From Acidobacteriota bacterium (GTDB lineage: Bacteria > Acidobacteriota > Terriglobia > Bryobacterales > Bryobacteraceae), in the NCBI GenBank assembly GCA_017304135.1, contig JAFLBB010000012.1, forward strand, positions 1-64,000: 64,000 bases of DNA, written 5' to 3'. Position 1 is the stretch's first letter; every line of letters starts with the position of its first letter. The notes beneath the pieces were generated by a model. It was given only the letters and a program-made list of their open reading frames with translations, ran no database searches and was not told the DNA's origin. The position numbers and the translations under genes are program-made. Shown piece after piece: positions 1-64,000 of the stretch.

Positions 1-1070
1 TGTGGGCCTTGCGGACCACCAGGGCCGCCCGCCGTTGCCAGCGAGGGCGGGTCGCCCACCCATTCGCCTTCCGGCACGCCGGGGACGGTGGGCGACTTCT
101 TCAGGCCGTCATACCAGAAGACCTTCAGCGCGGGCATGTCCTGGTACGGGGCGAAGTCGAAGCGGATCACCGATTCCTTGGGGAACATGAACGGGCTGAC
201 GCCTTCCTTCTTGATGCACTCGACGCCGACAACCTTGCGCTTGGAGAGATGCAGCGCCATGTTCGGCGCGCCGAGGATGTGGCACGCCATGTCGCCCAGC
301 GCGCCGCAGCCGAAGTCATAAAAACCGCGCCAGTTGAAGGGCTGATAGAAGAAGCCGCCCCAGCGGTCGGGCTCGGTGCGTCCGCCGCCGGTGTAGGCGC
401 GCTTGTCGGCGTTGCCAAGCCAGAGGTCCCAATCGAGGGTGGAGGGGACGGGCTCTTCCTTGGGGATTTCCGTGAGGCCCTGCGCCCACAGCGGTCGGTC
501 ACTCCAGGCGTGGACTTCCGTGACGCTGCCGATGTCGCCGTTCCAGATGATTTCGGCGCACTGGCGGGTGCCTTCGTTCGAATAGCCCTGGTTGCCCATC
601 TGCGACGCAACGCCGTATTTGGCGGCGGCGGCGCGCAGCTGCCGCGCTTCCCAGATGGTGCGGACCAGCGGCTTCTGCACGTAGACGCTCTTGCCGCGCT
701 CCATTGACCACATGGCGGCCATGCCGTGCATATGGTCCGGGGTAGCGACGATGACGGCGTCGATGTTCTTGCCGTCCTTGTCCAGCATCTGGCGGAAGTC
801 TTTGTACCGGGCGGCCTTGGGGTAGCGCTCGTAGGTGGGGGCGGCGCGGCGGTCGTCGACGTCGCAGAGCGCGACGACATTTTCCGTGGGCGCGGCGGCG
901 CCGAGGTTGGATGCGCCCTGCCCTCCGGCGCCGATGGCGGCGAAGTTCAGTTTCTCATTCGGCGACTTGTAGCCGGCCATGCGCAGCGAAGCCGCGCTGC
1001 CAAAGCCCGCTGAGGGGACGGCGCCGGCAAGCAGACTGCCGTAGAAGAAATACCGCCTCGATAAACCCAT
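1..1070 (-). CDS. Gfo/Idh/MocA family oxidoreductase, Tat-exported, 3' end missing
   Basis: Reading leftward from the ATG at 1070 gives at least 356 codons before the window edge, so the C-terminus is missing. The N-terminus MGLSRRYFFYGSLLAG carries an SRRxFF twin-arginine motif followed by a hydrophobic stretch, which points to Tat export of a folded, cofactor-loaded protein. Next comes a Rossmann fold with GAGGQG, then CDVDDRR, a TPDHMHG segment and QKPLVRT in the place of the family's usual EKP motif. This is the pattern of secreted NAD(P)-dependent sugar oxidoreductases common in Acidobacteria and Planctomycetes. A strong ribosome site (AGGAGGTAAC) lies just upstream of the start. The substrate cannot be told from sequence; a sugar or cyclitol is usual for the family. 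Confidence 0.9.
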   Translation of the reverse strand, partial: MGLSRRYFFYGSLLAGAVPSAGFGSAASLRMAGYKSPNEKLNFAAIGAGGQGASNLGAAAPTENVVALCDVDDRRAAPTYERYPKAARYKDFRQMLDKDGKNIDAVIVATPDHMHGMAAMWSMERGKSVYVQKPLVRTIWEARQLRAAAAKYGVASQMGNQGYSNEGTRQCAEIIWNGDIGSVTEVHAWSDRPLWAQGLTEIPKEEPVPSTLDWDLWLGNADKRAYTGGGRTEPDRWGGFFYQPFNWRGFYDFGCGALGDMACHILGAPNMALHLSKRKVVGVECIKKEGVSPFMFPKESVIRFDFAPYQDMPALKVFWYDGLKKSPTVPGVPEGEWVGDPPSLATAGGPGGPQGP

Positions 1071-1197
1071 TCAGTTACCTCCTCGGATGTAGAGATCCGC
1101 GTGTCTGGTCCGCGGAGCACTTCACGCGAAGTAAAGCCGGAGCGAGGCGATCCGTGGCCACTGTCATGATAGCGGATGCGGCGGGGGAGGGAAACGG

Positions 1198-1785
1198 TTA
1201 CAACCCCCGGCGTTGGCGCATTTCGGCGCCGATGGCGGCGAGTTCGGCGGCGTTGAGAAGGGCGCGGCTGACGGCGGCGAGTTGCGAATCCTCGACGGCA
1301 ATGTGGCGGCGGTAGAGGGCGCAGAAGCGGGCGGTAAGGTCGCGGAGTTCAGCGCTCAGGGCGGGGGCGGGCGTGGGGGCGGAGGCGATCTGCTCGACGA
1401 GAAGGCGCAGCCTGGAGTCGAGGTGGTGGGCAAGTTGGTGGTCGGACTCAAGCGAAGCGACCATGGATTGCTGCTCAACCGTCAGCTTGCCGCGCAGGCG
1501 GGGGAAGAGGCTTTCCTCTTCGTCCTGGGTGTGGAGAACGCCGTTGGAATCGAGGAAGGCGAAGGCGTTGCGGATGGCTGCGAGGGCCTCGTCGCGTTGG
1601 GTGTCGAGCGCGGCGGCGGCGCGTTCGAGTGTCTCCAGCCGTTGTTCGATGCGGCGGTGGCAGGCGGCGAGGTGTTCGATCGGCTGATCGAGGGTGGCCG
1701 AAGCCGCCGTTTGCCCAGACGGAAGGATGGAGATCATACAACGAGGGTAGCGCCGGGGCCTGGCCTTGGCTATGACCGCGGTCAC
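1198..1785 (-). CDS. Hemerythrin HHE-domain protein
   Basis: Encodes up to 195 residues. The helical body carries the spaced His/Glu ligands expected of a hemerythrin-like di-iron domain: EHLAACHRRIE, HTQDEEESLFPRL, ESDHQLAHHLDSRL and YRRHIAVEDSQL. Such cytoplasmic proteins sense or store O2 or NO, or regulate iron; which applies here cannot be told. The longest reading starts with a GTG at 1785 that overlaps the upstream stop codon (GTGA), which suggests translational coupling. The ATG at 1737 (MISILPSG) is an alternative start giving 179 residues. It is the last gene of the leftward run that begins with the permease at 7450, but nothing in it ties it to amine catabolism. Confidence 0.85.
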   Translation of the reverse strand: MTAVIAKARPRRYPRCMISILPSGQTAASATLDQPIEHLAACHRRIEQRLETLERAAAALDTQRDEALAAIRNAFAFLDSNGVLHTQDEEESLFPRLRGKLTVEQQSMVASLESDHQLAHHLDSRLRLLVEQIASAPTPAPALSAELRDLTARFCALYRRHIAVEDSQLAAVSRALLNAAELAAIGAEMRQRRGL

Positions 1786-2474
1786 ACCGCGCCGTGGAGC
1801 CGGAACCAGGCGCGGGCCCAGGCGGCGAATTCGGCGGAGTGACGCGGCTGGTCCAGCGTGGCCAGCGCCTTGGCCGAAAGTTCAGGCCCGAGGCGCGGTG
1901 TGCGCTGTTCGATCAGAGCGCGGGAGTAGGGCGGCTGCCATTCGGGATGGCCCTGCACGCCGAGCATGGCGCGGCAGCGGTAAATGGCGACGGGGCAGTG
2001 GTCACTCGAGGCAAGCACGACGGCGCCGGGGGGAAGCACCTCGACCTGGTCCTGGCAGCTCATCAGCAGCGACACGGTTTCGAGCGGCGGCTCCATCCAG
2101 GGCTCCGGCGTGTGGACGCGGAAGTGGTGAATGCCCACGCCCCAGCCGCGCGGGCTTTTCGCCGTCCGGCCGCCGAGGGCGTGGGCCATCATCTGATGGC
2201 CGAAGCAGACGCCCAGCAACGGCACACCGGCGGCGTCGATGGAGCGGACCAGTTGCTTGAACTGCTGGATCCAGGGCACGTCGTCATACACCGAATAGTG
2301 CGAGCCGGTGACGACCCAGGCGTCGCATTCGCGCGGTTCGGGGAAGTCGCCGGCGGTGAGGTCGTAGACGCGCCAGTCGCCGGGAAGCAAGGCCGCGAAC
2401 ATGTCGTTGTAGTCGCCGGCGAGGTGGCGGTTGTGGTCATCCACGTGGTCGCACTGCAGGAGTCCGTAGGTCAT
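1782..2474 (-). CDS. Class I glutamine amidotransferase (candidate gamma-glutamyl amide hydrolase)
   Basis: 230 residues forming a single GATase-1 domain. The nucleophile elbow GVCFGHQ gives Cys90, and QGHPEW supplies His176 and Glu178, so the Cys-His-Glu triad is complete. No synthetase domain is attached, so it probably acts as a free-standing hydrolase, as PuuD does in putrescine catabolism. The sequence is closer to the GMP-synthase-like GATase group (COG0518) than to the PuuD/C26 motif. It starts 7 bases after the aldehyde dehydrogenase stop. From context I infer that it releases glutamate from a gamma-glutamyl amino acid in the last step of the pathway encoded by 1782-7450. The exact substrate is not proven by sequence. 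Confidence 0.85.
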   Translation of the reverse strand: MTYGLLQCDHVDDHNRHLAGDYNDMFAALLPGDWRVYDLTAGDFPEPRECDAWVVTGSHYSVYDDVPWIQQFKQLVRSIDAAGVPLLGVCFGHQMMAHALGGRTAKSPRGWGVGIHHFRVHTPEPWMEPPLETVSLLMSCQDQVEVLPPGAVVLASSDHCPVAIYRCRAMLGVQGHPEWQPPYSRALIEQRTPRLGPELSAKALATLDQPRHSAEFAAWARAWFRLHGAV

Positions 2475-2481
2475 GGTTGCG

Positions 2482-3876
2482 CTATGCGATGACGGTGCGG
2501 AGGTGGAACGACTTGGGGCGAGTGAGTTGCTCGAAACCGAGCACGCTCAGGGCGCAGCCGCGGCCGGAGTCCTTGACGCCGGTCCAGGCGAGGGCTGGGT
2601 CGAGGTAGTCGCAGCGGTTCATAAACCAGGTGCCGGTGTCGATCTGGTCGCCGATGCGGAGCGCCGCGTCGGGGTCGGAGGTCCAGATGGCGGCGGTGAG
2701 TCCGTAGCGGGAGTCGTTCATCAGGGCGATGGCTTCTTCGTCGCTGGCGACGGCCATGATGGGGGCGACGGGGCCGAAGGTCTCCTCGGTCATGACGCGC
2801 ATGGAGTGGTTGACTCCGGTGAGGATCTGCGGGGCGAGGTAAGGCGTGCCGGGCTTGTCGCCGGGGAAGGAGGCGGCATCGATGTGGGCGGTGGCGCCTT
2901 GGGCGACGGCTTCGGCAATCTGCGCGCGGACAAACTCGGCGGCCGAGCTGCGGACCATTGGTCCCAGCGTGGTGGCGCCTTCCAGCGGATTGCCCAGCAG
3001 GTAGGTGCGCGTAAGGGCGACGGCGCGCTCGACGAACTCATCGTAGACAGAGCCGTGGACGTAGATGCGCTCAACGCCGCAGCACGACTGGCCGGAGTTG
3101 AACATGGCGCCGTCGACCAGGTTTTCGATGGCGTGGGCGAGGTCGGCGTCGGCGCGGACGTAGGCGGGGTCCTTGCCGCCGAGTTCGAGGCCGGTGGCGA
3201 TGAAGCGGCGGCTGGCGGCGGCTTGTACGGCGCGGCCGCCTTCCACCGAACCGGTGAAGGCGACAAAGGCGATGCGCTCGTCGCCGATGACGCGTTCGAC
3301 GTCGGCGTGGGTGAGGTGGAGGATCTGGAACACGCCTTCGGGCAGCCCGGCCTCGTGGAGCCCGTGCAGGAACCGCTCGGCACACAGCGGTGTTTGCGCC
3401 GAGTGCTTCAGGATGACGCTATTGCCGGCAAGCAGCGCCGGGACAACAGAGTTGACGGCGCACAGATACGGATAGTTCCACGGAGCGACGGTGAAGACAA
3501 TGCCGACCGGTTCATGGCGAATGAAGCGTGTGAATCCCGTGGCCGGGGCAATGGCGACATCAGCGAGGGCTTGCGGCGCGGCGGCGATCATGAACCGGGC
3601 GCGTTCGGCAAAGCCGCGGCGGATTTCGTTGGCGGCATAGCGGATGGGCCGCCCCATCTGCCAGGCGATCTCTTCGCCCATCGCGTCGGCGTGCGATTCC
3701 ATCACCTCGACGAACTTCGTGAGAATGGCCTGGCGCTCGGCAAGCGGTGTGGCGCGCCAGTCGCGCTGCGCTTCGACGGCGCGGGCGAGGGTGGATTCGA
3801 TCAAGGCGGGCGAGGCGAGTTCGCGTTCCACGAGCGTGCGGCCGTCGACGGGGGAAATGGTTTTCTGCATGGGCAT
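2482..3876 (-). CDS. NAD(P)-dependent aldehyde dehydrogenase
   Basis: 464 residues, normal length for the ALDH superfamily. Visible are the cofactor-site APWNYP segment near residue 132, the FTGS turn near 207-210, the general base Glu231 in LELGGKDP and the catalytic Cys265 in FNSGQSC. It oxidises an aldehyde to a carboxylate in the cytoplasm. It lies between an SDR and an amidotransferase and close to a glutamine-synthetase-like ligase. The likely substrate is therefore a gamma-glutamylated amino aldehyde, the role of PuuC in the Puu pathway. It is 9 bases from the SDR stop, so co-transcription is likely. Confidence 0.93.
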   Translation of the reverse strand: MPMQKTISPVDGRTLVERELASPALIESTLARAVEAQRDWRATPLAERQAILTKFVEVMESHADAMGEEIAWQMGRPIRYAANEIRRGFAERARFMIAAAPQALADVAIAPATGFTRFIRHEPVGIVFTVAPWNYPYLCAVNSVVPALLAGNSVILKHSAQTPLCAERFLHGLHEAGLPEGVFQILHLTHADVERVIGDERIAFVAFTGSVEGGRAVQAAASRRFIATGLELGGKDPAYVRADADLAHAIENLVDGAMFNSGQSCCGVERIYVHGSVYDEFVERAVALTRTYLLGNPLEGATTLGPMVRSSAAEFVRAQIAEAVAQGATAHIDAASFPGDKPGTPYLAPQILTGVNHSMRVMTEETFGPVAPIMAVASDEEAIALMNDSRYGLTAAIWTSDPDAALRIGDQIDTGTWFMNRCDYLDPALAWTGVKDSGRGCALSVLGFEQLTRPKSFHLRTVIA

Positions 3877-3885
3877 GGCGCGCTC

Positions 3886-4659
3886 CTAGAGAGGCGTGGT
3901 GTAGGCAGCCGTGATGCCGCCATCGACGAGGAATTCTGACCCGGTGACGAAGGAGGATTCCGACGAGGCGAGATAGAGCGCGGCCTTGGCGATTTCCGCG
4001 GCTTCGCCGAAACGGCCCATGGGGATGTGCACCAGGCGGCGCTGCTTCTTCTCTTCGGTGTTGAGGTATTTCATGAGCAGCTCGGTACGCAGCGGTCCGG
4101 GGCAGAGGGCGTTGACGCGGATGTTCTGGCGGGCGTGGATGGCGGCCAGTTCGCGCGTCATGGAAAGGACGGCGCCTTTGCTGGCGGTGTAGGCAAGCTG
4201 CGGGGTGGCCGCGCCAAGGATGGCCACGAAGGAGGCGGTGTTGATGATGGAACCGCCGCCGGCGCGCTGCAGCGCGGGGATGCCGTATTTGCAGCCGAGG
4301 AAAACACCCTTCACGTTGATGGCGAAGGTGAGGTCCCACACGGCTTCGGTGGTGGACATGGCATCGTCGTCGTCGGCATGGGAGATGCCCGCGTTGTTAA
4401 AGAGGACGCTGAGCTTGCCGTAGGTCGTTTCGGCGGCGGCGACCATGGCTTCGCAGTCGGCCGCCTTGGATACATCGGCCTTGACGGCGATGGCCTTGCC
4501 ACCGGCCGCGGTGATGTCGGCGGCGACGGCTTCAGCGGCGGGAAAATTGACGTCGGCGGCGACAACGGCCGCGCCTTCGGCGGCAAACAGAAAAGCGGAC
4601 TCGCGGCCGATGCCGCTGCCCGCTCCGGTGATGAGGGCTACTTCGTTTTGGAGACGCAT
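3886..4659 (-). CDS. Short-chain dehydrogenase/reductase
   Basis: 257 residues, classical SDR. The cofactor glycine motif TGAGSGIG is at residues 11-18, NNAG at 88-91, catalytic Ser143, and the Tyr157-x3-Lys161 pair in YTASK. Asp36 after the second strand suggests NAD(H) preference. It probably oxidises an alcohol to an aldehyde or ketone, or the reverse. The position is telling: in a putrescine (Puu) operon a flavin amine oxidase (PuuB) would sit here, but this cluster has an alcohol-dehydrogenase-type enzyme, which suits a glutamylated amino alcohol. The ribosome site AAGGACCTC lies upstream of the ATG at 4659. Confidence 0.92.
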   Translation of the reverse strand: MRLQNEVALITGAGSGIGRESAFLFAAEGAAVVAADVNFPAAEAVAADITAAGGKAIAVKADVSKAADCEAMVAAAETTYGKLSVLFNNAGISHADDDDAMSTTEAVWDLTFAINVKGVFLGCKYGIPALQRAGGGSIINTASFVAILGAATPQLAYTASKGAVLSMTRELAAIHARQNIRVNALCPGPLRTELLMKYLNTEEKKQRRLVHIPMGRFGEAAEIAKAALYLASSESSFVTGSEFLVDGGITAAYTTPL

Positions 4660-4689
4660 GATGAGGTCCTTCGGAAAAATGGCTACAGC

Positions 4690-6063
4690 TCAAATTTTCT
4701 CAAAATAACGGCGGCGCTCCCAATCGGTGACGGCACGGTCGAAGGCGCGCTGCTCGCTGCGGTAGAAGTGGGCGTAGTGGGCGGCGACATCGGCCCCCAG
4801 GGTTTGCTTGACGAACTCGCTCGACTCGAATCGCTCGACAGCTTCGGCCAGGCAGTAGGGCACGCGAGGAAGCTGCCGCGCGGCATAGACGTCGCCTTCG
4901 AAGACGGGCGGCGGCTCGATCTTGTTGGCGATGCCGTCGAGGCCGGAAGCAAGCGCGGCGGCGAAGGTGAGGTAGGGGTTGATGTCGGCGCCGGGGATGC
5001 GGCATTCAATGCGCAGGGATTCGCCGTGGCCGACGACGCGGAAGCCGGCGGTGCGATTGTCGTGGCTCCAGGCAAGCCGCGTGGGGGCCCAGGAGAGGTC
5101 CTCATAACGCTTGTACGAGTTGATCGTTGGCGCGTAGAAGACCATGAACTCGGGGACGTGGGCGAGCCAGCCGCCGAGGAACCATCGGAACACGTCGGTG
5201 CCCTGCACGGGGCCGAACTTCTTGTTGCCGGCAAAGGCGTTCTTACCGCCCTTGCGCAGGCTGAGGTGAACGTGGCAGCCCGAGCCTGCCTGCCCCGCGG
5301 CCTGCTTGGCCATGAAGGTGACGCTGACGCCCGATTGCTCGGCGACCTCCTTCAGGCACTGCTTATACAGCACGTGGTCGTCAGCCATCGTAAGGATGGG
5401 GCCGTAGCGGACATTGATTTCGTGCTGGCCGAGTCCCCATTCGCCCTTGGAGTTTTCCACAACGATGCCGGAGGCCTTGAGGTGGCGGCGCACGGCGGCG
5501 GTGTAGAACTCCTCGCGCGTGCCTTGCAGAATGTTGTAGTCCTCGAGATACCAGCCGAGGGGTTCGAGGCCGTGGTAGTCCTTCTTGGCGGCGTCACGAT
5601 AGCTGTCGCGGAAGATGTAGTACTCCAGCTCCGAGGCGGCCATGGGCTGGTAGCCAAGCGCCGAGGCGCGGGCGAGTTGGCGCTTCAGGATCGAGCGCGG
5701 CGCGAGGTCGACGTGATCGACGTCGCAGTGGACAAAAGCGGTGCGCTCCTGCCAGCTCAGGCGGCGAAGAGTGGCCATGTCGGGGACGAGGTGGAAGTCC
5801 CCGTAGCCGAGTTCCCAATTAGCGAACTGGTAGCCGGGCACGGGTTCCATTTCGGCGTCGGTGGTGAGCAGGTAATTGCAGGCGTGGGTGCCTTCGCGGG
5901 CAACGTGATCCAGGAAGAATTCGGCGTCAAAGCGCTTGCCCATGAGGCGGCCGTAGTGATCGGTGAAGGCGGCGATGACGGTGTCGACTTCGCCTGATTT
6001 GGCGAGCCGTTTCAGATCAGCTGGTGTGAGAGGGACGGGTGCTTGTTTCATGGGCTTCCACAT
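4690..6063 (-). CDS. Glutamine-synthetase-like gamma-glutamylamine ligase
   Basis: 457 residues, the length of type I glutamine synthetases and of PuuA/GlnA-like ligases. The metal and ATP-site motifs are present: SELEYYIF near 146, EWGLGQHEINV near 210, GSGCHVHLS near 262, and NRTAGFRVVG plus RIECRIPGADINPYL toward the end. Two ATGs (6063 and 6051) are possible; both overlap the permease stop. Family members ligate glutamate to an amine with ATP instead of to ammonia. The neighbours (ethanolamine-type permease, SDR, ALDH, GATase) argue against a housekeeping glutamine synthetase. I infer gamma-glutamylation of an imported amine or amino alcohol, as PuuA does for putrescine and Streptomyces GlnA4 for ethanolamine. 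Confidence 0.88.
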   Translation of the reverse strand: MWKPMKQAPVPLTPADLKRLAKSGEVDTVIAAFTDHYGRLMGKRFDAEFFLDHVAREGTHACNYLLTTDAEMEPVPGYQFANWELGYGDFHLVPDMATLRRLSWQERTAFVHCDVDHVDLAPRSILKRQLARASALGYQPMAASELEYYIFRDSYRDAAKKDYHGLEPLGWYLEDYNILQGTREEFYTAAVRRHLKASGIVVENSKGEWGLGQHEINVRYGPILTMADDHVLYKQCLKEVAEQSGVSVTFMAKQAAGQAGSGCHVHLSLRKGGKNAFAGNKKFGPVQGTDVFRWFLGGWLAHVPEFMVFYAPTINSYKRYEDLSWAPTRLAWSHDNRTAGFRVVGHGESLRIECRIPGADINPYLTFAAALASGLDGIANKIEPPPVFEGDVYAARQLPRVPYCLAEAVERFESSEFVKQTLGADVAAHYAHFYRSEQRAFDRAVTDWERRRYFEKI

Positions 6064-7450
6064 GACGGCGGCGATACAGCCAATAGTACGCGAGCATGAC
6101 GGCGATGAAGACCGCTGCTCCGGTCACGCCAGGGCGGAACGAGGGCACGGCAAAGGTGGCGGCAAGGCAGATGAGGGCGAGCGTGATGCCGGCAAGCGCG
6201 CCGGGAATGCCGAGCGGCGAGCGGTAGGGGCGCGCGAGCAGTGGCGAATCGACCCGCAGTCGGATGAACGAGAGCAATACCAGGATGTAGGACAGCAGCG
6301 CCCCGAAGACGGCCATGTTGAGCAGCGCCGCGCCGACGCTGGCCGAGTAGCGCTGGGCAAGGAAGCAGAGTCCAAGGCCAAGCGCGCCGCCGAATAGCAG
6401 CGCGGTGTCGGGCGTCCGCCAGCGCCCGACGTGACCGAGGGCGGCCGGCAGGTAGCCGGAGCGGCTGAGGGAAAAGAGCAGGCGGCCGTAGGCGTAAATG
6501 ATGGAGTGGAAGCTGGCGATGAGGCCGGTGAGCGAGATGATCGACAGCGCCGCCGACGTCATGTTGGAGGGGAAGACGGCGCGGAATCCGGTTTCCAGCG
6601 GCGAGTTCGACGCGCCCACGCCTTGCGCGCCGGGGCCGACGCCGGAGTTCAGCACGAGCGTGCAGAGCGAGAGGCCGAGCAGCGTCGCCATACCCCACTT
6701 GAGGGCGCGCGGCATGTCGCGTGCCGCATCGTGGCTTTCCTCGGCCGACAGCGGCAGTTGTTCAATGGCGAGATAGAACCAGACCGCGTACGGCAGGGCC
6801 GAGAAGATGCCGAACCAGCCGTGCGGCAGAAAGGCGCTGCCGCCCGGGACCGTGGGGGCGATGTTGAGGGCGTGGCTCCAGGAGAAGGAGCCCGAGGCGA
6901 TCGCGCTCACATAAAAAAAGACGAGCACGGCGGCGGCCAGCGCCGTGATGGCCATCGAGACGCGAAAGGTGAGCGCCGCGCCTTTCACATTGATGAACAC
7001 GAACACGCAATAAAAAGCCACCCACCACACCCATTCGGCGGTGGAAGGGGCAAGGGCCTTCATGTATCCCGCGATTCCGGCGACGATCACGGCGGGCGTG
7101 GTGACGTATTCAATGGCATCGGTGAGGCCATTGAGGAAGGCTCGGTCTTTGCCAAAAGCGGAGCGTGTGAAGTTGTAAAAGCCGCCGGCGGAGGGCAGCG
7201 CTGCGGAGAGTTCGGCGATGGAGAAGACCAGGCAGACATACATGGCCGCGATCAGCAGCGTGGCCAGGAAGAGGCCGCCGAAACCGCCGGTGAGCAGGCC
7301 GGTTTGCCAGCCGAAAAAGTTGCCGGAGATGACTCCGCCCACGCCAAGCGCCCAGAGGTGGACCCATCCGGCGGTTTTTTGCAGGTTTTGGCTGGATTCC
7401 GGCAAAGGTTGAGCGGCCAGTGTAGCACGAGACCGTTGCGAAAATGACAT
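6017..7450 (-). CDS. APC-family amino acid/amine permease, ethanolamine-permease-like
   Basis: About 477 residues with 12 or so hydrophobic segments and an N-terminal WALGVGGVISGNFFGW, the APC consensus region. The run GVISGNFFGWQTGLLTGGFG followed by FSIAELSAALPSAGGFYNFTR and IEYVTTPAVIVAGIAGY closely resembles ethanolamine permeases (EAT group) as I remember them. It acts in the inner membrane as a proton-coupled importer. I start it at the ATG at 7450 (MSFSQRS); a TTG two codons upstream is less likely. It is the first gene of the leftward run to 1198 and overlaps the ligase start by 35-47 bases. Ethanolamine as substrate is inference from the similarity and the downstream enzymes. Confidence 0.87.
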   Translation of the reverse strand: MSFSQRSRATLAAQPLPESSQNLQKTAGWVHLWALGVGGVISGNFFGWQTGLLTGGFGGLFLATLLIAAMYVCLVFSIAELSAALPSAGGFYNFTRSAFGKDRAFLNGLTDAIEYVTTPAVIVAGIAGYMKALAPSTAEWVWWVAFYCVFVFINVKGAALTFRVSMAITALAAAVLVFFYVSAIASGSFSWSHALNIAPTVPGGSAFLPHGWFGIFSALPYAVWFYLAIEQLPLSAEESHDAARDMPRALKWGMATLLGLSLCTLVLNSGVGPGAQGVGASNSPLETGFRAVFPSNMTSAALSIISLTGLIASFHSIIYAYGRLLFSLSRSGYLPAALGHVGRWRTPDTALLFGGALGLGLCFLAQRYSASVGAALLNMAVFGALLSYILVLLSFIRLRVDSPLLARPYRSPLGIPGALAGITLALICLAATFAVPSFRPGVTGAAVFIAVMLAYYWLYRRRHVEAHETSTRPSHTS

Positions 7451-7517
7451 GTTCAAGTAACCGAAGTCGCGCTACAATCAACCGAATCTGGGAGTCCACT
7501 CAGGAGCTAAATTAAGA

Positions 7518-10500
7518 ATGTCTGTTAAGAAAAGTGCAGCTTTGCACGTCGTGTTGCTACTGGCAGCAACCGTGCCGTTGATCCAAGCGCAGTCGACCTA
7601 CGGCGTGATACTCGGCAACGTGTCCGACGCTTCCGGCGCGGCGGTAAAGGGCGCAAAGGTAAAGGTCACGCAGACGGCGGCGAATACAAACCGCGAAGGC
7701 GTCACGAACGATGAAGGGGCGTATGAGTTTCAAAACGTGGATGCCGGCCCGTATGTGGTGTCGGTGACGGCGCCGGGATTCCGCACCTTTGTTTCGAGCG
7801 GCGTGACGCTGGACGCCCGCACCCGTCTGCGCGTGGATGCGCGGCTGGAAGTGGGCGAAGTGTCGCAGACCGTGGAAGTGACGACGACAGCGGGTGTCAT
7901 TGCCACCGACAGTCCGACGATTCAGTCGAGCCTGACGGCGGAAAAGGTGTTGAACCTTCCGTCGAACGTCCGCGGCGCGGGCAGCACGAGCCCGTATGCG
8001 CTGCTGCAGTCGCTGCCCGGCGTGCAGGCTGACAACGGCCTCGGGTTGTCGATTCAGGGCGGCTTGCCGGCGCAGTCGGAGTCGACTGTGGACGGCATTT
8101 CGATCACGGCCTCCACGGGCAACAGCCCGAACCGGAACATGTTCCTGTCGGTGGAGTCAATCTCCGAGGTGCGCGTCCAGGGCGTGGGCAACACGGCCGA
8201 GTTCGGCCAGCCGGGCGACGTCACGGTGATCTCCAAGGGCGGCGGAAACGACTATCACGGAGCGCTCTTCTGGTATCACCAGAACAAGGCGCTGGATGCC
8301 CGCTCCTACGGCCAGAATGTGCTGCCGGCCAAGATCGGCAACACGTTTGGCGGTACGGTGGGCGGTCCCCTGACGCTGCCAAAAATCTATGACGGCAAGA
8401 ACCGGACGTTCTTCTATTTCACCTGGGAGTCGATGCGCTTTCCGCGCCAGGGCACGGTGCAGAACACGGTGCCGACGAGCTTTGTGAAGAACGGCGACTT
8501 CAGCCGCGAGGGCGTGAACATCCGCGACCCCTTCACGGGCGTGCCGTTTGCCGGCAACATCATCCCGGCGTCGCGCATCAGCGACATTGCCAAGAAGGTG
8601 ATGACCTTCTATCCGGAACCGAACACCGGGCCCACTGACCGGCGCTCGGCGTCGAACTTCCGCGAAAACCGCTCGACGAGCATCAACTCCGACCAGTATG
8701 AAGCGCGCGTGGACCAGAGCTTCAACACAAAGCACACCGTCTACGGCCGCTTCTCGTATAAGAACAACCCCTCGAGCGGGTCGAACAACCTGACGCTGCC
8801 CTCCGACACACTGAGCGCGAAGTTCTGGCAGGTGTCCGGTTCCTGGACCTACGCCGTGCGGCCGAACCTGTTGAACGAAGCGCGCGTGGGCTTCGTCAAA
8901 TCGGATACGGCTACGATCTTCAACTTTGACGGCCGCAACTTCACCAACGGGCTGGGGCTGAAGGACATCCAAAAGGACATCTTCTTCAACGGCCTGCCGA
9001 ACTTCGGCATCGACCTCTACACGGGCGTGAGCAAAGGCCGCCCCGGCTACAGCACCTCCGACAACGTGCAGTTCATCGACAACCTGACCTGGGTGCGCGG
9101 CAAGCACACCCTCAAGTTCGGCGGCGACGTGCGCAACCTGCGCGCGCGCTCGGATTTGGGCTTCACCACGGGCAACAACTACGGCGACTTCTCCTTCGGT
9201 CCGGCCTTCAGCGGCTACGGCTTCTCTGACTTCCTGCTGGGCGTGCCCGCGCAGTCGGCCATCGCCGTGGTGTCGCGCGACAACGACGGGCAGGCGACGC
9301 ACTACAAAATGTACGTGCAGGACACGATCCGTGTCAGTCAGAAACTGACACTCGACCTGGGCCTGCGCTACGAACTGCATCCGGGCTATCGTGACAACGG
9401 CCTGAACATCGCCAATTTCGACCGCAACGTTGCGCGCACCGGGCGCGTGATCATCATGTCCGATCCGGAAGCGCGCAATCTGGTGGCGCCGGGAGCGATT
9501 CTTTCGTTCAACGGCTGTCCTGGTGCGGCTGTGAACGGGGTGGCCTGTACGCCGATCGTGACGGCTAAGGACGCTGGGCTGCCCGAGGCTCTGCGCACGA
9601 CCTACAAGACGCAGTTCCTGCCGCGCATCGGCACGGCCTACCGGCTCAACAACAAGACGACGCTACGCGCCAGCGCCGGGCTCTACAACATGATCCTGAT
9701 GGGCTCGGTCTTCTATTCCCTCACTGGCACGGTCCAGAGCGACGTGCGCAACTTCAACAACATCGGCGCCGACGGCAAGCCGATCTTCCAGTTGCCCGAT
9801 ACCCGGACGCCGGGCAGCGGCGTGCGCGGCGGCTCGCTCGGAACCTTTGAGTTCCGCACAGCCAACCAGATCGACTTCAAACCGCCTCAGATGTTTCAGT
9901 GGGCGCTGTCCATCGACCGCGAGTTGAGCTCCACGACGGGCCTCCGGCTTTCCTACATCGGCAACCGCTCCTACCAGTTGCCCTGGGCGCCGGACGTGAA
10001 CCAGATGCAACCGTCCAACACCTTCTACTCGCAGCGCACCAGCCTGGACCGGCCATTCCCGAACTGGGGCCTCATCTTCAGCCGCGACGCCGGGGCGAAC
10101 TCAATCTACAACTCGCTACAGATGGAATTGAACCGGCGCTTTGCCAAGGGGCTGAGCTTCACCACGGCCTTCACGCTCGCCAAGAACCTCGCCGATAACG
10201 CCGGTCCGACGCCCACGGGCTTCGCCGGCGAGACAGGCGGCGGACGCGTCACCAATTCGCTTGACCGCCGCTCGGACCGCGGCGATGTCTATGCCACGCG
10301 GCGCCACCGCTTCGTGAACACCTTCGTGTATGAACTGCCCTTCGGCAAGGGCCGCAAGTTCCTCGGTGACGCCGGACGCGCCGCTGATCTCGTGCTGGGC
10401 GGCTGGCAGTTGTCCAGCATCCTCACGCTCCAGTCGGGTCCCTTCCTGACACCCAACTTCTCCGGCGGCGATCCTTCCGGCACCAACGCCGCCAGCCGCG

Positions 10501-10931
10501 GCGGCCAGCGCCCTGACCGCATCGGCGAGGCCAACGGTTCGACCTCCAATCCGACACGCGACCAGTGGGCCGACCGCTCGGCGTTCCTTTGCCCCGGCCG
10601 TGCGCCCGGCAGCTTGCAGTTTGACTGCCGCGTCGGTTCGACGCCAGGCCGCGATCCCAACCCGATCGGCCGCTTCGGCAACGCCGGCGTGGGCATCCTG
10701 AACGGTCCCGGCACGTTCGGGCTGAATATGGGCCTCAGCAAGCGCTTCATCATCCGCGAGGGTGTGGGCCTGCGCTTGGAGGGATCGTTCACGAACCTGC
10801 CCAACTGGACCAACCTCGGCGATCCGAACCTCAACATCGCCGACAACAACTTCGGGCGGATCACCGGTTCGCGCGGCGTCGACTTTGGCGGCGGGCGCAC
10901 CGGTCAGGTGGCGTTGCGGCTGGAGTTTTAA
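7518..10931 (+). CDS. TonB-dependent receptor, Oar/Cna-B type
   Basis: 1,137 residues. A signal peptide (cleavage near AQA-QS, residue 25) is followed by a carboxypeptidase-regulatory-like/Cna-B beta-sandwich (residues 28-110, [16 protein letters not shown] to GFRTF). Next come a plug region around 125-250 and a long beta-barrel ending in VALRLEF, with the terminal Phe of outer-membrane beta-barrels. Such receptors import oligosaccharides or other bulky ligands and are highly expanded in Acidobacteria. The ribosome site AGGAGCTAA lies before the ATG. It is transcribed away from the permease at 7450, and a strong hairpin follows its stop. The ligand is unknown. Confidence 0.93.
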
Positions 10932-10953
10932 ACAGCAACGAGTGCTTTCACGC

Positions 10954-10992
10954 AAGGGCCGGCTCACCGTTTCACCGGGTGGGCCGGCCCTT
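10954..10992 (+). terminator. Hairpin after the TonB receptor gene
   Basis: A 15-bp stem (arms 10954-10968 and 10978-10992, one G-T pair) with a 9-base loop starts 22 bases after the receptor stop codon. The 5' arm begins AAGGGCCGGC and the 3' arm ends GCCGGCCCTT. There is no clear T-tract after it, so it may act as a terminator or only as an mRNA 3'-end stabiliser. Confidence 0.6.
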
Positions 10993-11163
10993 CGCGCATT
11001 CCGGCCAAGCGGTTCGGCGCACGGGGCCGGGCGGACCGATATACTGGCTGCCGCGGCCGGCTACGTGAGTCCGGCGCAGAGAGGGTTGGCCCACGACGTG
11101 CACTTAGATCCAAACGGCGGAGTCCGTGACGACCACCGCCACGAGCCAGAGAAAGGCAACAGT

Positions 11164-13440
11164 ATGAAAATCCGTCGTGAGGATGCGCTGGCATACCATG
11201 CCCCCTCGTCCTCCGGGGCGCCCGCGGGCAAAGTGTCGGTGGTACCCACCAAACCTTGCCGCACCCAGCGTGATTTGTCGCTGGCCTACACCCCCGGTGT
11301 AGCAATTCCCTGCCTGGAGATTGAGAAAGACCCTTCCCTCGCCTACCAGTACACCTCGAAAGGCAACCTGGTGGCCGTGGTGACCAACGGCACGGCCGTG
11401 CTCGGCTTGGGCAATATCGGGCCACTGGCGGGCAAGCCGGTGATGGAGGGCAAGGGGGTCTTATTTAAGAGATTCGCCGATATCGATGTATTCGATATTG
11501 AGCTGGCCACGCTCGATCCGAAAGAGATCATCCGCACCTGCCAGCTTCTGGAGCCCACCTTCGGGGGCATCAACCTGGAGGACATCAAGGCGCCGGACTG
11601 CTTCATCGTCGAGGACGAACTGCGGCGGACGATGAAGATCCCGGTCTTCCATGACGATCAGCATGGGACGGCCATCATCTCCGGCGCGGCCCTGTTGAAC
11701 GCCTTGGAGATCGTCGGCAAGACCCTCGCCGGGGCGCGCATTGTGGTGAACGGCGCCGGAGCCAGCGCGATTTCCTGCGCCTCGCACTTCATCAAGCTGG
11801 GGGCGGTGCGCGAGAACATCGTGATGTGCGACTCCAAGGGGGTGATTTATGCCGGCCGCACGGCGGGCATGAACGCCTATAAGGAGCGCTTCGTGAGCGA
11901 CACGAAGGCGCGCACGCTGGCTGAGGCGCTGGTGGGCGCCGATGTGTTCATCGGGCTGTCTTCGGCCAACTGCCTCACCGGCGAGATGATCCAGCCGATG
12001 GCCAAGGACCCGGTGATCTTCGCGCTGGCCAATCCGGACCCGGAAATCCCGTATGAGGAAGCCGTGGCCGCGCGGCCTGACGCCATTGTGGCCACCGGAC
12101 GTAGCGACTATCCGAACCAGGTGAACAACGTCCTCGGCTTCCCGTTCATCTTCCGCGGAGCGCTGGATGTGCGCGCCACCTCCATCAACGACGAGATGAA
12201 GCTGGCCGCCACGCTGGCCCTGGCGAAGCTCACACGCGAGGACGTGCCCGATTCGGTGCGGCGCGCCTATGGCGTGGGCAAGATGGAGTTCGGGCGCGAG
12301 TACATCATCCCCAAGCCGTTTGACCCGCGCGTGCTCGTGTATGAAGCGGCGGCGGTGGCCCAGGCGGCCATGGAGACCGGCGTGGCGCAGATTCAACTGA
12401 ATCTGGACGACTACCGCGAAAGCCTCGAAAAGAGGCTCGGCAAGGCGCGGGAAGTGATGCGCATGCTGATTCACAAGGCGCAGCAGGCGCCCAAAAAGAT
12501 CGTCTTCCCCGAGGGCGCCGATGAGCGCATCATCCGCGCCGCGCGGGTCTTGATCGACGAGCACATCGCCTGTCCGGTGCTCGTGGGCGACGCGGCGGCG
12601 ATCCGCGCCTCGCTGGCGGCGCTGCATGTGGATGCGGCGCAGGTGGAGATTGTCGACCCCGCCTCCGACGGGCGCGCCGGAGCCTACATGGACGAGTTGT
12701 TCCGGCTGCGTCAGCGCAAGGGCATGACGCGGATCGAGGCGCGCGGCAGCGTGCGCGACCCGTTCGTGTTCGCCTCGTTGATGGTCCACCTGGGCGACGC
12801 CGACGGCATGCTGGGCGGCATGACGCGCAACTATCCGGATACGATCCGGCCGGCGCTGCAGGTGATCCAGATGGAGAAGGGGCTGAAGCGGGTCTGCGGC
12901 GCTTATCTGCTGATTACGCCCAAAGGCGAGTTCTACATGCTCGCCGACCCGACGGTGAACCTCGAGCCCACAAGCGAGGAACTCGCCGAGATCGCCATTC
13001 TCGCCGCCCGTACGGCGCGGCGGTTCGACCTCGAGCCAAGGGTCGCGATGATCTCGTTCTCCAACTTCGGCTCGACGCGGCACCCGCTGGCGGCCAAGGT
13101 GGCGCGGGCGGTGGAAATCGTGCACAATCGCGCACCCGAGTTGATCATCGACGGCGAGGTGCAGGCCGATCTCGCCGTGTCGCCGGAAATGCTCGCCGAG
13201 CAGTATCCATTTACCCCGCTGGCCGAACGCGGGGCCAACGTGCTCGTGTTTCCCAACCTGGAAGCGGGCAACGCCTCCTACCGCCTTCTCGCCCGCCTCG
13301 GCAATTGCGAACTGGTAGGCCCCATCCTGATGGGCTTCGCCCATCCCGTCCACGTGCTGCCGCCGGAGACCGAGGTGGACACCATCGTGAAGATGGCCGC
13401 CGTCGCCGTCGTGGAAGCGCAGGAGAAAGCGGCAAAGTAA
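11164..13440 (+). CDS. maeB: NADP-type malic enzyme with C-terminal phosphotransacetylase-like domain (MaeB)
   Basis: 758 residues from the ATG at 11164; GAGAAAGGC lies 7 bases upstream. An in-frame extension to 10762 exists but would run through the preceding gene and its hairpin. The N-terminal half is the malic enzyme: [12 protein letters not shown], the metal-site HDDQHGTA segment and the Rossmann motif VNGAGASA. The half after about residue 440 is phosphate acetyltransferase-like ([17 protein letters not shown] and [18 protein letters not shown]). It converts malate to pyruvate, CO2 and NAD(P)H. In characterised MaeB proteins the second domain senses acetyl-CoA rather than catalysing. 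Length and order match the family. Confidence 0.95.
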
Positions 13441-13480
13441 AGGCCGGGCCGCGCATGCTATCGTGGGGGACTTCCTCACG

Positions 13481-14212
13481 ATGATGCCGGAACTGGCTTG
13501 GTGGCAATGGGCGCTCGCCATCGCGTGCGCCTTCTGTGTCGGCGTGGCCAAAACGGGCGTGCCCGGGTTGGGTATCCTCGTGGTGCCGATGATGGTGCTG
13601 GTCGCGGGCGACGCGCGCAAGTCGGCCGGCTGGCTCCTGCCGGTGTTGTGCTTCGCCGACCTGTTCGCGGTGTTCTATTACCGGCGTCATGCGGCGGCGG
13701 GCAAGCTGTTTTCGCTCATTCCCTCGGTGTTGGCCGGCATGGCCGCCGGGGCGCTTACGTTGTCGCTCCCCGAAGGCCGTATCCGTCCGTTGATCGGTGT
13801 GATTGTGCTCGTGATGCTGGCCGTCTACCTGTGGAGGAAGCGCCATCCGGAGGCCTTTGCCCTTGCCAATCACGGCGCGCCCTACGGCGTGGTGGCCGGG
13901 TTTTCCACGACGGTGGCCAACGCCGCCGGTCCGGCCATGAGCCTCTATCTGTTGACCAAGAAGCTGACCAAGGAAGAGTTCGTGGCCACCGGGGCCTGGT
14001 TCTTCTTCTGCGTGAACCTGGCGAAGGTGCCCATCTATTCCTGGCACGGGCTCTTCAGCCGTTCGTCGCTGACCCTGGATGCCATGCTCGCGCCGGCCGT
14101 CCTGTGCGGAGCGCTGAGCGGGCGCTGGGCGTTGACGCGGATTTCGGTGAAGACTTTCGAATTTCTCGTGCTGGCGCTGACGGCTCTGAGCGCGTTGATC
14201 CTGTTCCGCTAG
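13481..14212 (+). CDS. TauE/SafE-family membrane permease
   Basis: 243 residues from the ATG at 13481, which has GGGGGA ten bases upstream; a GTG at 13463 would add six residues. The protein is largely hydrophobic with about 8 segments. It shows the family's duplicated glycine/proline pattern: GVAKTGVPGLGILVVPMM in the first half and GVVAGFSTTVANAAGPAMSLYL in the second. The family exports or exchanges sulfite, sulfoacetate or related anions across the inner membrane. The gene follows maeB by 40 bases and its stop overlaps the stop of the convergent chromate-transporter gene. Substrate unknown. Confidence 0.88.
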   Translation: MMPELAWWQWALAIACAFCVGVAKTGVPGLGILVVPMMVLVAGDARKSAGWLLPVLCFADLFAVFYYRRHAAAGKLFSLIPSVLAGMAAGALTLSLPEGRIRPLIGVIVLVMLAVYLWRKRHPEAFALANHGAPYGVVAGFSTTVANAAGPAMSLYLLTKKLTKEEFVATGAWFFFCVNLAKVPIYSWHGLFSRSSLTLDAMLAPAVLCGALSGRWALTRISVKTFEFLVLALTALSALILFR

Positions 14213-14730
14213 CCCGCCAGCAGGAGTCCGGCCAGTCCGGCCGTGGCGCTCAGCAGGACGATCCAGACCGTGTCCAGCCGCGTCCACAGCAGCGTGGCGA
14301 AACTGGCGACCGAGATGGCCACGGGCAGCGGCGCGGTCCAGGCGTCGCGGGCGAGGGGAAGCACGGCGGCCAGGACGAGCGATCCGGCGGCGATGGTGAT
14401 GCCGCGGATCGCGCCGCGCACACGCGGGTTTTCCCTGTGGCGGCCTAGGTGCATCAGCATGAACACGATGAGGAACGCCGGCGTCATGATGGCGGCGCAT
14501 CCGGCGGCGGCGCCCGGGATGCCGGCCATGAAGTAACCGGCGGCGACCATGTAGAGGCCGTGCGGGCCGGGTCCGGCGCGCCCCACGCCGATCGCCGTGG
14601 AGAGCTGGCGGTCAGTGAGCACGTGGCGCTGGACGACGAATTCCTCGCGCACGATGGGCAGCGAGCCCATGCCGCTGAACGACGTCAGCGTGGCCTTCAG
14701 GAAGAGGAGATAGATGAGGAACGGGTTCAT
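14209..14730 (-). CDS. Chromate transporter (ChrA), second half-size subunit
   Basis: 173 residues, one CHR domain with 5-6 hydrophobic segments. The N-terminal region FLKATLTSFSGMGSLPIVREEFV is the CHR signature of half-length proteins, followed by GPGPHGLYMVAAGY. Half-size CHR proteins are usually encoded in pairs that act together, whereas E. coli-type ChrA is a fusion of about 400 residues. Its start overlaps the stop of the other half (14727-15290) by four bases, so the two are co-translated. The role is efflux of chromate or a similar oxyanion; the natural substrate in soil bacteria is uncertain. Confidence 0.88.
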   Translation of the reverse strand: MNPFLIYLLFLKATLTSFSGMGSLPIVREEFVVQRHVLTDRQLSTAIGVGRAGPGPHGLYMVAAGYFMAGIPGAAAGCAAIMTPAFLIVFMLMHLGRHRENPRVRGAIRGITIAAGSLVLAAVLPLARDAWTAPLPVAISVASFATLLWTRLDTVWIVLLSATAGLAGLLLAG

Positions 14731-15290
14731 GCGTCGCCCTTGGCCCGCGGCGCGTCACCGTAAAGCGCGCCAAGTCCGCCGGCAAGGATGAGGATCTTCA
14801 ACGGGGAAAGCAGGCCAAGCCACATCGCGGCCACGGCCGCGGCGGCGAAGGCGAGGCCGGGAATGAGCCAGCGGCCGGTGGTCCGGCCATAAATGATGGA
14901 AACGCCGCTCGAGGCCATCATGCCGACGGCTCCCGCGACGACTCCCCCGATGGCCGCGCGAAACCACGGGTTGGCGCCGAAGGCGTTGTAGGCGCCACAG
15001 AGCCACACCGCGAGCAGGGCCGACGGAATCACGACGCCGCTGACCGCCAGCAACGAGCCGAGCCAGCCGGTGAGCATCCAACCGGTGGCGGCGCAGTAGG
15101 CCAGGATGTTCGTGCCGGGCGTGACGCGCGCCAGTCCATAGGCGAGGCCGTGCTGTTCCGCCGTGAGCCAGCCGCGGCGTTCCACAAGTTCGCGCTGCAG
15201 CGCGGCCATCGCCGGATCGCCGCCACCGAACGTGGTGTTGCCGAGCCGGAAGAAGAGCCACGCCACAGCGCCGTTCGAGTACGGCCTCAT
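14727..15290 (-). CDS. Chromate transporter (ChrA), first half-size subunit
   Basis: 187 residues, one CHR domain. It contains FFRLGNTTFGGGDPAMAALQRELVERRGW, the classic N-terminal CHR motif, followed by the family's ARVTPGTN segment. It has 5-6 membrane segments. It is the first gene of the two-gene chromate transporter unit and ends in an ATGA overlap with the second half. It is transcribed away from the membrane-fusion protein gene at 15355, with a 64-base gap that must hold both promoters. Confidence 0.9.
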   Translation of the reverse strand: MRPYSNGAVAWLFFRLGNTTFGGGDPAMAALQRELVERRGWLTAEQHGLAYGLARVTPGTNILAYCAATGWMLTGWLGSLLAVSGVVIPSALLAVWLCGAYNAFGANPWFRAAIGGVVAGAVGMMASSGVSIIYGRTTGRWLIPGLAFAAAAVAAMWLGLLSPLKILILAGGLGALYGDAPRAKGDA

Positions 15291-15354
15291 GGCAGTTAGC
15301 GTAGCATCCGGGACTGGGCCACCTGCCCGCGGCGCGGCTCGCTATGATTGAGGT

Positions 15355-16371
15355 TTGCTCCCCCCAAACTCCAAGGCCAAGTGGTTGATCGCCGCCGTCG
15401 CCGTTGTGCTGCTTGTCATGGCGCTGGGCGGCGTCACCGTCTTCCAGCGGCAAGCCAGGAAGCCGGAGCCGAAAAAGGTGGAACCGCCGCCCCAACTGGT
15501 TCTGGCCTCCGGCACGGAGCTGACCTACACCGGCACAATCAGTTCGCGGGAGCTGCTGCTGGTGCCCGCGCCGGTGGAAGGCACGATGGAGACCGTCGAG
15601 GTCGAGCCGGGGCAGGAGGTGTTCGAAGGCCAGCTGCTGGGGCGTATTCGCAATGAGGGGCTCGATGGTGTGTTGGAAGCGGCGCGCGAGCAGTTGGAAG
15701 CCGCGCAGTCCAAAGTGACCAACCTCGATAGCGCATTGCTGGCCGCCCGGCTGGAAGTTTCCCGTTCCGCCGCCGACACCCAGCGCGCCGGGGGCGAATA
15801 TGATCGCGCACGCAAGGTGGCCGACCGCCAGCAGTTGCTCTACCGCGAAGGAGCGACGCCGCGGCTCACCTATGAGAAGGCGCAGAAGGACTCCGAAAAT
15901 GCGCGCTCCGAGTATGAGGGCGTGCGCGAGCTGGCCCGCCGCTCCGAGGAGCGCGTGAAGGGGCTGGCGGCCGATCTGGAAGCGGCGCGCAAGACCCTGG
16001 AGGAGCGCGAAAAGTCGCTCGAGGCGGCGCAAAACGATCTCTCGGCGGCCGAGGTCCATGCCCCCGCCGACGGCGTGCTGGTTGCCTCGCGCGCCAGGGC
16101 GGGTGACGCTGTCGACGCCGGCATGGAGGATCTGTTCCAGATCGCAACCAATCCGCTGCAGTTGAAAGTCGTCATTGAACCCGAGCCGCCGGTGCTGGAC
16201 AAGCTGAAGGCGCCGTCGCCGGTCTCCGTGCTGGTGGCCGAACTGCCGCTCACGCCGATCGAAGGCGAACTGGTGGAGATCCGGGACGGCAAGGTGACGG
16301 TGAACTTCGATGCGCCGGATGCGGCGGTGAAGGCCGGGCTGACCGCCACGGTGCGCGTCAAGATACCATGA
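15355..16371 (+). CDS. HlyD/RND-type membrane fusion protein
   Basis: 338 residues starting at a TTG with GAGG just upstream; no better in-frame ATG exists. One N-terminal membrane anchor (residues 9-28) is followed by a lipoyl/barrel segment (VPAPVEGTMETVEVEPGQEVFEGQLLGRI). A long alpha-helical hairpin follows (about 105-225, many Ala/Glu/Arg heptads), then the second lipoyl half (APADGVLVASRARAGDAV) and a beta domain. It is periplasmic and bridges an inner-membrane pump to the outer membrane. No pump gene is adjacent, so its partner is elsewhere or it works with an unlinked transporter. The fumarase begins 15 bases after its stop. Confidence 0.87.
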   Translation: MLPPNSKAKWLIAAVAVVLLVMALGGVTVFQRQARKPEPKKVEPPPQLVLASGTELTYTGTISSRELLLVPAPVEGTMETVEVEPGQEVFEGQLLGRIRNEGLDGVLEAAREQLEAAQSKVTNLDSALLAARLEVSRSAADTQRAGGEYDRARKVADRQQLLYREGATPRLTYEKAQKDSENARSEYEGVRELARRSEERVKGLAADLEAARKTLEEREKSLEAAQNDLSAAEVHAPADGVLVASRARAGDAVDAGMEDLFQIATNPLQLKVVIEPEPPVLDKLKAPSPVSVLVAELPLTPIEGELVEIRDGKVTVNFDAPDAAVKAGLTATVRVKIP

Positions 16372-16386
16372 AACTGGTATCCCGCC

Positions 16387-17901
<1,515 letters not shown>

Positions 17902-17918
17902 TGGTGGAGGGAGGCCTG

Positions 17919-18185
17919 ATGCAGGTCATATTAGAACTTCCTGAAGATATCTTGACAGCGTTGGCCAACCGGCAGATTTCTCCGGATCGCACTGCCTTGG
18001 AGGGGTTGGCAGCGGAGGGATACCGTACAGGTGTACTGACGGAGGCTCAACTCCTGCGATTGCTCGGCCTTCCCTCACGCGCGCAGGTGCACGAGTGGCT
18101 GAAGACGCGGGAGATTCCCTACCGCTATTCAGCCGCCGATTTCGAAGGCGACCTGGAAACTCTCCACAACCTCGGACTTCGTTGA
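17919..18185 (+). CDS. UPF0175-family antitoxin-like protein
   Basis: 88 residues from the ATG at 17919, which has a strong GGAGGGAGG site directly upstream; an ATG at 17901 is possible but less well placed. The sequence MQVILELPEDILTAL, then ALEGLAAEGYRTGVLTEAQLLRLLGL, then a helix-turn-helix-like VHEWLKTREIPYRY, is typical of UPF0175 proteins. In other genomes these are paired with DUF3368 PIN-like toxins, and exactly that gene follows after 6 bases. I infer a type II antitoxin that binds the toxin and its own promoter. Confidence 0.85.
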   Translation: MQVILELPEDILTALANRQISPDRTALEGLAAEGYRTGVLTEAQLLRLLGLPSRAQVHEWLKTREIPYRYSAADFEGDLETLHNLGLR

Positions 18186-18191
18186 CCAGCT

Positions 18192-18668
18192 ATGCTCATC
18201 GTGGCTGATTGCAGCCCGCTCCGGTACCTGGTTGTGCTCGATGCGGAGCGGATACTGCCGGCGATCTTCGGGCAGGTGTGGATCCCAGGCGCGGTACTTG
18301 CTGAGTTGACAGCGATGGGCGCGCCACAAAAGGTGCGCGGTCTAATTGACAGCCGTCCGGGTTGGCTTCTGGTCGGCGAACCGCAGGAGAATTCGTTGGA
18401 CGAGATCGACCCCCGGCTGGACCCCGGCGAACGATCTGCTCTTGCGCTGGCAAAAGAACTGGGCGCGGACCTGGTCTTGATCGATGAAGCCGAGGGACGG
18501 CGGGAGGCTGCGCGACTGGGCATTCCCATGACGGGCACGCTCGGCGTATTGCGTCTTGCCGCCGAGCGCGGCATGATCGATGTGCCCAATGTTGTTGACG
18601 GCCTGCGCAATTCGGGCTTCTATCTAAATGAGGGGCTGATCCGCCTCGCCTTTGGGCCATGGATGTAG
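18192..18668 (+). CDS. DUF3368 PIN-like toxin
   Basis: 158 residues. The N-terminal VADCSPLRYLVVLD and the later LDPGERSALALAKELGADLVLIDEAEGRREA carry the spaced acidic residues (Asp6, Glu in DPGE, Asp in LIDE) that form a PIN-type metal site. GTLGVLRLAAERG is the usual DUF3368 ending. PIN toxins are Mg-dependent RNases. It lies 6 bases after the UPF0175 antitoxin gene, forming a complete toxin-antitoxin pair. RNase activity has not been shown for most DUF3368 proteins, so the toxin role rests on pairing and fold. Confidence 0.87.
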   Translation: MLIVADCSPLRYLVVLDAERILPAIFGQVWIPGAVLAELTAMGAPQKVRGLIDSRPGWLLVGEPQENSLDEIDPRLDPGERSALALAKELGADLVLIDEAEGRREAARLGIPMTGTLGVLRLAAERGMIDVPNVVDGLRNSGFYLNEGLIRLAFGPWM

Positions 18669-18764
18669 AGGGGGGCCTGATGCGAGTGCCAATAGGGATG
18701 AGCAAGTGTGTAGAGACGGTAGAGAGATGAGCGAGGCGGGAACATCCACCGCAAGTTTTGAGGA

Positions 18765-19232
18765 ATGTGCGTGATGATCGTGAGACTACCTCGCTCGAGG
18801 ATGGAGGGCGCCCCGCATTCTCTGTGGAACACCTATGTCGACTTGCTCGCGAGAGCGAAGCGCGGCGACCTTGCCGGCAATCAACTCGCCGCACACCTTG
18901 TGTTTTGGTACGAGTCGGAGGTCCAGAACGGCGGTCATCTTCAGTTCCTGATGAACCGTCCTCGGGTTGATCTTCAACCAACAGTCGAGGCTCTTGGGGA
19001 TCTCCAGGCCCCGCATTTCCAGCCGTTGTTGCGCGAGGCAATCCGCCGTTGGGATTCCAAAAGCCGTCTGCCTGCCGCGACCTCAGAGGAATACGTTTGT
19101 CAGGAATGGGAGGGAGAGTTCGACGACCTGGATGCTGCCTCTTTCGCGGCGTCTCCGACTCTGATTGAGCTTCTGGAGTTACACCTGGCTGCCCATCGGG
19201 ACAGGTTCATCGCCATTGACGATAATCAGTAA
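18765..19232 (+). CDS. DUF4375 (DMP19-like) protein
   Basis: 155 residues or somewhat fewer. Several starts are possible: ATGs at 18765 and 18774, and an internal ATG at 18801 giving MEGAPHSLWN. The segment WYESEVQNGGHLQFLMN matches the DMP19/DUF4375 core, in which a Glu-x-x-x-Asn-Gly-Gly-x-x-Gln-Phe pattern is conserved. The family is named after Neisseria DMP19, a DNA-mimic protein, but most members have no known function. The protein is rich in Asp/Glu in its C-terminal half (EEYVCQEWEGEFDDLD). It probably stands alone after the toxin-antitoxin pair. Confidence 0.75.
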   Translation: MCVMIVRLPRSRMEGAPHSLWNTYVDLLARAKRGDLAGNQLAAHLVFWYESEVQNGGHLQFLMNRPRVDLQPTVEALGDLQAPHFQPLLREAIRRWDSKSRLPAATSEEYVCQEWEGEFDDLDAASFAASPTLIELLELHLAAHRDRFIAIDDNQ

Positions 19233-19251
19233 GAGAGAGGGACGTGTGCGA

Positions 19252-19614
19252 ATGACCCCCGCCGACTTCCGCCGCATCGCGCTCAGTCTTGATGGAGCCG
19301 AGGAAGGCTCGCACATGGGGGCGGTGGACTTCCGTGTCGGCGGGCGCATCTTCGCCACGCTCGCGTCGGTGAAAGATGGCTACGGCAACCTGATGATCAC
19401 GCCCGCGATGCAGGCGGCTTTTATTGAAGATGCGCCGGACATCTTCGTGCCGATCAAAGGCGGCTGGGGGCGCATGGGGATGACGCACATTGTGCTCGCC
19501 CAGGTGAACGCGGATGTGCTCGAAGGTGCGCTGCGCGCGGCCTGGAAGTTGCGCGTGGAAAAGAACGCCCAGGCGAGCCCGAAGAAGCGGGCCCGCCCAA
19601 AACGTCCCCAATAG
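19252..19614 (+). CDS. YjbR/MmcQ-family protein
   Basis: 120 residues from the ATG at 19252, with AGAGGGAC upstream. MTPADFRRIALSLDGAEEGSHMG, then FRVGGRIFATLAS and a C-terminal GWGRMGMTHIVLAQVNADVLEGALRAAW, is the YjbR fold (CyaY-like, double-wing DNA-binding proposed). The role is unknown in most species. The last 16 residues are basic (SPKKRARPKRPQ), which could aid nucleic-acid binding. Its stop is 3 bases from the convergent VOC gene, whose product also ends in a basic tail. Confidence 0.87.
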   Translation: MTPADFRRIALSLDGAEEGSHMGAVDFRVGGRIFATLASVKDGYGNLMITPAMQAAFIEDAPDIFVPIKGGWGRMGMTHIVLAQVNADVLEGALRAAWKLRVEKNAQASPKKRARPKRPQ

Positions 19615-19617
19615 GGC

Positions 19618-20064
19618 CTACCGTTTTTTCGCGGCGGCTTTCTTAACGGCTTTCTTCACCGCCTTTTTGATCGCCTTCTTGGCGGGCTTGGCCGCCTTGG
19701 GCGGCGGCGGCATCTGGTGGAAGCCCATCAGGTTGCCCTCGGTATCCTGAAACGCCCCGATGAACCCCATGTTGTTGCCGATCTCCATCTTTTGCAGGGC
19801 GACTTTGCCGCCGGCCTTCTCCACCTTTTTCAGCGCGGCGTCGATGGAGGCAACGGCAATGTAGACCATGAACGGCTGGCCCGGATTCATGCGCTGCATA
19901 AGGCCGCCGTTTATGCCCTCCTCGCCTTTCTCCTTCGTGGTGACGAAGAAGTAATTCATCTTAAAGGGATCGGCGATCTTCCATCCAAGCGCCTTCTCAT
20001 AGAACTTCTTGGCCCGGGCGACATCGTCGGCGGGGATCTCGAAATGAACGGGTGAATTCGGCAT
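19618..20064 (-). CDS. VOC-family (glyoxalase-like) protein with Lys/Ala-rich tail
   Basis: 148 residues from the ATG at 20064. The first 115 form a VOC domain: HFEIPADDVARAKKFYEKALGWK, GGLMQR, VASIDAALKKVEKAGGKV and FQDTEGNLMGF. The last 27 residues or so are almost only Lys, Ala and Pro (AKPAKKAIKKAVKKAVKKAA), like a histone H1 or AlgP tail. VOC proteins are small metal-dependent lyases, dioxygenases or resistance proteins; the reaction is not predictable here. The tail is unusual and suggests binding to DNA, RNA or another polyanion. Confidence 0.88.
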   Translation of the reverse strand: MPNSPVHFEIPADDVARAKKFYEKALGWKIADPFKMNYFFVTTKEKGEEGINGGLMQRMNPGQPFMVYIAVASIDAALKKVEKAGGKVALQKMEIGNNMGFIGAFQDTEGNLMGFHQMPPPPKAAKPAKKAIKKAVKKAVKKAAAKKR

Positions 20065-20074
20065 CAGCGACACT

Positions 20075-20854
20075 CTACACCGATCGTTCGGCGAACACCA
20101 TCCCGGTGTGAGTGCCGAAGCGCTGCTTCGTGATCCGAAATCCGGCTTCCCGCAGCAACGCCTGCACCTCGTCATGCCCGGCGCGGCCGTGTGTTTCGGC
20201 TGCGACGCGCGCTGTGCGGTTGAGCAATCGGCACCCACCGCGAAGAATTGCAGGCTCCATCCCTTCGGCGTCCATCTTGAGAACGGCCACTTCGCCCCAT
20301 CCGAATTCGGCGGCACAATCGTCCAGCGTGCGCACGGGGAAGGTGCGCTTGGCTGAGTTCCATGCCGTGGGGATGCTGGAGGCAATGACGCCGTCGGCAT
20401 CGGTGAGCAGGTCGACGCTTCCTGGCCCGTCACCAATAGCGGCAGCGACGACCTGCGCTTGGGGACAGTTGCGCCGGATCATCTCGATGTTCTCCGGCAG
20501 CGGTTCGCAGCAGACAATCGCGCGGCCCGGGTTGAAGCGGGCAAACCAGCGCGCGGCCAGCCCGATGTTGGCGCCCACATCGAGGATCAGTCCCGGGCCC
20601 GTGAGCTCGCGCCACTGGTAGACGCCGCGGGCGAGCAGACCAGGCAGATTGGTGATGTCGCCGAAGTTATCGCGCAGCCAGAGCGCGCCGAAGATGGTCG
20701 TCAACTGGTAGACGGCGGTGGGGTTGTGGCGCGCCAGTCCAAGGCGAACACGCAGGTTCTTGGTGAGCCGCCACAGGATGCGCACCTGCTGCGAAGGTGT
20801 GTCGCCGAGCGTGCGTGCGCAGTGCACGAACTCAGCGAGGCGGGAATGGGCCAT
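20075..20854 (-). CDS. FkbM-family methyltransferase
   Basis: 259 residues from the ATG at 20854 (MAHSRLAEF). The class I SAM-dependent fold is visible: LILDVGANIGLAARWFA (SAM-binding glycine motif), VCCEPLPENIEMIRRN, VAAAIGDGPGSVDLL and AVLKMDAEGMEPAILRGG, the FkbM signature. Such enzymes O-methylate polyketides, glycans or lipids. The gene ends 10 bases before the VOC gene starts, so the two may be co-transcribed. Substrate unknown. Confidence 0.88.
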   Translation of the reverse strand: MAHSRLAEFVHCARTLGDTPSQQVRILWRLTKNLRVRLGLARHNPTAVYQLTTIFGALWLRDNFGDITNLPGLLARGVYQWRELTGPGLILDVGANIGLAARWFARFNPGRAIVCCEPLPENIEMIRRNCPQAQVVAAAIGDGPGSVDLLTDADGVIASSIPTAWNSAKRTFPVRTLDDCAAEFGWGEVAVLKMDAEGMEPAILRGGCRLLNRTARVAAETHGRAGHDEVQALLREAGFRITKQRFGTHTGMVFAERSV

Positions 20855-20891
20855 TCCCGCAGTATACGGGGTCGGGGTTATTGGGCCACGG

Positions 20892-22343
20892 CTACTGCGC
20901 CACTTCGGCGGCGAAGTGTTCGGCGCTGGTTTCGGCGAGCGCTTCATGCCGCGCCGGCACACGGCCCTCGGTGAGACGGCACGTGGCGTAGAAAGCGGCC
21001 AGGCTCACCATGGGTGGCAGCAGCGTGTCCAGCCCGGCCCAGGCCGCCGGGGTGACGAAGTGCGCCACAACACGCGCCGTGGTGCCGCACACGATGCCTG
21101 CCACCGCGCCGGCGGAGTTCGCCTTCGGCCAGTGGACGCCGAAGAAGAGCGGCACCACGCATCCGGCGAAAACGATGTCGAAGGCCACCACGAGCAGGAT
21201 GCCCGGCTCGGGCCAGATGGATGCGGCGAAGCCGGCGGCGATGGCCGTGGGAATCGCCATGGTGCGCGACAACGACAGCATGCCCGCGTCGTCGAAGTTA
21301 GGCTTCAACCAGCGCTGGATGAGGTTACGCGCCAGCACGACGCTGATCACGAGCATGGCGCCGTTGGCCGTGGACATCGACGCGCCGAGCACGCCGATGA
21401 AGACCATCATGCCCATCCAATAGGGAAGCACGCTGACGCCCATGGTCGGCAGCACCATGCGCGGGTCGACGATGGTCGGCACAAGGCTGATGCCCGCCAG
21501 GCCGAGGATGGAGGCGCAGGAGCCGATGACGATGGTGAGCACGCCCGCGTAGTAGCAGCCGTTGCGCGCCGTCTCGGGGCTCTTGGCGGCGAAAACGCGC
21601 TCCATGAAATCGAGCGCCATGGCGTTGCCCAGGGCGAGCGAAATCATGGCGGCCCAGTTGGGCAGCGCGCCGGCGCTGAACTGCGTGATCGCCGACATGT
21701 CGAGCTTCTCCACCGGCACGGCGGCAAGGATCGTGTCCCAGCCCTTGGTGTAGATCACGTAACCGGCCGAGGCGATAAAGCCGATGAGCGCGATGTGGAT
21801 CTGGAAAAAATCGGTCCAGATGGCTGAGTAGAGTCCACCGGCCATGGTGTAGGCGACGATGACCGCGGTGCCCACGATGAGCGCGGTGGTGTAATTCAGC
21901 CCGGTGGCCACCGAGAGAATCCAGGCCACGGCGGAGAGGTTGCCGGCAATCAGAACGGTGAAGCAGAGAATCGTGAGCACGCTCACCAGCAACTCCGTGC
22001 GCACGCCGTAGCGGCGATAGAAGAACTCGGGCAGCGTGAGCAGGTTCATCCGGTTGAGCGGTCCGGCCAGAAACCGGCCGACCACGAAGAGGCTCACGGC
22101 GAGCCCGAGGGGAATCATGAAGCCGGCCCAGAACCCGCTGGAATGAGTGATGGCGACGTTGCCCAGCGTGGCGTTGCCGTCCACGGCCTGCGCCAACAGC
22201 GCGGTGCCGATGATGAAGAAGGGCATCGACTTTCCGCACACCGTGAAGCGCCGGCTCGAACCGCGCACCTGTGTGTACGTGTATAGGCCGATCGAGAGAG
22301 AGATGGCCATGAAGATGACCACCGGCCAAAACATCTGTGTCAT
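20892..22343 (-). CDS. Sodium:solute symporter (SSS family)
   Basis: 483 residues with about 13 hydrophobic segments, typical for SSS. Visible are LLAQAVDGNATLGN, the GGLYSAIWTDFFQ motif of the SSS core (after helix 5) and a long C-terminal region. It imports a small solute with Na+ across the inner membrane. It is divergent from the guanidine/urea nitrogen genes starting at 22789, with 445 bases between. SSS transporters are seen beside urea carboxylase genes elsewhere, so import of urea, guanidine or a related compound is a reasonable inference, though the relatives cover many solutes. Confidence 0.88.
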   Translation of the reverse strand: MTQMFWPVVIFMAISLSIGLYTYTQVRGSSRRFTVCGKSMPFFIIGTALLAQAVDGNATLGNVAITHSSGFWAGFMIPLGLAVSLFVVGRFLAGPLNRMNLLTLPEFFYRRYGVRTELLVSVLTILCFTVLIAGNLSAVAWILSVATGLNYTTALIVGTAVIVAYTMAGGLYSAIWTDFFQIHIALIGFIASAGYVIYTKGWDTILAAVPVEKLDMSAITQFSAGALPNWAAMISLALGNAMALDFMERVFAAKSPETARNGCYYAGVLTIVIGSCASILGLAGISLVPTIVDPRMVLPTMGVSVLPYWMGMMVFIGVLGASMSTANGAMLVISVVLARNLIQRWLKPNFDDAGMLSLSRTMAIPTAIAAGFAASIWPEPGILLVVAFDIVFAGCVVPLFFGVHWPKANSAGAVAGIVCGTTARVVAHFVTPAAWAGLDTLLPPMVSLAAFYATCRLTEGRVPARHEALAETSAEHFAAEVAQ

Positions 22344-22571
22344 GGAATGTCCTCAAGTGGCCGCGCATCGTGGCGGCTCCATCAGGACTCAACAGGGAGA
22401 ATGGGGTGGTTCGACAGGGAAGATGGGAGCGCACACCGCTCCCAGATTCACCACTCACTGTAACGCATCAAAAGCGCGGCCTGGGCAAAGAAAATGTGAT
22501 GGAGCGCATCCAATCATTTTCTAAGCGCCGCAACTTGCTCATAACGCGCGGACTAGCTGATTTGCCTCAAA
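22344..22571. other. Divergent upstream region between the symporter and nitrogen genes
   Basis: No gene is seen here. It must hold the symporter promoter (minus strand) and probably that of the nitrogen operon. A hairpin with a 7-bp perfect stem (GGGAGCG at 22425-22431, CGCTCCC at 22437-22443) lies about 80 bases before the symporter start. No ykkC (guanidine) riboswitch consensus was recognised. Confidence 0.5.
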
Positions 22572-22616
22572 ATGCGCCATTGCCAGCCCGGCGGGGCTCT
22601 GGCATAGTGGGCGCAT
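22572..22616 (+). promoter_or_regulatory. Two-part inverted repeat overlapping a small-ORF start codon
   Basis: The outer arms ATGCGCC (22572-22578) and GGCGCAT (22610-22616) are perfectly complementary. Inside them, TGCC/GGCA (22581-22584 and 22601-22604) and AGCCC/GGGCT (22585-22589 and 22594-22598) pair around a 4-base loop. The last two bases of the outer stem are the first two bases of the ATG at 22615. If transcribed, this would hide the start and ribosome site of the small ORF; as DNA it could be an operator. Confidence 0.5.
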
Positions 22617-22719
22617 GAGCCAAGCCGGGAAAGGGCGATTGAAGCGGGCGCACATCTCGCTGCGCGTCTTCCTGCGGCTTACCCGCATGGATGTCTGCTG
22701 CGGCCCGCCTCTGCTCTGA
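22615..22719 (+). CDS. Small ORF upstream of the guanidine/urea operon, possible leader peptide
   Basis: ATG at 22615 to TGA at 22717-22719, 34 residues: basic first half (MSQAGKGRLKRAH), then RVFLRLTRMDVCCGPPLL. The ribosome site is weak. It ends 69 bases before the first operon gene and its start codon lies in a hairpin, so it could be a translated leader that couples translation to expression. The LTR...CC ending loosely recalls cysteine-containing leader peptides of actinobacteria. I do not recognise it as a known family, and chance ORFs of this size are common at high GC. Confidence 0.3.
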   Translation: MSQAGKGRLKRAHISLRVFLRLTRMDVCCGPPLL

Positions 22720-22788
22720 ACCTTCTCCGCCCGCAAGTGAAGCCAACCCCCACCTCCTCACTGGAGGCGTCCGCGAAGGAGATCCGCA

Positions 22789-23493
22789 ATGACTCTGTTT
22801 GATGAACTGCTTCCGCCCGGAGCCATGTGGTCACATGTGCTCAAGCGCGGCACGGCGCTTCGCCTCACGGCGCTCGAAGCCGGCGCCAATGTCGGCGCCA
22901 TGTTCTATAACTTCGAAAACCTCGTCGAGCGCTACAACATGCCCGACACTCTGAAGGCGCAGCACATCGCCCGGCTCACGGCGGGCAGCGTGCTCTACTC
23001 CGACATGGGGCGGATTCTCTGCTCGATCACCGAGGACTCGGTGGGCTGGCACGATCCAATCGGCGGCTGCTCGAACGCGGCGATGCTCCTGCGCAACTAC
23101 GGCGCATCCAGCTACCAGGAGAGCCGCAACGAGTGGCGCCGGAACGGCCACGACAGCTTCCTCACCGAGATCGGCAAATACGGCATGGGCGAGCGCGACC
23201 TCATGGCCAACGTCAACTTCTTCTCGAAGGTGGTGGTGGAAGACGACGGCTCGATGCACTTCGTGCCCGGCCACGCCGCCAAGGACAGCCTGGTTGAACT
23301 GCGCGCCGAAATGAACACGCTGGTCGTGCTGAACTCGTGCCCGCATCCGATGGATCCCTCGCCCGCGTATTCCCCCAAGCCCGTAAAGCTCACCGTGAAG
23401 CGTGTGCCTCCGCCCGCGTCGCACGACATCTGCCGGACGTCGCGCCCGGAAAACGAGCGCGGGTTCATCCTCACCGAGCGGTATTTCCTGTAA
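22789..23493 (+). CDS. DUF1989 protein, urea-carboxylase-associated 1 (carboxyguanidine deiminase subunit)
   Basis: 234 residues, with a strong GAAGGAGATC site before the [40 protein letters not shown] and [18 protein letters not shown] are the DUF1989 core, with conserved His and Cys that may bind metal. These proteins were long called urea carboxylase-associated proteins. Work on Pseudomonas showed the pair to be carboxyguanidine deiminase (CgdA/CgdB), which removes ammonia from carboxyguanidine to give allophanate. Here it is the first of four tightly linked genes (DUF1989, DUF1989, carboxylase, allophanate hydrolase), which is that pathway's order. Confidence 0.88.
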
Positions 23494-23509
23494 AGCGGAG
23501 GCCACGCAC

Positions 23510-24175
23510 ATGCCCGATCGCATTCTTATCGAAAGCAAACTTGATCCCACTCAGGCGGCCGTCCGTGAGGTGGTGCCCGCCGGCGACCCCTGGATTCACC
23601 TGGTGAAGAAAGGCGACGTGTTCCGCATTGTCGACCTCTGCGGCAACCAGGCCGCCGACACGCTCTTCTACAGCGCCGCCGACCCGGCCGAACGCTATAG
23701 CGCGCAGGACACCATTCGCGAGCAGGCCAACATCTACCTCACCACCGGCACAAAGCTCATGTCGACGCGCGGCAATGTGATGTTGACCATCGTCGCCGAC
23801 ACCTGCGGCCGCCACGACACCCTCGGTGGGGCCTGCGCCACCGAAAGCAACATGGTGCGCTATGCCATTGAGAAGCGCTTCATGCATGCCTGCCGCAACA
23901 GCTTCCTGAAAGCCGTGCGCTCCTGGCGCGCGCCGGGGGGCGAGGCGATGTCGAAGCGCGACATCACGTCGAACATCAACTTCTTCATGAACGTGCCGGT
24001 GACGCCGGCGGGCGGGTTGAAGTTTGACGACGGCGTGAGCGATGCCGGCAAGTATGTCGAGATGCGCGCCGAGATGGATGTAATCGCTGTGATCAGCAAC
24101 TGCCCGCAGTTGAACAACCCCTGCAACGCCTACAACCCGACGCCGGTCGAAGCAATCATCTGGAGCGCCGCGTGA
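23510..24175 (+). CDS. DUF1989 protein, urea-carboxylase-associated 2 (carboxyguanidine deiminase subunit)
   Basis: 221 residues from the ATG at 23510; GGAGG is 8 bases upstream. [33 protein letters not shown] and [22 protein letters not shown] parallel the motifs of the preceding protein, so the two are distant homologues expected to form one enzyme. The Cys/His in CGRHDT and the Cys in GGAC are candidate metal or catalytic residues. The stop overlaps the GTG start of the carboxylase (GTGA), which implies coupled translation and fixed stoichiometry. Confidence 0.88.
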
Positions 24176-27100
24176 GGCGGTTCCACAAGGTTCTCATCGC
24201 CAACCGCGGGGCGATTGCGTGCCGCATCATCCGCACGCTGCGCAAGATGGGCATCGGTTCGGTGGCCGTCTATTCCGATGCCGACCGCCACGCGTTGCAT
24301 GTGGAGCAGGCCGATGAGTCGTTCCACCTCGGGCCGGCGCAGGCCGCGCTCAGCTACCTGAACACGGAGAAGATCTTCGAGGCCTGCGAAGCGACAGGGG
24401 CCGAAGCCATTCATCCCGGCTACGGATTCCTCAGCGAGAACGCTGCCTTCGCCGAAGAGTGCGCACGCCGGGGGATTGTGTTCATCGGGCCGGCGCCTGA
24501 CCAGATTCGCGCTTTCGGCTTGAAGCACACGGCGCGGGCGATTGCGGCGCGGCACGATGTGCCGCTGTTGCCGGGCACGGAACTGCTGGAGACCGAGGAC
24601 GCGGCGGCGCGCGAAGCAGCGCGCACCGGCTATCCCGTGATGCTCAAGAGCACGGCGGGCGGCGGCGGCATCGGCATGCGCGTGTGCCGCGGCGAGGCGG
24701 AGTTGCGCGATGGTTTCGCCACGGTGCAACGCCTCGGCGCGACGAATTTCAAGGACTCCGGCGTCTACCTGGAAAAGTTTGTCGAGCGCGCGCGTCACAT
24801 CGAAGTGCAGATTTTTGGTGACGGCAACGGCCGCGTGCTGGCGTTGGGCGAGCGCGACTGCTCGGCCCAGCGCCGCAACCAGAAGGTGATCGAGGAGACC
24901 CCCGCGCCCGGTCTCCTCGACTCCACACGGGCCGCGCTGTTTGCCGCCGCCGTGAAGCTCGGTGAAGCGGTGCGCTATGCCGGCGCGGGGACAGTGGAGT
25001 TCATCTACGACGACGCGACTCGGGCGTTTTACTTCCTTGAGGTGAACACGCGCCTTCAGGTGGAGCATGGCGTCACCGAAGAGGTGACGGGCCTCGACCT
25101 GGTGGAGTGGATGGTGCTCCAGGCGCAGGGCGGTTTTCACTTGCCCGCCGAGGCGCCGCGCCCACACGGGGCCTCGATCCAGGTGCGCGTCTATGCCGAG
25201 GACCCGGGGCTCGACTTCGCCCCCAGCTCGGGCAAGGTGAGTGACGCGCGGTTCAGTTCGCGCGCCCGCGTGGATGGCTGGATCACGCCGGGCGTTGAGG
25301 TGACTCCGTTCTACGATCCGCTGCTGGCCAAGATCATCGTGCGCGCCGAGGACCGCGCCCATGCCGTGCGCAAGCTCACTGAGGTGCTGGCCGAATCGCG
25401 CATCGATGGATTGGAAACCAACCTGCTCTATCTGCGGCAGGTGGTGTCGAGCGATGGCTTTCATGCCGGCGGCATCACCACCTCGTATCTGCGCGGGTTC
25501 GCATACCAACGCAACGGGTTCAGCGTGGTGGAGGCCGGCACACAGACCACCGTGCAGGACTGGCCGGGCCGCATCGGCTACTGGGATGTCGGCGTGCCGC
25601 CCTCCGGGCCGATGGATGCCCTCAGCTTCCGGCTGGCGAACCGCATTGTCGGCAACAGCGTGAATGCCCCGGCGCTGGAGTGCACGTTTACGGGGCCTTC
25701 GTTGCTGTTTCACAGCGACTCCATCGTCGCGCTCACCGGCGCCGATATGCAGGCCACGCTCGATGGCGCCCCGGTGATGCGTTTCGTGCCGCTGGCGGTG
25801 CGGGCAGGGCAGACGTTGCAGTTGAATGCCGTGGAGGGGCCTGGATCGCGCGCTTACATCGCCGTGCGCGGCGGGCTCGATGTGCCGGAGTACCTGGGTT
25901 CGCGCGCCACCTTCATCCTCGGTAAATTTGGCGGACATGGCGGGCGCGTGCTGCGGCCGGGCGACACGCTGCACACCAGCGATCTCGCCGAGTCCGAACC
26001 AAAGCCCGCCGCGGTAGCGCCGGCGTTGACGAACGCGTGGAACGTGGGTGTGCTGTATGGCCCGCATGGCGCGCCCGACTACTTCACGGAGAAGGACATG
26101 GAGATGTTCTTCTCAACGGCCTGGAAGGTGCACTACAACTCCGATCGCACAGGCGTGCGGCTGATCGGGCCGAAGCCGGAGTGGGCGCGCACGGATGGCG
26201 GCGAGGCGGGGCTGCATCCCTCCAACATCCACGACAACGCCTATGCCATCGGCACCGTCGACTTCACGGGCGACATGCCGGTGGTGCTGGGGCCCGATGG
26301 TCCGAGCCTGGGCGGGTTCGTCTGTCCGGCGACGATGGCGCACGCCGAGTTGTGGAAGCAGGGGCAGTTCAAGCCCGGCGATACGGTCCGCTTCCATCGT
26401 TTGCGGGAATCGGAAGCGGCGCGGATGGAAGACGCGGTGGAGTATGCGCTCTCCACGCTCGATGCGCCGTTTCCTTTGCTTGATCTCGAGGGTCCCGGCG
26501 AGGCGGCCATCCTGGCGCGGCGGGAAGCGGCCGCGGAGGCCCCGGCGCTGACCATCCGCGCCGGCGGCGACAAGTATCTGCTGCTCGAGTACGGCCCCAA
26601 CGTGCTCGACATGAACCTGCGGTTCCGCGTCCATGCGCTGATGGAAGGGCTGCGGCATCTGCAGTTGCCCGGCGTGATCGACATCACCCCCGGCATCCGC
26701 TCGCTCCATGTCCACTACGACAGCCGCCGTCTGCCGCGCGAGCAATTGCTCGAGGCCCTGCACACGGCTGAGTCGGTGATTCCGTCGCTCGACGATCTCA
26801 GCGTGCCCTCGCGCATCGTGCATCTGCCGCTGAGTTGGGACGACCCGCAGACGCAACTGGCGATTCAGAAGTACATGCAGGGCGTGCGGCCCGATGCGCC
26901 GTGGTGCCCGTCGAACATTGAGTTCATCCGCCGCATCAACGGGCTGGGTTCGATCGACGAGGTCTACAAGACGGTATTCGGAGCAAATTATCTGGTATTA
27001 GGCCTGGGCGACGTGTACCTGGGCGCTCCTGTGGCGACGCCGGTCGATCCGCGCCACCGGCTGGTGACCACCAAGTACAACCCGGCGCGCACATGGACGC

Positions 27101-27777
27101 CGGAGAACGCCGTGGGTATCGGCGGGGCGTATCTGTGTGTGTATGGCATGGAGGGGCCGGGCGGCTATCAATTCGTCGGGCGCACGGTGCAGATGTGGAA
27201 CACGTGGCGTTCGACGCCGAACTTCGAACCGGGCACGCCGTGGCTCCTGCGCTTCTTCGATCAGATCCGGTTCTATCCGGTCTCGGCCGGAGAGCTGCTG
27301 GAGATGCGCGAAGCGTTTCCGTACGGCAAGTTCGAGGTGAAGACGGAAGCGGCTCAGTTCAAACTGAGTGAGCACCACGCTTTCCTGAACTCGATTCAGC
27401 ACGAGACGGCGGCGTTTCGCAGGACGCAGGGTGAGGCCTTTGCCGCTGAGCGTGAGCGCTGGAAGGCGGCCGGACACGCGGAGTTTGTGCAACCGCCCGA
27501 CGATGGGCGTGCGCCCCCTTCGCCGGAGGCGATTCCAGCCGGATGCCAGGCCGTGCGCGCCCCGATTACAGCCAGCGTGTGGAACGTCGCCGTTCAGCCT
27601 GGGCAGCGCGTGGAGGCCGGCGAGCGGCTCATCATTCTCGAAGCGATGAAGATGGAACTGGCCGTGGCCGCGCCGCGCGCTGGCATCGTGGAACAACTGC
27701 GCTGCGCGCCGGGAGCCTTTGTCTCGGCCGGACAGGACCTGCTCGTACTGCGTACGGAAAGCGAGGCCGTTGCATGA
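24172..27777 (+). CDS. Biotin-dependent guanidine/urea carboxylase
   Basis: 1,201 residues from a GTG overlapping the previous stop. Domain order: biotin carboxylase (about 1-450; [45 protein letters not shown]), KipA-like carboxyltransferase half (about 455-770; [18 protein letters not shown]), KipI-like half (about 790-1040) and biotinyl domain ([13 protein letters not shown], biotin Lys near 1160). This is the full urea/guanidine carboxylase layout without the allophanate hydrolase fused to it in fungi. With two DUF1989 deiminase genes next to it, guanidine is the likelier substrate; urea carboxylases and guanidine carboxylases are hard to separate without alignment of the active-site residues. 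Confidence 0.93.
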
Positions 27778-29618
27778 GCTCGTACCTGAGCTTCGACATC
27801 GCCCATTTGCGCGCCTACTACCAGCAAGGCACGCTGCGGCCGAGTGAACTGGTGCGCGAGGTCTACGAACGCATCGCGCAAAACGGCGTGACGCCCGTGT
27901 GGATTCATCTGCCGGACCGCAAGGAAGCCGTGCGGCGGGCGCTGGAGCTGGAGCACGATCCGGCCTCGCGCTCGCTGCCGCTCTATGGCATTCCGTTCGC
28001 CGTGAAGGACAACATCGACGTGGCCGGCGCGCCGACGACAGCGGGCTGTCCGAAGTACGCCTACCAGCCGCAGGTGTCGGCCACGGTGGTGCGGCGGTTG
28101 ATCGAAGCCGGGGCATTGTTCATCGGCAAGACGAACCTCGATCAGTTCGCCACGGGGCTCGTGGGGCAGCGTTCGCCCTATGGCGGCTGCGCGAGCGTGT
28201 TCAACCCGCGCTATATCTCCGGTGGGTCGTCGTCGGGCTCGGCGGTGGCCGTGGCCCGCGGCGAGGTCAGTTTTTCGTTAGGCACGGATACGGCGGGTTC
28301 CGGCCGCGTGCCGGCGGCGTTTAACAACCTGATCGGCTTGAAGCCGACGCGCGGGGCGTTGTCGACCGCGGGCGTGGTGCCTGCCTGCCGGACCCTCGAT
28401 TGCGTCACGGTGTTCGCGCACACGGCCGCCGATGCCGACCTGGTGTACCAGACGGCGGCCGGCTTTGACCCGGCTGATCCCTACTCGCGCCGGCCGGGGC
28501 CGGGCGATGGCGCCGCGCCGTGGTTGCGCGGGTCGTTTCGCTTCGGAGTTCCGAAGACGAGCCAGTGGGAATTCTTCGGCGACGCCGGCGCCCGCGGGCT
28601 CTATGAGAAATCGATCGAACGGCTGCGCTCGCTGGGCGGCCAGATGGTGGAGATCGACTACGCTCCGTTTCTGGCGGCGGCGCAATTGCTCTATGCCGGT
28701 CCATGGGTCGCCGAACGGTTGACGGCGATTCAGGCGTTCGCGGACAAACACGCCGGCGAGATGCATCCCGTGGTGCGCGGCATCATCCTCGGCGGGGCCT
28801 CGCATAGCGCGGTGAGCGCGTTTGAAGCGCAGTACAAACTGGCCGCCCTGCGCGCGGCCACGCTCGACGAGTGGCGCAAGATGGACGTGCTGCTGCTGCC
28901 GACCACGGGCACAATCTACACTCGCGCCGAAGTGGAAGCCGACCCGGTGCGGTTGAACTCCAACCTCGGCCACTACACAAATTTCGTCAACCTCCTCGAC
29001 CTCGCCGCCGTGGCGCTGCCGGCGGGCTTCCGTCAAAACGGCCTGCCCTTCGGAGTCACGCTGATCGCCGATGCCTGGACGGAGCGTGCGCTGTTGGCGC
29101 TGACCGATCGCATGCACCGTGCCCTGGGCGGGCGGTTAGGCGGCTCCGAGGCGCGGGTGGAGGAGGCGCCGGCGCTGGCTGTGTCGCCGGCCACCACGCG
29201 ATGCGTTGAGGTCGCCGTGGTTGGCGCGCATTTGAGCGGGCAGCCACTCAATGGTCAACTCACCGAGCGCGGCGCTCGGTTGGTGCGCACAACGCGCACC
29301 GCGCCCGGCTACCGACTCTACGCCTTGAAAGAGACGCTGCCGCCGAATCCCGGACCGGCCAAGCCCGGACTCGTGCGCGACGCGGCGTTCACCGGGCCGG
29401 GCATCGAGTTAGAGGTGTGGTCCGTGCCCGAGGATGCCTTCGGCAGCTTCGTAGCGCTGGTGCCCGCGCCCCTCGGCATTGGGAGCGCCACGCTCGAAGA
29501 CGGCTCTTCGGTGAAGTGTTTCATCTGCGAGCAGTATGCGATCGCCGGGTCGCTCGAAATCACGCAGCATGGCGGCTGGCGCGGCTGGTTGCGTTCCCGC
29601 GCCCAGCCGGCGGCCTGA
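27774..29618 (+). CDS. atzF: Allophanate hydrolase
   Basis: 614 residues from an ATG overlapping the carboxylase stop (ATGA). The N-terminal 440 residues are an amidase-signature domain with the Lys-cisSer-Ser triad at Lys78 (FAVKDNID), Ser153 (GGSSSGSA) and Ser177 (GTDTAGSGRVP). The remaining 170 residues are the C-terminal domain that completes allophanate breakdown (GYRLYALK, IGSATLEDGSSVKCFICEQY). It turns allophanate into two ammonia and two CO2. It is the last step of the four-gene nitrogen pathway that starts at 22789. Confidence 0.94.
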   Translation: MSSYLSFDIAHLRAYYQQGTLRPSELVREVYERIAQNGVTPVWIHLPDRKEAVRRALELEHDPASRSLPLYGIPFAVKDNIDVAGAPTTAGCPKYAYQPQVSATVVRRLIEAGALFIGKTNLDQFATGLVGQRSPYGGCASVFNPRYISGGSSSGSAVAVARGEVSFSLGTDTAGSGRVPAAFNNLIGLKPTRGALSTAGVVPACRTLDCVTVFAHTAADADLVYQTAAGFDPADPYSRRPGPGDGAAPWLRGSFRFGVPKTSQWEFFGDAGARGLYEKSIERLRSLGGQMVEIDYAPFLAAAQLLYAGPWVAERLTAIQAFADKHAGEMHPVVRGIILGGASHSAVSAFEAQYKLAALRAATLDEWRKMDVLLLPTTGTIYTRAEVEADPVRLNSNLGHYTNFVNLLDLAAVALPAGFRQNGLPFGVTLIADAWTERALLALTDRMHRALGGRLGGSEARVEEAPALAVSPATTRCVEVAVVGAHLSGQPLNGQLTERGARLVRTTRTAPGYRLYALKETLPPNPGPAKPGLVRDAAFTGPGIELEVWSVPEDAFGSFVALVPAPLGIGSATLEDGSSVKCFICEQYAIAGSLEITQHGGWRGWLRSRAQPAA

Positions 29619-29624
29619 CCCTCT

Positions 29625-30269
29625 CTATTTCCCGTAGCTGGCGTAGCCGGCGATGGCCGCGTAGATGCCCATCATCAGCATCTGCATGCCGATCACGGCA
29701 ATGATCAGGCCCATCAGGCGGCTCACCACATTCAGACCGTTTTGTCCTAAAAAGCCCATCAGCCGCGCGCTGAACAAAAACGAAGCGAGCGTAACCGCGC
29801 AGATCAACGCCGCGGCCACCAGCGTCATGGCCACGCGCAACAGGTTGCCGTCGCCGGCAAAGCCCATCGCCGTGGAGATGGTGCCCGGCCCGGCCACCAG
29901 CGGCGTGGCCAGCGGCGAGACGGCCACGGTGAGCTGCGACTCGCGGCTGTCCTCCTGATCCTCGTCCGTTGGTGCGTGGACCCGCGATGCCTGCCCGTGG
30001 ACCATCTCGAAGCCGACCATCATCACCAGCACGCCGCCGACAATCCGGAACGCGGTGAGCGTGATGCCGAACAGGCTGAAGATGAGATTGCCGGAAACCG
30101 TGAACAGGGCGATGATGCCGAAGGCGATGGCCACGGCGCGGCGGGCCACCTGGGCGCGCACATCGGGCGAATTGCCGGCGGTGACGTTGGCAAAGATGGG
30201 CGCCGTGGAGATCGGGTTGATGATGGCGAAGAAGCCCGTGACCATCGCGCCGAAGAGGGTCCAGTCCAT
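29625..30269 (-). CDS. MarC-family integral membrane protein
   Basis: 214 residues from the ATG at 30269. Six hydrophobic segments; the start FFAIINPISTAPIFANVT and the later VAVSPLATPLVAGPGTIS are MarC/NAAT-family motifs. A hydrophilic loop (residues 88-107, HAPTDEDQEDSRES) sits between the halves. The function is unclear; MarC was wrongly linked to multiple antibiotic resistance and some relatives carry amino acids. It is convergent with allophanate hydrolase, 6 bases apart, so unlikely to belong to that operon. Confidence 0.87.
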   Translation of the reverse strand: MDWTLFGAMVTGFFAIINPISTAPIFANVTAGNSPDVRAQVARRAVAIAFGIIALFTVSGNLIFSLFGITLTAFRIVGGVLVMMVGFEMVHGQASRVHAPTDEDQEDSRESQLTVAVSPLATPLVAGPGTISTAMGFAGDGNLLRVAMTLVAAALICAVTLASFLFSARLMGFLGQNGLNVVSRLMGLIIAVIGMQMLMMGIYAAIAGYASYGK

Positions 30270-30326
30270 GCCTCTTTTTATTCTAGACGCCACTGGTCTG
30301 CACGCCACTGCCGCCTCCAAAACAAA

Positions 30327-30356
30327 CCGGGCCGGACCCCGTGGGATCCGGCCCGG
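30327..30356 (-). terminator. Rho-independent terminator of the OmpA/PKD gene
   Basis: A 10-bp perfect GC-rich stem (CCGGGCCGGA at 30327-30336 and TCCGGCCCGG at 30347-30356) lies 24 bases past the stop codon of the large envelope gene. In that gene's direction it is followed by the T-rich stretch GTTTGTTTTGG. This fits an intrinsic terminator on the minus strand. Confidence 0.8.
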
Positions 30357-30380
30357 CATGAGTTCAGTCTGTATCGATCG

Positions 30381-33300
30381 TTAGCGGTTGGAGCCGCCCA
30401 CGGTCACCAGCGTCACGCGCACAAGGGTCGTTCCGCTCAAGCCCTTCGAATCGGTCACCTTCAGCTCAAACTCGAAGTCCCTGTGGTTGGAGTCTTCGAG
30501 AATGGCCTGCGTGATCGGCGTGTTCGGGCTCAGCACGGTCGCCTTGCCGTCCAGGCTGCGCCACTCGTAGGTGAGCGCGTCGCCGTCCGGATCGAACGAA
30601 CCCGAGCCGTTCAGAACCACCTGCCGCAGCGGCGTCAGGAAGCTCGAAATCGGCACGAAGGCCGTCGGCGGGCGGTTCGGGGGATTCGTGCCCGTATCCA
30701 CCGTCACGGCAACCATGGCCTGCGCCGTGTTGTTGCGGCCGCGGCCGATGGCGGTGAGCAGGTAGGTGGTCGTCTTGATCGGACCGGCGTTGGTCAGCGA
30801 GCCGTTCGGCTGCCGCGTCCCAATACCTTCGGTGATGAACACCTCAACGGCGTTCTCCGTCGTCCAGGCAAACGTCACCGGCGTGCCGGGTGTCGTGATC
30901 TGGTTCGGATTCGCGGTGAACGAGATCACCTTCACGCGCGGAATCACGTTCACGGTCGCGTTGGCCACCGAGCGGCCGAACTTGTTGATCGCCGTCAGTG
31001 TGTAGGTCGTCGTCGTGGCCGGCATCACGTCGCCCGAGCCCGTCGCGGCGGGGCTGGAAATGCCCGTGATCTCGATCGTGTCGGCCCCCTGCACGGCCCA
31101 GCTCAGGGTCGACTTCTCGCCTTCCACGATCTCCATCGGTTCGGCCTTGAACGAAGTGATGATCGGGGCGTTGCCCGTCTGCACATTCACTGAAGCCGTG
31201 CAGGTGGCCTCGCCGCCGTCGCCGCGGGCGATCAGCGTGTAGGTGGTCGATTGCGACGGTGTCACCACCGCCGAGCCCACCGGAGCGTACGTGCCGACAC
31301 CCACCACTTCCACGCTGCGGGCGTTTTCGCTGTTCCAGCTGATGGTCGCGGCTTCACCCGGCAGGATGGTCGCCGGGCTCGCCGAGCAGCTCACGAACCG
31401 CGCCTGGACGCGTTCCACGGCCACCACCACGACGGCAGTCTCTTCGCTGGTGGCGTTGCGCGCCGTCAGCGTATAGCTGCGCGTCTGGGTGGGCGACACG
31501 TTCACCACGCCCGACTGCGGATTGAGGTTCTGCGTCACGTCGGTGATCGACACCGAGGTGGCGTTCTCCACCAGGTAGTTCAGCGCCGAGCTTTCGCCGC
31601 GCTGGATGAGTGTCGGGTTGGCCGTCCAGCGGAGGATGCGCACACGCGGCGCTTCCTGCGTGGTCACCGTCACGCGGGCGATGGCCTGCGCGTTCTTATC
31701 GTCGGCCACCAGCACCCGGAAGCCGTACATCTGGCCTTCGGTTGCCGAGAAACTCGGCCGCGCCGTGTTGGCGCCGGTCAAGTTTACCGACGGACCGGCC
31801 ACCTGCGACCACTGGAACGTGATCGGGTCGCCGTCCGGATCGTAGGAATCCGAAGCGTCAAGCTGGATCGTGCCCGCCTTCACGCCGATCAGGTCCTTCA
31901 CCACCGGCACCGGCGGGTCGTTCCCCGTGCGGCGCGTGCGGGTGAGCATCTCGTAGCGCACGCGCGGAATGTCCACCGGCACCGGATGATCGGCGGCGGC
32001 GAATTCCTTGGGGTGCATGTAATTGCCAAACAGGATGCCGAACACCGCGCGGCCGTTGTTGCTCGAACCGATCAGCGTCTCGTTCACGCCGCCTTCGGCC
32101 GACACCGCGAAGTAGCTGTTCACCGGGAACACCAGGCGCGCCGTGCCGCCCGCCTTCTTGTTGCCGCCGGCGCTCTTCAGCCAGCCGATGTTGCCTTCCA
32201 CCCAGGGCGATTTCTCGCTGCGGCCGAGGGCCACCGTGCCTGAGGCGCCGAGCTGATCGACGGCGTGCAGGTAGGTCTCGGTGACCAGGTTGCGCTGCGC
32301 CACGGTCTTGATCACGGCGTCGTTCAAGAACGTCTTCACGCCGAACAGTCCGATCTTTCCCTGCCCGAACAGGTAGTCAGCCGTGAAGCTGGCCTGGCCC
32401 AGCGTGCCGGTGTTGTCCATGCCCTTCATCCAGACATTCTTGAAGCTGGCGAAGCTGCCCAGTTGGATGTCCTTCCAGCGGTTCACAAGTCCAAGGTCGA
32501 ACTGGCCCTCGCGGCGGTCCCGGAAGTACATGTATTCGCCCTGCGCCTGCACGGCGCTGCGCGTTCCGAACGGCGCGAAGTAGCGCGCCCGGCCCGTCAT
32601 CGTCACGTCGCCCGAGCCGTCCGGACCCACGTTCAAGCCAAGCAGCGAGAACTTCGGCGAGCTGGAGCGCATCTCGTCGACGGCCTTCTTGGCGGCCGAC
32701 TCTGCCATCTGCGTGAGCTGCGTCTGGCTCGGACCAGCGCTTCCGGCTCCGGCCGCGCCCGTGGCGCCTGCCATGCCGGCCGCGCCCCCGCCCGCACCGC
32801 CGCGCTTGATGGCCGCCAGCTCATCGAGAATCTTGCGGTGGTCGTCCTTCAACTGGCGCAACTCGGCGAGGATCTCCTCCAGCTTGTCGAGCCGCTTCAG
32901 AATCAGGTCGCAGCACTCCTCCATCTTCTTGGCGTGCTTTTCCATCGCCGATACGGTATCGCCCGCCCCGGCATTGGCCTTCACCACGTTGCCCTTATCG
33001 TCGGTCAACGTCATCTGCACGCGCCGGTTTACGAACCGGCCTTCCTTGGTCTCATTGCCCACCTTCGGCGCGCGCTTGCCTTGCGCCGACGCCGTGGTCT
33101 GGTTCGGGTTGGCCCCGTACTTTTCCAAAAATGCCTTCACCGCCTTGGCGCGGTTCATCGCCAGCTTGTCGTTGAAGGGATGCGAGCCGAGCGAATCGGC
33201 GTGGCCTTCCACCTTCAATCGCCAGCCGGGGTTGCCTTTCAGCAGCTCGGCCATGCGCAGCAGAGTCGGGAATCCGTCTGAGATCTTCGCCGAGTTGGTC

Positions 33301-33425
33301 TCGAAATTGATCTCCTCCCAGTCGTCCTTGCTGGCATTCACTTGAGGGCCCTCGCCTTGCGCCAATAGTGCGGCGCAAGAAAGGAGCAGTGCTATGAGCA
33401 ATGCTGCCAGTTTCCTATGTGTCAC
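30381..33425 (-). CDS. OmpA-domain envelope protein with PKD and Ig-like repeats
   Basis: 1,014 residues. GTG start at 33425 with CCAGGAGAAA upstream; signal peptide cleaved near residue 22. The OmpA peptidoglycan-binding domain is unusually near the N-terminus (about 38-140; INFETNSAKISDG, VEGHADSLGSHPFN, NRAKAVKAFL). Next come a coiled coil (160-210, with CC at 170-171), a Gly/Ala linker, a beta-rich region (255-480) and a PKD domain (505-600; LDASDSYDPDGDPITFQW). Four Ig-like repeats of about 75 residues follow, each with a TYTLTA-type strand, then a final PKD unit (NGSGSFDPDGDALTYEW). It probably anchors to peptidoglycan and presents adhesive domains. The gene seems monocistronic. Confidence 0.85.
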   Translation of the reverse strand: MTHRKLAALLIALLLSCAALLAQGEGPQVNASKDDWEEINFETNSAKISDGFPTLLRMAELLKGNPGWRLKVEGHADSLGSHPFNDKLAMNRAKAVKAFLEKYGANPNQTTASAQGKRAPKVGNETKEGRFVNRRVQMTLTDDKGNVVKANAGAGDTVSAMEKHAKKMEECCDLILKRLDKLEEILAELRQLKDDHRKILDELAAIKRGGAGGGAAGMAGATGAAGAGSAGPSQTQLTQMAESAAKKAVDEMRSSSPKFSLLGLNVGPDGSGDVTMTGRARYFAPFGTRSAVQAQGEYMYFRDRREGQFDLGLVNRWKDIQLGSFASFKNVWMKGMDNTGTLGQASFTADYLFGQGKIGLFGVKTFLNDAVIKTVAQRNLVTETYLHAVDQLGASGTVALGRSEKSPWVEGNIGWLKSAGGNKKAGGTARLVFPVNSYFAVSAEGGVNETLIGSSNNGRAVFGILFGNYMHPKEFAAADHPVPVDIPRVRYEMLTRTRRTGNDPPVPVVKDLIGVKAGTIQLDASDSYDPDGDPITFQWSQVAGPSVNLTGANTARPSFSATEGQMYGFRVLVADDKNAQAIARVTVTTQEAPRVRILRWTANPTLIQRGESSALNYLVENATSVSITDVTQNLNPQSGVVNVSPTQTRSYTLTARNATSEETAVVVVAVERVQARFVSCSASPATILPGEAATISWNSENARSVEVVGVGTYAPVGSAVVTPSQSTTYTLIARGDGGEATCTASVNVQTGNAPIITSFKAEPMEIVEGEKSTLSWAVQGADTIEITGISSPAATGSGDVMPATTTTYTLTAINKFGRSVANATVNVIPRVKVISFTANPNQITTPGTPVTFAWTTENAVEVFITEGIGTRQPNGSLTNAGPIKTTTYLLTAIGRGRNNTAQAMVAVTVDTGTNPPNRPPTAFVPISSFLTPLRQVVLNGSGSFDPDGDALTYEWRSLDGKATVLSPNTPITQAILEDSNHRDFEFELKVTDSKGLSGTTLVRVTLVTVGGSNR

Positions 33426-33650
33426 GAGATTTCTCCTGGTTCCATGTTGACGCGGGTACCTGAATTGAGAGTTCTATAGCCACTCTCCCTCCGATTTGAT
33501 TAGTTTACTACAACTTACGCATGCGGGACACCCGCCTTGTCCGACCGCGGCAATGCGCCAGCCCTTTCTATCGGCGGGGGCGGCTCCAGGACTTGAGGGC
33601 AATGCCCCGCACGGACTACCCAAACCGCGCTCCCGGTACGCTCCGTACAC

Positions 33651-33686
33651 CCTTGCCGCTTGCCCCCCCCTTGCCGCTTGCCCCCC
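33651..33686 (+). repeat. 18-bp tandem direct repeat upstream of rnpB
   Basis: Two identical adjacent copies of CCTTGCCGCTTGCCCCCC (33651-33668 and 33669-33686) lie right before RNase P RNA. The second copy contains the proposed -35 element of rnpB, so the first copy duplicates it. Confidence 0.75.
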
Positions 33687-33705
33687 AGCCGTGGCGTGCA
33701 ACAAT
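33678..33705 (+). promoter_or_regulatory. Putative rnpB promoter
   Basis: TTGCCC (33678-33683) and AACAAT (33700-33705) are 16 bases apart, and transcription would start near 33711, where the first helix of RNase P RNA begins. The match to the housekeeping sigma consensus is moderate (4 of 6 at each box). Confidence 0.5.
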
Positions 33706-33710
33706 AAACA

Positions 33711-34132
33711 TGGATTCCGCCCGGCGGGCAGCCGCGTCGCCCTCAGCCCATACCCGCAAGGGGAAAGGCCGGGCGCCGAGGAAAGTCCGGTCTCCATCGG
33801 GCAGCGTGCCGGCTAACGGCCGGGGGGGCGCGGTTAGAACTGCGTTCCACGGATAGTGCCACAGAAAATGTACCGCCGCGCGGGTTTCGGCCCGCGAGGT
33901 AAGGGTGAAAAGGTGCGGTAAGAGCGCACCGCGGCCGCGGTAACGCGCGCCGGCAGGGAAAACCCCACGTGGAGCAAGACCAAATAGGGGAGGATGGCGC
34001 GGCCCGCGCCGTTACAACTCCCGGGTAGGTTGCTGGAGCCCGTCAGCAATGACGGGCCGAGAGGAATGGCTGCCGCCGCGCCGGTGCAAGCCGGGGCGGT
34101 ACAGGAACCGGCTTATAGCCGGGCGGAATCCA
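33711..34132 (+). ncRNA. rnpB: RNase P RNA (class A)
   Basis: Catalytic RNA that matures tRNA 5' ends. The ends pair perfectly over 15 bases (TGGATTCCGCCCGGC at 33711-33725 with GCCGGGCGGAATCCA at 34118-34132), forming helix P1. Universal core blocks occur in order: GAGGAAAGTCC (33778-33788), CACAGAAA (33860-33867), GGGTGAAAAGGTGCGGTAAG (from about 33903), GGAGCAAGACCAAATAGG (about 33971-33988) and ACAGGAACCGGCTTATAG (34101-34118). Length of about 422 bases is normal to slightly long for a class A RNA. It is convergent with the PEP-CTERM gene, whose stop codon is only 3 bases beyond P1. Confidence 0.97.
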
Positions 34133-34135
34133 CTT

Positions 34136-34780
34136 TCACCGCCACCGCCGGAACACCGCCAGTCCGGCCACAGCAAATCCCAGCAGCAGTCCTGTCGACG
34201 GCTCGGGCACTTCAGTCCCCTGGGCATTGAATTCCACCCGCAAGCCCGCCGGATTGCCAGTTGCCTGGGGCACATTGTAGACCAGGATCGTGAGCGTGTT
34301 CGCGCCGGGCAGCAGTCCTGAAGGCGTCACCGTGTACCAGGGCGAGAACGTGGTAAAGCTCGCATGCGCCCCTGGCACCACCACAGGACCGCTGTTCACA
34401 CGGTAGCCGTCGAACCGGTTGTCGGTGGCCACCCGGAATTGGATCGTGACCGTGCTCAATAGGAAATCGGAGAGATCGAACTCCGTCCGGAACTCCCACA
34501 GGCCGCCGCCGTCGGAGCCTGATCCCGGATAGCTTGACCGCGGACTCACCCACATCGAAACCAACGTGTTGGCCATCCAACTGCCAAAGGGGAATCCTGG
34601 AGAGGTGGTCCGATAAGCGCTCACGAAGGCGTTGGCCCCCTGCCGTACCTCCCAGTTCGGGTCGACCAGACCGTTCCCCGCTGCCCCCACTCCCGTATTC
34701 ACCAGCGAGGCGATGGGCGTCGCATGGCAGGCCATGGCTGAGACCGCCAATAGGAAGAAGTTCCCAATCTTTCGTTTCAC
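34136..34780 (-). CDS. PEP-CTERM sorted secreted protein
   Basis: 214 residues, GTG start with AGAGGGATC upstream. Signal peptide (residues 1-20), a beta-rich middle resembling carbohydrate-binding or discoidin-like folds (FRTEFDLSDF, VATDNRFDGYRVN, GANTLTILVYNVP) and a C-terminal VPEPSTGLLLGFAVAGLAVF-RRWR. That tail has all three PEP-CTERM parts: PEP motif, membrane helix and basic end. Such proteins are cut and anchored or released by exosortase/EpsH during exopolysaccharide production, so the genome should encode an exosortase. It lies against the 3' end of rnpB. Confidence 0.9.
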   Translation of the reverse strand: MKRKIGNFFLLAVSAMACHATPIASLVNTGVGAAGNGLVDPNWEVRQGANAFVSAYRTTSPGFPFGSWMANTLVSMWVSPRSSYPGSGSDGGGLWEFRTEFDLSDFLLSTVTIQFRVATDNRFDGYRVNSGPVVVPGAHASFTTFSPWYTVTPSGLLPGANTLTILVYNVPQATGNPAGLRVEFNAQGTEVPEPSTGLLLGFAVAGLAVFRRWR

Positions 34781-35019
34781 TTACTGATCCCTCTGCCCTC
34801 AGTGTGAAGAAAGGCCGGGGAGCCGTAAATCGGGTGTTCTCTATTTGCATACCTAGTCGCCTCGACGGTTTTCCCCTAGGCCCAGCGCGGGCCCGCCTGA
34901 TGCGCCGTACCAGAGCGAAAGTACCCCCTAGGGTCCATCTTGATTACACGCAATATGTTGTTTGTTATCATAAGCTTGAGAGGGATTCCTTGCGCTAGGG
35001 GCTGCTATGCTGGAAGTAA
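34781..35019. other. Intergenic region between divergent PEP-CTERM and 81-residue genes
   Basis: No gene recognised. It holds a locally AT-rich stretch (about 34940-34980), likely promoter DNA, and two copies of the hexamer CCTAGG (34874-34879 and 34927-34932). Confidence 0.4.
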
Positions 35020-35051
35020 CGGGGAGGCAGCGCCCACAGCGCGCCTCCCCG
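35020..35051 (+). promoter_or_regulatory. Strong hairpin in the leader of the 81-residue gene
   Basis: CGGGGAGGC (35020-35028) pairs with GCCTCCCCG (35043-35051), and GCGC (35030-35033) with GCGC (35039-35042) around a 5-base loop; only one base is unpaired. It ends 22 bases before the ATG and just before the AGGAG ribosome site. There is no T-tract, so it looks like an mRNA leader structure rather than a terminator. Confidence 0.55.
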
Positions 35052-35073
35052 ATTCCCGTTCAGGAGCCCCCAC

Positions 35074-35319
35074 ATGACCAACTCAGTCCGACCACCGGCA
35101 TCCTCGCTGGCCTGCCTGGAACCGAAAGGTGCGCTCGAGCACTTCTTCGCCGACGAGGCGGAGGGGTATTGGAAGTTGATCCAGTCGTTTCCCCCCGGAA
35201 CATCGGCAAGCGAGGTACGCATGATGGGCGGTCTGCTGCGCTCCGCCTTGCGGGAGTTGCGCTGTCTCCAGCAGGAACGGCTGCGGGAGGAGGCGGCCCT
35301 CGGCGAACTGGCGGCCTAG
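35074..35319 (+). CDS. Small hypothetical protein
   Basis: 81 residues. The ribosome site CAGGAG is 8 bases before the ATG and the codon usage looks genuine. The sequence is helix-rich with an acidic/aromatic first half (ALEHFFADEAEGYWKLIQSF) and a Leu/Arg/Glu-rich second half (GLLRSALRELRCLQQERLREE), perhaps one helical hairpin. No signal peptide or known motif. A strong hairpin precedes it. Function unknown. Confidence 0.6.
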   Translation: MTNSVRPPASSLACLEPKGALEHFFADEAEGYWKLIQSFPPGTSASEVRMMGGLLRSALRELRCLQQERLREEAALGELAA

Positions 35320-35400
35320 CCCGGATGTTTCGGTGCGATCGCGGCGAGCAGCGAGGAGAGCCGTGCGAATGCAAGGCGCGCGAAGGGTGCCCGACGCAGG

Positions 35401-35417
35401 CGTACTGCAACAGTACG
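35401..35417. repeat. Short palindromic element (REP-like)
   Basis: CGTACTG and CAGTACG (7 bp each) separated by CAA, in a GC-rich intergenic stretch (35342-35460) containing further GCGAGCGCAACGCGGC-type sequence. Such GTACTGCAGTAC-centred intergenic palindromes recur in some GC-rich genomes; only one copy is visible in this window. Confidence 0.35.
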
Positions 35418-35496
35418 TCGAGGACGGCATGCGAGCGCAACGCGGCAGTCGCGCGGTGATCACGCTCCGCGGCCGATGGCTGGTGAAATTTCCGCG

Positions 35497-36306
35497 CTAG
35501 CGCTTGGGTGCCGCTCTCTTCCGCTCCGCATCGAACCGCTTTTGGTTGCTCTCGTTGAGGCGCGGGTAGACTCCCGAGATTGGCTCGCCCTGCTCCAGCA
35601 GCTTCTTCTGGAACGCCTCGCGTTCGACGGTCTGCTCGGCCTTTTTCAGCGCCTTTTCGAGAACAGCAGCCGGAATGACGAGCACGCCGTGCTCTTCCCC
35701 CATGAGGATGTCCCCCGCCATCACGGTAACGTTGCCGATGCGGACCGGCACCTGGTAGTCGGCGCTCATCATGTGTGGACTGACGCTCGAGGCCTGGCCG
35801 CGGCGCATGTAGACCTGAATGGGGAGTTCGCGGATCTGGCCCACGTCGCGAAAGGCCCCGTCGGCGATCATGCCCGCACCGCCCCGCGCCACCAGCCGCC
35901 GCGTCGTCATCGCCCCGGTTACGGCGCTGCGCGTGTCGCCGCCGGCGTCGAAGACAAGCACATCGCCCGGCTCCGCCTGTTCGCTCGAAACGTAGTTGAG
36001 CTGCGGCCCGGCCTTGTACAGCCGCTCGCGCAAATCGGGCCGGTTGGGAAGATACCGCACCGTGCGCGCCCGGCCGATCAGGCGCCGCCCGGTGTGCAGT
36101 GGCGGCAGTTCATTGATGAAGCAGTTCTGGTAGCCGGCTTCGTTGACGGCGCTCCAGATGGCCTCCAGTTCGAGCTTCGCCAAACGGCCGAAGATCTCCC
36201 TGTCCTGCGCCGCGAGTTTGTTCCAGACGTGGGGCGGCAGGCCGTCCTGGGCGAACGCGGCCGCGGCGATGATGGCGAGGAATCCTACTCTCAACATGCG
36301 CTGCAT
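35497..36306 (-). CDS. RraA-family protein with signal peptide
   Basis: 269 residues. A hydrophobic N-terminus (MLRVGFLAIIAAAAFAQDG) predicts export. The RraA-like domain follows: QAEPGDVLVFDAGGDTRSAVTGAMTTRRLVARGGAGMIADGAFRDVGQI includes the Gly-x20-Arg-Asp pattern of the family's aldolase-type members, and GRARTVRYLP is also typical. Family members include the RNase E inhibitor RraA and HMG/CHA aldolases or oxaloacetate decarboxylases. A periplasmic location excludes RNase control and favours an aldolase/lyase role. A charged C-terminus (QKRFDAERKRAAPKR) extends past the domain. Confidence 0.85.
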   Translation of the reverse strand: MQRMLRVGFLAIIAAAAFAQDGLPPHVWNKLAAQDREIFGRLAKLELEAIWSAVNEAGYQNCFINELPPLHTGRRLIGRARTVRYLPNRPDLRERLYKAGPQLNYVSSEQAEPGDVLVFDAGGDTRSAVTGAMTTRRLVARGGAGMIADGAFRDVGQIRELPIQVYMRRGQASSVSPHMMSADYQVPVRIGNVTVMAGDILMGEEHGVLVIPAAVLEKALKKAEQTVEREAFQKKLLEQGEPISGVYPRLNESNQKRFDAERKRAAPKR

Positions 36307-36394
36307 CCTATCGCATCCCGGCGCGAAGCGGGCCTTCTGCCGCCCTCCGGTCGGTCAGCCGCCTTGATCCCCGCTCCCCTGGACGCATACACTT

Positions 36395-36412
36395 GGCGAG
36401 TGATCACTCGCC
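36395..36412. promoter_or_regulatory. 18-bp perfect palindrome overlapping a start codon
   Basis: GGCGAGTGATCACTCGCC is its own reverse complement, and the GTG start of the beta-propeller gene (36400-36402) lies within it. It could be an operator in the divergent promoter region or a hairpin at the ribosome site; chance is not excluded since part of it is coding. Confidence 0.4.
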
Positions 36413-37614
36413 GCGGGTTGCTCGCCAGCCCGATCCTCCTCGCCGCGCAACAATCGGGACTCCCCGTCCGCCAGCTCACCCGCGGGCCGCGCTTCCACTG
36501 GTTTGGCTACTACGACAAGCTGCAGTTTGACCCCACCTCGCGCTACGTTCTCACCAACCAGGTGGACTTTGAAGGCCGCTCGCCCAAGCCGGACGACGAG
36601 ATCCGCGTCGGCGTCATCGACACGGCCAGCGGCGATGCCTATCGCCAGTTGGGCTCGACAACGGCCTGGAACTGGCAGCAGGGCTGCATGCTGCAGTGGA
36701 TTCCCGGTTCGCGCCATGAGGTCATCTGGAACATCCGCGAGGGGAACCGCTTTGCCAGCGTCATCATGAACGTCAACACCGGCAAGCGGCGCACTCTGCC
36801 CGCGCCGGTCTACTCCCTGTCGCCTGACGGCAGGCACGCCGTCTATCCCGATTTCCGGCGGTTGAACGACACCCGGCCCGGCTATGGCTATACGGGCCTC
36901 GCCGATCCCCGCCCCGATGCGGCCGCCCCTGACGACGCCGGCATCTGGTCGCTCGATCTGCAATCAGGAAAATCGAAGCTGATTCTCTCCTTTGCCCAGG
37001 TGGCGGCGATCCCCCACTCGTTTCAGGAGGCCGCCCCCAAGCCGGGCGCCAAACACTGGTTCAACCACCTGCTCTATTCACCCTCCGGCGCGCGATTCAT
37101 CTTCCTGCACCGCTGGCGCAATCCCGGCCAGACCAGTTTCAATACCCGCCTCTTCACCGCCTCGGCCACGGGCAAGGATCTCTACGAACTCGACCCCTAC
37201 GGCAAAACCTCGCACTTCATCTGGCGCGACGACGAACACATCCTCGCCTGGGCCTGGACCCCGGCCTCGGGCGACAAGTTCATCCTCTTTCGCGACCGCA
37301 CGCGCGAAGCGCCCGTCGTCGGCGAGGGCGTCATGACCGTCAACGGCCATTGCACCTACTTGCCGGGTAACCGCTGGATTCTGAACGACACCTATCCGGA
37401 CAAGCAGCGCCGCCAGAACGTCTATCTCTACAACGTCGCCAGCGGCAAGCGCACCGAACTCGGCGGGTTCCCTTCGCCGCCTGCCTACACCGGCGAATGG
37501 CGCTGCGACACCCACCCGCGCTTTTCGCCCGACGGCAAAAAAGTCGTCATTGACTCGCCCCACAACGGCGGTCGCCAGCAGTACCTCATCGACATCAGTG
37601 GAGTGAACGCATGA
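36400..37614 (+). CDS. Secreted TolB/oligogalacturonate-lyase-like beta-propeller protein
   Basis: 404 residues from the GTG at 36400 ([15 protein letters not shown]), a short twin-arginine-like signal. The body is built of repeated propeller strands: [47 protein letters not shown] and [14 protein letters not shown]. The [14 protein letters not shown] opening and a [17 protein letters not shown] segment recall oligogalacturonate lyase-like proteins of Planctomycetes and Acidobacteria. The reaction is uncertain. The stop overlaps the DUF1080 gene start (ATGA), so both are one unit. Confidence 0.75.
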
Positions 37615-38327
37615 AAGCCATCCTCGCCTGCGCGGCAACCGTAACCCTCGCCGCCTTCTTCGTGCCCGCCTCGGCGGTGCCCACCCCGGAATGGGTCGAC
37701 CTCTTCAATGGCCGCGACCTCAGCGGCTGGGTGCCCGTGAATACGGTCCCCGACACATGGTCGGTTCAGAACGGCGAACTCGTTTGCTCGGGCCAGCCGA
37801 TCGGCGTCATGCGCAGCGCCAGGCAGTATGAGAACTTCATCCTCCACATCGAGTGGATGCACACCGAGACGGGCGGCAACTCGGGCGTGTTCGTGTGGTC
37901 CGACGCCGTGCCCGGCGAGCGCAACCGGCTGCCAAACGGGGTCGAAGTGCAGATGCTCGAACTGGGCTGGCCGGAGCTCAATGCGAAAAACGGCATCACG
38001 CCACCGCACGCGTATGTCACGGGTGAGCTATTCGGAGTAGGTGGTGTGAAGACGGTCCCCGACAACCCGCGTGGCGAACGCAGTTTCTCGTTCGAATCGC
38101 GATGCAAGCCCAAGGGCGAATGGAACACTTATGAGGTGGTGGCCGTCGATGGCACCATCAAGCTCTCCATCAACGGCAAATTCGTGAACGGCATCGCCAA
38201 GTCGACGCAGAAGAAGGGGTATCTGTGCCTGGAAAGCGAGGGCGCGAAGATCCACTTCCGCAACATCCGCCTTCTCGAGTTGCCGCCGGGGATCCTCGCG
38301 CCGGGCCAGGCCGCCAGGGAGCTATAG
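37611..38327 (+). CDS. DUF1080 (3-keto-glucoside hydrolase-type) secreted protein
   Basis: 238 residues; signal peptide cleaved near ASA-VP (residue 23). A single concanavalin-like jelly roll follows: [17 protein letters not shown], the hallmark of DUF1080, then [27 protein letters not shown] and [27 protein letters not shown]1080 proteins bind or hydrolyse oxidised disaccharides (3-keto-sugars) and often occur with Gfo/Idh/MocA oxidoreductases. Here the direct partner is the propeller gene, which it overlaps by four bases. Confidence 0.9.
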
Positions 38328-38360
38328 AAACCGCCTTGTTCATCCGATTTGGGAGGAGGC

Positions 38361-39503
38361 ATGAAGATCGCTCTCCTCACCACATTCAAGGCCAGCCGCA
38401 AGGAACCGCTGGCCGTGCAACTGGCCCGCATCCACGCCGCTTTTCATGCAGCCGGTGAGGGAGAGCCCACGGTTCGCTTCCGGTTTGCCGATTCGCCACT
38501 GCTGGGCTCGTCGTCGATGATCGACCGCGTGCTCAAGCGCCAGCCCAGCCTCGAACCCTTCACGGCGACGGTGTCAGCCGCGCTGGGCATCCCCGCTGTG
38601 CGGCAGATCACGAACATGCCGGGCTCGCCGATGGCGGACCAGGCAGTTCCCTTTGCCACGCTGCTTGCGGTTGCCGAAGGCGTGCCCCGTTCGTATCCGC
38701 TGCACGCGATCGGCATCGACTTCCATAGCGCGGCGTTCGGCGAGGCGGACGTGCTCAACCCGGCGCTGGGGGCGACCACGGCCGGCATCCTGGTGGGCGA
38801 CTGCTGGTGGGTGAGCGGCCGTTCGCGCACGGTGATGGTCATCACAGCGGTGGAGGGCGATCCCGCCGCGAAGAAGCTGCCTCCGCTGCCCGCTCCGGTG
38901 CAGTCGATTCTGGAGGCGTGCGGCGCGGTGAAGAAGACGGTCCAGATTCCCTGCTCGTCCCCCGCCGCCACCCCGCAACCGCTGGCCGACCCGGCCAAGG
39001 TGCAGGCGGTCAGGGAACTGGCCGCGTCGTACCGCGCACGGCTGGCGGAGATGATCGACCGGGCCGCGCTGCCGCATCCACTTCCGCCCGCCGCCGACAT
39101 CCGGCAGGCGATGCTCGGCGTCACCTCGGGTCCAAAGAAACCGGCGCTCGTGGCCGCGTTCAAGCCGTTGGGTTACACCTGCCGCGGGGAATCGGGGACC
39201 TTCACGTTACGCCGCCGCACCGCCGGCAACCTCACGGTGGAGGCCTCGCTCGACGTAGGCACCTGGAGCAATAGCCTGACGGGCAGTTTTCACATTTACG
39301 GTTGGGGATTCACCGCCGTGCTTCCGCTGCCGGTGGCGGTGCATGCCATCGGGGGCGGTCAGTATCCCATCGGCGACGCGGAGAGTTGGAGCCGCATCGT
39401 CGCCAATCTCGCGGCGCTGGTCGCTGAGTACGATCGTTCTTTCGTTCCGGCGGTGGAAGAGGCCGCCGGGCCCTCGCCTGAGTGGTACACGCCGGACAGC
39501 TAA
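38361..39503 (+). CDS. Hypothetical protein, unknown function
   Basis: 380 residues with a strong GGGAGGAGG before the ATG. No signal peptide. I do not recognise a family. Residues 1-200 form an alternating strand/helix pattern with FADSPLLGSSSMIDRVLKR, NMPGSPMADQAVPFATLLAV and LHAIGIDFHSAAFGEADVL. Residues 200-260 are helical and 265-370 beta-rich (TFTLRRRTAGNLTVEASLDV, GSFHIYGWGFTAVLPLPVAV). Its stop codon overlaps the stop of the convergent gene in the tetranucleotide CTAA. Confidence 0.7.
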   Translation: MKIALLTTFKASRKEPLAVQLARIHAAFHAAGEGEPTVRFRFADSPLLGSSSMIDRVLKRQPSLEPFTATVSAALGIPAVRQITNMPGSPMADQAVPFATLLAVAEGVPRSYPLHAIGIDFHSAAFGEADVLNPALGATTAGILVGDCWWVSGRSRTVMVITAVEGDPAAKKLPPLPAPVQSILEACGAVKKTVQIPCSSPAATPQPLADPAKVQAVRELAASYRARLAEMIDRAALPHPLPPAADIRQAMLGVTSGPKKPALVAAFKPLGYTCRGESGTFTLRRRTAGNLTVEASLDVGTWSNSLTGSFHIYGWGFTAVLPLPVAVHAIGGGQYPIGDAESWSRIVANLAALVAEYDRSFVPAVEEAAGPSPEWYTPDS

Positions 39504-39940
39504 GCTCCGTCCCCCTCCGTTAACCCGCCCTCCTCCGCCGGCTCCCAGCGGCCATTGACGGATTGGACGCACCGCCAATGGATCCGTGCGAACTCCGCCC
39601 GCGCCTCGGCGAGCAGACTGGCGTCATCGCTCTCGATGTGCAGGTCTGCCTCGTGGCAGAAGAGCACCTCGCAAACAGGCGCACTCAGGTGGACATCGCT
39701 CTCACCCAGTTCCAGGCGCCCCTCGGCCTCCCACCGGGCAATGCAATCCGCGACCTCTGCGATGGCTGCCTCGTGGGTTTCCCACTGACGGTCGAATGGT
39801 TCGGTGGCCCACCCCAACATCAGTTCGACACGCTCGCCCACATGCTTGCGCCACAGACGCTCCACCACCGGAAGCGCGTCTCGCAAGCTACCTCCCTTGG
39901 GCGGTGTGGCGAAGAGGACTGTCCGCTTTACCGCATCCAT
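39500..39940 (-). CDS. Hypothetical protein downstream of sulfatase
   Basis: 146 residues, cytoplasmic by sequence. The start MDAVKRTVLFATPPKGGSLRDALPVVERLW and an acidic C-terminal half (EADLHIESDDASLLAEARAEF) are visible; no known motif. The gene overlaps the end of the preceding sulfatase gene by 13 bases, so the two are translated from one message. Function unknown. Confidence 0.65.
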   Translation of the reverse strand: MDAVKRTVLFATPPKGGSLRDALPVVERLWRKHVGERVELMLGWATEPFDRQWETHEAAIAEVADCIARWEAEGRLELGESDVHLSAPVCEVLFCHEADLHIESDDASLLAEARAEFARIHWRCVQSVNGRWEPAEEGGLTEGDGA

Positions 39941-41262
39941 GCGCGCGCCGGGTCGTTGGTCGCCACCATTCGTTCCTCCAGCGCCCCGCGCATCTCGGCG
40001 ATCACCTGCTTGTGCAGCCGCGTCGGCTTCTCAGCCAGGTTGCGCACTTCGCCGGGGTCCTTGTCGGGCTCATACAACGCCTCGCGCTTGGACTCCCACA
40101 GGATGTACTTGTAGAAGCGCGTGCGAACAAGCCGGTACGGTTCCACGGCCACTCTGATTGCCAGCCCCTCGGGCCGCCCGTCGTTCCACACGGCGAAGCC
40201 ATGCTCGTGCCGCGAATGGCCGTCGATGAGTTCTTCACGCAGGGTTACGCCGGAGAGCTTGTAGGCCGGCTTGACGCCCGCGAAATCCATCCAGGTGGCC
40301 GGAGCGTCGATGGAGCAAACCGGCGCGCCCTGCTTGCCGCGCGCCTTCACCACGCCGCCGGAAACGATGTAGGGCACGCGCACGCTCTCGTCCCAGGGGT
40401 GGACCTTGCCGTTGAGGCCCCTCGTGCCGCACAGGTAGCCGTTGTCTCCGATGAAGAAGACCAGGGTGTTCTCCCACTGCCCCGCTTTTTCCAGCGCCGC
40501 AATCACGCGCCCCACGCCGGCATCCATGTGCGAAATCACCGCGTAATAGGTGGCCCAGTCGAAAGGCTTGCCTCCAGCGGGGTGCGCGGGCGGCGGCTGG
40601 GCCTTGCCTGCGTATTGCGACTTGTAGGGCTCCACCGCGGTCCACGGCGTGTGCGGCGCGTTGTAGGTGAGCCACAGGAAGAAGGGTTGCTCCTTCGACG
40701 ACTTCTCGATCACCCCCACGGCGGCGTCGCTGAGCAAGTCCGTGATGTGGCCCTTGGTCTCTTCGTCCTTGCCGTCGAGGCCGCGGCGCAGCATGGGGTC
40801 GACATACTTGCTGCCCCCGCCGCGCAGCCACAGCGGCGCCTTGGCAAAGCCGCACTCCTGGGGCATGTTCGTGATGTGCCACTTGCCGACAAGGTTGGTG
40901 TCGTAGCCCGAGCGGCGCAATTGCTCGATGACGGTGGGCGGGTAGCCAGGCTTGAAGGCCGTGTAGCCGTTGGATTGCAGCCCGCTCTGGTACGTCTCCA
41001 GGCCGGAGAGCATAACCCCGCGCGACGGGCAGCACTGCGAGGTGCTGATCATGGCGTGGGTGAAGTTCACGCCGCGCGCGGCCAGCCTGTCGAGGTTGGG
41101 CGTCTGGATGTGCGGGTTTCCCGCCGCGCCCAGGCACTGGTAGTGATGGTCGTCGGAAAAGATGAAGACGATGTTGGGCTTTCGCGCCCCGCTTTGCGCC
41201 ATGCCCGCGCCCGTGATCGCCGCCCCCGCGGCTGCTCCCGCAAACCTTCGCCGGTTCAACAT
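39928..41262 (-). CDS. Secreted sulfatase (type I)
   Basis: 444 residues from the ATG at 41262 (MLNRRRFAGAAAGAAITGAG, Tat-like signal). The arylsulfatase metal site PNIVFIFSDDHHYQ, the Cys-x-Pro-Ser-Arg formylglycine motif in SQCCPSRGVMLSG, LVGKWHITN, the NAPHTPW stretch and GDNGYLCG are all visible. The Cys must be converted to formylglycine by a separate maturation enzyme (none in this window). It probably removes sulfate esters from polysaccharides in the periplasm. It is divergent from the PQQ dehydrogenase gene at 41335 with 72 bases between. Confidence 0.93.
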   Translation of the reverse strand: MLNRRRFAGAAAGAAITGAGMAQSGARKPNIVFIFSDDHHYQCLGAAGNPHIQTPNLDRLAARGVNFTHAMISTSQCCPSRGVMLSGLETYQSGLQSNGYTAFKPGYPPTVIEQLRRSGYDTNLVGKWHITNMPQECGFAKAPLWLRGGGSKYVDPMLRRGLDGKDEETKGHITDLLSDAAVGVIEKSSKEQPFFLWLTYNAPHTPWTAVEPYKSQYAGKAQPPPAHPAGGKPFDWATYYAVISHMDAGVGRVIAALEKAGQWENTLVFFIGDNGYLCGTRGLNGKVHPWDESVRVPYIVSGGVVKARGKQGAPVCSIDAPATWMDFAGVKPAYKLSGVTLREELIDGHSRHEHGFAVWNDGRPEGLAIRVAVEPYRLVRTRFYKYILWESKREALYEPDKDPGEVRNLAEKPTRLHKQVIAEMRGALEERMVATNDPARAWMR

Positions 41263-41334
41263 AACCCCGCCATCTTCTCGCCCCAGGTAACTCCGTTGCA
41301 AGCCCGGCCGTCTCATTGATACAGTCTCCCCTTT

Positions 41335-43188
41335 ATGCAACGCCGCAGCTTTCTGATTCAATCGGCCGCAGCCGCCGCCCTGATTCCTGGTCCGCGCGCC
41401 CTCGCCGCCACCCCGCGCGAACGCGAATGGAACTGGTATGCCGGCGACGCCCAAGCCTCGCGCTACTCACCCGTCGAGCAGATCACCCCGTCCAATGTGA
41501 AGAACCTGAAGGTGGCCTGGGTCCACAAAACCGGCGACGCCAACCTGCGCCCGGCCACCGCCAGCGAGTGCACTCCCATCGTCGTCGACGGCGTCATGTA
41601 CATCACCACGCCGCGTGTGAAGGTCCAGGCAATCGACGCCGCCTCAGGCAAGCTGCTGTGGTCGTTCGATCCCTCCATGGGGCGGCCCGTGCGGCGCTCG
41701 CCCGGCAACAACCGCGGCGTCTGCTACTGGGAAGAAGGCGACGACAAGCGCATCTTCTCCTGCTACCAGGACACACTCCTCGCGGTGAACGCCAAAACCG
41801 GCCAGCTTGTGGAGACCTTCGCCAACAAAGGCGTGCTCGACCTCAAGGAAGAGTTCGACCACGACATGCGCAATCTCTCCTTCAAGCACACCTCGCCGGT
41901 GGTCGTCTATAAAGACGTCATCATCACCGGCGGCGGTGGCGGCGAGGGACCGTATCCCGAAGCCCCCGGCCACATTCGCGGCTGGGATGCCAAGACCGGC
42001 AAGCGCCGCTGGATCTTCCACACCGTGCCGCGTCCGGGCGAGTTCGGCAACGATACCTGGGAGGGCGACTCGTGGCTCTCCACCGGCGGCACGAACAACT
42101 GGGCGGGCATGAGCGTCGACCCCAAACGCGGGCTCGTCTTCGCCGGCATCGGTTCACCCGCGTTCGATTTCTACGGCGGCAACCGCAAGGGCGCCAACCT
42201 GTTCGGCAACTGCGTCCTGGCCCTCGACGCGCTCACGGGTGAGCGCAAGTGGCACTACCAGATCGTCCATCACGATGTGTGGGACATGGATCTGCCGGCC
42301 CAACCCGCGCTCATCACCATGCGCCACGGCGGCAAACTGATCGACGCCCTCGTGCAACCCTCCAAGCAAGGCTGGATGTGGTTCCTCAACCGCGAAACCG
42401 GACAGCCCATCTGGCCCGTGGAGGAGCGGCCGATGCCGCAGTCGGACCTCGAAGGCGAGCGCCTGCACCCAACGCAGCCCTTCCCCTCCAAGCCCCCCGC
42501 CATTTCGCGCCAGGGCTGGAAGGACGAGTGGATCACCGACATCTCACCCGAGGCCAACGCCTACGTGAAGGACATCCTCCAGGGCATCAAGCGCGGGCCG
42601 ATCTACACGCCCAATGCCAAGGGCGGCTATCTCGTGCATCCCGGCTTCCGCGGCGGCCCGCTGTGGGGCGGCTGCTCGTTCGACCCCAAGCGCAACCGCG
42701 TGTTCGTCAGCTCCGACGACACCTCGAACATTGTCGCCTTCGCCGACGCCAAGCCCGGCATGCCCTACCGCTATCAGCTCACCAAACGCAACGACCTGCG
42801 CGACCAGAACGGCTACCCCGGCATCAAGCCACCGTGGGGCTACATGACGGCGATTGATTGCGACAAGGGCGATTTCGCCTGGCGCGTGGTCAACGGCGAG
42901 TTCCCCGAACTCAAGGCCAAAGGGATCCCCAAGACAGGCACGAGTTCGCATGGCGGCAACATCTGCACCGCCGGCGGTCTGGTGTTCATGAGCGGTACGC
43001 ACGATCGCGTCTTCCGCGCCTATGAAAGCGACTCCGGCAAGGTGGTGTGGGAGCACCGCCTGGAGTCGGCCGGTTTTGCCACGCCCTGCAGTTACGAAGC
43101 CAACGGCAAGCAGTATCTGGTGGTGGCGGCCTGCGGCGGCAAGGAAGGCTCGCCCGCCTCCGACGAATTCATTGCGTTTAGCCTATAG
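41335..43188 (+). CDS. PQQ-dependent dehydrogenase (quinoprotein, GDH-like propeller)
   Basis: 617 residues with a QRRSFLIQSAAAAAL twin-arginine-type signal. WNWYAGDAQASRYSPVEQITPSNV and the repeated tryptophan-docking strands (IDAASGKLLWSFDP, WDAKTGKRRWIFHT, LDALTGERKWHYQ, YESDSGKVVWEH) define an eight-bladed PQQ propeller. No haem-binding CxxCH is present, so electrons must leave through a partner. The five-haem cytochrome gene begins 6 bases downstream and is the obvious candidate. Substrate (sugar or alcohol) undetermined. Confidence 0.92.
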   Translation: MQRRSFLIQSAAAAALIPGPRALAATPREREWNWYAGDAQASRYSPVEQITPSNVKNLKVAWVHKTGDANLRPATASECTPIVVDGVMYITTPRVKVQAIDAASGKLLWSFDPSMGRPVRRSPGNNRGVCYWEEGDDKRIFSCYQDTLLAVNAKTGQLVETFANKGVLDLKEEFDHDMRNLSFKHTSPVVVYKDVIITGGGGGEGPYPEAPGHIRGWDAKTGKRRWIFHTVPRPGEFGNDTWEGDSWLSTGGTNNWAGMSVDPKRGLVFAGIGSPAFDFYGGNRKGANLFGNCVLALDALTGERKWHYQIVHHDVWDMDLPAQPALITMRHGGKLIDALVQPSKQGWMWFLNRETGQPIWPVEERPMPQSDLEGERLHPTQPFPSKPPAISRQGWKDEWITDISPEANAYVKDILQGIKRGPIYTPNAKGGYLVHPGFRGGPLWGGCSFDPKRNRVFVSSDDTSNIVAFADAKPGMPYRYQLTKRNDLRDQNGYPGIKPPWGYMTAIDCDKGDFAWRVVNGEFPELKAKGIPKTGTSSHGGNICTAGGLVFMSGTHDRVFRAYESDSGKVVWEHRLESAGFATPCSYEANGKQYLVVAACGGKEGSPASDEFIAFSL

Positions 43189-43194
43189 ATAGTG

Positions 43195-43719
43195 ATGAAG
43201 CGCGCCCTCTACCTCATCGTGCTGGCGGCTCTGCCGCTGCTCATCGTCTTCGCCGACGATGAGTTGAAGACCGACCCCGTCGGCTACGCTCCTGCCCAGC
43301 CCATCGCCTACTCCCACAAAACGCACCTGGCGCTGGGGCTGAAGTGCAACGGCTGTCATGCCATGAAGCCCACTGAGGCCGGCGAGGGCTTTTCAATGGG
43401 CTTTCCGAAAGAGGCCTTCTGCATGGGCTGCCACACTTCCGTGAAGAAGGACTCGCCCGAGATCGCCAAGCTGGCCAAGGCGGCCGCCGACAAAAAGGCG
43501 GTGGAGTGGATTCGCGTCTACCGCCTCATGCCGATCGTGTGGTTCAACCACGCCTCACACACGCAGGAGGCCAAGATCGAATGTGCCGCCTGCCACGGCG
43601 CTGTGGCCTCAATGGCCGTCACCGCGAAAGCCCGCGTCCTGAACATGAAGGACTGCATGGATTGCCACGCCGAGCGCAACGCCCCCAACGGCTGCGACTT
43701 CTGCCACGCCAGCCAGTAA
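43195..43719 (+). CDS. Periplasmic five-haem cytochrome c
   Basis: 174 residues; signal peptide (KRALYLIVLAALPLLIVFA) then five CxxCH haem sites: CNGCH, CMGCH, CAACH, CMDCH and CDFCH. Additional His residues (YSHKTH, FNHASH) supply axial ligands as in class III (c3/c7) cytochromes. ATG at 43195; a GTG one codon earlier is possible. It follows the PQQ dehydrogenase directly and is probably its electron acceptor. Multihaem class III cytochromes usually serve anaerobic or extracellular electron transfer. Confidence 0.92.
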   Translation: MKRALYLIVLAALPLLIVFADDELKTDPVGYAPAQPIAYSHKTHLALGLKCNGCHAMKPTEAGEGFSMGFPKEAFCMGCHTSVKKDSPEIAKLAKAAADKKAVEWIRVYRLMPIVWFNHASHTQEAKIECAACHGAVASMAVTAKARVLNMKDCMDCHAERNAPNGCDFCHASQ

Positions 43720-43720
43720 A

Positions 43721-43963
43721 TCAATCCTCAAACCACAACACGTGCGAGCAGCGCAGGCAGCGGTAAATGGTTGCCGTCTTGTTCAGGAAATCGAGGTTGA
43801 AAAAGGTCAGCTTGCGCGTGTTCAGCATCACCTTGCGCGCGGCAAAGCCCGTCTCCCCGCAGATGGGGCAAGCCACCTGCTTGCCGCAGACCTGGAGAAG
43901 GACGCCTTGCCCGGCGGGATGCGCTTCAATGCAGGGGCCCGCGGTGTTCACGGTCGGGTTCAT
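43721..43963 (-). CDS. Small zinc-ribbon protein
   Basis: 80 residues, GGAAAG upstream of the ATG. Two Cys pairs (CPICGETGF and CLRCSHVLWFED) flank LNTRKLTFFNLDFLNKTATIYR, a classic four-Cys zinc ribbon. Probably cytoplasmic; DNA, RNA or protein binding is possible. It is convergent with the cytochrome gene (1 base between stops). Confidence 0.75.
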   Translation of the reverse strand: MNPTVNTAGPCIEAHPAGQGVLLQVCGKQVACPICGETGFAARKVMLNTRKLTFFNLDFLNKTATIYRCLRCSHVLWFED

Positions 43964-44044
43964 ATGCCAGCTTTCCGGCGGCGCATTGCACCGCCTTCCT
44001 TCTGGGAAACGGCGAAGCGGACGCGCAGGTTCCGCGATTCGGAC

Positions 44045-45373
44045 CTAATGCGGATGGAGGGCGACGATTTCGAAGCCGCGGTTCGAACTTTCCACGCGGG
44101 TGGTCCGCAGCAGGGCCTCAAAGTGGGGCGCGCCTGACGTCTTTGCGGCGGGTAGGCGCTGCAGAAGATCGGCCAGGAAACTCTCGGTGGTGAGCAGGCT
44201 GCCGGCTGCCTCGGTGCTGGTCATGTCCGAGCCGGCCAGGATGAGCACGTTCCCCGTGCGCCCGAGGTTGGGCAGGCAGGCCAGCAGGGCGTATCCCTCG
44301 GTCCCCTCGCTGCCGCGGGACCGGCTGATGTAGCGCGGCGGTTCGCCCTGGCGCGGACGGCGGTTCTCCACCCACACGCGGGAGTCGCGCGCGTCGTGCT
44401 TGAGGTGGAAATCCTCCTTGCCGTCATACAAGTGGAAGTCCATGTTGCGGTCAAACAGGTTCACCCAGGGGATGGCCCGCTGCGAGCCAATGAGAATGTG
44501 GTTCCCGGATTGGAAGGCGCGGATGTTGTGGTCGCGCGTGTGGACCACCGAGGTCCGTTCGGGATTGAGCAGACGCGCTTCGGTGATCCGGCGCACCACC
44601 ATCACATCGGCCAGCGAAGTGTAGCGGCGGGCCATGAGGTAGCGCAGCAGGTCGCCATACTTGGGCGGCAACCCGTCGCGCTCGAACTCCGCCTCGTAGC
44701 CCCGGCGTACATACTCATCGATGCCGATCGACCGTTCGACGGCATCCTGCAAGGCGGCATACGAGGAATCGGCCACCACGAGATAGGATTCGGCCCCATT
44801 GGCGGCAAAGGCGGACCAGAACTGCCGCACGCTGGGGCCCGCCGCCGGTGGGGTGAGCGCGGCGCTCTGGCGGTAGAGCAGCCACCCGCAGGCGGCCGAC
44901 AGGATCAGGCATGCCGGGCCAAGCACCCACACAAGGCCCCGCCAGTGCTGCTCGATCGGGGGGGCGGGTTGAGCGTGCGGAGCGACGTCGGGCGTCTCCT
45001 CGCGTCCCCGCAGCAGCGGCGCGTAGGTGCCCTTGGACAACTCCAATACGATCTGTTCACCGCGTCCATCTTCGGCGAAATATCGCTCCAGGCGCTTCCG
45101 CAGCTGCGACGCCTGGACGCGCACGATCGTGTCCTGCGCCGAGTCGTAATCGTGGGGGCGTTGGAAGACGGCGACACCGATCTCGTGCTCGCGAATCTCA
45201 TCGGCCCCCTCGTTCCAACTGCGGCGGCATACATAATGCAGCAGTTCCTTGAGGCGCGTGGAGCGGTGCAGGTGAGGGGAGGAACAAAGGCGCGCAACCA
45301 GGGCCCAGCGTTCGTCGGCAGACACCGAATGCGGTGTTGCCATGGGCTCGACACCGGCATCGTGCTCCCTCAT
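44045..45373 (-). CDS. ToxR-like membrane-anchored regulator (predicted)
   Basis: 442 residues; an ATG at 45343 would remove ten. Residues 15-125 form a cytoplasmic winged-helix-like domain of a type frequent in Solibacter-group proteins (VFQRPHDYDSAQDTIVRVQASQLRKRLERYFA then VLELSKGTYAPLL). One membrane span (146-167) follows, and the rest is predicted outside the cytoplasm (YLVVADSSYAALQ, ITEARLLNPERTSVVHTRDH, SQRAIPWVNLFDRN). The layout matches ToxR/CadC one-component regulators. It is divergent from the TonB receptor at 45523, with a 22-bp palindrome between, which I take as its probable target. Confidence 0.72.
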   Translation of the reverse strand: MREHDAGVEPMATPHSVSADERWALVARLCSSPHLHRSTRLKELLHYVCRRSWNEGADEIREHEIGVAVFQRPHDYDSAQDTIVRVQASQLRKRLERYFAEDGRGEQIVLELSKGTYAPLLRGREETPDVAPHAQPAPPIEQHWRGLVWVLGPACLILSAACGWLLYRQSAALTPPAAGPSVRQFWSAFAANGAESYLVVADSSYAALQDAVERSIGIDEYVRRGYEAEFERDGLPPKYGDLLRYLMARRYTSLADVMVVRRITEARLLNPERTSVVHTRDHNIRAFQSGNHILIGSQRAIPWVNLFDRNMDFHLYDGKEDFHLKHDARDSRVWVENRRPRQGEPPRYISRSRGSEGTEGYALLACLPNLGRTGNVLILAGSDMTSTEAAGSLLTTESFLADLLQRLPAAKTSGAPHFEALLRTTRVESSNRGFEIVALHPH

Positions 45374-45441
45374 GCCCCCGATTCTAGCACCCAGGGGAGA
45401 TGTGTGAAATCCAATTCAAAACAAAAGACTTGCCGACTCCT

Positions 45442-45463
45442 TTCTCCGAGAATTCTCGGAGAA
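45442..45463. promoter_or_regulatory. 22-bp perfect palindrome, candidate operator
   Basis: Half-site TTCTCCGAGAA repeated inverted with no spacer (45442-45463). GAGAATTC also recurs as a direct repeat at 45448-45455 and 45459-45466, one helical turn apart. It lies between the divergent regulator and TonB receptor genes, 60 bases before the receptor start. As RNA it would form an 11-bp hairpin only if the loop were opened, so a protein-binding site is likelier. Confidence 0.6.
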
Positions 45464-45522
45464 TTCGCTTGTCTCCCAGACGCTCCCGAAGGACCATGGG
45501 CCCGAAGGAGTCTATCGTAGCC

Positions 45523-48500
45523 ATGAAGCTCACAATTCAAGTGTGCCTGCTCGCCTGTCTTGTTACGCTCGCCGCCTGGGGCCAGCAAACCACTGCCACC
45601 GTCGTCGGAACCGCACTCGACGCCAGCGGCGCTGCTGTGCCTGCGGCCACCATCCGGCTGCGGAATGTCGCCACTAACGTGGTGCGGGAAACCACCACCG
45701 ACGTCACCGGCCACTATTCGATTCCTTTCCTGCCGTCGGCCAGGTTTACGCTCACCGCGACGGCCAAGGGTTTCCGCACCTATCAAGTGGAGGCCTTCGA
45801 ACTCCAGGTTGGGCAGACGGCGCGCCTCGACCTGGTTCTCGAACTGGGCGAGGTGACGCAGACCATGAACGTCTCGGCCTCGGCGGCGGCGCTGCAAACC
45901 GAGTCAGCCAGCGTCGGCGCCGTGATCGACGGCTCGAAAATCGTCGACCTGCCGTTGAACGGCCGCAACTTCGTCCAGTTGGCGCAGCTCATCCCCGGCG
46001 TCAACCCGGGCACGCCCGGTTCGATCACGGTGCGCCGCGGGCGCGGCTCCATCGGGGAAACCTCGCGCAGCTTCGGCCAGACCGCCATGTCGGCCAACGG
46101 CGCGCGCGACACCAACAACCGCTTCTATCTCGATGGTGTCGAGTTCATGGACTACGATGCGTTCAGCTATCCGTTCGCCCTGTCGGTGGATTCGCTCTCC
46201 GAGTTCCGCGTCGAGACCTCCACCTACTCGGCTGAGTACGGCGCCTCGCCCGGCGGCCAGGTGAGCATCCTCACGCGGCGCGGCAGCAATGCCTTGCGCG
46301 GCACGCTGTGGGAGTTCAACCGCAACGACGCCCTCACGCAAACCTACAACGCCATCGCCAAGACCGGCGCCACCTCGCCTCGCCTCAACCGCAATCAGTT
46401 CGGCGCCAACGTCGGCGGACCGGTCTACATCCCCAAGATCTACAACGGCAAGGACCGCACCTTCTTCTTCTTCAATTGGGAGAGCGGAAAGCTGGCCTCC
46501 GGCGCCGCCGCGGGCTACCGCCTCGTGCCCCCTCCAGAGATGCGCAACGGCGACTTCAGCAAACTCACCAACTCCCGCACCGGCGCCCCGATCACCCTCA
46601 AGGATCCACTCAACGTCGGCATTGTGAACAACCAGATCCCGCGGTCCCTCATCAGCCAGCAGGCCGTGACGTTCCTCAAATACACACCCGGGCCGAACAC
46701 CAGCGTGGGCAACTTCAACTTCATCAACAACCCGCAGAGCGCCGTGGCGACCCAGGACAACTACACCTACCGCATCGACCACACACTCACTAATAAGGAC
46801 GCCCTCTCGTTCCGCTATGTCTGGAACTCCACCGTCGAGAAGGGTACGCCCTACTGGGGCAACGACGTGCGCGACAACGACTCCCGCACCCAGAACCTCG
46901 CCGGCACCTGGACACGCATGATGACGTCGTCGATCGTCAACGAGGTCCGCTTCGGGTGGAACGACATGACCGAGGACGAAATCTTCGGCACCACGAACAA
47001 ACCGGAATTCAACATCGCCAACGAGATGAAGATCCCGCTCGCCTCGCAATTGCCGGTCGATTTCGGCCCGCCGAGCATCTCGCTCAGCGGTCCTGAAGGC
47101 GGCTTCAGCGTGTTCAACATCCAGCGCCAGATCGGCCCGCGCGTGCGCGCCAACGCCGTCTTCAACTTCAACGACATCCTCTCCATGCAGCGCGGCAAGC
47201 ACTTCATCAAAATCGGCGCCGACTTTGTCCAGCGCGGCTTCACCTTCGAGCAGGCCCGCAACCCGCGCGGCGACTTCTCCTTCGACGGCACCTACACAGG
47301 TTCGGCCATGGCCGACTTCATGCTCGGCTATGTGAAGAGCGCCAACATCAATCCCGACCACACGAACACCGACTTGAAGGCCTTGTGGCAGAGCTACTAC
47401 GTGCAGGACGACTGGAAGGTGCTCCCCAATCTCACCCTCAACCTCGGCATGCGCTACGACTACCTGCAGCCGCTCTTCGATTCCCAGGGCCGCATGGCCA
47501 ATATCGAGCAGAATGGCCTCTTCGTGACGCGCCTGGTGACGCCGGCGACGGCGGCCTACTCACGCATGGTCCGCGGCGACAAGAACAACTTCGGCCCGCG
47601 CATCGGCCTTGCCTGGCGGCCGTCCTTCGTTCCCAAAACGGTGGTCCGCGCCGGCTACGGCATCTACTACAACCACATCCACCCCAACGCCCCGTTCGGG
47701 AACACGGAATCGTCCCAGGCCAAGAGCAGCTATTCGATCGTCGGCGCCGCCGCCGGCTCGCCCGATGTCTTCCTGAACGATCCGTTTCGCCGTGTCGGCA
47801 CGCCCGGCTTCGAGCTGAACGCCGTACCTTCCAACGACCCCAACTACCGCGACGCCTACATCCAGCAGTGGAACTTCACGCTGCAGACGCAGACCCTGGC
47901 CGGCTTCCTGCTCGATGCCGGCTATGTCGGCTCGAAGGGCACTCGCCTCAGCGTGACCCTGCCGGCAATGAACCGGCCCTTTGAAGTGGTTGACCCGCGC
48001 ACGCCGGGTCTGGCTTCGATCAATGCCCGCCGCCCCAACCAGTCGTTCCTGCGCGCCATCCAGGGCGACAAGTCCATCGGCAACTCCAGCTACCATTCCC
48101 TGCAGGTGCGCGCCGACCGCCGCATGGCCCGCGGCCTCACCTCGCTCACCGCCTACACCTGGTCCAAGTGCATCTCCGGGCCGAGCGACATCGGAGCCGA
48201 CATCGGCGGCGGCTCCTTCATCGGCGGCATCCAGAACATCTACGACCTCGCCAACGAACGCTCGCTGTGCGGCTTCGACGTGACCCAGCGCTTCGTGCAG
48301 TCGTTTGTCTATGATCTGCCGTTGTTCAACGGCGCCTCGCCCCTCGTGCGCACCCTCGCCGGCGGTTGGCAGTTGTCGAGCATCATTGTCGCCCAGAGCG
48401 GCTTTGCCTCCGACATCTCCTACGGGATCGACACCACCGGCGCCGGCGTCGGCTCGCGGCCCGATATGGTCGCCGGACAGAGCCCGAATCTCGACCCCGG

Positions 48501-48822
48501 CGAACGCACCTTCCAGCGCTGGTTCAATACCGCCGCCTTTGCCCAAACCCCGTTCGGACGCTACGGCAACGCCCCGCGCACCGGCGCCATCCGCCTGCCG
48601 GGCGTGTGGAACATCGACCTCTCGGTGAACAAGCAGTTCCGCATCAGCGAAACGCGGCGCGTGGAGTTCCGCACGGAGTTCTACAACCTGCCCAACCACT
48701 ACAACATCGAGCCCGGCTCGGTCGACCGCGGCATCCGCTCGGTCAACTTCGGCAAGGTGGGCGGCGGTGTGCAGGGTCTCACCGTGCGCGTCATTCAGTT
48801 GGGCGCCAAGCTTTACTTCTAA
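45523..48822 (+). CDS. TonB-dependent receptor, Oar/Cna-B type (second)
   Basis: 1,099 residues from the ATG at 45523 (MKLTIQVCLLACLVTLAAWG signal peptide); GAAGGAG upstream at a slightly long distance. Cna-B/carboxypeptidase-regulatory domain (residues 25-105), plug around 110-240 (DLPLNGRNFVQLAQLIPGVN) and a barrel ending in IQLGAKLYF with terminal Phe. It is one of the large receptors typical of Acidobacteria. The divergent membrane-anchored regulator suggests substrate-controlled expression. Ligand unknown; neighbouring sulfatases hint at polysaccharide fragments. Confidence 0.92.
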   Translation: MKLTIQVCLLACLVTLAAWGQQTTATVVGTALDASGAAVPAATIRLRNVATNVVRETTTDVTGHYSIPFLPSARFTLTATAKGFRTYQVEAFELQVGQTARLDLVLELGEVTQTMNVSASAAALQTESASVGAVIDGSKIVDLPLNGRNFVQLAQLIPGVNPGTPGSITVRRGRGSIGETSRSFGQTAMSANGARDTNNRFYLDGVEFMDYDAFSYPFALSVDSLSEFRVETSTYSAEYGASPGGQVSILTRRGSNALRGTLWEFNRNDALTQTYNAIAKTGATSPRLNRNQFGANVGGPVYIPKIYNGKDRTFFFFNWESGKLASGAAAGYRLVPPPEMRNGDFSKLTNSRTGAPITLKDPLNVGIVNNQIPRSLISQQAVTFLKYTPGPNTSVGNFNFINNPQSAVATQDNYTYRIDHTLTNKDALSFRYVWNSTVEKGTPYWGNDVRDNDSRTQNLAGTWTRMMTSSIVNEVRFGWNDMTEDEIFGTTNKPEFNIANEMKIPLASQLPVDFGPPSISLSGPEGGFSVFNIQRQIGPRVRANAVFNFNDILSMQRGKHFIKIGADFVQRGFTFEQARNPRGDFSFDGTYTGSAMADFMLGYVKSANINPDHTNTDLKALWQSYYVQDDWKVLPNLTLNLGMRYDYLQPLFDSQGRMANIEQNGLFVTRLVTPATAAYSRMVRGDKNNFGPRIGLAWRPSFVPKTVVRAGYGIYYNHIHPNAPFGNTESSQAKSSYSIVGAAAGSPDVFLNDPFRRVGTPGFELNAVPSNDPNYRDAYIQQWNFTLQTQTLAGFLLDAGYVGSKGTRLSVTLPAMNRPFEVVDPRTPGLASINARRPNQSFLRAIQGDKSIGNSSYHSLQVRADRRMARGLTSLTAYTWSKCISGPSDIGADIGGGSFIGGIQNIYDLANERSLCGFDVTQRFVQSFVYDLPLFNGASPLVRTLAGGWQLSSIIVAQSGFASDISYGIDTTGAGVGSRPDMVAGQSPNLDPGERTFQRWFNTAAFAQTPFGRYGNAPRTGAIRLPGVWNIDLSVNKQFRISETRRVEFRTEFYNLPNHYNIEPGSVDRGIRSVNFGKVGGGVQGLTVRVIQLGAKLYF

Positions 48823-48838
48823 CTTCAGGCTGCCCGGC

Positions 48839-50023
48839 TTACTCGTCGGTCCTGCGGAAGGGCCGCCGCAAGTAACTCTGGCATTCCCTGGCAACCCCGG
48901 ATTCCGGCGCGTAGGCCACTGCGCGCCGGTAGCAGTCCAGGGCCCGCTCCCGTTCCCCGCGCAGGTCGTGCGCCTGGCCGAGGCGCATCCAGGCCGTGAC
49001 GCCGGTGTTCGGATCCAACTCGCCCGCCCTCGATGTGACGCGCTCCAGGTCCACGATGGCCCCCGCGTAATCGCGATACCAGAACTTCACCGTGCCGCGG
49101 TAATAGAGGATCTTCTCCACGGGCAGGCGGGCAAAGCCTGGAGTGGCCGCTTTTTTCAACTTCTCCACCTCGGCGATGGCCCGCAAGGCCGCCTCGCCGT
49201 TGCCGTTGTCCGAGTGCATCTGGGCGAGTTCCAGGCGCAGCAGGTAATTGCGGGGATACTTAGGAATGAGCCGGTCAAGCAGCGCAATTGCCGGGCCGAA
49301 CTTGCGTTCGCGCCGGTAAACCACGGCAAGCAGAATGGCCGCGTCGTCTCGTGTCCGGTTTCCCTTTGCCGCCACCGTCTCCAGCGTCCGGATGCCCTTC
49401 TCCCGATCGCCCCGGAAGCCGGCCAGAAAACCGAGCATCTTATAGTGCCAGGGTAAGTTGCCGACAATGTAGTCGTGCACGCCCTGCACCAGTAAGGCAT
49501 CAATGTAAGTCGGATCTAACTCCGTGATGCGGTGATGATACTTGCGGCTTTGCGTGGCGTCGCGCAGCGAGTCCATCCAGGCCTTGCGTACGAGGAAGTT
49601 ATAGTTGGCCCGCAGCCCATGGGAAATGCCGAGCGCATGCAGCGACTCCACATCGTCCGGCTTTGCCTCCAGGGCCGCCTGGGCGAGCGACATCGCACGG
49701 GCGATTGCTTCGTCAAACCGCCGCTGGTCTTCGGCCGCCGGATTCATCTTCTCGCGGCGCAGAAACGCGTTCCCGCCGCTGACTAACTCGCTTTCCAGCG
49801 CCCCGGCCTTCAGCATCTCGCGATAGAGGATCGATTGCGCCAGGTGGTTCCGCGCGTCCGCTGAGGCCGGCTCCGCCACAACGGCCTTCTCGAAGGTGGC
49901 GATGGCCTCGTCGAACTCAAGATTGTAGAAGTAGTCAAAACCGCGGCGCTCCAGCGCCTGCTCAGCCGCACTCAGGCGCAGGCACAGCACCGCGCAAATC
50001 CACCACGCCGCCGGCCGCCTCAT
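48839..50023 (-). CDS. Exported tetratricopeptide-repeat protein
   Basis: 394 residues; short signal peptide (AWWICAVLCLRLSAAE). Helical pairs of about 34 residues run through it: FNLEFDEAIATFEKAVVAEPASADARNHLA, YIDALLVQGVHDYI, RYLLRLELAQMHSDNGNGEAALRAI-type units and RGERERALDCYRRAVAYAPES. TPR proteins are scaffolds in envelope or biosynthetic complexes. Its start overlaps the queG stop by four bases, so it is expressed with queG, although there is no functional link I can see. Confidence 0.85.
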   Translation of the reverse strand: MRRPAAWWICAVLCLRLSAAEQALERRGFDYFYNLEFDEAIATFEKAVVAEPASADARNHLAQSILYREMLKAGALESELVSGGNAFLRREKMNPAAEDQRRFDEAIARAMSLAQAALEAKPDDVESLHALGISHGLRANYNFLVRKAWMDSLRDATQSRKYHHRITELDPTYIDALLVQGVHDYIVGNLPWHYKMLGFLAGFRGDREKGIRTLETVAAKGNRTRDDAAILLAVVYRRERKFGPAIALLDRLIPKYPRNYLLRLELAQMHSDNGNGEAALRAIAEVEKLKKAATPGFARLPVEKILYYRGTVKFWYRDYAGAIVDLERVTSRAGELDPNTGVTAWMRLGQAHDLRGERERALDCYRRAVAYAPESGVARECQSYLRRPFRRTDE

Positions 50024-51084
50024 GCGCCCAACCGTCCCAGCGCCCAGTGTGCGTGTTCGGCCACCATTGCGTTCTCATGCCGCGCCAGCGTCTCCAGGTG
50101 CGGGCGGAAGTCCGTCACTCCGGCGTTGCCCATCGCCACGGCCACATTGCGCAGAAAGCCATGGTAACGCGCACGCGTCACCGGGGTGCCGCGGAACAAC
50201 GCTTGAAAGGCCTGCGGGGTCAGCGCGGCGAGGCGGTCGAGCGGCGGCGCCACCAGGCCCTCCCTGGGCGCGAACTCTCCGCCCTGGTCCATGCCGCCCT
50301 GGCGGCGGAGTTTCTCATTCCAAGGGCAGACATCCTGGCAAATGTCGCAGCCGAAGACGTGGCGTCCAACACCGGGGCGCAGTTCCGCGGGGATCGCCCC
50401 GCGCAGCTCAATCGTCAGATAGCTGATGCAGAGCCGTGCATCGAGCTCCCAGCCGCCCGGCGCTTCAGGGTTCGGCACGAGCGCCTGGGTGGGGCAGGCG
50501 TCGATGCAGCGGCGGCAACTGCCGCAGCGGTCCGGCGCAGGCACCTCCGGTTCCAGCGCGTGACTGGTAAGGAGAAATCCGAGAAAGAACCACGAACCGG
50601 CGCGTTCATCGATCAGGCACTGGTTGCGGCCAATCCAACCCAGGCCGGCCAGCCGCGCGTAGCTCCGCTCCAGCAGCGGCGCGGTGTCCACGCAGGCCCG
50701 CCAGTCGTGCCCCCCCAGGCCGCTCGCCATGGTCCCGGCAAGCTCGATAAGTCCTTTGCGGACAATGTCATGGTAGTCGTCGCCCCAGGCGTAGCGGGAG
50801 ATCCAGGCGCATTCCGGCCGGCTGAACTCCGTGGAGTAGGCTTGCGGGCCTGTGTAAGATTTTGCAACACACAGGATCGATTGCGCCGATTCGAGCAGTT
50901 GCCGGGGATCGCTCCTGACGCCCGCCCGCTGGTCCGTCAGGTAGCTCATCGCCCCCGCCCGGCCGCCGTCCACCCATGTGCGGTAGGCGGGGAAATCAGG
51001 CAGCGGAAGGGCGCTCACCGCCCCACCCCGGGCAAAACCCGCCTGTGCCACCCACCGAGCCAGGAGTTCCCGTCGCATCATCAT
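50020..51084 (-). CDS. queG: Epoxyqueuosine reductase
   Basis: 354 residues. Cobalamin- and iron-sulfur-dependent enzyme of the last step of queuosine synthesis, reducing epoxyqueuosine in tRNA. LGWIGRNQCLID is the conserved cobalamin-site region. The two [4Fe-4S] clusters come from CGSCRRCIDACPTQALV and a second set in HVFGCDICQDVCPWN plus the preceding Cys of CISYLTIE. The C-terminal 60 residues form HEAT-like helices (ENAMVAEHAHWALGRLG) for RNA binding. Three ATGs lie in a row at the start; I use the first. Confidence 0.95.
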   Translation of the reverse strand: MMMRRELLARWVAQAGFARGGAVSALPLPDFPAYRTWVDGGRAGAMSYLTDQRAGVRSDPRQLLESAQSILCVAKSYTGPQAYSTEFSRPECAWISRYAWGDDYHDIVRKGLIELAGTMASGLGGHDWRACVDTAPLLERSYARLAGLGWIGRNQCLIDERAGSWFFLGFLLTSHALEPEVPAPDRCGSCRRCIDACPTQALVPNPEAPGGWELDARLCISYLTIELRGAIPAELRPGVGRHVFGCDICQDVCPWNEKLRRQGGMDQGGEFAPREGLVAPPLDRLAALTPQAFQALFRGTPVTRARYHGFLRNVAVAMGNAGVTDFRPHLETLARHENAMVAEHAHWALGRLGA

Positions 51085-51233
51085 GAAAGATAAGGGGCTT
51101 AGCAGGCGATTTCGGGCCTCTCCGTTCAGGCCCGATTTTCACCATACAATGACGATATCGCACACTTGGATACTTTGTGATGGCCTCGGCCTGTTCTCTT
51201 TCCTACACTCATCGAATGTAAGGGCGTAGAGTC

Positions 51234-51251
51234 TCTCGCGCCAGCGCGAGA
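51234..51251 (+). promoter_or_regulatory. Inverted repeat in the leader of the radical SAM gene
   Basis: TCTCGCGC (51234-51241) and GCGCGAGA (51244-51251) are perfect complements separated by two bases, about 50 bases before the start codon. A TACAAT box (51145-51150) upstream could be the -10 element of this gene. Confidence 0.4.
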
Positions 51252-51299
51252 TTCCGCCAACCAGTTTCTGACCGGGTTCCTGCGAGGAGAATCGACATT

Positions 51300-53405
51300 A
51301 TGCACAAGCCGATTAAATACGTGGAAAAGGTCGTGACCGTGGCTGCCAACGGCGCCTGGCACATCTTCGACGCGCTGAATCAGTTCAACCAAAAGCCCTC
51401 TTTCACTCCCAAGTGGAGTGACAAACCCCTCCTCAAGAGCTGGCAGAAAACCAAGCCCCCGCTCGGCTGGCCCCGCACCACCGATTCCCTCTGCCCCACC
51501 TGCGTGCGCGAAGCGCGCCAGGAAATTCTCGACGGCAAGAAGGACTACACCGTTCTCCTCAATGAGAAGGTGGGCGAAATTAAGGCGCAGATCATCGAGC
51601 GCGACGGCAAGATCTGGATGGTCAAGGACTGCCCCAAGCACGGCCACTTCGAAGACGTCATGTCCATCGATCCGGTCATGTTCAAGCACCTCGAAGAGTC
51701 GTTCCCCGGCCGCGACATCCGCGCCCACAACGACGAGAAGCTGCATAACCACGGCTCGTCCACCATCACCCACGGCCGCGGCTCGGTGCTCACCATCGAC
51801 CTCACCAACCGTTGCAACATGATGTGCGACCCCTGCTTCATGGACGCCAATCAGGTGGGCTTCGTGCATGAGCTCTCCTGGGAAGACGTGAAGACGCTGC
51901 TCGACAACGCCATCTCCATCAAGCCCCGGCGCCAGATGTCGGTGCAGTTCTCCGGCGGCGAGCCGACCCTCTCGCCCTATTTCATCGACGCCGTGCGCTA
52001 CGCCCGCAAGGTCGGCTACACCAGCGTCCAGGCGGCCACCAACGGCATCGAATTCGCCAAAAGCAAGACGTTCAGCCGCCAGGCCGCCGAAGCAGGCATG
52101 CGCTACGCCTACCTGCAGTTTGACGGCATCGGCAACGAAGCCAACTCCCACCGCCTGGTCGGCAACCTCTTCGATGTGAAGATCCAGGCCATTGAAAACC
52201 TGCACGAAGCCGGCGTCACCATCGTCCCCGTCATCACCATCGTCAACGGCATCAACAACGAGCAGGTCGGCCACGTCGTGCAGTTCGCTCTCGACAATCC
52301 GAAGAAGATCCCCTTCCTCAGCTTCCAGCCGGTGAGCTTCACCGGGCGCGACGAAGAGGTAACGCCCGAACGGCGCATGGCGCAGCGCTACACCCTCTCC
52401 CACCTCGCGCACGACGTGAAGCGCCAGACCGGCATCGGCGAGCCGACCCGCGACTGGTTCCCCATCTCCTTCGTCTCCACCTTCGCTGACTGGGCCGACA
52501 TCGTGCACGGGCCCGAGCGCAACTTCGGCCAGATGAGCTGCGGCTGCCACCCCAATTGCGGCATCGGCATGGCCGTGATGGTGGATAAGGAAACCCGCGA
52601 AGCCAAGGCCGTCACCTCGTTCCTGAACGCCGACCAGCTCTCCAAGGACCTGATGCGCGTCAACGACGCCGGCCGCAGCAAACGCTTCGCCATCCTCGGC
52701 ATGGCCCTTTCGCTGATGCGCAACTACAACTCCTTTGAGTCGCCCACTCACTTCAAGCTCACTGACCTGCTCAAGAAGTTCGACAAGAGCTTCGGCGCCA
52801 CCGGCAAGGACTACGGCCAGGTGCACGGCGCCAACCGCCTCAAGGACATCGAACGCCGCCGCGCCGACCGCTGGAACTTCCTCTTCATCGCCGGCATGTG
52901 GTTCCAGGATCTGTTCAATTACGACTTCCGCCGCACCGAGCAGTGCATCATCCCCTACGCCACGCAGGAAGGCGAGATCAGCTTCTGCGCCTATAACACC
53001 GGCATCGGCTGGCGCAACATCATCGAGAAGATGCACATGACGGCCACCCTCACCAAGTGGTACGACCAGCACGGCCGCCACGAGATCTTCGCCGGCAACA
53101 AGAACGTCTCCCTCCGCTCCACTGACCACCAGTTGGACCTCCGCCCCGAGCACGTCAACTTCAAGAAGCAGACCGATCTCGACGAACTGGGCATCGCCAA
53201 GAACGCCCGCGAGGAAAAGATCCGCGCCCGCGACCTGAAGCTGAAAGTGCAACAGGAAGCCGAGAACGCCAAGATGGCCAAGCTCTACCGCGAGGTCGTG
53301 CTCAAGGAGAAGCGGCCCGAAGGCTTCGTCGGCATCGAAAACCTCATGGGCAGCGCCCCCAAGAAGCAGACCGCCGAGGAAGAAGTCGGCGCCATGGGCG
53401 ACTAA
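51300..53405 (+). CDS. Radical SAM enzyme, tetraether/membrane-spanning-lipid synthase-like
   Basis: 701 residues, GAGGAG before the ATG. Radical SAM motif Cys172-x3-Cys176-x2-Cys179 (NRCNMMCDPCF) with SGGEPTLSP next. In front is CPTC (Cys65, Cys68) and CPKHGHFED (Cys111); behind are CGCHPNCG (Cys414, 416, 420) and Cys549/Cys563 (SFCAYNTGIGWR). This multi-cluster layout and the TTDSLCPTC...CPKHG start match the COG1964 family, which includes archaeal tetraether synthase (Tes) and bacterial proteins proposed to join lipid tails into membrane-spanning iso-diabolic acid. Residues 590-701 form a charged helical extension. The product is inferred, not shown. Confidence 0.85.
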   Translation: MHKPIKYVEKVVTVAANGAWHIFDALNQFNQKPSFTPKWSDKPLLKSWQKTKPPLGWPRTTDSLCPTCVREARQEILDGKKDYTVLLNEKVGEIKAQIIERDGKIWMVKDCPKHGHFEDVMSIDPVMFKHLEESFPGRDIRAHNDEKLHNHGSSTITHGRGSVLTIDLTNRCNMMCDPCFMDANQVGFVHELSWEDVKTLLDNAISIKPRRQMSVQFSGGEPTLSPYFIDAVRYARKVGYTSVQAATNGIEFAKSKTFSRQAAEAGMRYAYLQFDGIGNEANSHRLVGNLFDVKIQAIENLHEAGVTIVPVITIVNGINNEQVGHVVQFALDNPKKIPFLSFQPVSFTGRDEEVTPERRMAQRYTLSHLAHDVKRQTGIGEPTRDWFPISFVSTFADWADIVHGPERNFGQMSCGCHPNCGIGMAVMVDKETREAKAVTSFLNADQLSKDLMRVNDAGRSKRFAILGMALSLMRNYNSFESPTHFKLTDLLKKFDKSFGATGKDYGQVHGANRLKDIERRRADRWNFLFIAGMWFQDLFNYDFRRTEQCIIPYATQEGEISFCAYNTGIGWRNIIEKMHMTATLTKWYDQHGRHEIFAGNKNVSLRSTDHQLDLRPEHVNFKKQTDLDELGIAKNAREEKIRARDLKLKVQQEAENAKMAKLYREVVLKEKRPEGFVGIENLMGSAPKKQTAEEEVGAMGD

Positions 53406-53470
53406 GCCGCGCACGGTTTGGGACCCCCGGGTCCCGCGGCATAGGCCCAGACACCTTTGCCTGCCAAAGG

Positions 53471-53503
53471 AAAGCCCCGTTGGGAATCTCCCAGCGGGGC
53501 TTT
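53471..53503. terminator. Bidirectional Rho-independent terminator
   Basis: AAAGCCCCGTTGGGA (53471-53485) pairs with TCCCAGCGGGGCTTT (53489-53503) around a 3-base loop, one G-T pair. T-rich tracts follow on both strands (TTTTCATTT rightward, TTTCCTTT leftward). It serves the radical SAM gene and the convergent small gene at 53547-53987. Confidence 0.9.
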
Positions 53504-53546
53504 TCATTTGTGTCGGGGTGGGTAGCGCCCGGTCGCGGGCACGACA

Positions 53547-53987
53547 TTACCAGCGGCCGTTGTAGTCGCCCATGCGGCGCAGGTCGTCCATGCGGGCGCG
53601 GATGATCTGGCGGTCGCGCGGATGCAGTTGATCGGCGCGGGCCAGGTCGCCCATGTTGTCCAGCGCGCTGTTCAGGCTGCCGCGGTCAAAGCGTCCGCGC
53701 GAGGCGTTGCGGTTGAAGTCATTCAACTCCTGCAGCGCGCGCCGGAAGTGGTTGGCTTCGTGGTTGTCCACGCGGGCCCGGCGGAAGATCATCTCCAGGT
53801 CGCGCATCGCCGAGGCCACCGGGTTGCCGCGCATCCCCTGCCGCCCATACTCGTAACGGCCATCGCGGCCATTGTCCCGGCCGTAACCGCCGCCCCGGTA
53901 TCCCGGACCGTCATTCCGCCACTGCGCCGCCGCCGGAATCGCGACTGCCGCCGCGATGGCCATCGTCAAAAGAAGTTGTTTGCCCAT
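53547..53987 (-). CDS. Small secreted Gly/Arg/Tyr-rich protein
   Basis: 146 residues; signal peptide to AAAQW (residue 23). A low-complexity linker (GPGYRGGGYGRDNGRDGRYEYG) leads to a helical domain (SAMRDLEMIFRRARVDNHEANHFRRALQEL, NSALDNMGDLARADQLHPRDRQIIRARMDDL). No known catalytic motif. Similar small envelope proteins of unknown function are common in Acidobacteria. Confidence 0.8.
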   Translation of the reverse strand: MGKQLLLTMAIAAAVAIPAAAQWRNDGPGYRGGGYGRDNGRDGRYEYGRQGMRGNPVASAMRDLEMIFRRARVDNHEANHFRRALQELNDFNRNASRGRFDRGSLNSALDNMGDLARADQLHPRDRQIIRARMDDLRRMGDYNGRW

Positions 53988-54045
53988 CGTTGCTGCCTCC
54001 TGCCGGGTAAAACGCCGCGCGGAGGCAGTCCGTTACATGCCCATT

Positions 54046-54747
54046 TCAGCCAGCGGAGTGGTGGTTTTCCACCACGGCGAGACGCCCCGCATCGGCGCGC
54101 AAATCGGCGCTCTCCAGCACACGCTTCTCCGCGCCGCGCCTGACGAGTGCGAGCATAATCTGACCGAACTCCACCGTCGTGACGAACTGATTCGGCATCA
54201 GCCGGCGCAGCAGCGGCATCAGCGGCTTCAACACCGCGTAGAACAGCCGGTAAGCCGGCGTCCGTGAAACCTCGCCATGCATCGGCACAATACCGGCCGG
54301 CCTCAGCATGTAGGCGGCGCGGAAGGGCATGCGCAGCAGGGCGTTCTCCGTCTTCCCTTTCACGCGCGCCCAAGCCACCTTGCCGCGCTCCGTGCTGTCC
54401 GTGCCCAGGCCGGAGACGTAAAGGAACGTCATCGCCGGGTTCAGCCGCAACAGCGTCCCCGCAACGGCCAGCGTCAGCGTATAGGTGAGGCGCTCATATT
54501 CAGCGCCGCTCACTTGCGACGACGAAACCCCCAGGCAATAGAAGCAGGCATCGAAGCCTGACAACTCGTGCTCCACCCCGGCGTACGCAAACAGATCGGC
54601 CCGCACCAACTCGCTGAGCTTGTCGTGTTCGATGCCCGTGGCCGTGCGGCCCACCACCCGCACGGCGGTTACCCCCGCATCCAGCAAACACTCACGCAGC
54701 ACGCCCTGGCCCACCATCCCCGTCGCGCCGAAGAGCAGGATCTTCAT
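54046..54747 (-). CDS. NAD(P)-binding, epimerase-like protein
   Basis: 233 residues from the ATG at 54747. MKILLFGATGMVGQGVLRECL is the nucleotide-binding Rossmann motif; FDACFYCLGVSS and MTFLYVSGLGTDSTERG follow as in atypical SDRs related to HTATIP2-like proteins. The Tyr/Lys pair of classical SDRs is not clear, so it may be regulatory or act on an unknown substrate. It points away from the small gene at 54809. Confidence 0.8.
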   Translation of the reverse strand: MKILLFGATGMVGQGVLRECLLDAGVTAVRVVGRTATGIEHDKLSELVRADLFAYAGVEHELSGFDACFYCLGVSSSQVSGAEYERLTYTLTLAVAGTLLRLNPAMTFLYVSGLGTDSTERGKVAWARVKGKTENALLRMPFRAAYMLRPAGIVPMHGEVSRTPAYRLFYAVLKPLMPLLRRLMPNQFVTTVEFGQIMLALVRRGAEKRVLESADLRADAGRLAVVENHHSAG

Positions 54748-54808
54748 CGAACCCCATGGTCGCATTCCCCGGCCTGCCACAGGCAGCGCCGCGGTATATG
54801 ATGCGATC

Positions 54809-54994
54809 ATGTCTCTCTTCCAGGATCTTCTGGAGGCGAGCCTGGCCAACAAACGCGGGCTCACCTTCTACCTCAACGGACAAACCGTCGCCGGCTACGT
54901 CACCAAAATCGCCGAGCGCACCGTCGAAGCCCGCAATCAACAGCACGACCGCATCATCCTACTTCTTGACCGCATCGATGGAGTCGCCCAATGA
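54809..54994 (+). CDS. Small hypothetical protein, Sm-like fold candidate
   Basis: 61 residues from ATG 54809; a TATATGAT box lies just upstream. After a short helix (FQDLLEASLANKR) come short strands GLTFYLNGQTVAGYVTKIAERTVEARNQQHDRIILLLDRIDGVAQ. A helix plus a small five-strand barrel with a Gly in the second strand is the outline of Hfq/LSm proteins; this is a guess by pattern. The stop overlaps the sulfatase ATG (ATGA), so the two are co-translated. Confidence 0.6.
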   Translation: MSLFQDLLEASLANKRGLTFYLNGQTVAGYVTKIAERTVEARNQQHDRIILLLDRIDGVAQ

Positions 54995-56862
54995 ACACCC
55001 CCGCCACCCGCCGCGCGTTTGTCGCCGGCCTCGCCGCCTCGGCCACCGCCGCCGCGCAACCCGCCTCCGGGCCTAAGCCCAACATCCTCTGGATCACCTG
55101 CGAGGACATGGGGCCGCACCTTCACGGCTGCGGCGACGACTACTCTGTGACGCCGAACCTCGACGGCCTCATGAAGCGCGGACTCTATTACAAGAACGCC
55201 TGGTCGAACGCCCCCGTCTGTGCGCCCGCCCGCACCACCATCATCTCCGGCATCTATCCCACCGCCAACGGCTCCGAGCACATGCGCTCGCAAACGCGCC
55301 TTGCGCCGGGGCAGAAGATGTATCCGCAACTGCTGCGTGAGGCCGGCTACTACTGCACGAACAATTCCAAAACCGACTACAACCTCGAAGAGCCCGGCAA
55401 AGTGTGGGATGAGTCCAGCCCGCGCGCCCACTGGCGCAAACGCACGCCCGGGCAACCCTTCTTCGCCATCTTTAACTTCATCATCACGCACGAAAGCCAG
55501 ATCCGGACGCGGCCGCATGACTGGAAGCACGATCCGGCCAAAGTGCGCGTGCCCGCCTACCATCCCGACACACCCGAAGTACGCAAGGACTGGGCGCAAT
55601 ACTACGACAACATCACCACCATGGACGGCATGGCCGGTAAGGTGATGGACGAACTACGCGCCGACGGCCTGGAAGAAGACACTATCGTCTTCTTCTACGG
55701 CGACCACGGCTCCGGCATGCCACGCAACAAGCGCTGGCCGTTCAACTCAGGGCTCAACGTGTCGATCGTGGTCCACATCCCCGACAAGTACAAACACCTC
55801 GCGCCGCCGGAATATCGACCGGGTGGCACAACCGACCGCCTCGTCGGCTTCGTCGATCTCGCTCCCACGTTGATGAGCCTCACCGGGCGCAAGCCCGAGC
55901 CCTATCACCAGGGCCAGGCCTTCCTCGGGCCGCACGCCGCGCCGCCTCGCGAGTTCAACTATGGCTTCCGCGGGCGCATGGATGAGCGCTACGACCTGGT
56001 GCGCACCGTGCGCGACAAGCGCTACGTCTACGTGCGCAACTACATGCCGCACAAGATCTACGGCCAGTACATCGCCTACATGTTTGAAACGCCCACCACG
56101 GCGGTGTGGAAGAAGATGTACGACGAGGGCAAGCTCAACGCCGCGCAGCGCAAGTTCTGGGAGACCAAGCCCCCCGAGGAACTATACGATCTCGAGACCG
56201 ACCGCGACGAGGTGAATAACCTTGCCGCTTCGCCCAAACACCGTGCCGTGCTCGACAAACTGCGCAAGGCCCAGCAGGAATGGGTAACCAGCGTGCGCGA
56301 TGTCGGCTTCCTGCCGGAAGGCGAAATCCACGCGCGCGCCGCCTCGGCCACGCCCTACGAAATGGGCCACGATGAGGCCCGCTATCCAATGAAGAAGATC
56401 GTCGCCGCTGCGGAACTGGCTTCCTCCCTCAAGCCCGGCGTCGAAGGCCAATTGGCGAAACTGATGGCCGACTCAGACAGCGCGGTCCGCTACTGGGGCG
56501 CGATGGGATTGGTGATCCGCGGCGAGTCCGCGGTGAAAGCGCACGCGGAGGCGCTTCGTAAGGGGCTCGACGATGCTGCGCCCTATGTGAAAATCGCTTC
56601 GGGCGAGGCTCTCGGCCGTTACGGTTCCGATGCCGATGCGCAGCGCGCCCTCGACGTGCTGCTCACGCTCGCGCCCGCCGATCAAACAAACGCCTTCATC
56701 TCGCTGGCCGCGTTGAATGCCATCGCCGCGATGGGCCCGCGCGCCAAACCCGCCGCCGCGGCCTTGCGCACGATGACCGTCGTCGACAAGCGCGCGCCAC
56801 AACGGCCAGCCAGTTACGGCGGCAACGTCGTGAAGAAGTTGCTCGCCGACCTCGGCGCCTGA
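54991..56862 (+). CDS. Secreted sulfatase with C-terminal HEAT-like repeats
   Basis: 623 residues; Tat-like signal (TRRAFVAGLAASATAAAQ). PNILWITCEDMGPHL, the formylglycine motif Cys-Ala-Pro-Ala-Arg (VCAPARTTIISG), FFYGDHGSGMPRNKRW and LEDLYDLETDRDE-like end (EELYDLETDRDEVNN) are typical. Residues 470-620 are alternating helices (VRYWGAMGLVIRG, VKIASGEALGRYG, ISLAALNAIAAMG), that is HEAT-like repeats, a combination common in Planctomycete and acidobacterial sulfatases. The CAPAR form is less usual than CxPSR but accepted by maturation enzymes. Confidence 0.92.
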   Translation: MNTPATRRAFVAGLAASATAAAQPASGPKPNILWITCEDMGPHLHGCGDDYSVTPNLDGLMKRGLYYKNAWSNAPVCAPARTTIISGIYPTANGSEHMRSQTRLAPGQKMYPQLLREAGYYCTNNSKTDYNLEEPGKVWDESSPRAHWRKRTPGQPFFAIFNFIITHESQIRTRPHDWKHDPAKVRVPAYHPDTPEVRKDWAQYYDNITTMDGMAGKVMDELRADGLEEDTIVFFYGDHGSGMPRNKRWPFNSGLNVSIVVHIPDKYKHLAPPEYRPGGTTDRLVGFVDLAPTLMSLTGRKPEPYHQGQAFLGPHAAPPREFNYGFRGRMDERYDLVRTVRDKRYVYVRNYMPHKIYGQYIAYMFETPTTAVWKKMYDEGKLNAAQRKFWETKPPEELYDLETDRDEVNNLAASPKHRAVLDKLRKAQQEWVTSVRDVGFLPEGEIHARAASATPYEMGHDEARYPMKKIVAAAELASSLKPGVEGQLAKLMADSDSAVRYWGAMGLVIRGESAVKAHAEALRKGLDDAAPYVKIASGEALGRYGSDADAQRALDVLLTLAPADQTNAFISLAALNAIAAMGPRAKPAAAALRTMTVVDKRAPQRPASYGGNVVKKLLADLGA

Positions 56863-56865
56863 CCG

Positions 56866-58272
56866 CTAGTTCTCGAAGTTGAGCCCGCGCTCGTGCGGGC
56901 TCTCGGCTACATTCACTGACGGCAGCCAGCGCGCCAGTTCGCGCTTGATCGGCGCATATTCAGGCTTCCCGGCAAGGTTCGTCCACTCCTGCCCATCGGC
57001 GGCGTGGTCGTACAACTCCTCCGTGCCGTCCTCATAGTGGATGTAGCGCCAGCGCTCGCTGCGCACGGCGTGGTTGTTCCGGAAATAAGTGGTCACCACC
57101 GGGCGTTCCCATGCTGCGGAAGGATCGCGCAGCAGCGGACGCAGGCTCACGCCCTCCAGTTCCGGCCGCGGCGGCAAGCCCGCCAGATCGCACAACGTCG
57201 GGTAGACATCAATCAGGCTCACCGGCCGCGAGCAACGGCCGCCCGGCTTCGTCACGCCCGGCGCGGACATCATGAGCACGTTGTGCGTCGCCTCTTCCCA
57301 CAGCGTGAACTTGCGCCAGTGCAGCTTCTCGCCAAGGTGCCAGCCGTGGTCGCTCCACAGCACCACGATGGTGTTCTGTGCATGGGCGCTCGCGTCAAGC
57401 GCATCGAGCAACTTGCCCACCTGCTCATCGGCAAAGCGGATGCAAGCCAGGTACGCTTGCACGGCATCGCGATACTTGCCGTTCTTAACGACCGAGGCAT
57501 GGTCCTTGGTTGGGTTGGCCCATTTCTTGCCGGTCGGCGGGACGTCGTCGAGGTCGTCATCCTTCACCCGCGGCATGCGCAATTCACTCTTCACGAACTG
57601 ATCGAAATAGCGCGGCGGCACATACCACGGCAGGTGCGGGCGATAGATGCCACAGGCAAGAAAGAACGGCTTCGTGCGCGGCTTCTTCAACTCGCCCGAA
57701 GCCCAGGCCACCACCTGCGCATCACCCATCTCCTCGTCCTTCACGTCTACGGGACCCCAGTCAAAGTTCCCTGAACCCTTGATACCGTTGGCCGGAGTGA
57801 CCGCCGGGCGCTTGTCGTCGGGCTTGTTCTGCTTCTGGCTCGGGAAGTAGTGGTCCCAGCTTGCTTCGTCCGGATAGGCCGTGTGGTAAATCTTGCCGCC
57901 GCCCATCACCTCGTAGCCGTGCGTGCGGAAGTGCTGCGTCACGGTCATCGCCTTGGCGATCACCGGCGACTTGCGCATCGGTTGGCTGTTGTCGTAAACG
58001 CCGGTGGTCGACGGACGCAGCCCGGTCATAATGCTCGCCCGCGAGGGGTTGCACAGCGGCGCATTGCAGTGGGAATTCGTGAACAGGACACCACGCGCCG
58101 CCAGGCGATCGAGGTTCGGAGTCTTCGCGTCGGGATGTCCGCCCAGACACCCGATCCAGTCGTTCAAGTCATCGATGGAGATGAACAGCACGTTCTTCTT
58201 CGCGGCCCTGGGCGCCTGCCCCAGCAACGGCGCGGCGGTGAGAGCGGAGAGGAAATGGCGGCGGTGGATCAT
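56866..58272 (-). CDS. Secreted sulfatase, iduronate-2-sulfatase-like
   Basis: 468 residues with signal MIHRRHFLSALTAAPLLGQ. KNVLFISIDDLNDWIGCLGG is the iduronate-sulfatase type of metal site, with the Cys-Asn-Pro-Ser-Arg formylglycine motif (LCNPSRASIMTG), GGGKIYHTAYPDEASWDHYFP, CGIYRPHLPWYVP and LWSDHGWHLGEK. It removes 2-sulfate-type esters from uronic acid or other sugar residues. It is convergent with the other sulfatase (stops 3 bases apart). Confidence 0.93.
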   Translation of the reverse strand: MIHRRHFLSALTAAPLLGQAPRAAKKNVLFISIDDLNDWIGCLGGHPDAKTPNLDRLAARGVLFTNSHCNAPLCNPSRASIMTGLRPSTTGVYDNSQPMRKSPVIAKAMTVTQHFRTHGYEVMGGGKIYHTAYPDEASWDHYFPSQKQNKPDDKRPAVTPANGIKGSGNFDWGPVDVKDEEMGDAQVVAWASGELKKPRTKPFFLACGIYRPHLPWYVPPRYFDQFVKSELRMPRVKDDDLDDVPPTGKKWANPTKDHASVVKNGKYRDAVQAYLACIRFADEQVGKLLDALDASAHAQNTIVVLWSDHGWHLGEKLHWRKFTLWEEATHNVLMMSAPGVTKPGGRCSRPVSLIDVYPTLCDLAGLPPRPELEGVSLRPLLRDPSAAWERPVVTTYFRNNHAVRSERWRYIHYEDGTEELYDHAADGQEWTNLAGKPEYAPIKRELARWLPSVNVAESPHERGLNFEN

Positions 58273-58287
58273 GACCGCCCCAGTGTA

Positions 58288-60126
58288 TCAACGCGCGAAC
58301 ACTTTTACGGGTGGAGCGGCCGAGCCGGAGACCGTCAGCACAAGGTCCTGCTCGCCCGATGCAATGCCCGGCGGGACCACGAGGTTCACCTGGTAAACTC
58401 CAGCCAGCTCAGGCGCAAGTCCCGCGAAACGTACCAGACAGCTCCGGCCCCCAATGGTGATCACCGGGAATGTGCGGGTTTGCGCCAGAGGCGCCGCCGG
58501 AGTGCCGCTTCCCGTGGCCGGCTGGTTGTCCACCGGCCCCAATCCTGTCGCATACAGATAGACGTTTTCGCCCGGTAGCAGCGGATTGGCGGCGGTCACC
58601 AGCGTGTTGGTATCGGCCCGCACGAGGACGCCGCGCACACCATCGCTGGTAAAGACGCCCGGTTGCGTCGTGAACACCGGAACATCCACCGGCGCGCTTG
58701 AGGCGGTGCCGCGTCTCACGGCGACGCGCGCGCTCGTCAGCCCGGCCAGTTCAAAGGGAGCCTGAAAGTTCACCTGCTCCAGTCCGTTCACGTTGGCCAC
58801 CGCATACAGCGGCGCGGGCGTGTCGTTCACCAGCACCGAGATCTCTTCCAGCGTCGTCGGTAGTGGCAGTGAAGTCGCTTGCCGGATGCCCGCCGCTGGC
58901 TTGGCTCCACTCACAAACGCCGTCGCCGCTGACCCCGGCGTCAATCCAGCCACATAGCTTGCTCCATTCACCACGCTCGATGAGGTGAGCCTCGGCGGTC
59001 CCGTCACCTCGATCCGCGAAATCGATCCCGTGCGCAGGTTGGCCACGTACACCTCGCCCGCGCGGTCCTGCCCGAAGGTGGAGATGAGGAAACTCGCCGG
59101 GCGCATCAACAGGCGGTTCACCCACAAGCCGTTTTCCTGGCCCAGCGTCCAGATGCGGCCGGAAGCGTAGTCGCCGTAAATATAGAGGCCGCGCAAGGAA
59201 GGCGACATCGATCCGCGATATACATAGCCGCCAGTGATGGAGACGTCTCCGTTCTCGCGCGTGTATTCGTGGATGGGGCGAACGCCTGTCGGAGTGCATC
59301 CCGCGCGCAGGCATTGCAGGCCCTCCATCACATTCCAGCCATAGCTCTCCCCGCCTTGGCTCGCGGCCGGCTGCACGTTCACTTCTTCGGCCCGGTTCTG
59401 GCCAACGTCGGCGATCCACATGTCTCCCGTGGCTTTGTCGAATGAGAAGCGCCAGGGATTGCGCACGCCCGTGGCCCAGATCTCGCGGCGGTGCGGCAGG
59501 TCGTTCACGAAGGGGTTCGTTGCCGGGATGCGATAGGCCGATAAGTCAGACTCGACGTCGAGCCGCAGCATCTTGCCGAGCAGCGACTGCGGATTCTGCG
59601 CGTTGCCCTGCGGATCGTTGGCGCTCCCGCCGTCGCCCATGCCCACGTACAGGTAGCCGTCAGGGCCAAACTGCAGTTGCCCTCCGTTGTGATTGGAAAA
59701 CGGCTGGGCAATGGTGAGCAACACCTGTTCGGAAGACGCCTCCGCCGTGTCGGCTCCCGCGCCGCTCATGCGGAAGCGCGAAATGGTGGTGGCGCCGGAG
59801 CGGTTCGTGTAATTCAGATAAAAATACTGTTTATTCTGAAATCCGGGCGGAAAGGCCAGCCCCAGCAGCCCGCGCTCATCTCCCCCGCCTCCGAGCACCG
59901 TCACCCGGTCGCGGATATCGAGCACCGGGATGTTCACCACGGCCCCATCGCGCATCACGCGCACCGTGCCCGCCTGCTCGACGATGAACAGACGGTTCGT
60001 GCCATCATCGGGCTGTTGGATGTCCACCGGGCGCGCAAACCCCGCGGCGATCTCCACCAACCGTGGCTCCTGACCAAAGGCCAATGCCCCGAAGATCAAT
60101 GCGCACATCCACTTCATCCTGCCCAT
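58288..60126 (-). CDS. PQQ-type soluble sugar dehydrogenase with Solibacter-type C-terminal domain
   Basis: 612 residues from the ATG at 60126, which has AGGAGA just upstream; an ATG at 60141 would add five. Signal to residue 18 or so. Residues 25-375 form the six-bladed soluble aldose/glucose dehydrogenase-like propeller (PVDIQQPDDGTNRLFIVEQAG, GDERGLLGLAFPPGF, GDGGSANDPQGNAQNP, TGVRNPWRFSFD). Residues 385-612 are the TIGR03437-like domain (VVNGASYVAGLTPGSAATAF, EQVNFQAPFELAG, VYLYATGLGPVDNQP, GVYQVNLVVPPGI), known mainly from Solibacter. The second part is probably a surface or binding module. Confidence 0.9.
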   Translation of the reverse strand: MGRMKWMCALIFGALAFGQEPRLVEIAAGFARPVDIQQPDDGTNRLFIVEQAGTVRVMRDGAVVNIPVLDIRDRVTVLGGGGDERGLLGLAFPPGFQNKQYFYLNYTNRSGATTISRFRMSGAGADTAEASSEQVLLTIAQPFSNHNGGQLQFGPDGYLYVGMGDGGSANDPQGNAQNPQSLLGKMLRLDVESDLSAYRIPATNPFVNDLPHRREIWATGVRNPWRFSFDKATGDMWIADVGQNRAEEVNVQPAASQGGESYGWNVMEGLQCLRAGCTPTGVRPIHEYTRENGDVSITGGYVYRGSMSPSLRGLYIYGDYASGRIWTLGQENGLWVNRLLMRPASFLISTFGQDRAGEVYVANLRTGSISRIEVTGPPRLTSSSVVNGASYVAGLTPGSAATAFVSGAKPAAGIRQATSLPLPTTLEEISVLVNDTPAPLYAVANVNGLEQVNFQAPFELAGLTSARVAVRRGTASSAPVDVPVFTTQPGVFTSDGVRGVLVRADTNTLVTAANPLLPGENVYLYATGLGPVDNQPATGSGTPAAPLAQTRTFPVITIGGRSCLVRFAGLAPELAGVYQVNLVVPPGIASGEQDLVLTVSGSAAPPVKVFAR

Positions 60127-60187
60127 GTCTCTCCTGCCCATATTTCAGGATAGATGGCCCCGGCTGTGATAAGTTACACAATTCGCC

Positions 60188-62155
60188 ATGACCCGCCGCT
60201 GTTTGCTTGCTCTTCTCCTGGCTTTCTCCGCCACCGGCCAAAGCGTGCGCCCCGTGCCCCCGCCCGGCTTGGAAATCAGCCCCGCTGACCGCAAGTCGCT
60301 CGAAGCGTCTCTGCTGCGCCTGAAGGAAAAAATCGCCCGCCTGTCCCCTTCACCCCTGGTCGCCGACGTGAAGATCTTTCACGACGCGGCCTACTACGCG
60401 CTTGCCTATAACGGCTTCCTCAAGGAGGAAGAGGTGTTCAAGGCTCGCGAGTTGCTCGCACAGGGCGAACAGCGCGCCGATGCACTGGCCAAGGGCGATG
60501 CGCCGTGGACGCGGCAAACCGGGCTGGTCGTGCGCGGCTATCACTCGAAGATCGACGACAGCGTGCAGCCCTACGGGCTGGTCATACCCCCCAACTGGTC
60601 GCCCAATGTGCCGCACAAGTGGCGGCTCGATGCCTGGTTCCATGGCCGCTCGGAAACTCTCACCGAGGTGAACTTCCTCTGGGAACGCCAGCGCAACGCC
60701 GGCCAGTTTACCCCTGCGGACACCATCGTGATCCATCTCTATGGCCGCTACTGCAATGCCAATAAGTTCGCCGGCGAGGTGGACCTGCTGGAGGCCATCG
60801 CCGACGTCAGCAAGAAGTACCGCATCGATGCCAACCGCATCGCCGTGCGCGGCTTCTCCATGGGCGGCGCGGCCACCTGGCACATCGCCGCCCACCATGC
60901 CGGGCGCTGGGCCGCCGCTGCCCCCGGCGCGGGCTTCGCCGAAACGGCTGAGTACACGGGCGTGATGCGCGCATCCGGCCCCAAGCCGCCGTGGTACGAA
61001 CAGCGCCTCTGGCGGCTCTATGACGCGCCAGGCTATGCGGCCAACTTCTTTAACCTCCCGCTAGTGGCCTATTCGGGCGAACTCGACAAACAGAAGCAGG
61101 CGGCCGACCTCATGGCTTCTTACCTCGAAAAGGAAGGCATCCGGCTTACGCACATCATTGGTCCCAAGACCGAGCACCGCTATCATCCCGACGCGATTCC
61201 CGAGATCAACCGGCGCATCGATTCGATCCTGGCCAAGGGCCGCGAGGAGTATCCGGCCTCGCTGCGCTTTGCCACCTTCACGCTCCGCTACAATCGCATG
61301 AAGTGGCTCATCGTCGATGCGCTCGACAGGCACTGGGAACAAGGCCGTGTCGAGGCCTCCGTGAGCGGTGCACACAGCCTCACGCTCAAGACCACCAACA
61401 TCGCCGCGCTCACGCTCGCGTTTCCCGCCGGCAGGAGTTTGATCGAGCCTGGGGAAGCGCGCATCGTGATCGACGGCCAATCGGTGACGCTCCCCGGACC
61501 CGCGTCAGATCTCTCCTGGCGGCCCTCGCTCATCAAGACCTCCGGCAAGTGGGGCGCGGGCGTGCTTGCTCCTGCTGAACTGCGCAAACGCCACGGCTTG
61601 CAAGGGCCGGTTGATGACGCCTTCATGAGCCGCTTCGTGATGGTGACGCCCACGGGGACGAGCACGAACACGGCGCTCGCCAGTTGGGCCGAGGCCGAAC
61701 GCAAGCGGGCAATGAAGGAATGGCGCGGCCAGTTCCGCGGCGAGGCAATTACGAAAACCGACTCCGAAATCACCGATGCCGACATCGCCTCGTCGAACCT
61801 GATTCTCTGGGGCGACCCGCACAATAACAAGGTGCTGGCGCGCATCGCCGACAAGCTGCCGGTGAAGTGGACGCCCGGCGCGGTGCTCGTGGGCGGCCAG
61901 TCGTTCCCCGCCGCCTCGCACGCCGCGATTCTCATCTATCCGAACCCGCTCAATCCCGCGAAGTACGTGGTGCTCAATTCAGGGATCACCTTCCGCGAGG
62001 CGCACTACCTCACCAATTCACAACAGACTCCCAAACTGCCCGACTACGCGATCGTCGACCTCACCACACCGCCCGATGCACGCTCCCCGGGCCGCATCGC
62101 GCTCGCCGGCTTCTTCGGCGAACGCTGGGAACTGCTCGCCAGTCATGGTCAATAA
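60188..62155 (+). CDS. Secreted alpha/beta-hydrolase (prolyl-oligopeptidase-like fold), paralogue 1
   Basis: 655 residues; signal MTRRCLLALLLAFSATGQS. N-terminal helical part (20-110), then a serine-hydrolase core with the nucleophile elbow GFSMGG near residue 221 and AYSGELDKQKQAAD, then a C-terminal part after about 370 (SLTLKTTNIAALTLAF, LILWGDPHNNKVLARI). The acid and His residues of the triad are likely in AYSGELD and TEHRYHPDA. Esterase or peptidase function is open. Near-duplicate of the following gene, with only 1 base between stop and the next start. Confidence 0.85.
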   Translation: MTRRCLLALLLAFSATGQSVRPVPPPGLEISPADRKSLEASLLRLKEKIARLSPSPLVADVKIFHDAAYYALAYNGFLKEEEVFKARELLAQGEQRADALAKGDAPWTRQTGLVVRGYHSKIDDSVQPYGLVIPPNWSPNVPHKWRLDAWFHGRSETLTEVNFLWERQRNAGQFTPADTIVIHLYGRYCNANKFAGEVDLLEAIADVSKKYRIDANRIAVRGFSMGGAATWHIAAHHAGRWAAAAPGAGFAETAEYTGVMRASGPKPPWYEQRLWRLYDAPGYAANFFNLPLVAYSGELDKQKQAADLMASYLEKEGIRLTHIIGPKTEHRYHPDAIPEINRRIDSILAKGREEYPASLRFATFTLRYNRMKWLIVDALDRHWEQGRVEASVSGAHSLTLKTTNIAALTLAFPAGRSLIEPGEARIVIDGQSVTLPGPASDLSWRPSLIKTSGKWGAGVLAPAELRKRHGLQGPVDDAFMSRFVMVTPTGTSTNTALASWAEAERKRAMKEWRGQFRGEAITKTDSEITDADIASSNLILWGDPHNNKVLARIADKLPVKWTPGAVLVGGQSFPAASHAAILIYPNPLNPAKYVVLNSGITFREAHYLTNSQQTPKLPDYAIVDLTTPPDARSPGRIALAGFFGERWELLASHGQ

Positions 62156-62156
62156 C

Positions 62157-64000
62157 ATGAAGCTCACCTCCGCCCTCTTCCTCATCGCTGCCGGCGCCTT
62201 CGCGCAACCTGTCCGGCCCGTGCCCGCGCCGGGCGTCGAAGTCCCCGCGGCGGATCGCAAGCAACTCGAAGCTGGCCTGTCGCGGCTCTCCGCCAAGATC
62301 GCGAAGCTCCCGCAAACGCCGCTGGTGGCCGATGTCCGCATCTTCCATGACGCCGTCCGCTACGCCCTCACCTACAACGAGTTCCTCAAGAGCGACGAGA
62401 TCTTCAAGGCCCGTGAACTCCTGTTGCAAGGCGAGCAGCGGGCCGATGCGCTGGCCTCGGGCGATGCGCCCTGGACGCGGCAGACAGGGCTTGTCGTGCG
62501 CGGCTATGAATCGAAGATCGACGGCAGCGCTCAGCCCTATGGCCTCGTGATCCCCGCCAACTGGTCGCCTGCCGTGCCGCATAAATGGCGGCTCGATGCC
62601 TGGTTCCACGGCCGTTCCGAAACGCTCACCGAAGTGAACTTCCTCTGGGAACGGCAACGCAACGCGGGCCAGTTCACACCCGCCGACGCGATCGTGATTC
62701 ATCTCTACGGACGCTTCTGCAACGCAAACAAAATGGCCGGTGAGGTGGACCTGTTCGAAGCCATCGCCGACATGAAGAAGAAGTACCGCATCGACGGCAA
62801 CCGCATTGCCGTGCGCGGCTTCTCCATGGGCGGCGCGGCCGCGTGGCACATCGCCGCGCACCATGCCGGCCGCTGGGCCGCGGCGGCTCCGGGCGCGGGC
62901 TTCTCCGAGACGGCCGAGTTCCTCAAGGTGTTCCAGAACGAGACCGTGCAGCCGGCGTGGTGGGAGCAGAAACTCTGGCGCCTGTATGACGCCACCGAGT
63001 ATGCAGCCAACCTGTTCAACCTGCCCGTAGTCGCCTACTCCGGCGAGATTGACCGCCAGAAGCAGGCCGCCGACATCATGGCTGCCTACATGGCGAAGGA
63101 AGGCCTCACCCTCACGCACCTCATCGGTCCACAAACGCCGCATCGCTATCACCCCGATTCCATTGTCGAAATCAACCGCCGCATGGATGCCATCCTGGCC
63201 CGCGGCCGCGACGAGTATCCCCGCCGCATTCGCTTCACCACCTACACGCTTCGCTACAACCGCATGAAGTGGGTTGTCGTCGACGCGCTCGACAAGCATT
63301 GGGAGAAGGCGCGCGTGGACGCCCAGGTCACCGCGGCCCACGGCGTCGAACTGACAACCGCCAATGTTGCCGCACTCTCGCTCGAGTTTGCTTCGGGGCG
63401 CGCGCTGGTGGAACCCGGCCAGACCATCATCACGATCGATGGCCAGGCCGTCACCGTTCCCGGCCCGGAGTCCGATCGCTCCTGGAATCCCCGGCTGGTG
63501 AAGCGCGCGGGTAAGTGGAGCGCCGGTGCGCCCGCTGACGAACTACGCAAGCGCCATGCCTTGCAGGGACCCATTGACGACGCCTTCTGGAACCGCTTCG
63601 TGATGGTGAAACCGACAGGGCAGGGAATGCACGCCGCCGTCGCCGCCTGGGTTGAGGCGGAGAGCAAGCATGCCCTCACGGAGTGGCGGCGGCAGTTCCG
63701 CGGCGAAGCGATTGTGAAGACCGATGCGGAGATCACCGATGCCGACATCGCCGCGTCCAACCTCGTCCTGTGGGGTGATCCGCAGAGCAACAAGGTGCTG
63801 GCGCGCCTTGCCGGTAAACTGCCGGTGAAGTGGACGCGAGATGCCGTCGTGGTGGGCGGTCAGTCCTATCCGTCGGCCACGCACGCGGCCATTCTCATTT
63901 ACCCGAATCCGCTCAACCCCAAGAAGTACGTTGTGCTGAACTCAGGCTTCACCTATCGCGAATACGATTACCTCAACAACGCGCGGCAAATCCCCAAGCT
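62157..64000 (+). CDS. Secreted alpha/beta-hydrolase, paralogue 2, cut by window end
   Basis: At least 614 residues; the 3' end is missing. The ATG at 62157 gives MKLTSALFLIAAGAFAQ, a clear signal peptide; an in-frame ATG at 62145 is possible. It aligns with the preceding protein along its whole length, including GFSMGGAA and AYSGEIDRQKQAAD, clearly a tandem duplication. Most differences lie in residues 245-275 and after 400. Confidence 0.87.
   Translation, partial: MKLTSALFLIAAGAFAQPVRPVPAPGVEVPAADRKQLEAGLSRLSAKIAKLPQTPLVADVRIFHDAVRYALTYNEFLKSDEIFKARELLLQGEQRADALASGDAPWTRQTGLVVRGYESKIDGSAQPYGLVIPANWSPAVPHKWRLDAWFHGRSETLTEVNFLWERQRNAGQFTPADAIVIHLYGRFCNANKMAGEVDLFEAIADMKKKYRIDGNRIAVRGFSMGGAAAWHIAAHHAGRWAAAAPGAGFSETAEFLKVFQNETVQPAWWEQKLWRLYDATEYAANLFNLPVVAYSGEIDRQKQAADIMAAYMAKEGLTLTHLIGPQTPHRYHPDSIVEINRRMDAILARGRDEYPRRIRFTTYTLRYNRMKWVVVDALDKHWEKARVDAQVTAAHGVELTTANVAALSLEFASGRALVEPGQTIITIDGQAVTVPGPESDRSWNPRLVKRAGKWSAGAPADELRKRHALQGPIDDAFWNRFVMVKPTGQGMHAAVAAWVEAESKHALTEWRRQFRGEAIVKTDAEITDADIAASNLVLWGDPQSNKVLARLAGKLPVKWTRDAVVVGGQSYPSATHAAILIYPNPLNPKKYVVLNSGFTYREYDYLNNARQIPK

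Follow-up and report, generated by a model that had tools for sequence, protein, structure and literature searches.

A Tes-like radical SAM protein without N-terminal cluster ligands, nearly universal in Terriglobia, as a candidate iso-diabolic acid synthase of Acidobacteriota

Branched GDGTs (brGDGTs) are widely used climate proxies, and both their makers and their biosynthetic enzymes are unsettled. Acidobacterial homologs of the tetraether lipid synthase Tes have already been proposed as makers of membrane-spanning lipids (Zeng 2022, PMC8941075; Halamka 2022, PMC10087280). The stretch of DNA analysed here (the window: 64,000 nucleotides of contig JAFLBB010000012.1, from a genome of the family Bryobacteraceae, class Terriglobia) encodes a Tes-like radical SAM protein of 701 aa at 51300..53405 (+), which a preliminary description made from the letters alone put forward as a candidate for such a synthase. 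Does this gene encode the enzyme that makes iso-diabolic acid in Acidobacteriota, and does its protein keep the equipment for that reaction?

The open reading frame (ORF) runs from an ATG at 51300 to a stop at 53405. A Shine-Dalgarno-like AGGAG, read directly from the sequence, lies 11–15 nt 5′ of the ATG (51285..51289, +), and GC by codon position is 57/38/90%; because of these two signals and of orthologs with 75–83% identity, we treat the ORF as a real gene. An ORF of 793 aa on the other strand was rejected as a high-GC artefact, the Pfam, PDB and orthologue evidence all falling on the plus frame. Downstream, at ∼53472..53505 (+), an intrinsic-terminator-like hairpin and T run (AGCCCCGTTGGGA-ATC-TCCCAGCGGGGCT-TTT) can be read by eye. 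Ahead of the rubredoxin-like site, the protein opens with an extension of ∼50–60 residues (aa 1–60; 51300..51479, +) that it and its relatives of the same kind (together termed the window type) keep, and closes with a charged extension (aa 591–701; 53070..53405, +) that canonical Tes does not have.

Pfam finds a radical SAM domain (PF04055, E 5e-17) and an N-terminal zinc-ribbon/rubredoxin-like domain (PF23545, E 1e-15). Among NCBIfam models, that of Tes (NF045702) scores highest, at 315.5 bits; this is under its curated equivalog cut-off of 450, and we therefore call the window protein a Tes relative without assigning it to Tes. The TrsS model (NF045646) gives 206.7 bits, under a cut-off of 490. 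The sole close relative in PDB is Methanocaldococcus jannaschii GDGT-MAS (7TOL/7TOM), at E 3.3e-61 from the single sequence; with a profile of eight relatives 7TOL reaches 1.2e-80 and the next solved structure 5.5e-5, the structures that follow GDGT-MAS being MoaA and SkfB at E 1e-4 to 1e-5. AlphaFold2 run from the single sequence alone returned a mean pLDDT of 33.6. The Tes-type identity first given to the protein thus stands for the wider Tes family, on the 7TOL match and the tree described below, and falls for Tes in the strict sense of the NF045702 cut-off.

The same searches bear on a different reading, in which the protein would be a non-lipid core maturase or cofactor enzyme of the radical SAM superfamily that has kept Tes-like cluster sites by chance. 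Several maturase models do score weakly, as might be expected of such an enzyme, but far under cut-off and with the Tes profile ahead by >100 bits; moreover, window residues 93–589 align end to end with GDGT-MAS, its C-terminal lipid/cluster domain included.

According to the GDGT-MAS structure paper (PMC9433317), that enzyme contains a single rubredoxin-type iron (C9xxC12...C33xxH36) together with three [4Fe-4S] clusters. One is the SAM cluster; another, auxiliary and N-terminal (cluster N), has C73, C77, C80 and a histidine as its ligands; the third, auxiliary and C-terminal, carries a labile Met439. The same paper names the roles of Met439 and Tyr459 explicitly, has Gln268, Ser271 and Arg275 of MJ0619 binding 5′-dAH and closing the active site, and describes the roles of the remaining metallocofactors as unclear. 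The window protein and its relatives were placed in one alignment with MJ0619 and with acidobacterial Tes of the canonical type.

Most of this equipment is present. The first half of the rubredoxin-like site, C65-P-T-C68 (51492..51503, +), is found in 38/38 window-type and 14/14 canonical rows, the second half is C111-P-K-H114 (51630..51641, +; C33 and H36 of MJ0619), and the complete mononuclear Fe site C-x2-C...C-x2-H is present in all 38 window-type relatives. The alignment places the CxxxCxxC motif for the SAM [4Fe-4S] cluster, CNMMCDPC, at 51813..51836 (+; C172, C176, C179). Both the PDB search and the alignment find Q343-PVSFTG-R350 (52326..52349, +) identical to QPVSFTGR of MJ0619, so that the 5′-dAH pocket residues are kept as Q343, S346 and R350 (Gln268, Ser271 and Arg275); Arg210 of MJ0619 is one column off in the alignment, with R285 adjoining. 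For the C-terminal cluster, C414-G-C416-HPN-C420 (52539..52559, +) aligns C420 with C338 of MJ0619 and brings two extra, nearly invariant cysteines (C414, C416) that Tes shares just partly; the region 52896..52988 (+) then supplies M533 (Met439), C549 (C455), Y553 (Tyr459) and C563 (C470). From the MJ0619 numbering we infer that C420, C549 and C563 would be the cluster ligands. The Met439 position is kept in 38/38 window-type rows and Tyr459 in 35/38, and the remaining ligands outside cluster N in 37–38/38. CPTC, CPKH, CNMMCDPC and the five downstream cysteines (414, 416, 420, 549, 563) of the preliminary description were thus all found.

What is gone is cluster N. At the place of the Tes C-x3-C-x2-C-x2-H motif the window protein has an invariant H-x-H-G, H149-N-H151-G152 (51744..51755, +), and none of the four ligands (0/4; the columns read K/H/S/T). 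HxHG and the lack of all four ligands are common to all 38 window-type rows. CCCH is complete in 14/14 canonical rows; in a larger set, C80 and H83 are present in 26/26 canonical rows and C73 and C77 in 25/26, one row being truncated there. Judged by ligand residues, the window protein keeps three of the four metal sites of Tes and lacks the other: the tetraether-synthase ‘full Cys pattern’ that had been ascribed to it covers the rubredoxin, SAM and C-terminal sites and breaks down at cluster N, where all four ligands have disappeared. HxHG is perhaps a structural element, or a site for another metal. We know of no assayed Tes-family enzyme without cluster N, and its absence counts against reading the window protein as a membrane-spanning lipid synthase. 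Loss of four cluster ligands is also what a degenerate, inactive Tes paralog would display. Such decay is barely credible here: the gene is under strong purifying selection, the other ligands are kept in 37–38 of the 38 rows, the replacement motif is itself invariant, and this is the sole Tes-like gene in iso-diabolic acid makers.

A maximum-likelihood tree was built from 60 proteins (38 window-type rows) and midpoint-rooted; archaeal Tes is represented by one sequence, the MJ0619 stretch, and the program flagged several long branches. The window-type rows form one clade (support 100/100) on a long stem of 2.03 changes per site. With one archaeal sequence and a midpoint root, this clade groups with canonical acidobacterial Tes, bearing out the expected placement on the Tes side, and MJ0619 falls between window-type plus canonical Tes and a group of short paralogs. 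Within the window type, branch B1 (∼670–715 aa, with the charged C-terminal extension) comprises Terriglobia and the main copy of Pyrinomonadaceae; branch B2 (∼565–685 aa, extension short or missing) comprises a second copy in Pyrinomonadaceae and others, its rows forming two successive groups and no single clade. The charged extension noticed at the outset is therefore real, from about residue 591 on, and belongs to B1. Four Pyrinomonadaceae genomes (f33; G465, G410, G478, G480) have two window-type copies each, one B1 and one B2, with the long C-terminal extension on one; a division of labour between the copies is possible.

The short acidobacterial Tes-like paralogs (L232–L240; 430–520 aa) keep cluster N, and several are without the C-terminal cluster ligands. 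The cluster-N motif reads CPxDCGLCPDH in L232–L234 and L238–L240; L238–L240 (from Edaphobacter lichenicola, Occallatibacter savannae and one more genome) have lost the Met and the ligands of the C-terminal cluster, and are thus the window protein in reverse. Our guess is that the short paralogs are TrsS. One further Tes-like protein of 524 aa (L183/L241, on G499:C3) sits on a very long branch and has a degenerate cluster-N region, DPEACDCATTSH.

In a survey of the class, 295 of 299 genomes carry the gene (237 of 240 among those of high quality); since a few of the 295 have weak best matches only, window-type carriers will number slightly under 295. Identity to class orthologs is about 65–83% among the matches listed. 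Within the host family the mean identity is 78% for the window gene, 54% for the neighbouring queG and 51% for a TPR gene, a difference that places the window gene under strong constraint. A survey of 197 genomes of the phylum with the Tes profile found canonical Tes over cut-off in 26 of them, and many more with the window type; in the class genomes of this survey, canonical Tes was found in G047 and G078 only. Four genomes (G486, a Zodletone MAG with locus L141; G388; G395; G444) have canonical Tes and a window-type gene together, some also a short paralog, so one main type does not exclude the other. By hand count, a Tes-like gene is absent from 83 of the 197 phylum genomes (strongest match weaker than E 1e-30), among them every sampled member of f35 (18 genomes) and f58 (9 genomes), both families with good sampling. 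Plasmids searched gave distant radical SAM matches only, at <30% identity, and no homologous loci were found in the viral contigs searched.

Near-universality in the class and very slow evolution would suit the maturase or cofactor enzyme introduced above. With 83/197 genomes lacking any Tes-like gene, however, the distribution in the phylum is patchy and thus not that of a universal housekeeping gene; together with the model scores and the alignment over the whole of GDGT-MAS, this makes a maturase quite improbable.

Does the distribution match that of the lipid? Iso-diabolic acid has been found in subdivisions 1, 3, 4 and 6 of seven surveyed, in subdivisions 1 and 3 with a 20–40% share of the fatty acids (PMC13274423), and Chloracidobacterium has it too (PMC12816986). 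Named genomes were picked by a scan for an acidobacterial 16S pattern; they are mostly MAGs and include no Holophagae. Carriers among them are Edaphobacter lichenicola, an Edaphobacter aggregans MAG, Granulicella mallensis, Terriglobus albidus, Occallatibacter savannae, Acidobacteriaceae KBS 83, a Candidatus Sulfopaludibacter MAG, four Pyrinomonadaceae MAGs and a group-4 MAG; the gene was found in all checked named groups of the lineages that make iso-diabolic acid. A genome with two chromosomes (G375) also carries it, and we guess that this is Chloracidobacterium. E. aggregans, which makes iso-diabolic acid and brGDGTs, was reported to have a single Tes homolog, of 32% identity (PMC8941075, Zeng et al. 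2022); since its MAG has the window type only, that homolog is most likely the window-type gene. The proposal that this gene accounts for acidobacterial iso-diabolic acid accordingly fits the published phenotype at the level of subdivisions taken from the literature, the match being a correlation by group and not strain by strain. Two public records titled Verrucomicrobia and Acidimicrobiia (L095, L100) have an acidobacterial 16S signature and a window-type gene, the match in L100 having the same coordinates as in the Acidobacteriota genome G447; they are probably mislabelled Acidobacteriota.

The neighbourhood offers no partner. Divergently upstream lie queG and a TPR gene, in 7/20 and 6/20 relatives respectively, all of the host's own family; as the pairing is limited to that family, we rejected them as operon partners. 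No conserved neighbours were found outside the host family among the 20 relatives, so there is no operon evidence and the gene stands alone. Elsewhere in the window are two large beta-barrel proteins of the outer membrane, each with a carboxypeptidase-regulatory-like domain (PF25183, PF13620; 7518–10931 and 45400–48822, +), which are ordinary in large acidobacterial genomes, and two sulfatases on opposite strands (54991–58272) adjoining a glucose/sorbosone dehydrogenase-like gene (58288–60141). The host genome has no second window-type gene or canonical Tes, and no PF06050. It does have one BadF/DUF2229 protein of ∼1,170 aa, whose make-up we take to be PlsA/Ger-like; Thermotoga maritima likewise has DUF2229. 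On the strength of this protein, conversion of esters to ethers is possible in the host.

Our preferred reading is that the window protein is probably the membrane-spanning lipid (iso-diabolic acid) synthase of Acidobacteriota, a derived branch of Tes that would perform Tes chemistry without cluster N. GDGT-MAS joins saturated chain ends with two SAM cleavages and a C–S intermediate on the C-terminal cluster, and its active site itself binds bacterial ester phospholipids (PMC9433317). Given this binding and the kept coupling-site residues, coupling of iso-C15 chains would be the most economical reading. From the observed gene, ligand sets, clade and distribution we infer the substrate and reaction as follows. 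Two membrane-lipid chains, each an iso-C15 acyl (or alkyl) chain, would be joined by their tails into the iso-diabolic acid skeleton found in membrane-spanning tetraesters; ester-to-ether reduction afterwards would lead to branched GDGTs. The SAM cluster would generate a 5′-deoxyadenosyl radical that abstracts a hydrogen atom from the tip of one chain; the chain carbon would be kept as a C–S adduct on the C-terminal [4Fe-4S] cluster (C420/C549/C563, with Met533 labile); and a second SAM would activate the partner chain, whose attack on the held carbon would form the sp3–sp3 C–C bond. Acidobacteria are mostly aerobic (PMC5900883). More speculatively, dispensing with cluster N might be an adaptation to aerobic life that removes a surface, oxygen-exposed cluster, and electrons might be delivered via the rubredoxin-like site.

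A near-universal, slowly evolving distribution would also fit another core reaction. The protein could use the same fold and radical chemistry for a different lipid reaction (tail methylation, GMGT-like cross-linking or another branched-chain modification), with coupling left to, for example, an unrecognised Mss. Radical SAM proteins without a known function belong to the family (TrsS), the radical SAM enzymes Gms and Grs modify membrane-spanning lipids in other ways (PMC11868695), and the stem of 2.03 marks a big divergence from canonical Tes. We nevertheless hold this to be unlikely: the C-terminal cluster of the Tes coupling site is kept with its labile Met and Tyr positions, and class genomes of the Tes-profile survey beyond G047 and G078 have no other obvious Tes-family coupling enzyme.

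Taking iso-diabolic acid synthesis as the preferred function, we can go further, with confidence somewhat short of even. A separate lineage of synthase, near-universal across Terriglobia and found in several more acidobacterial groups, may perform Tes-type C(sp3)–C(sp3) coupling without cluster N and with HxHG instead, letting aerobic soil bacteria run oxygen-sensitive chemistry; it may then be a main enzyme forming iso-diabolic acid and brGDGTs in soils, and a gene marker for the brGDGT palaeothermometer. New here are the Tes subfamily without cluster N and its near-universality in the class. In the literature searched, a set that leaves out the key Science Advances paper, no Tes subfamily lacking cluster N is described, and we make no firm claim of priority. 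The subfamily offers one specific candidate gene per genome for the question of brGDGTs and iso-diabolic acid, and HxHG in place of CPxxCGxCxxH serves as a diagnostic motif for the window type versus canonical Tes. It also poses a mechanistic question, one metallocofactor of GDGT-MAS having been naturally deleted across an entire, highly conserved branch.

With GDGT-MAS/Tes (MJ0619, NF045702) the window protein shares the radical SAM core, the rubredoxin-like site, the C-terminal ligand positions, the Met, Tyr459 and QPVSFTGR; it differs in having HxHG instead of the cluster-N ligands, and in adding Cys 414 and 416 and the N- and C-terminal extensions, the first rubredoxin Cys being residue 9 in MJ0619 and C65 here. 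Canonical acidobacterial Tes (e.g. L033, L050, L182), from the same phylum and of ∼31–37% core identity to the window protein, has ∼530–580 aa and all cluster-N ligands, whereas the window protein has 701 aa and none. Mss of T. maritima is reportedly a bacterial membrane-spanning lipid synthase (Sahonero-Canavesi et al. 2022). PMC11604127 likewise treats Thermotoga Mss as a demonstrated bacterial synthase. Tail-to-tail joining of fatty acyl chains into (iso-)diabolic acid is the reaction that, by our proposal, the window protein would share with it; a Black Sea study handles Mss apart from Tes homologs (PMC11868695). TrsS (NF045646) and the short paralogs resemble the window protein in the radical SAM core and over part of the N-terminal region. 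In the short paralogs cluster N is kept and, in several, the C-terminal cluster lost, the reverse of what the window protein shows.
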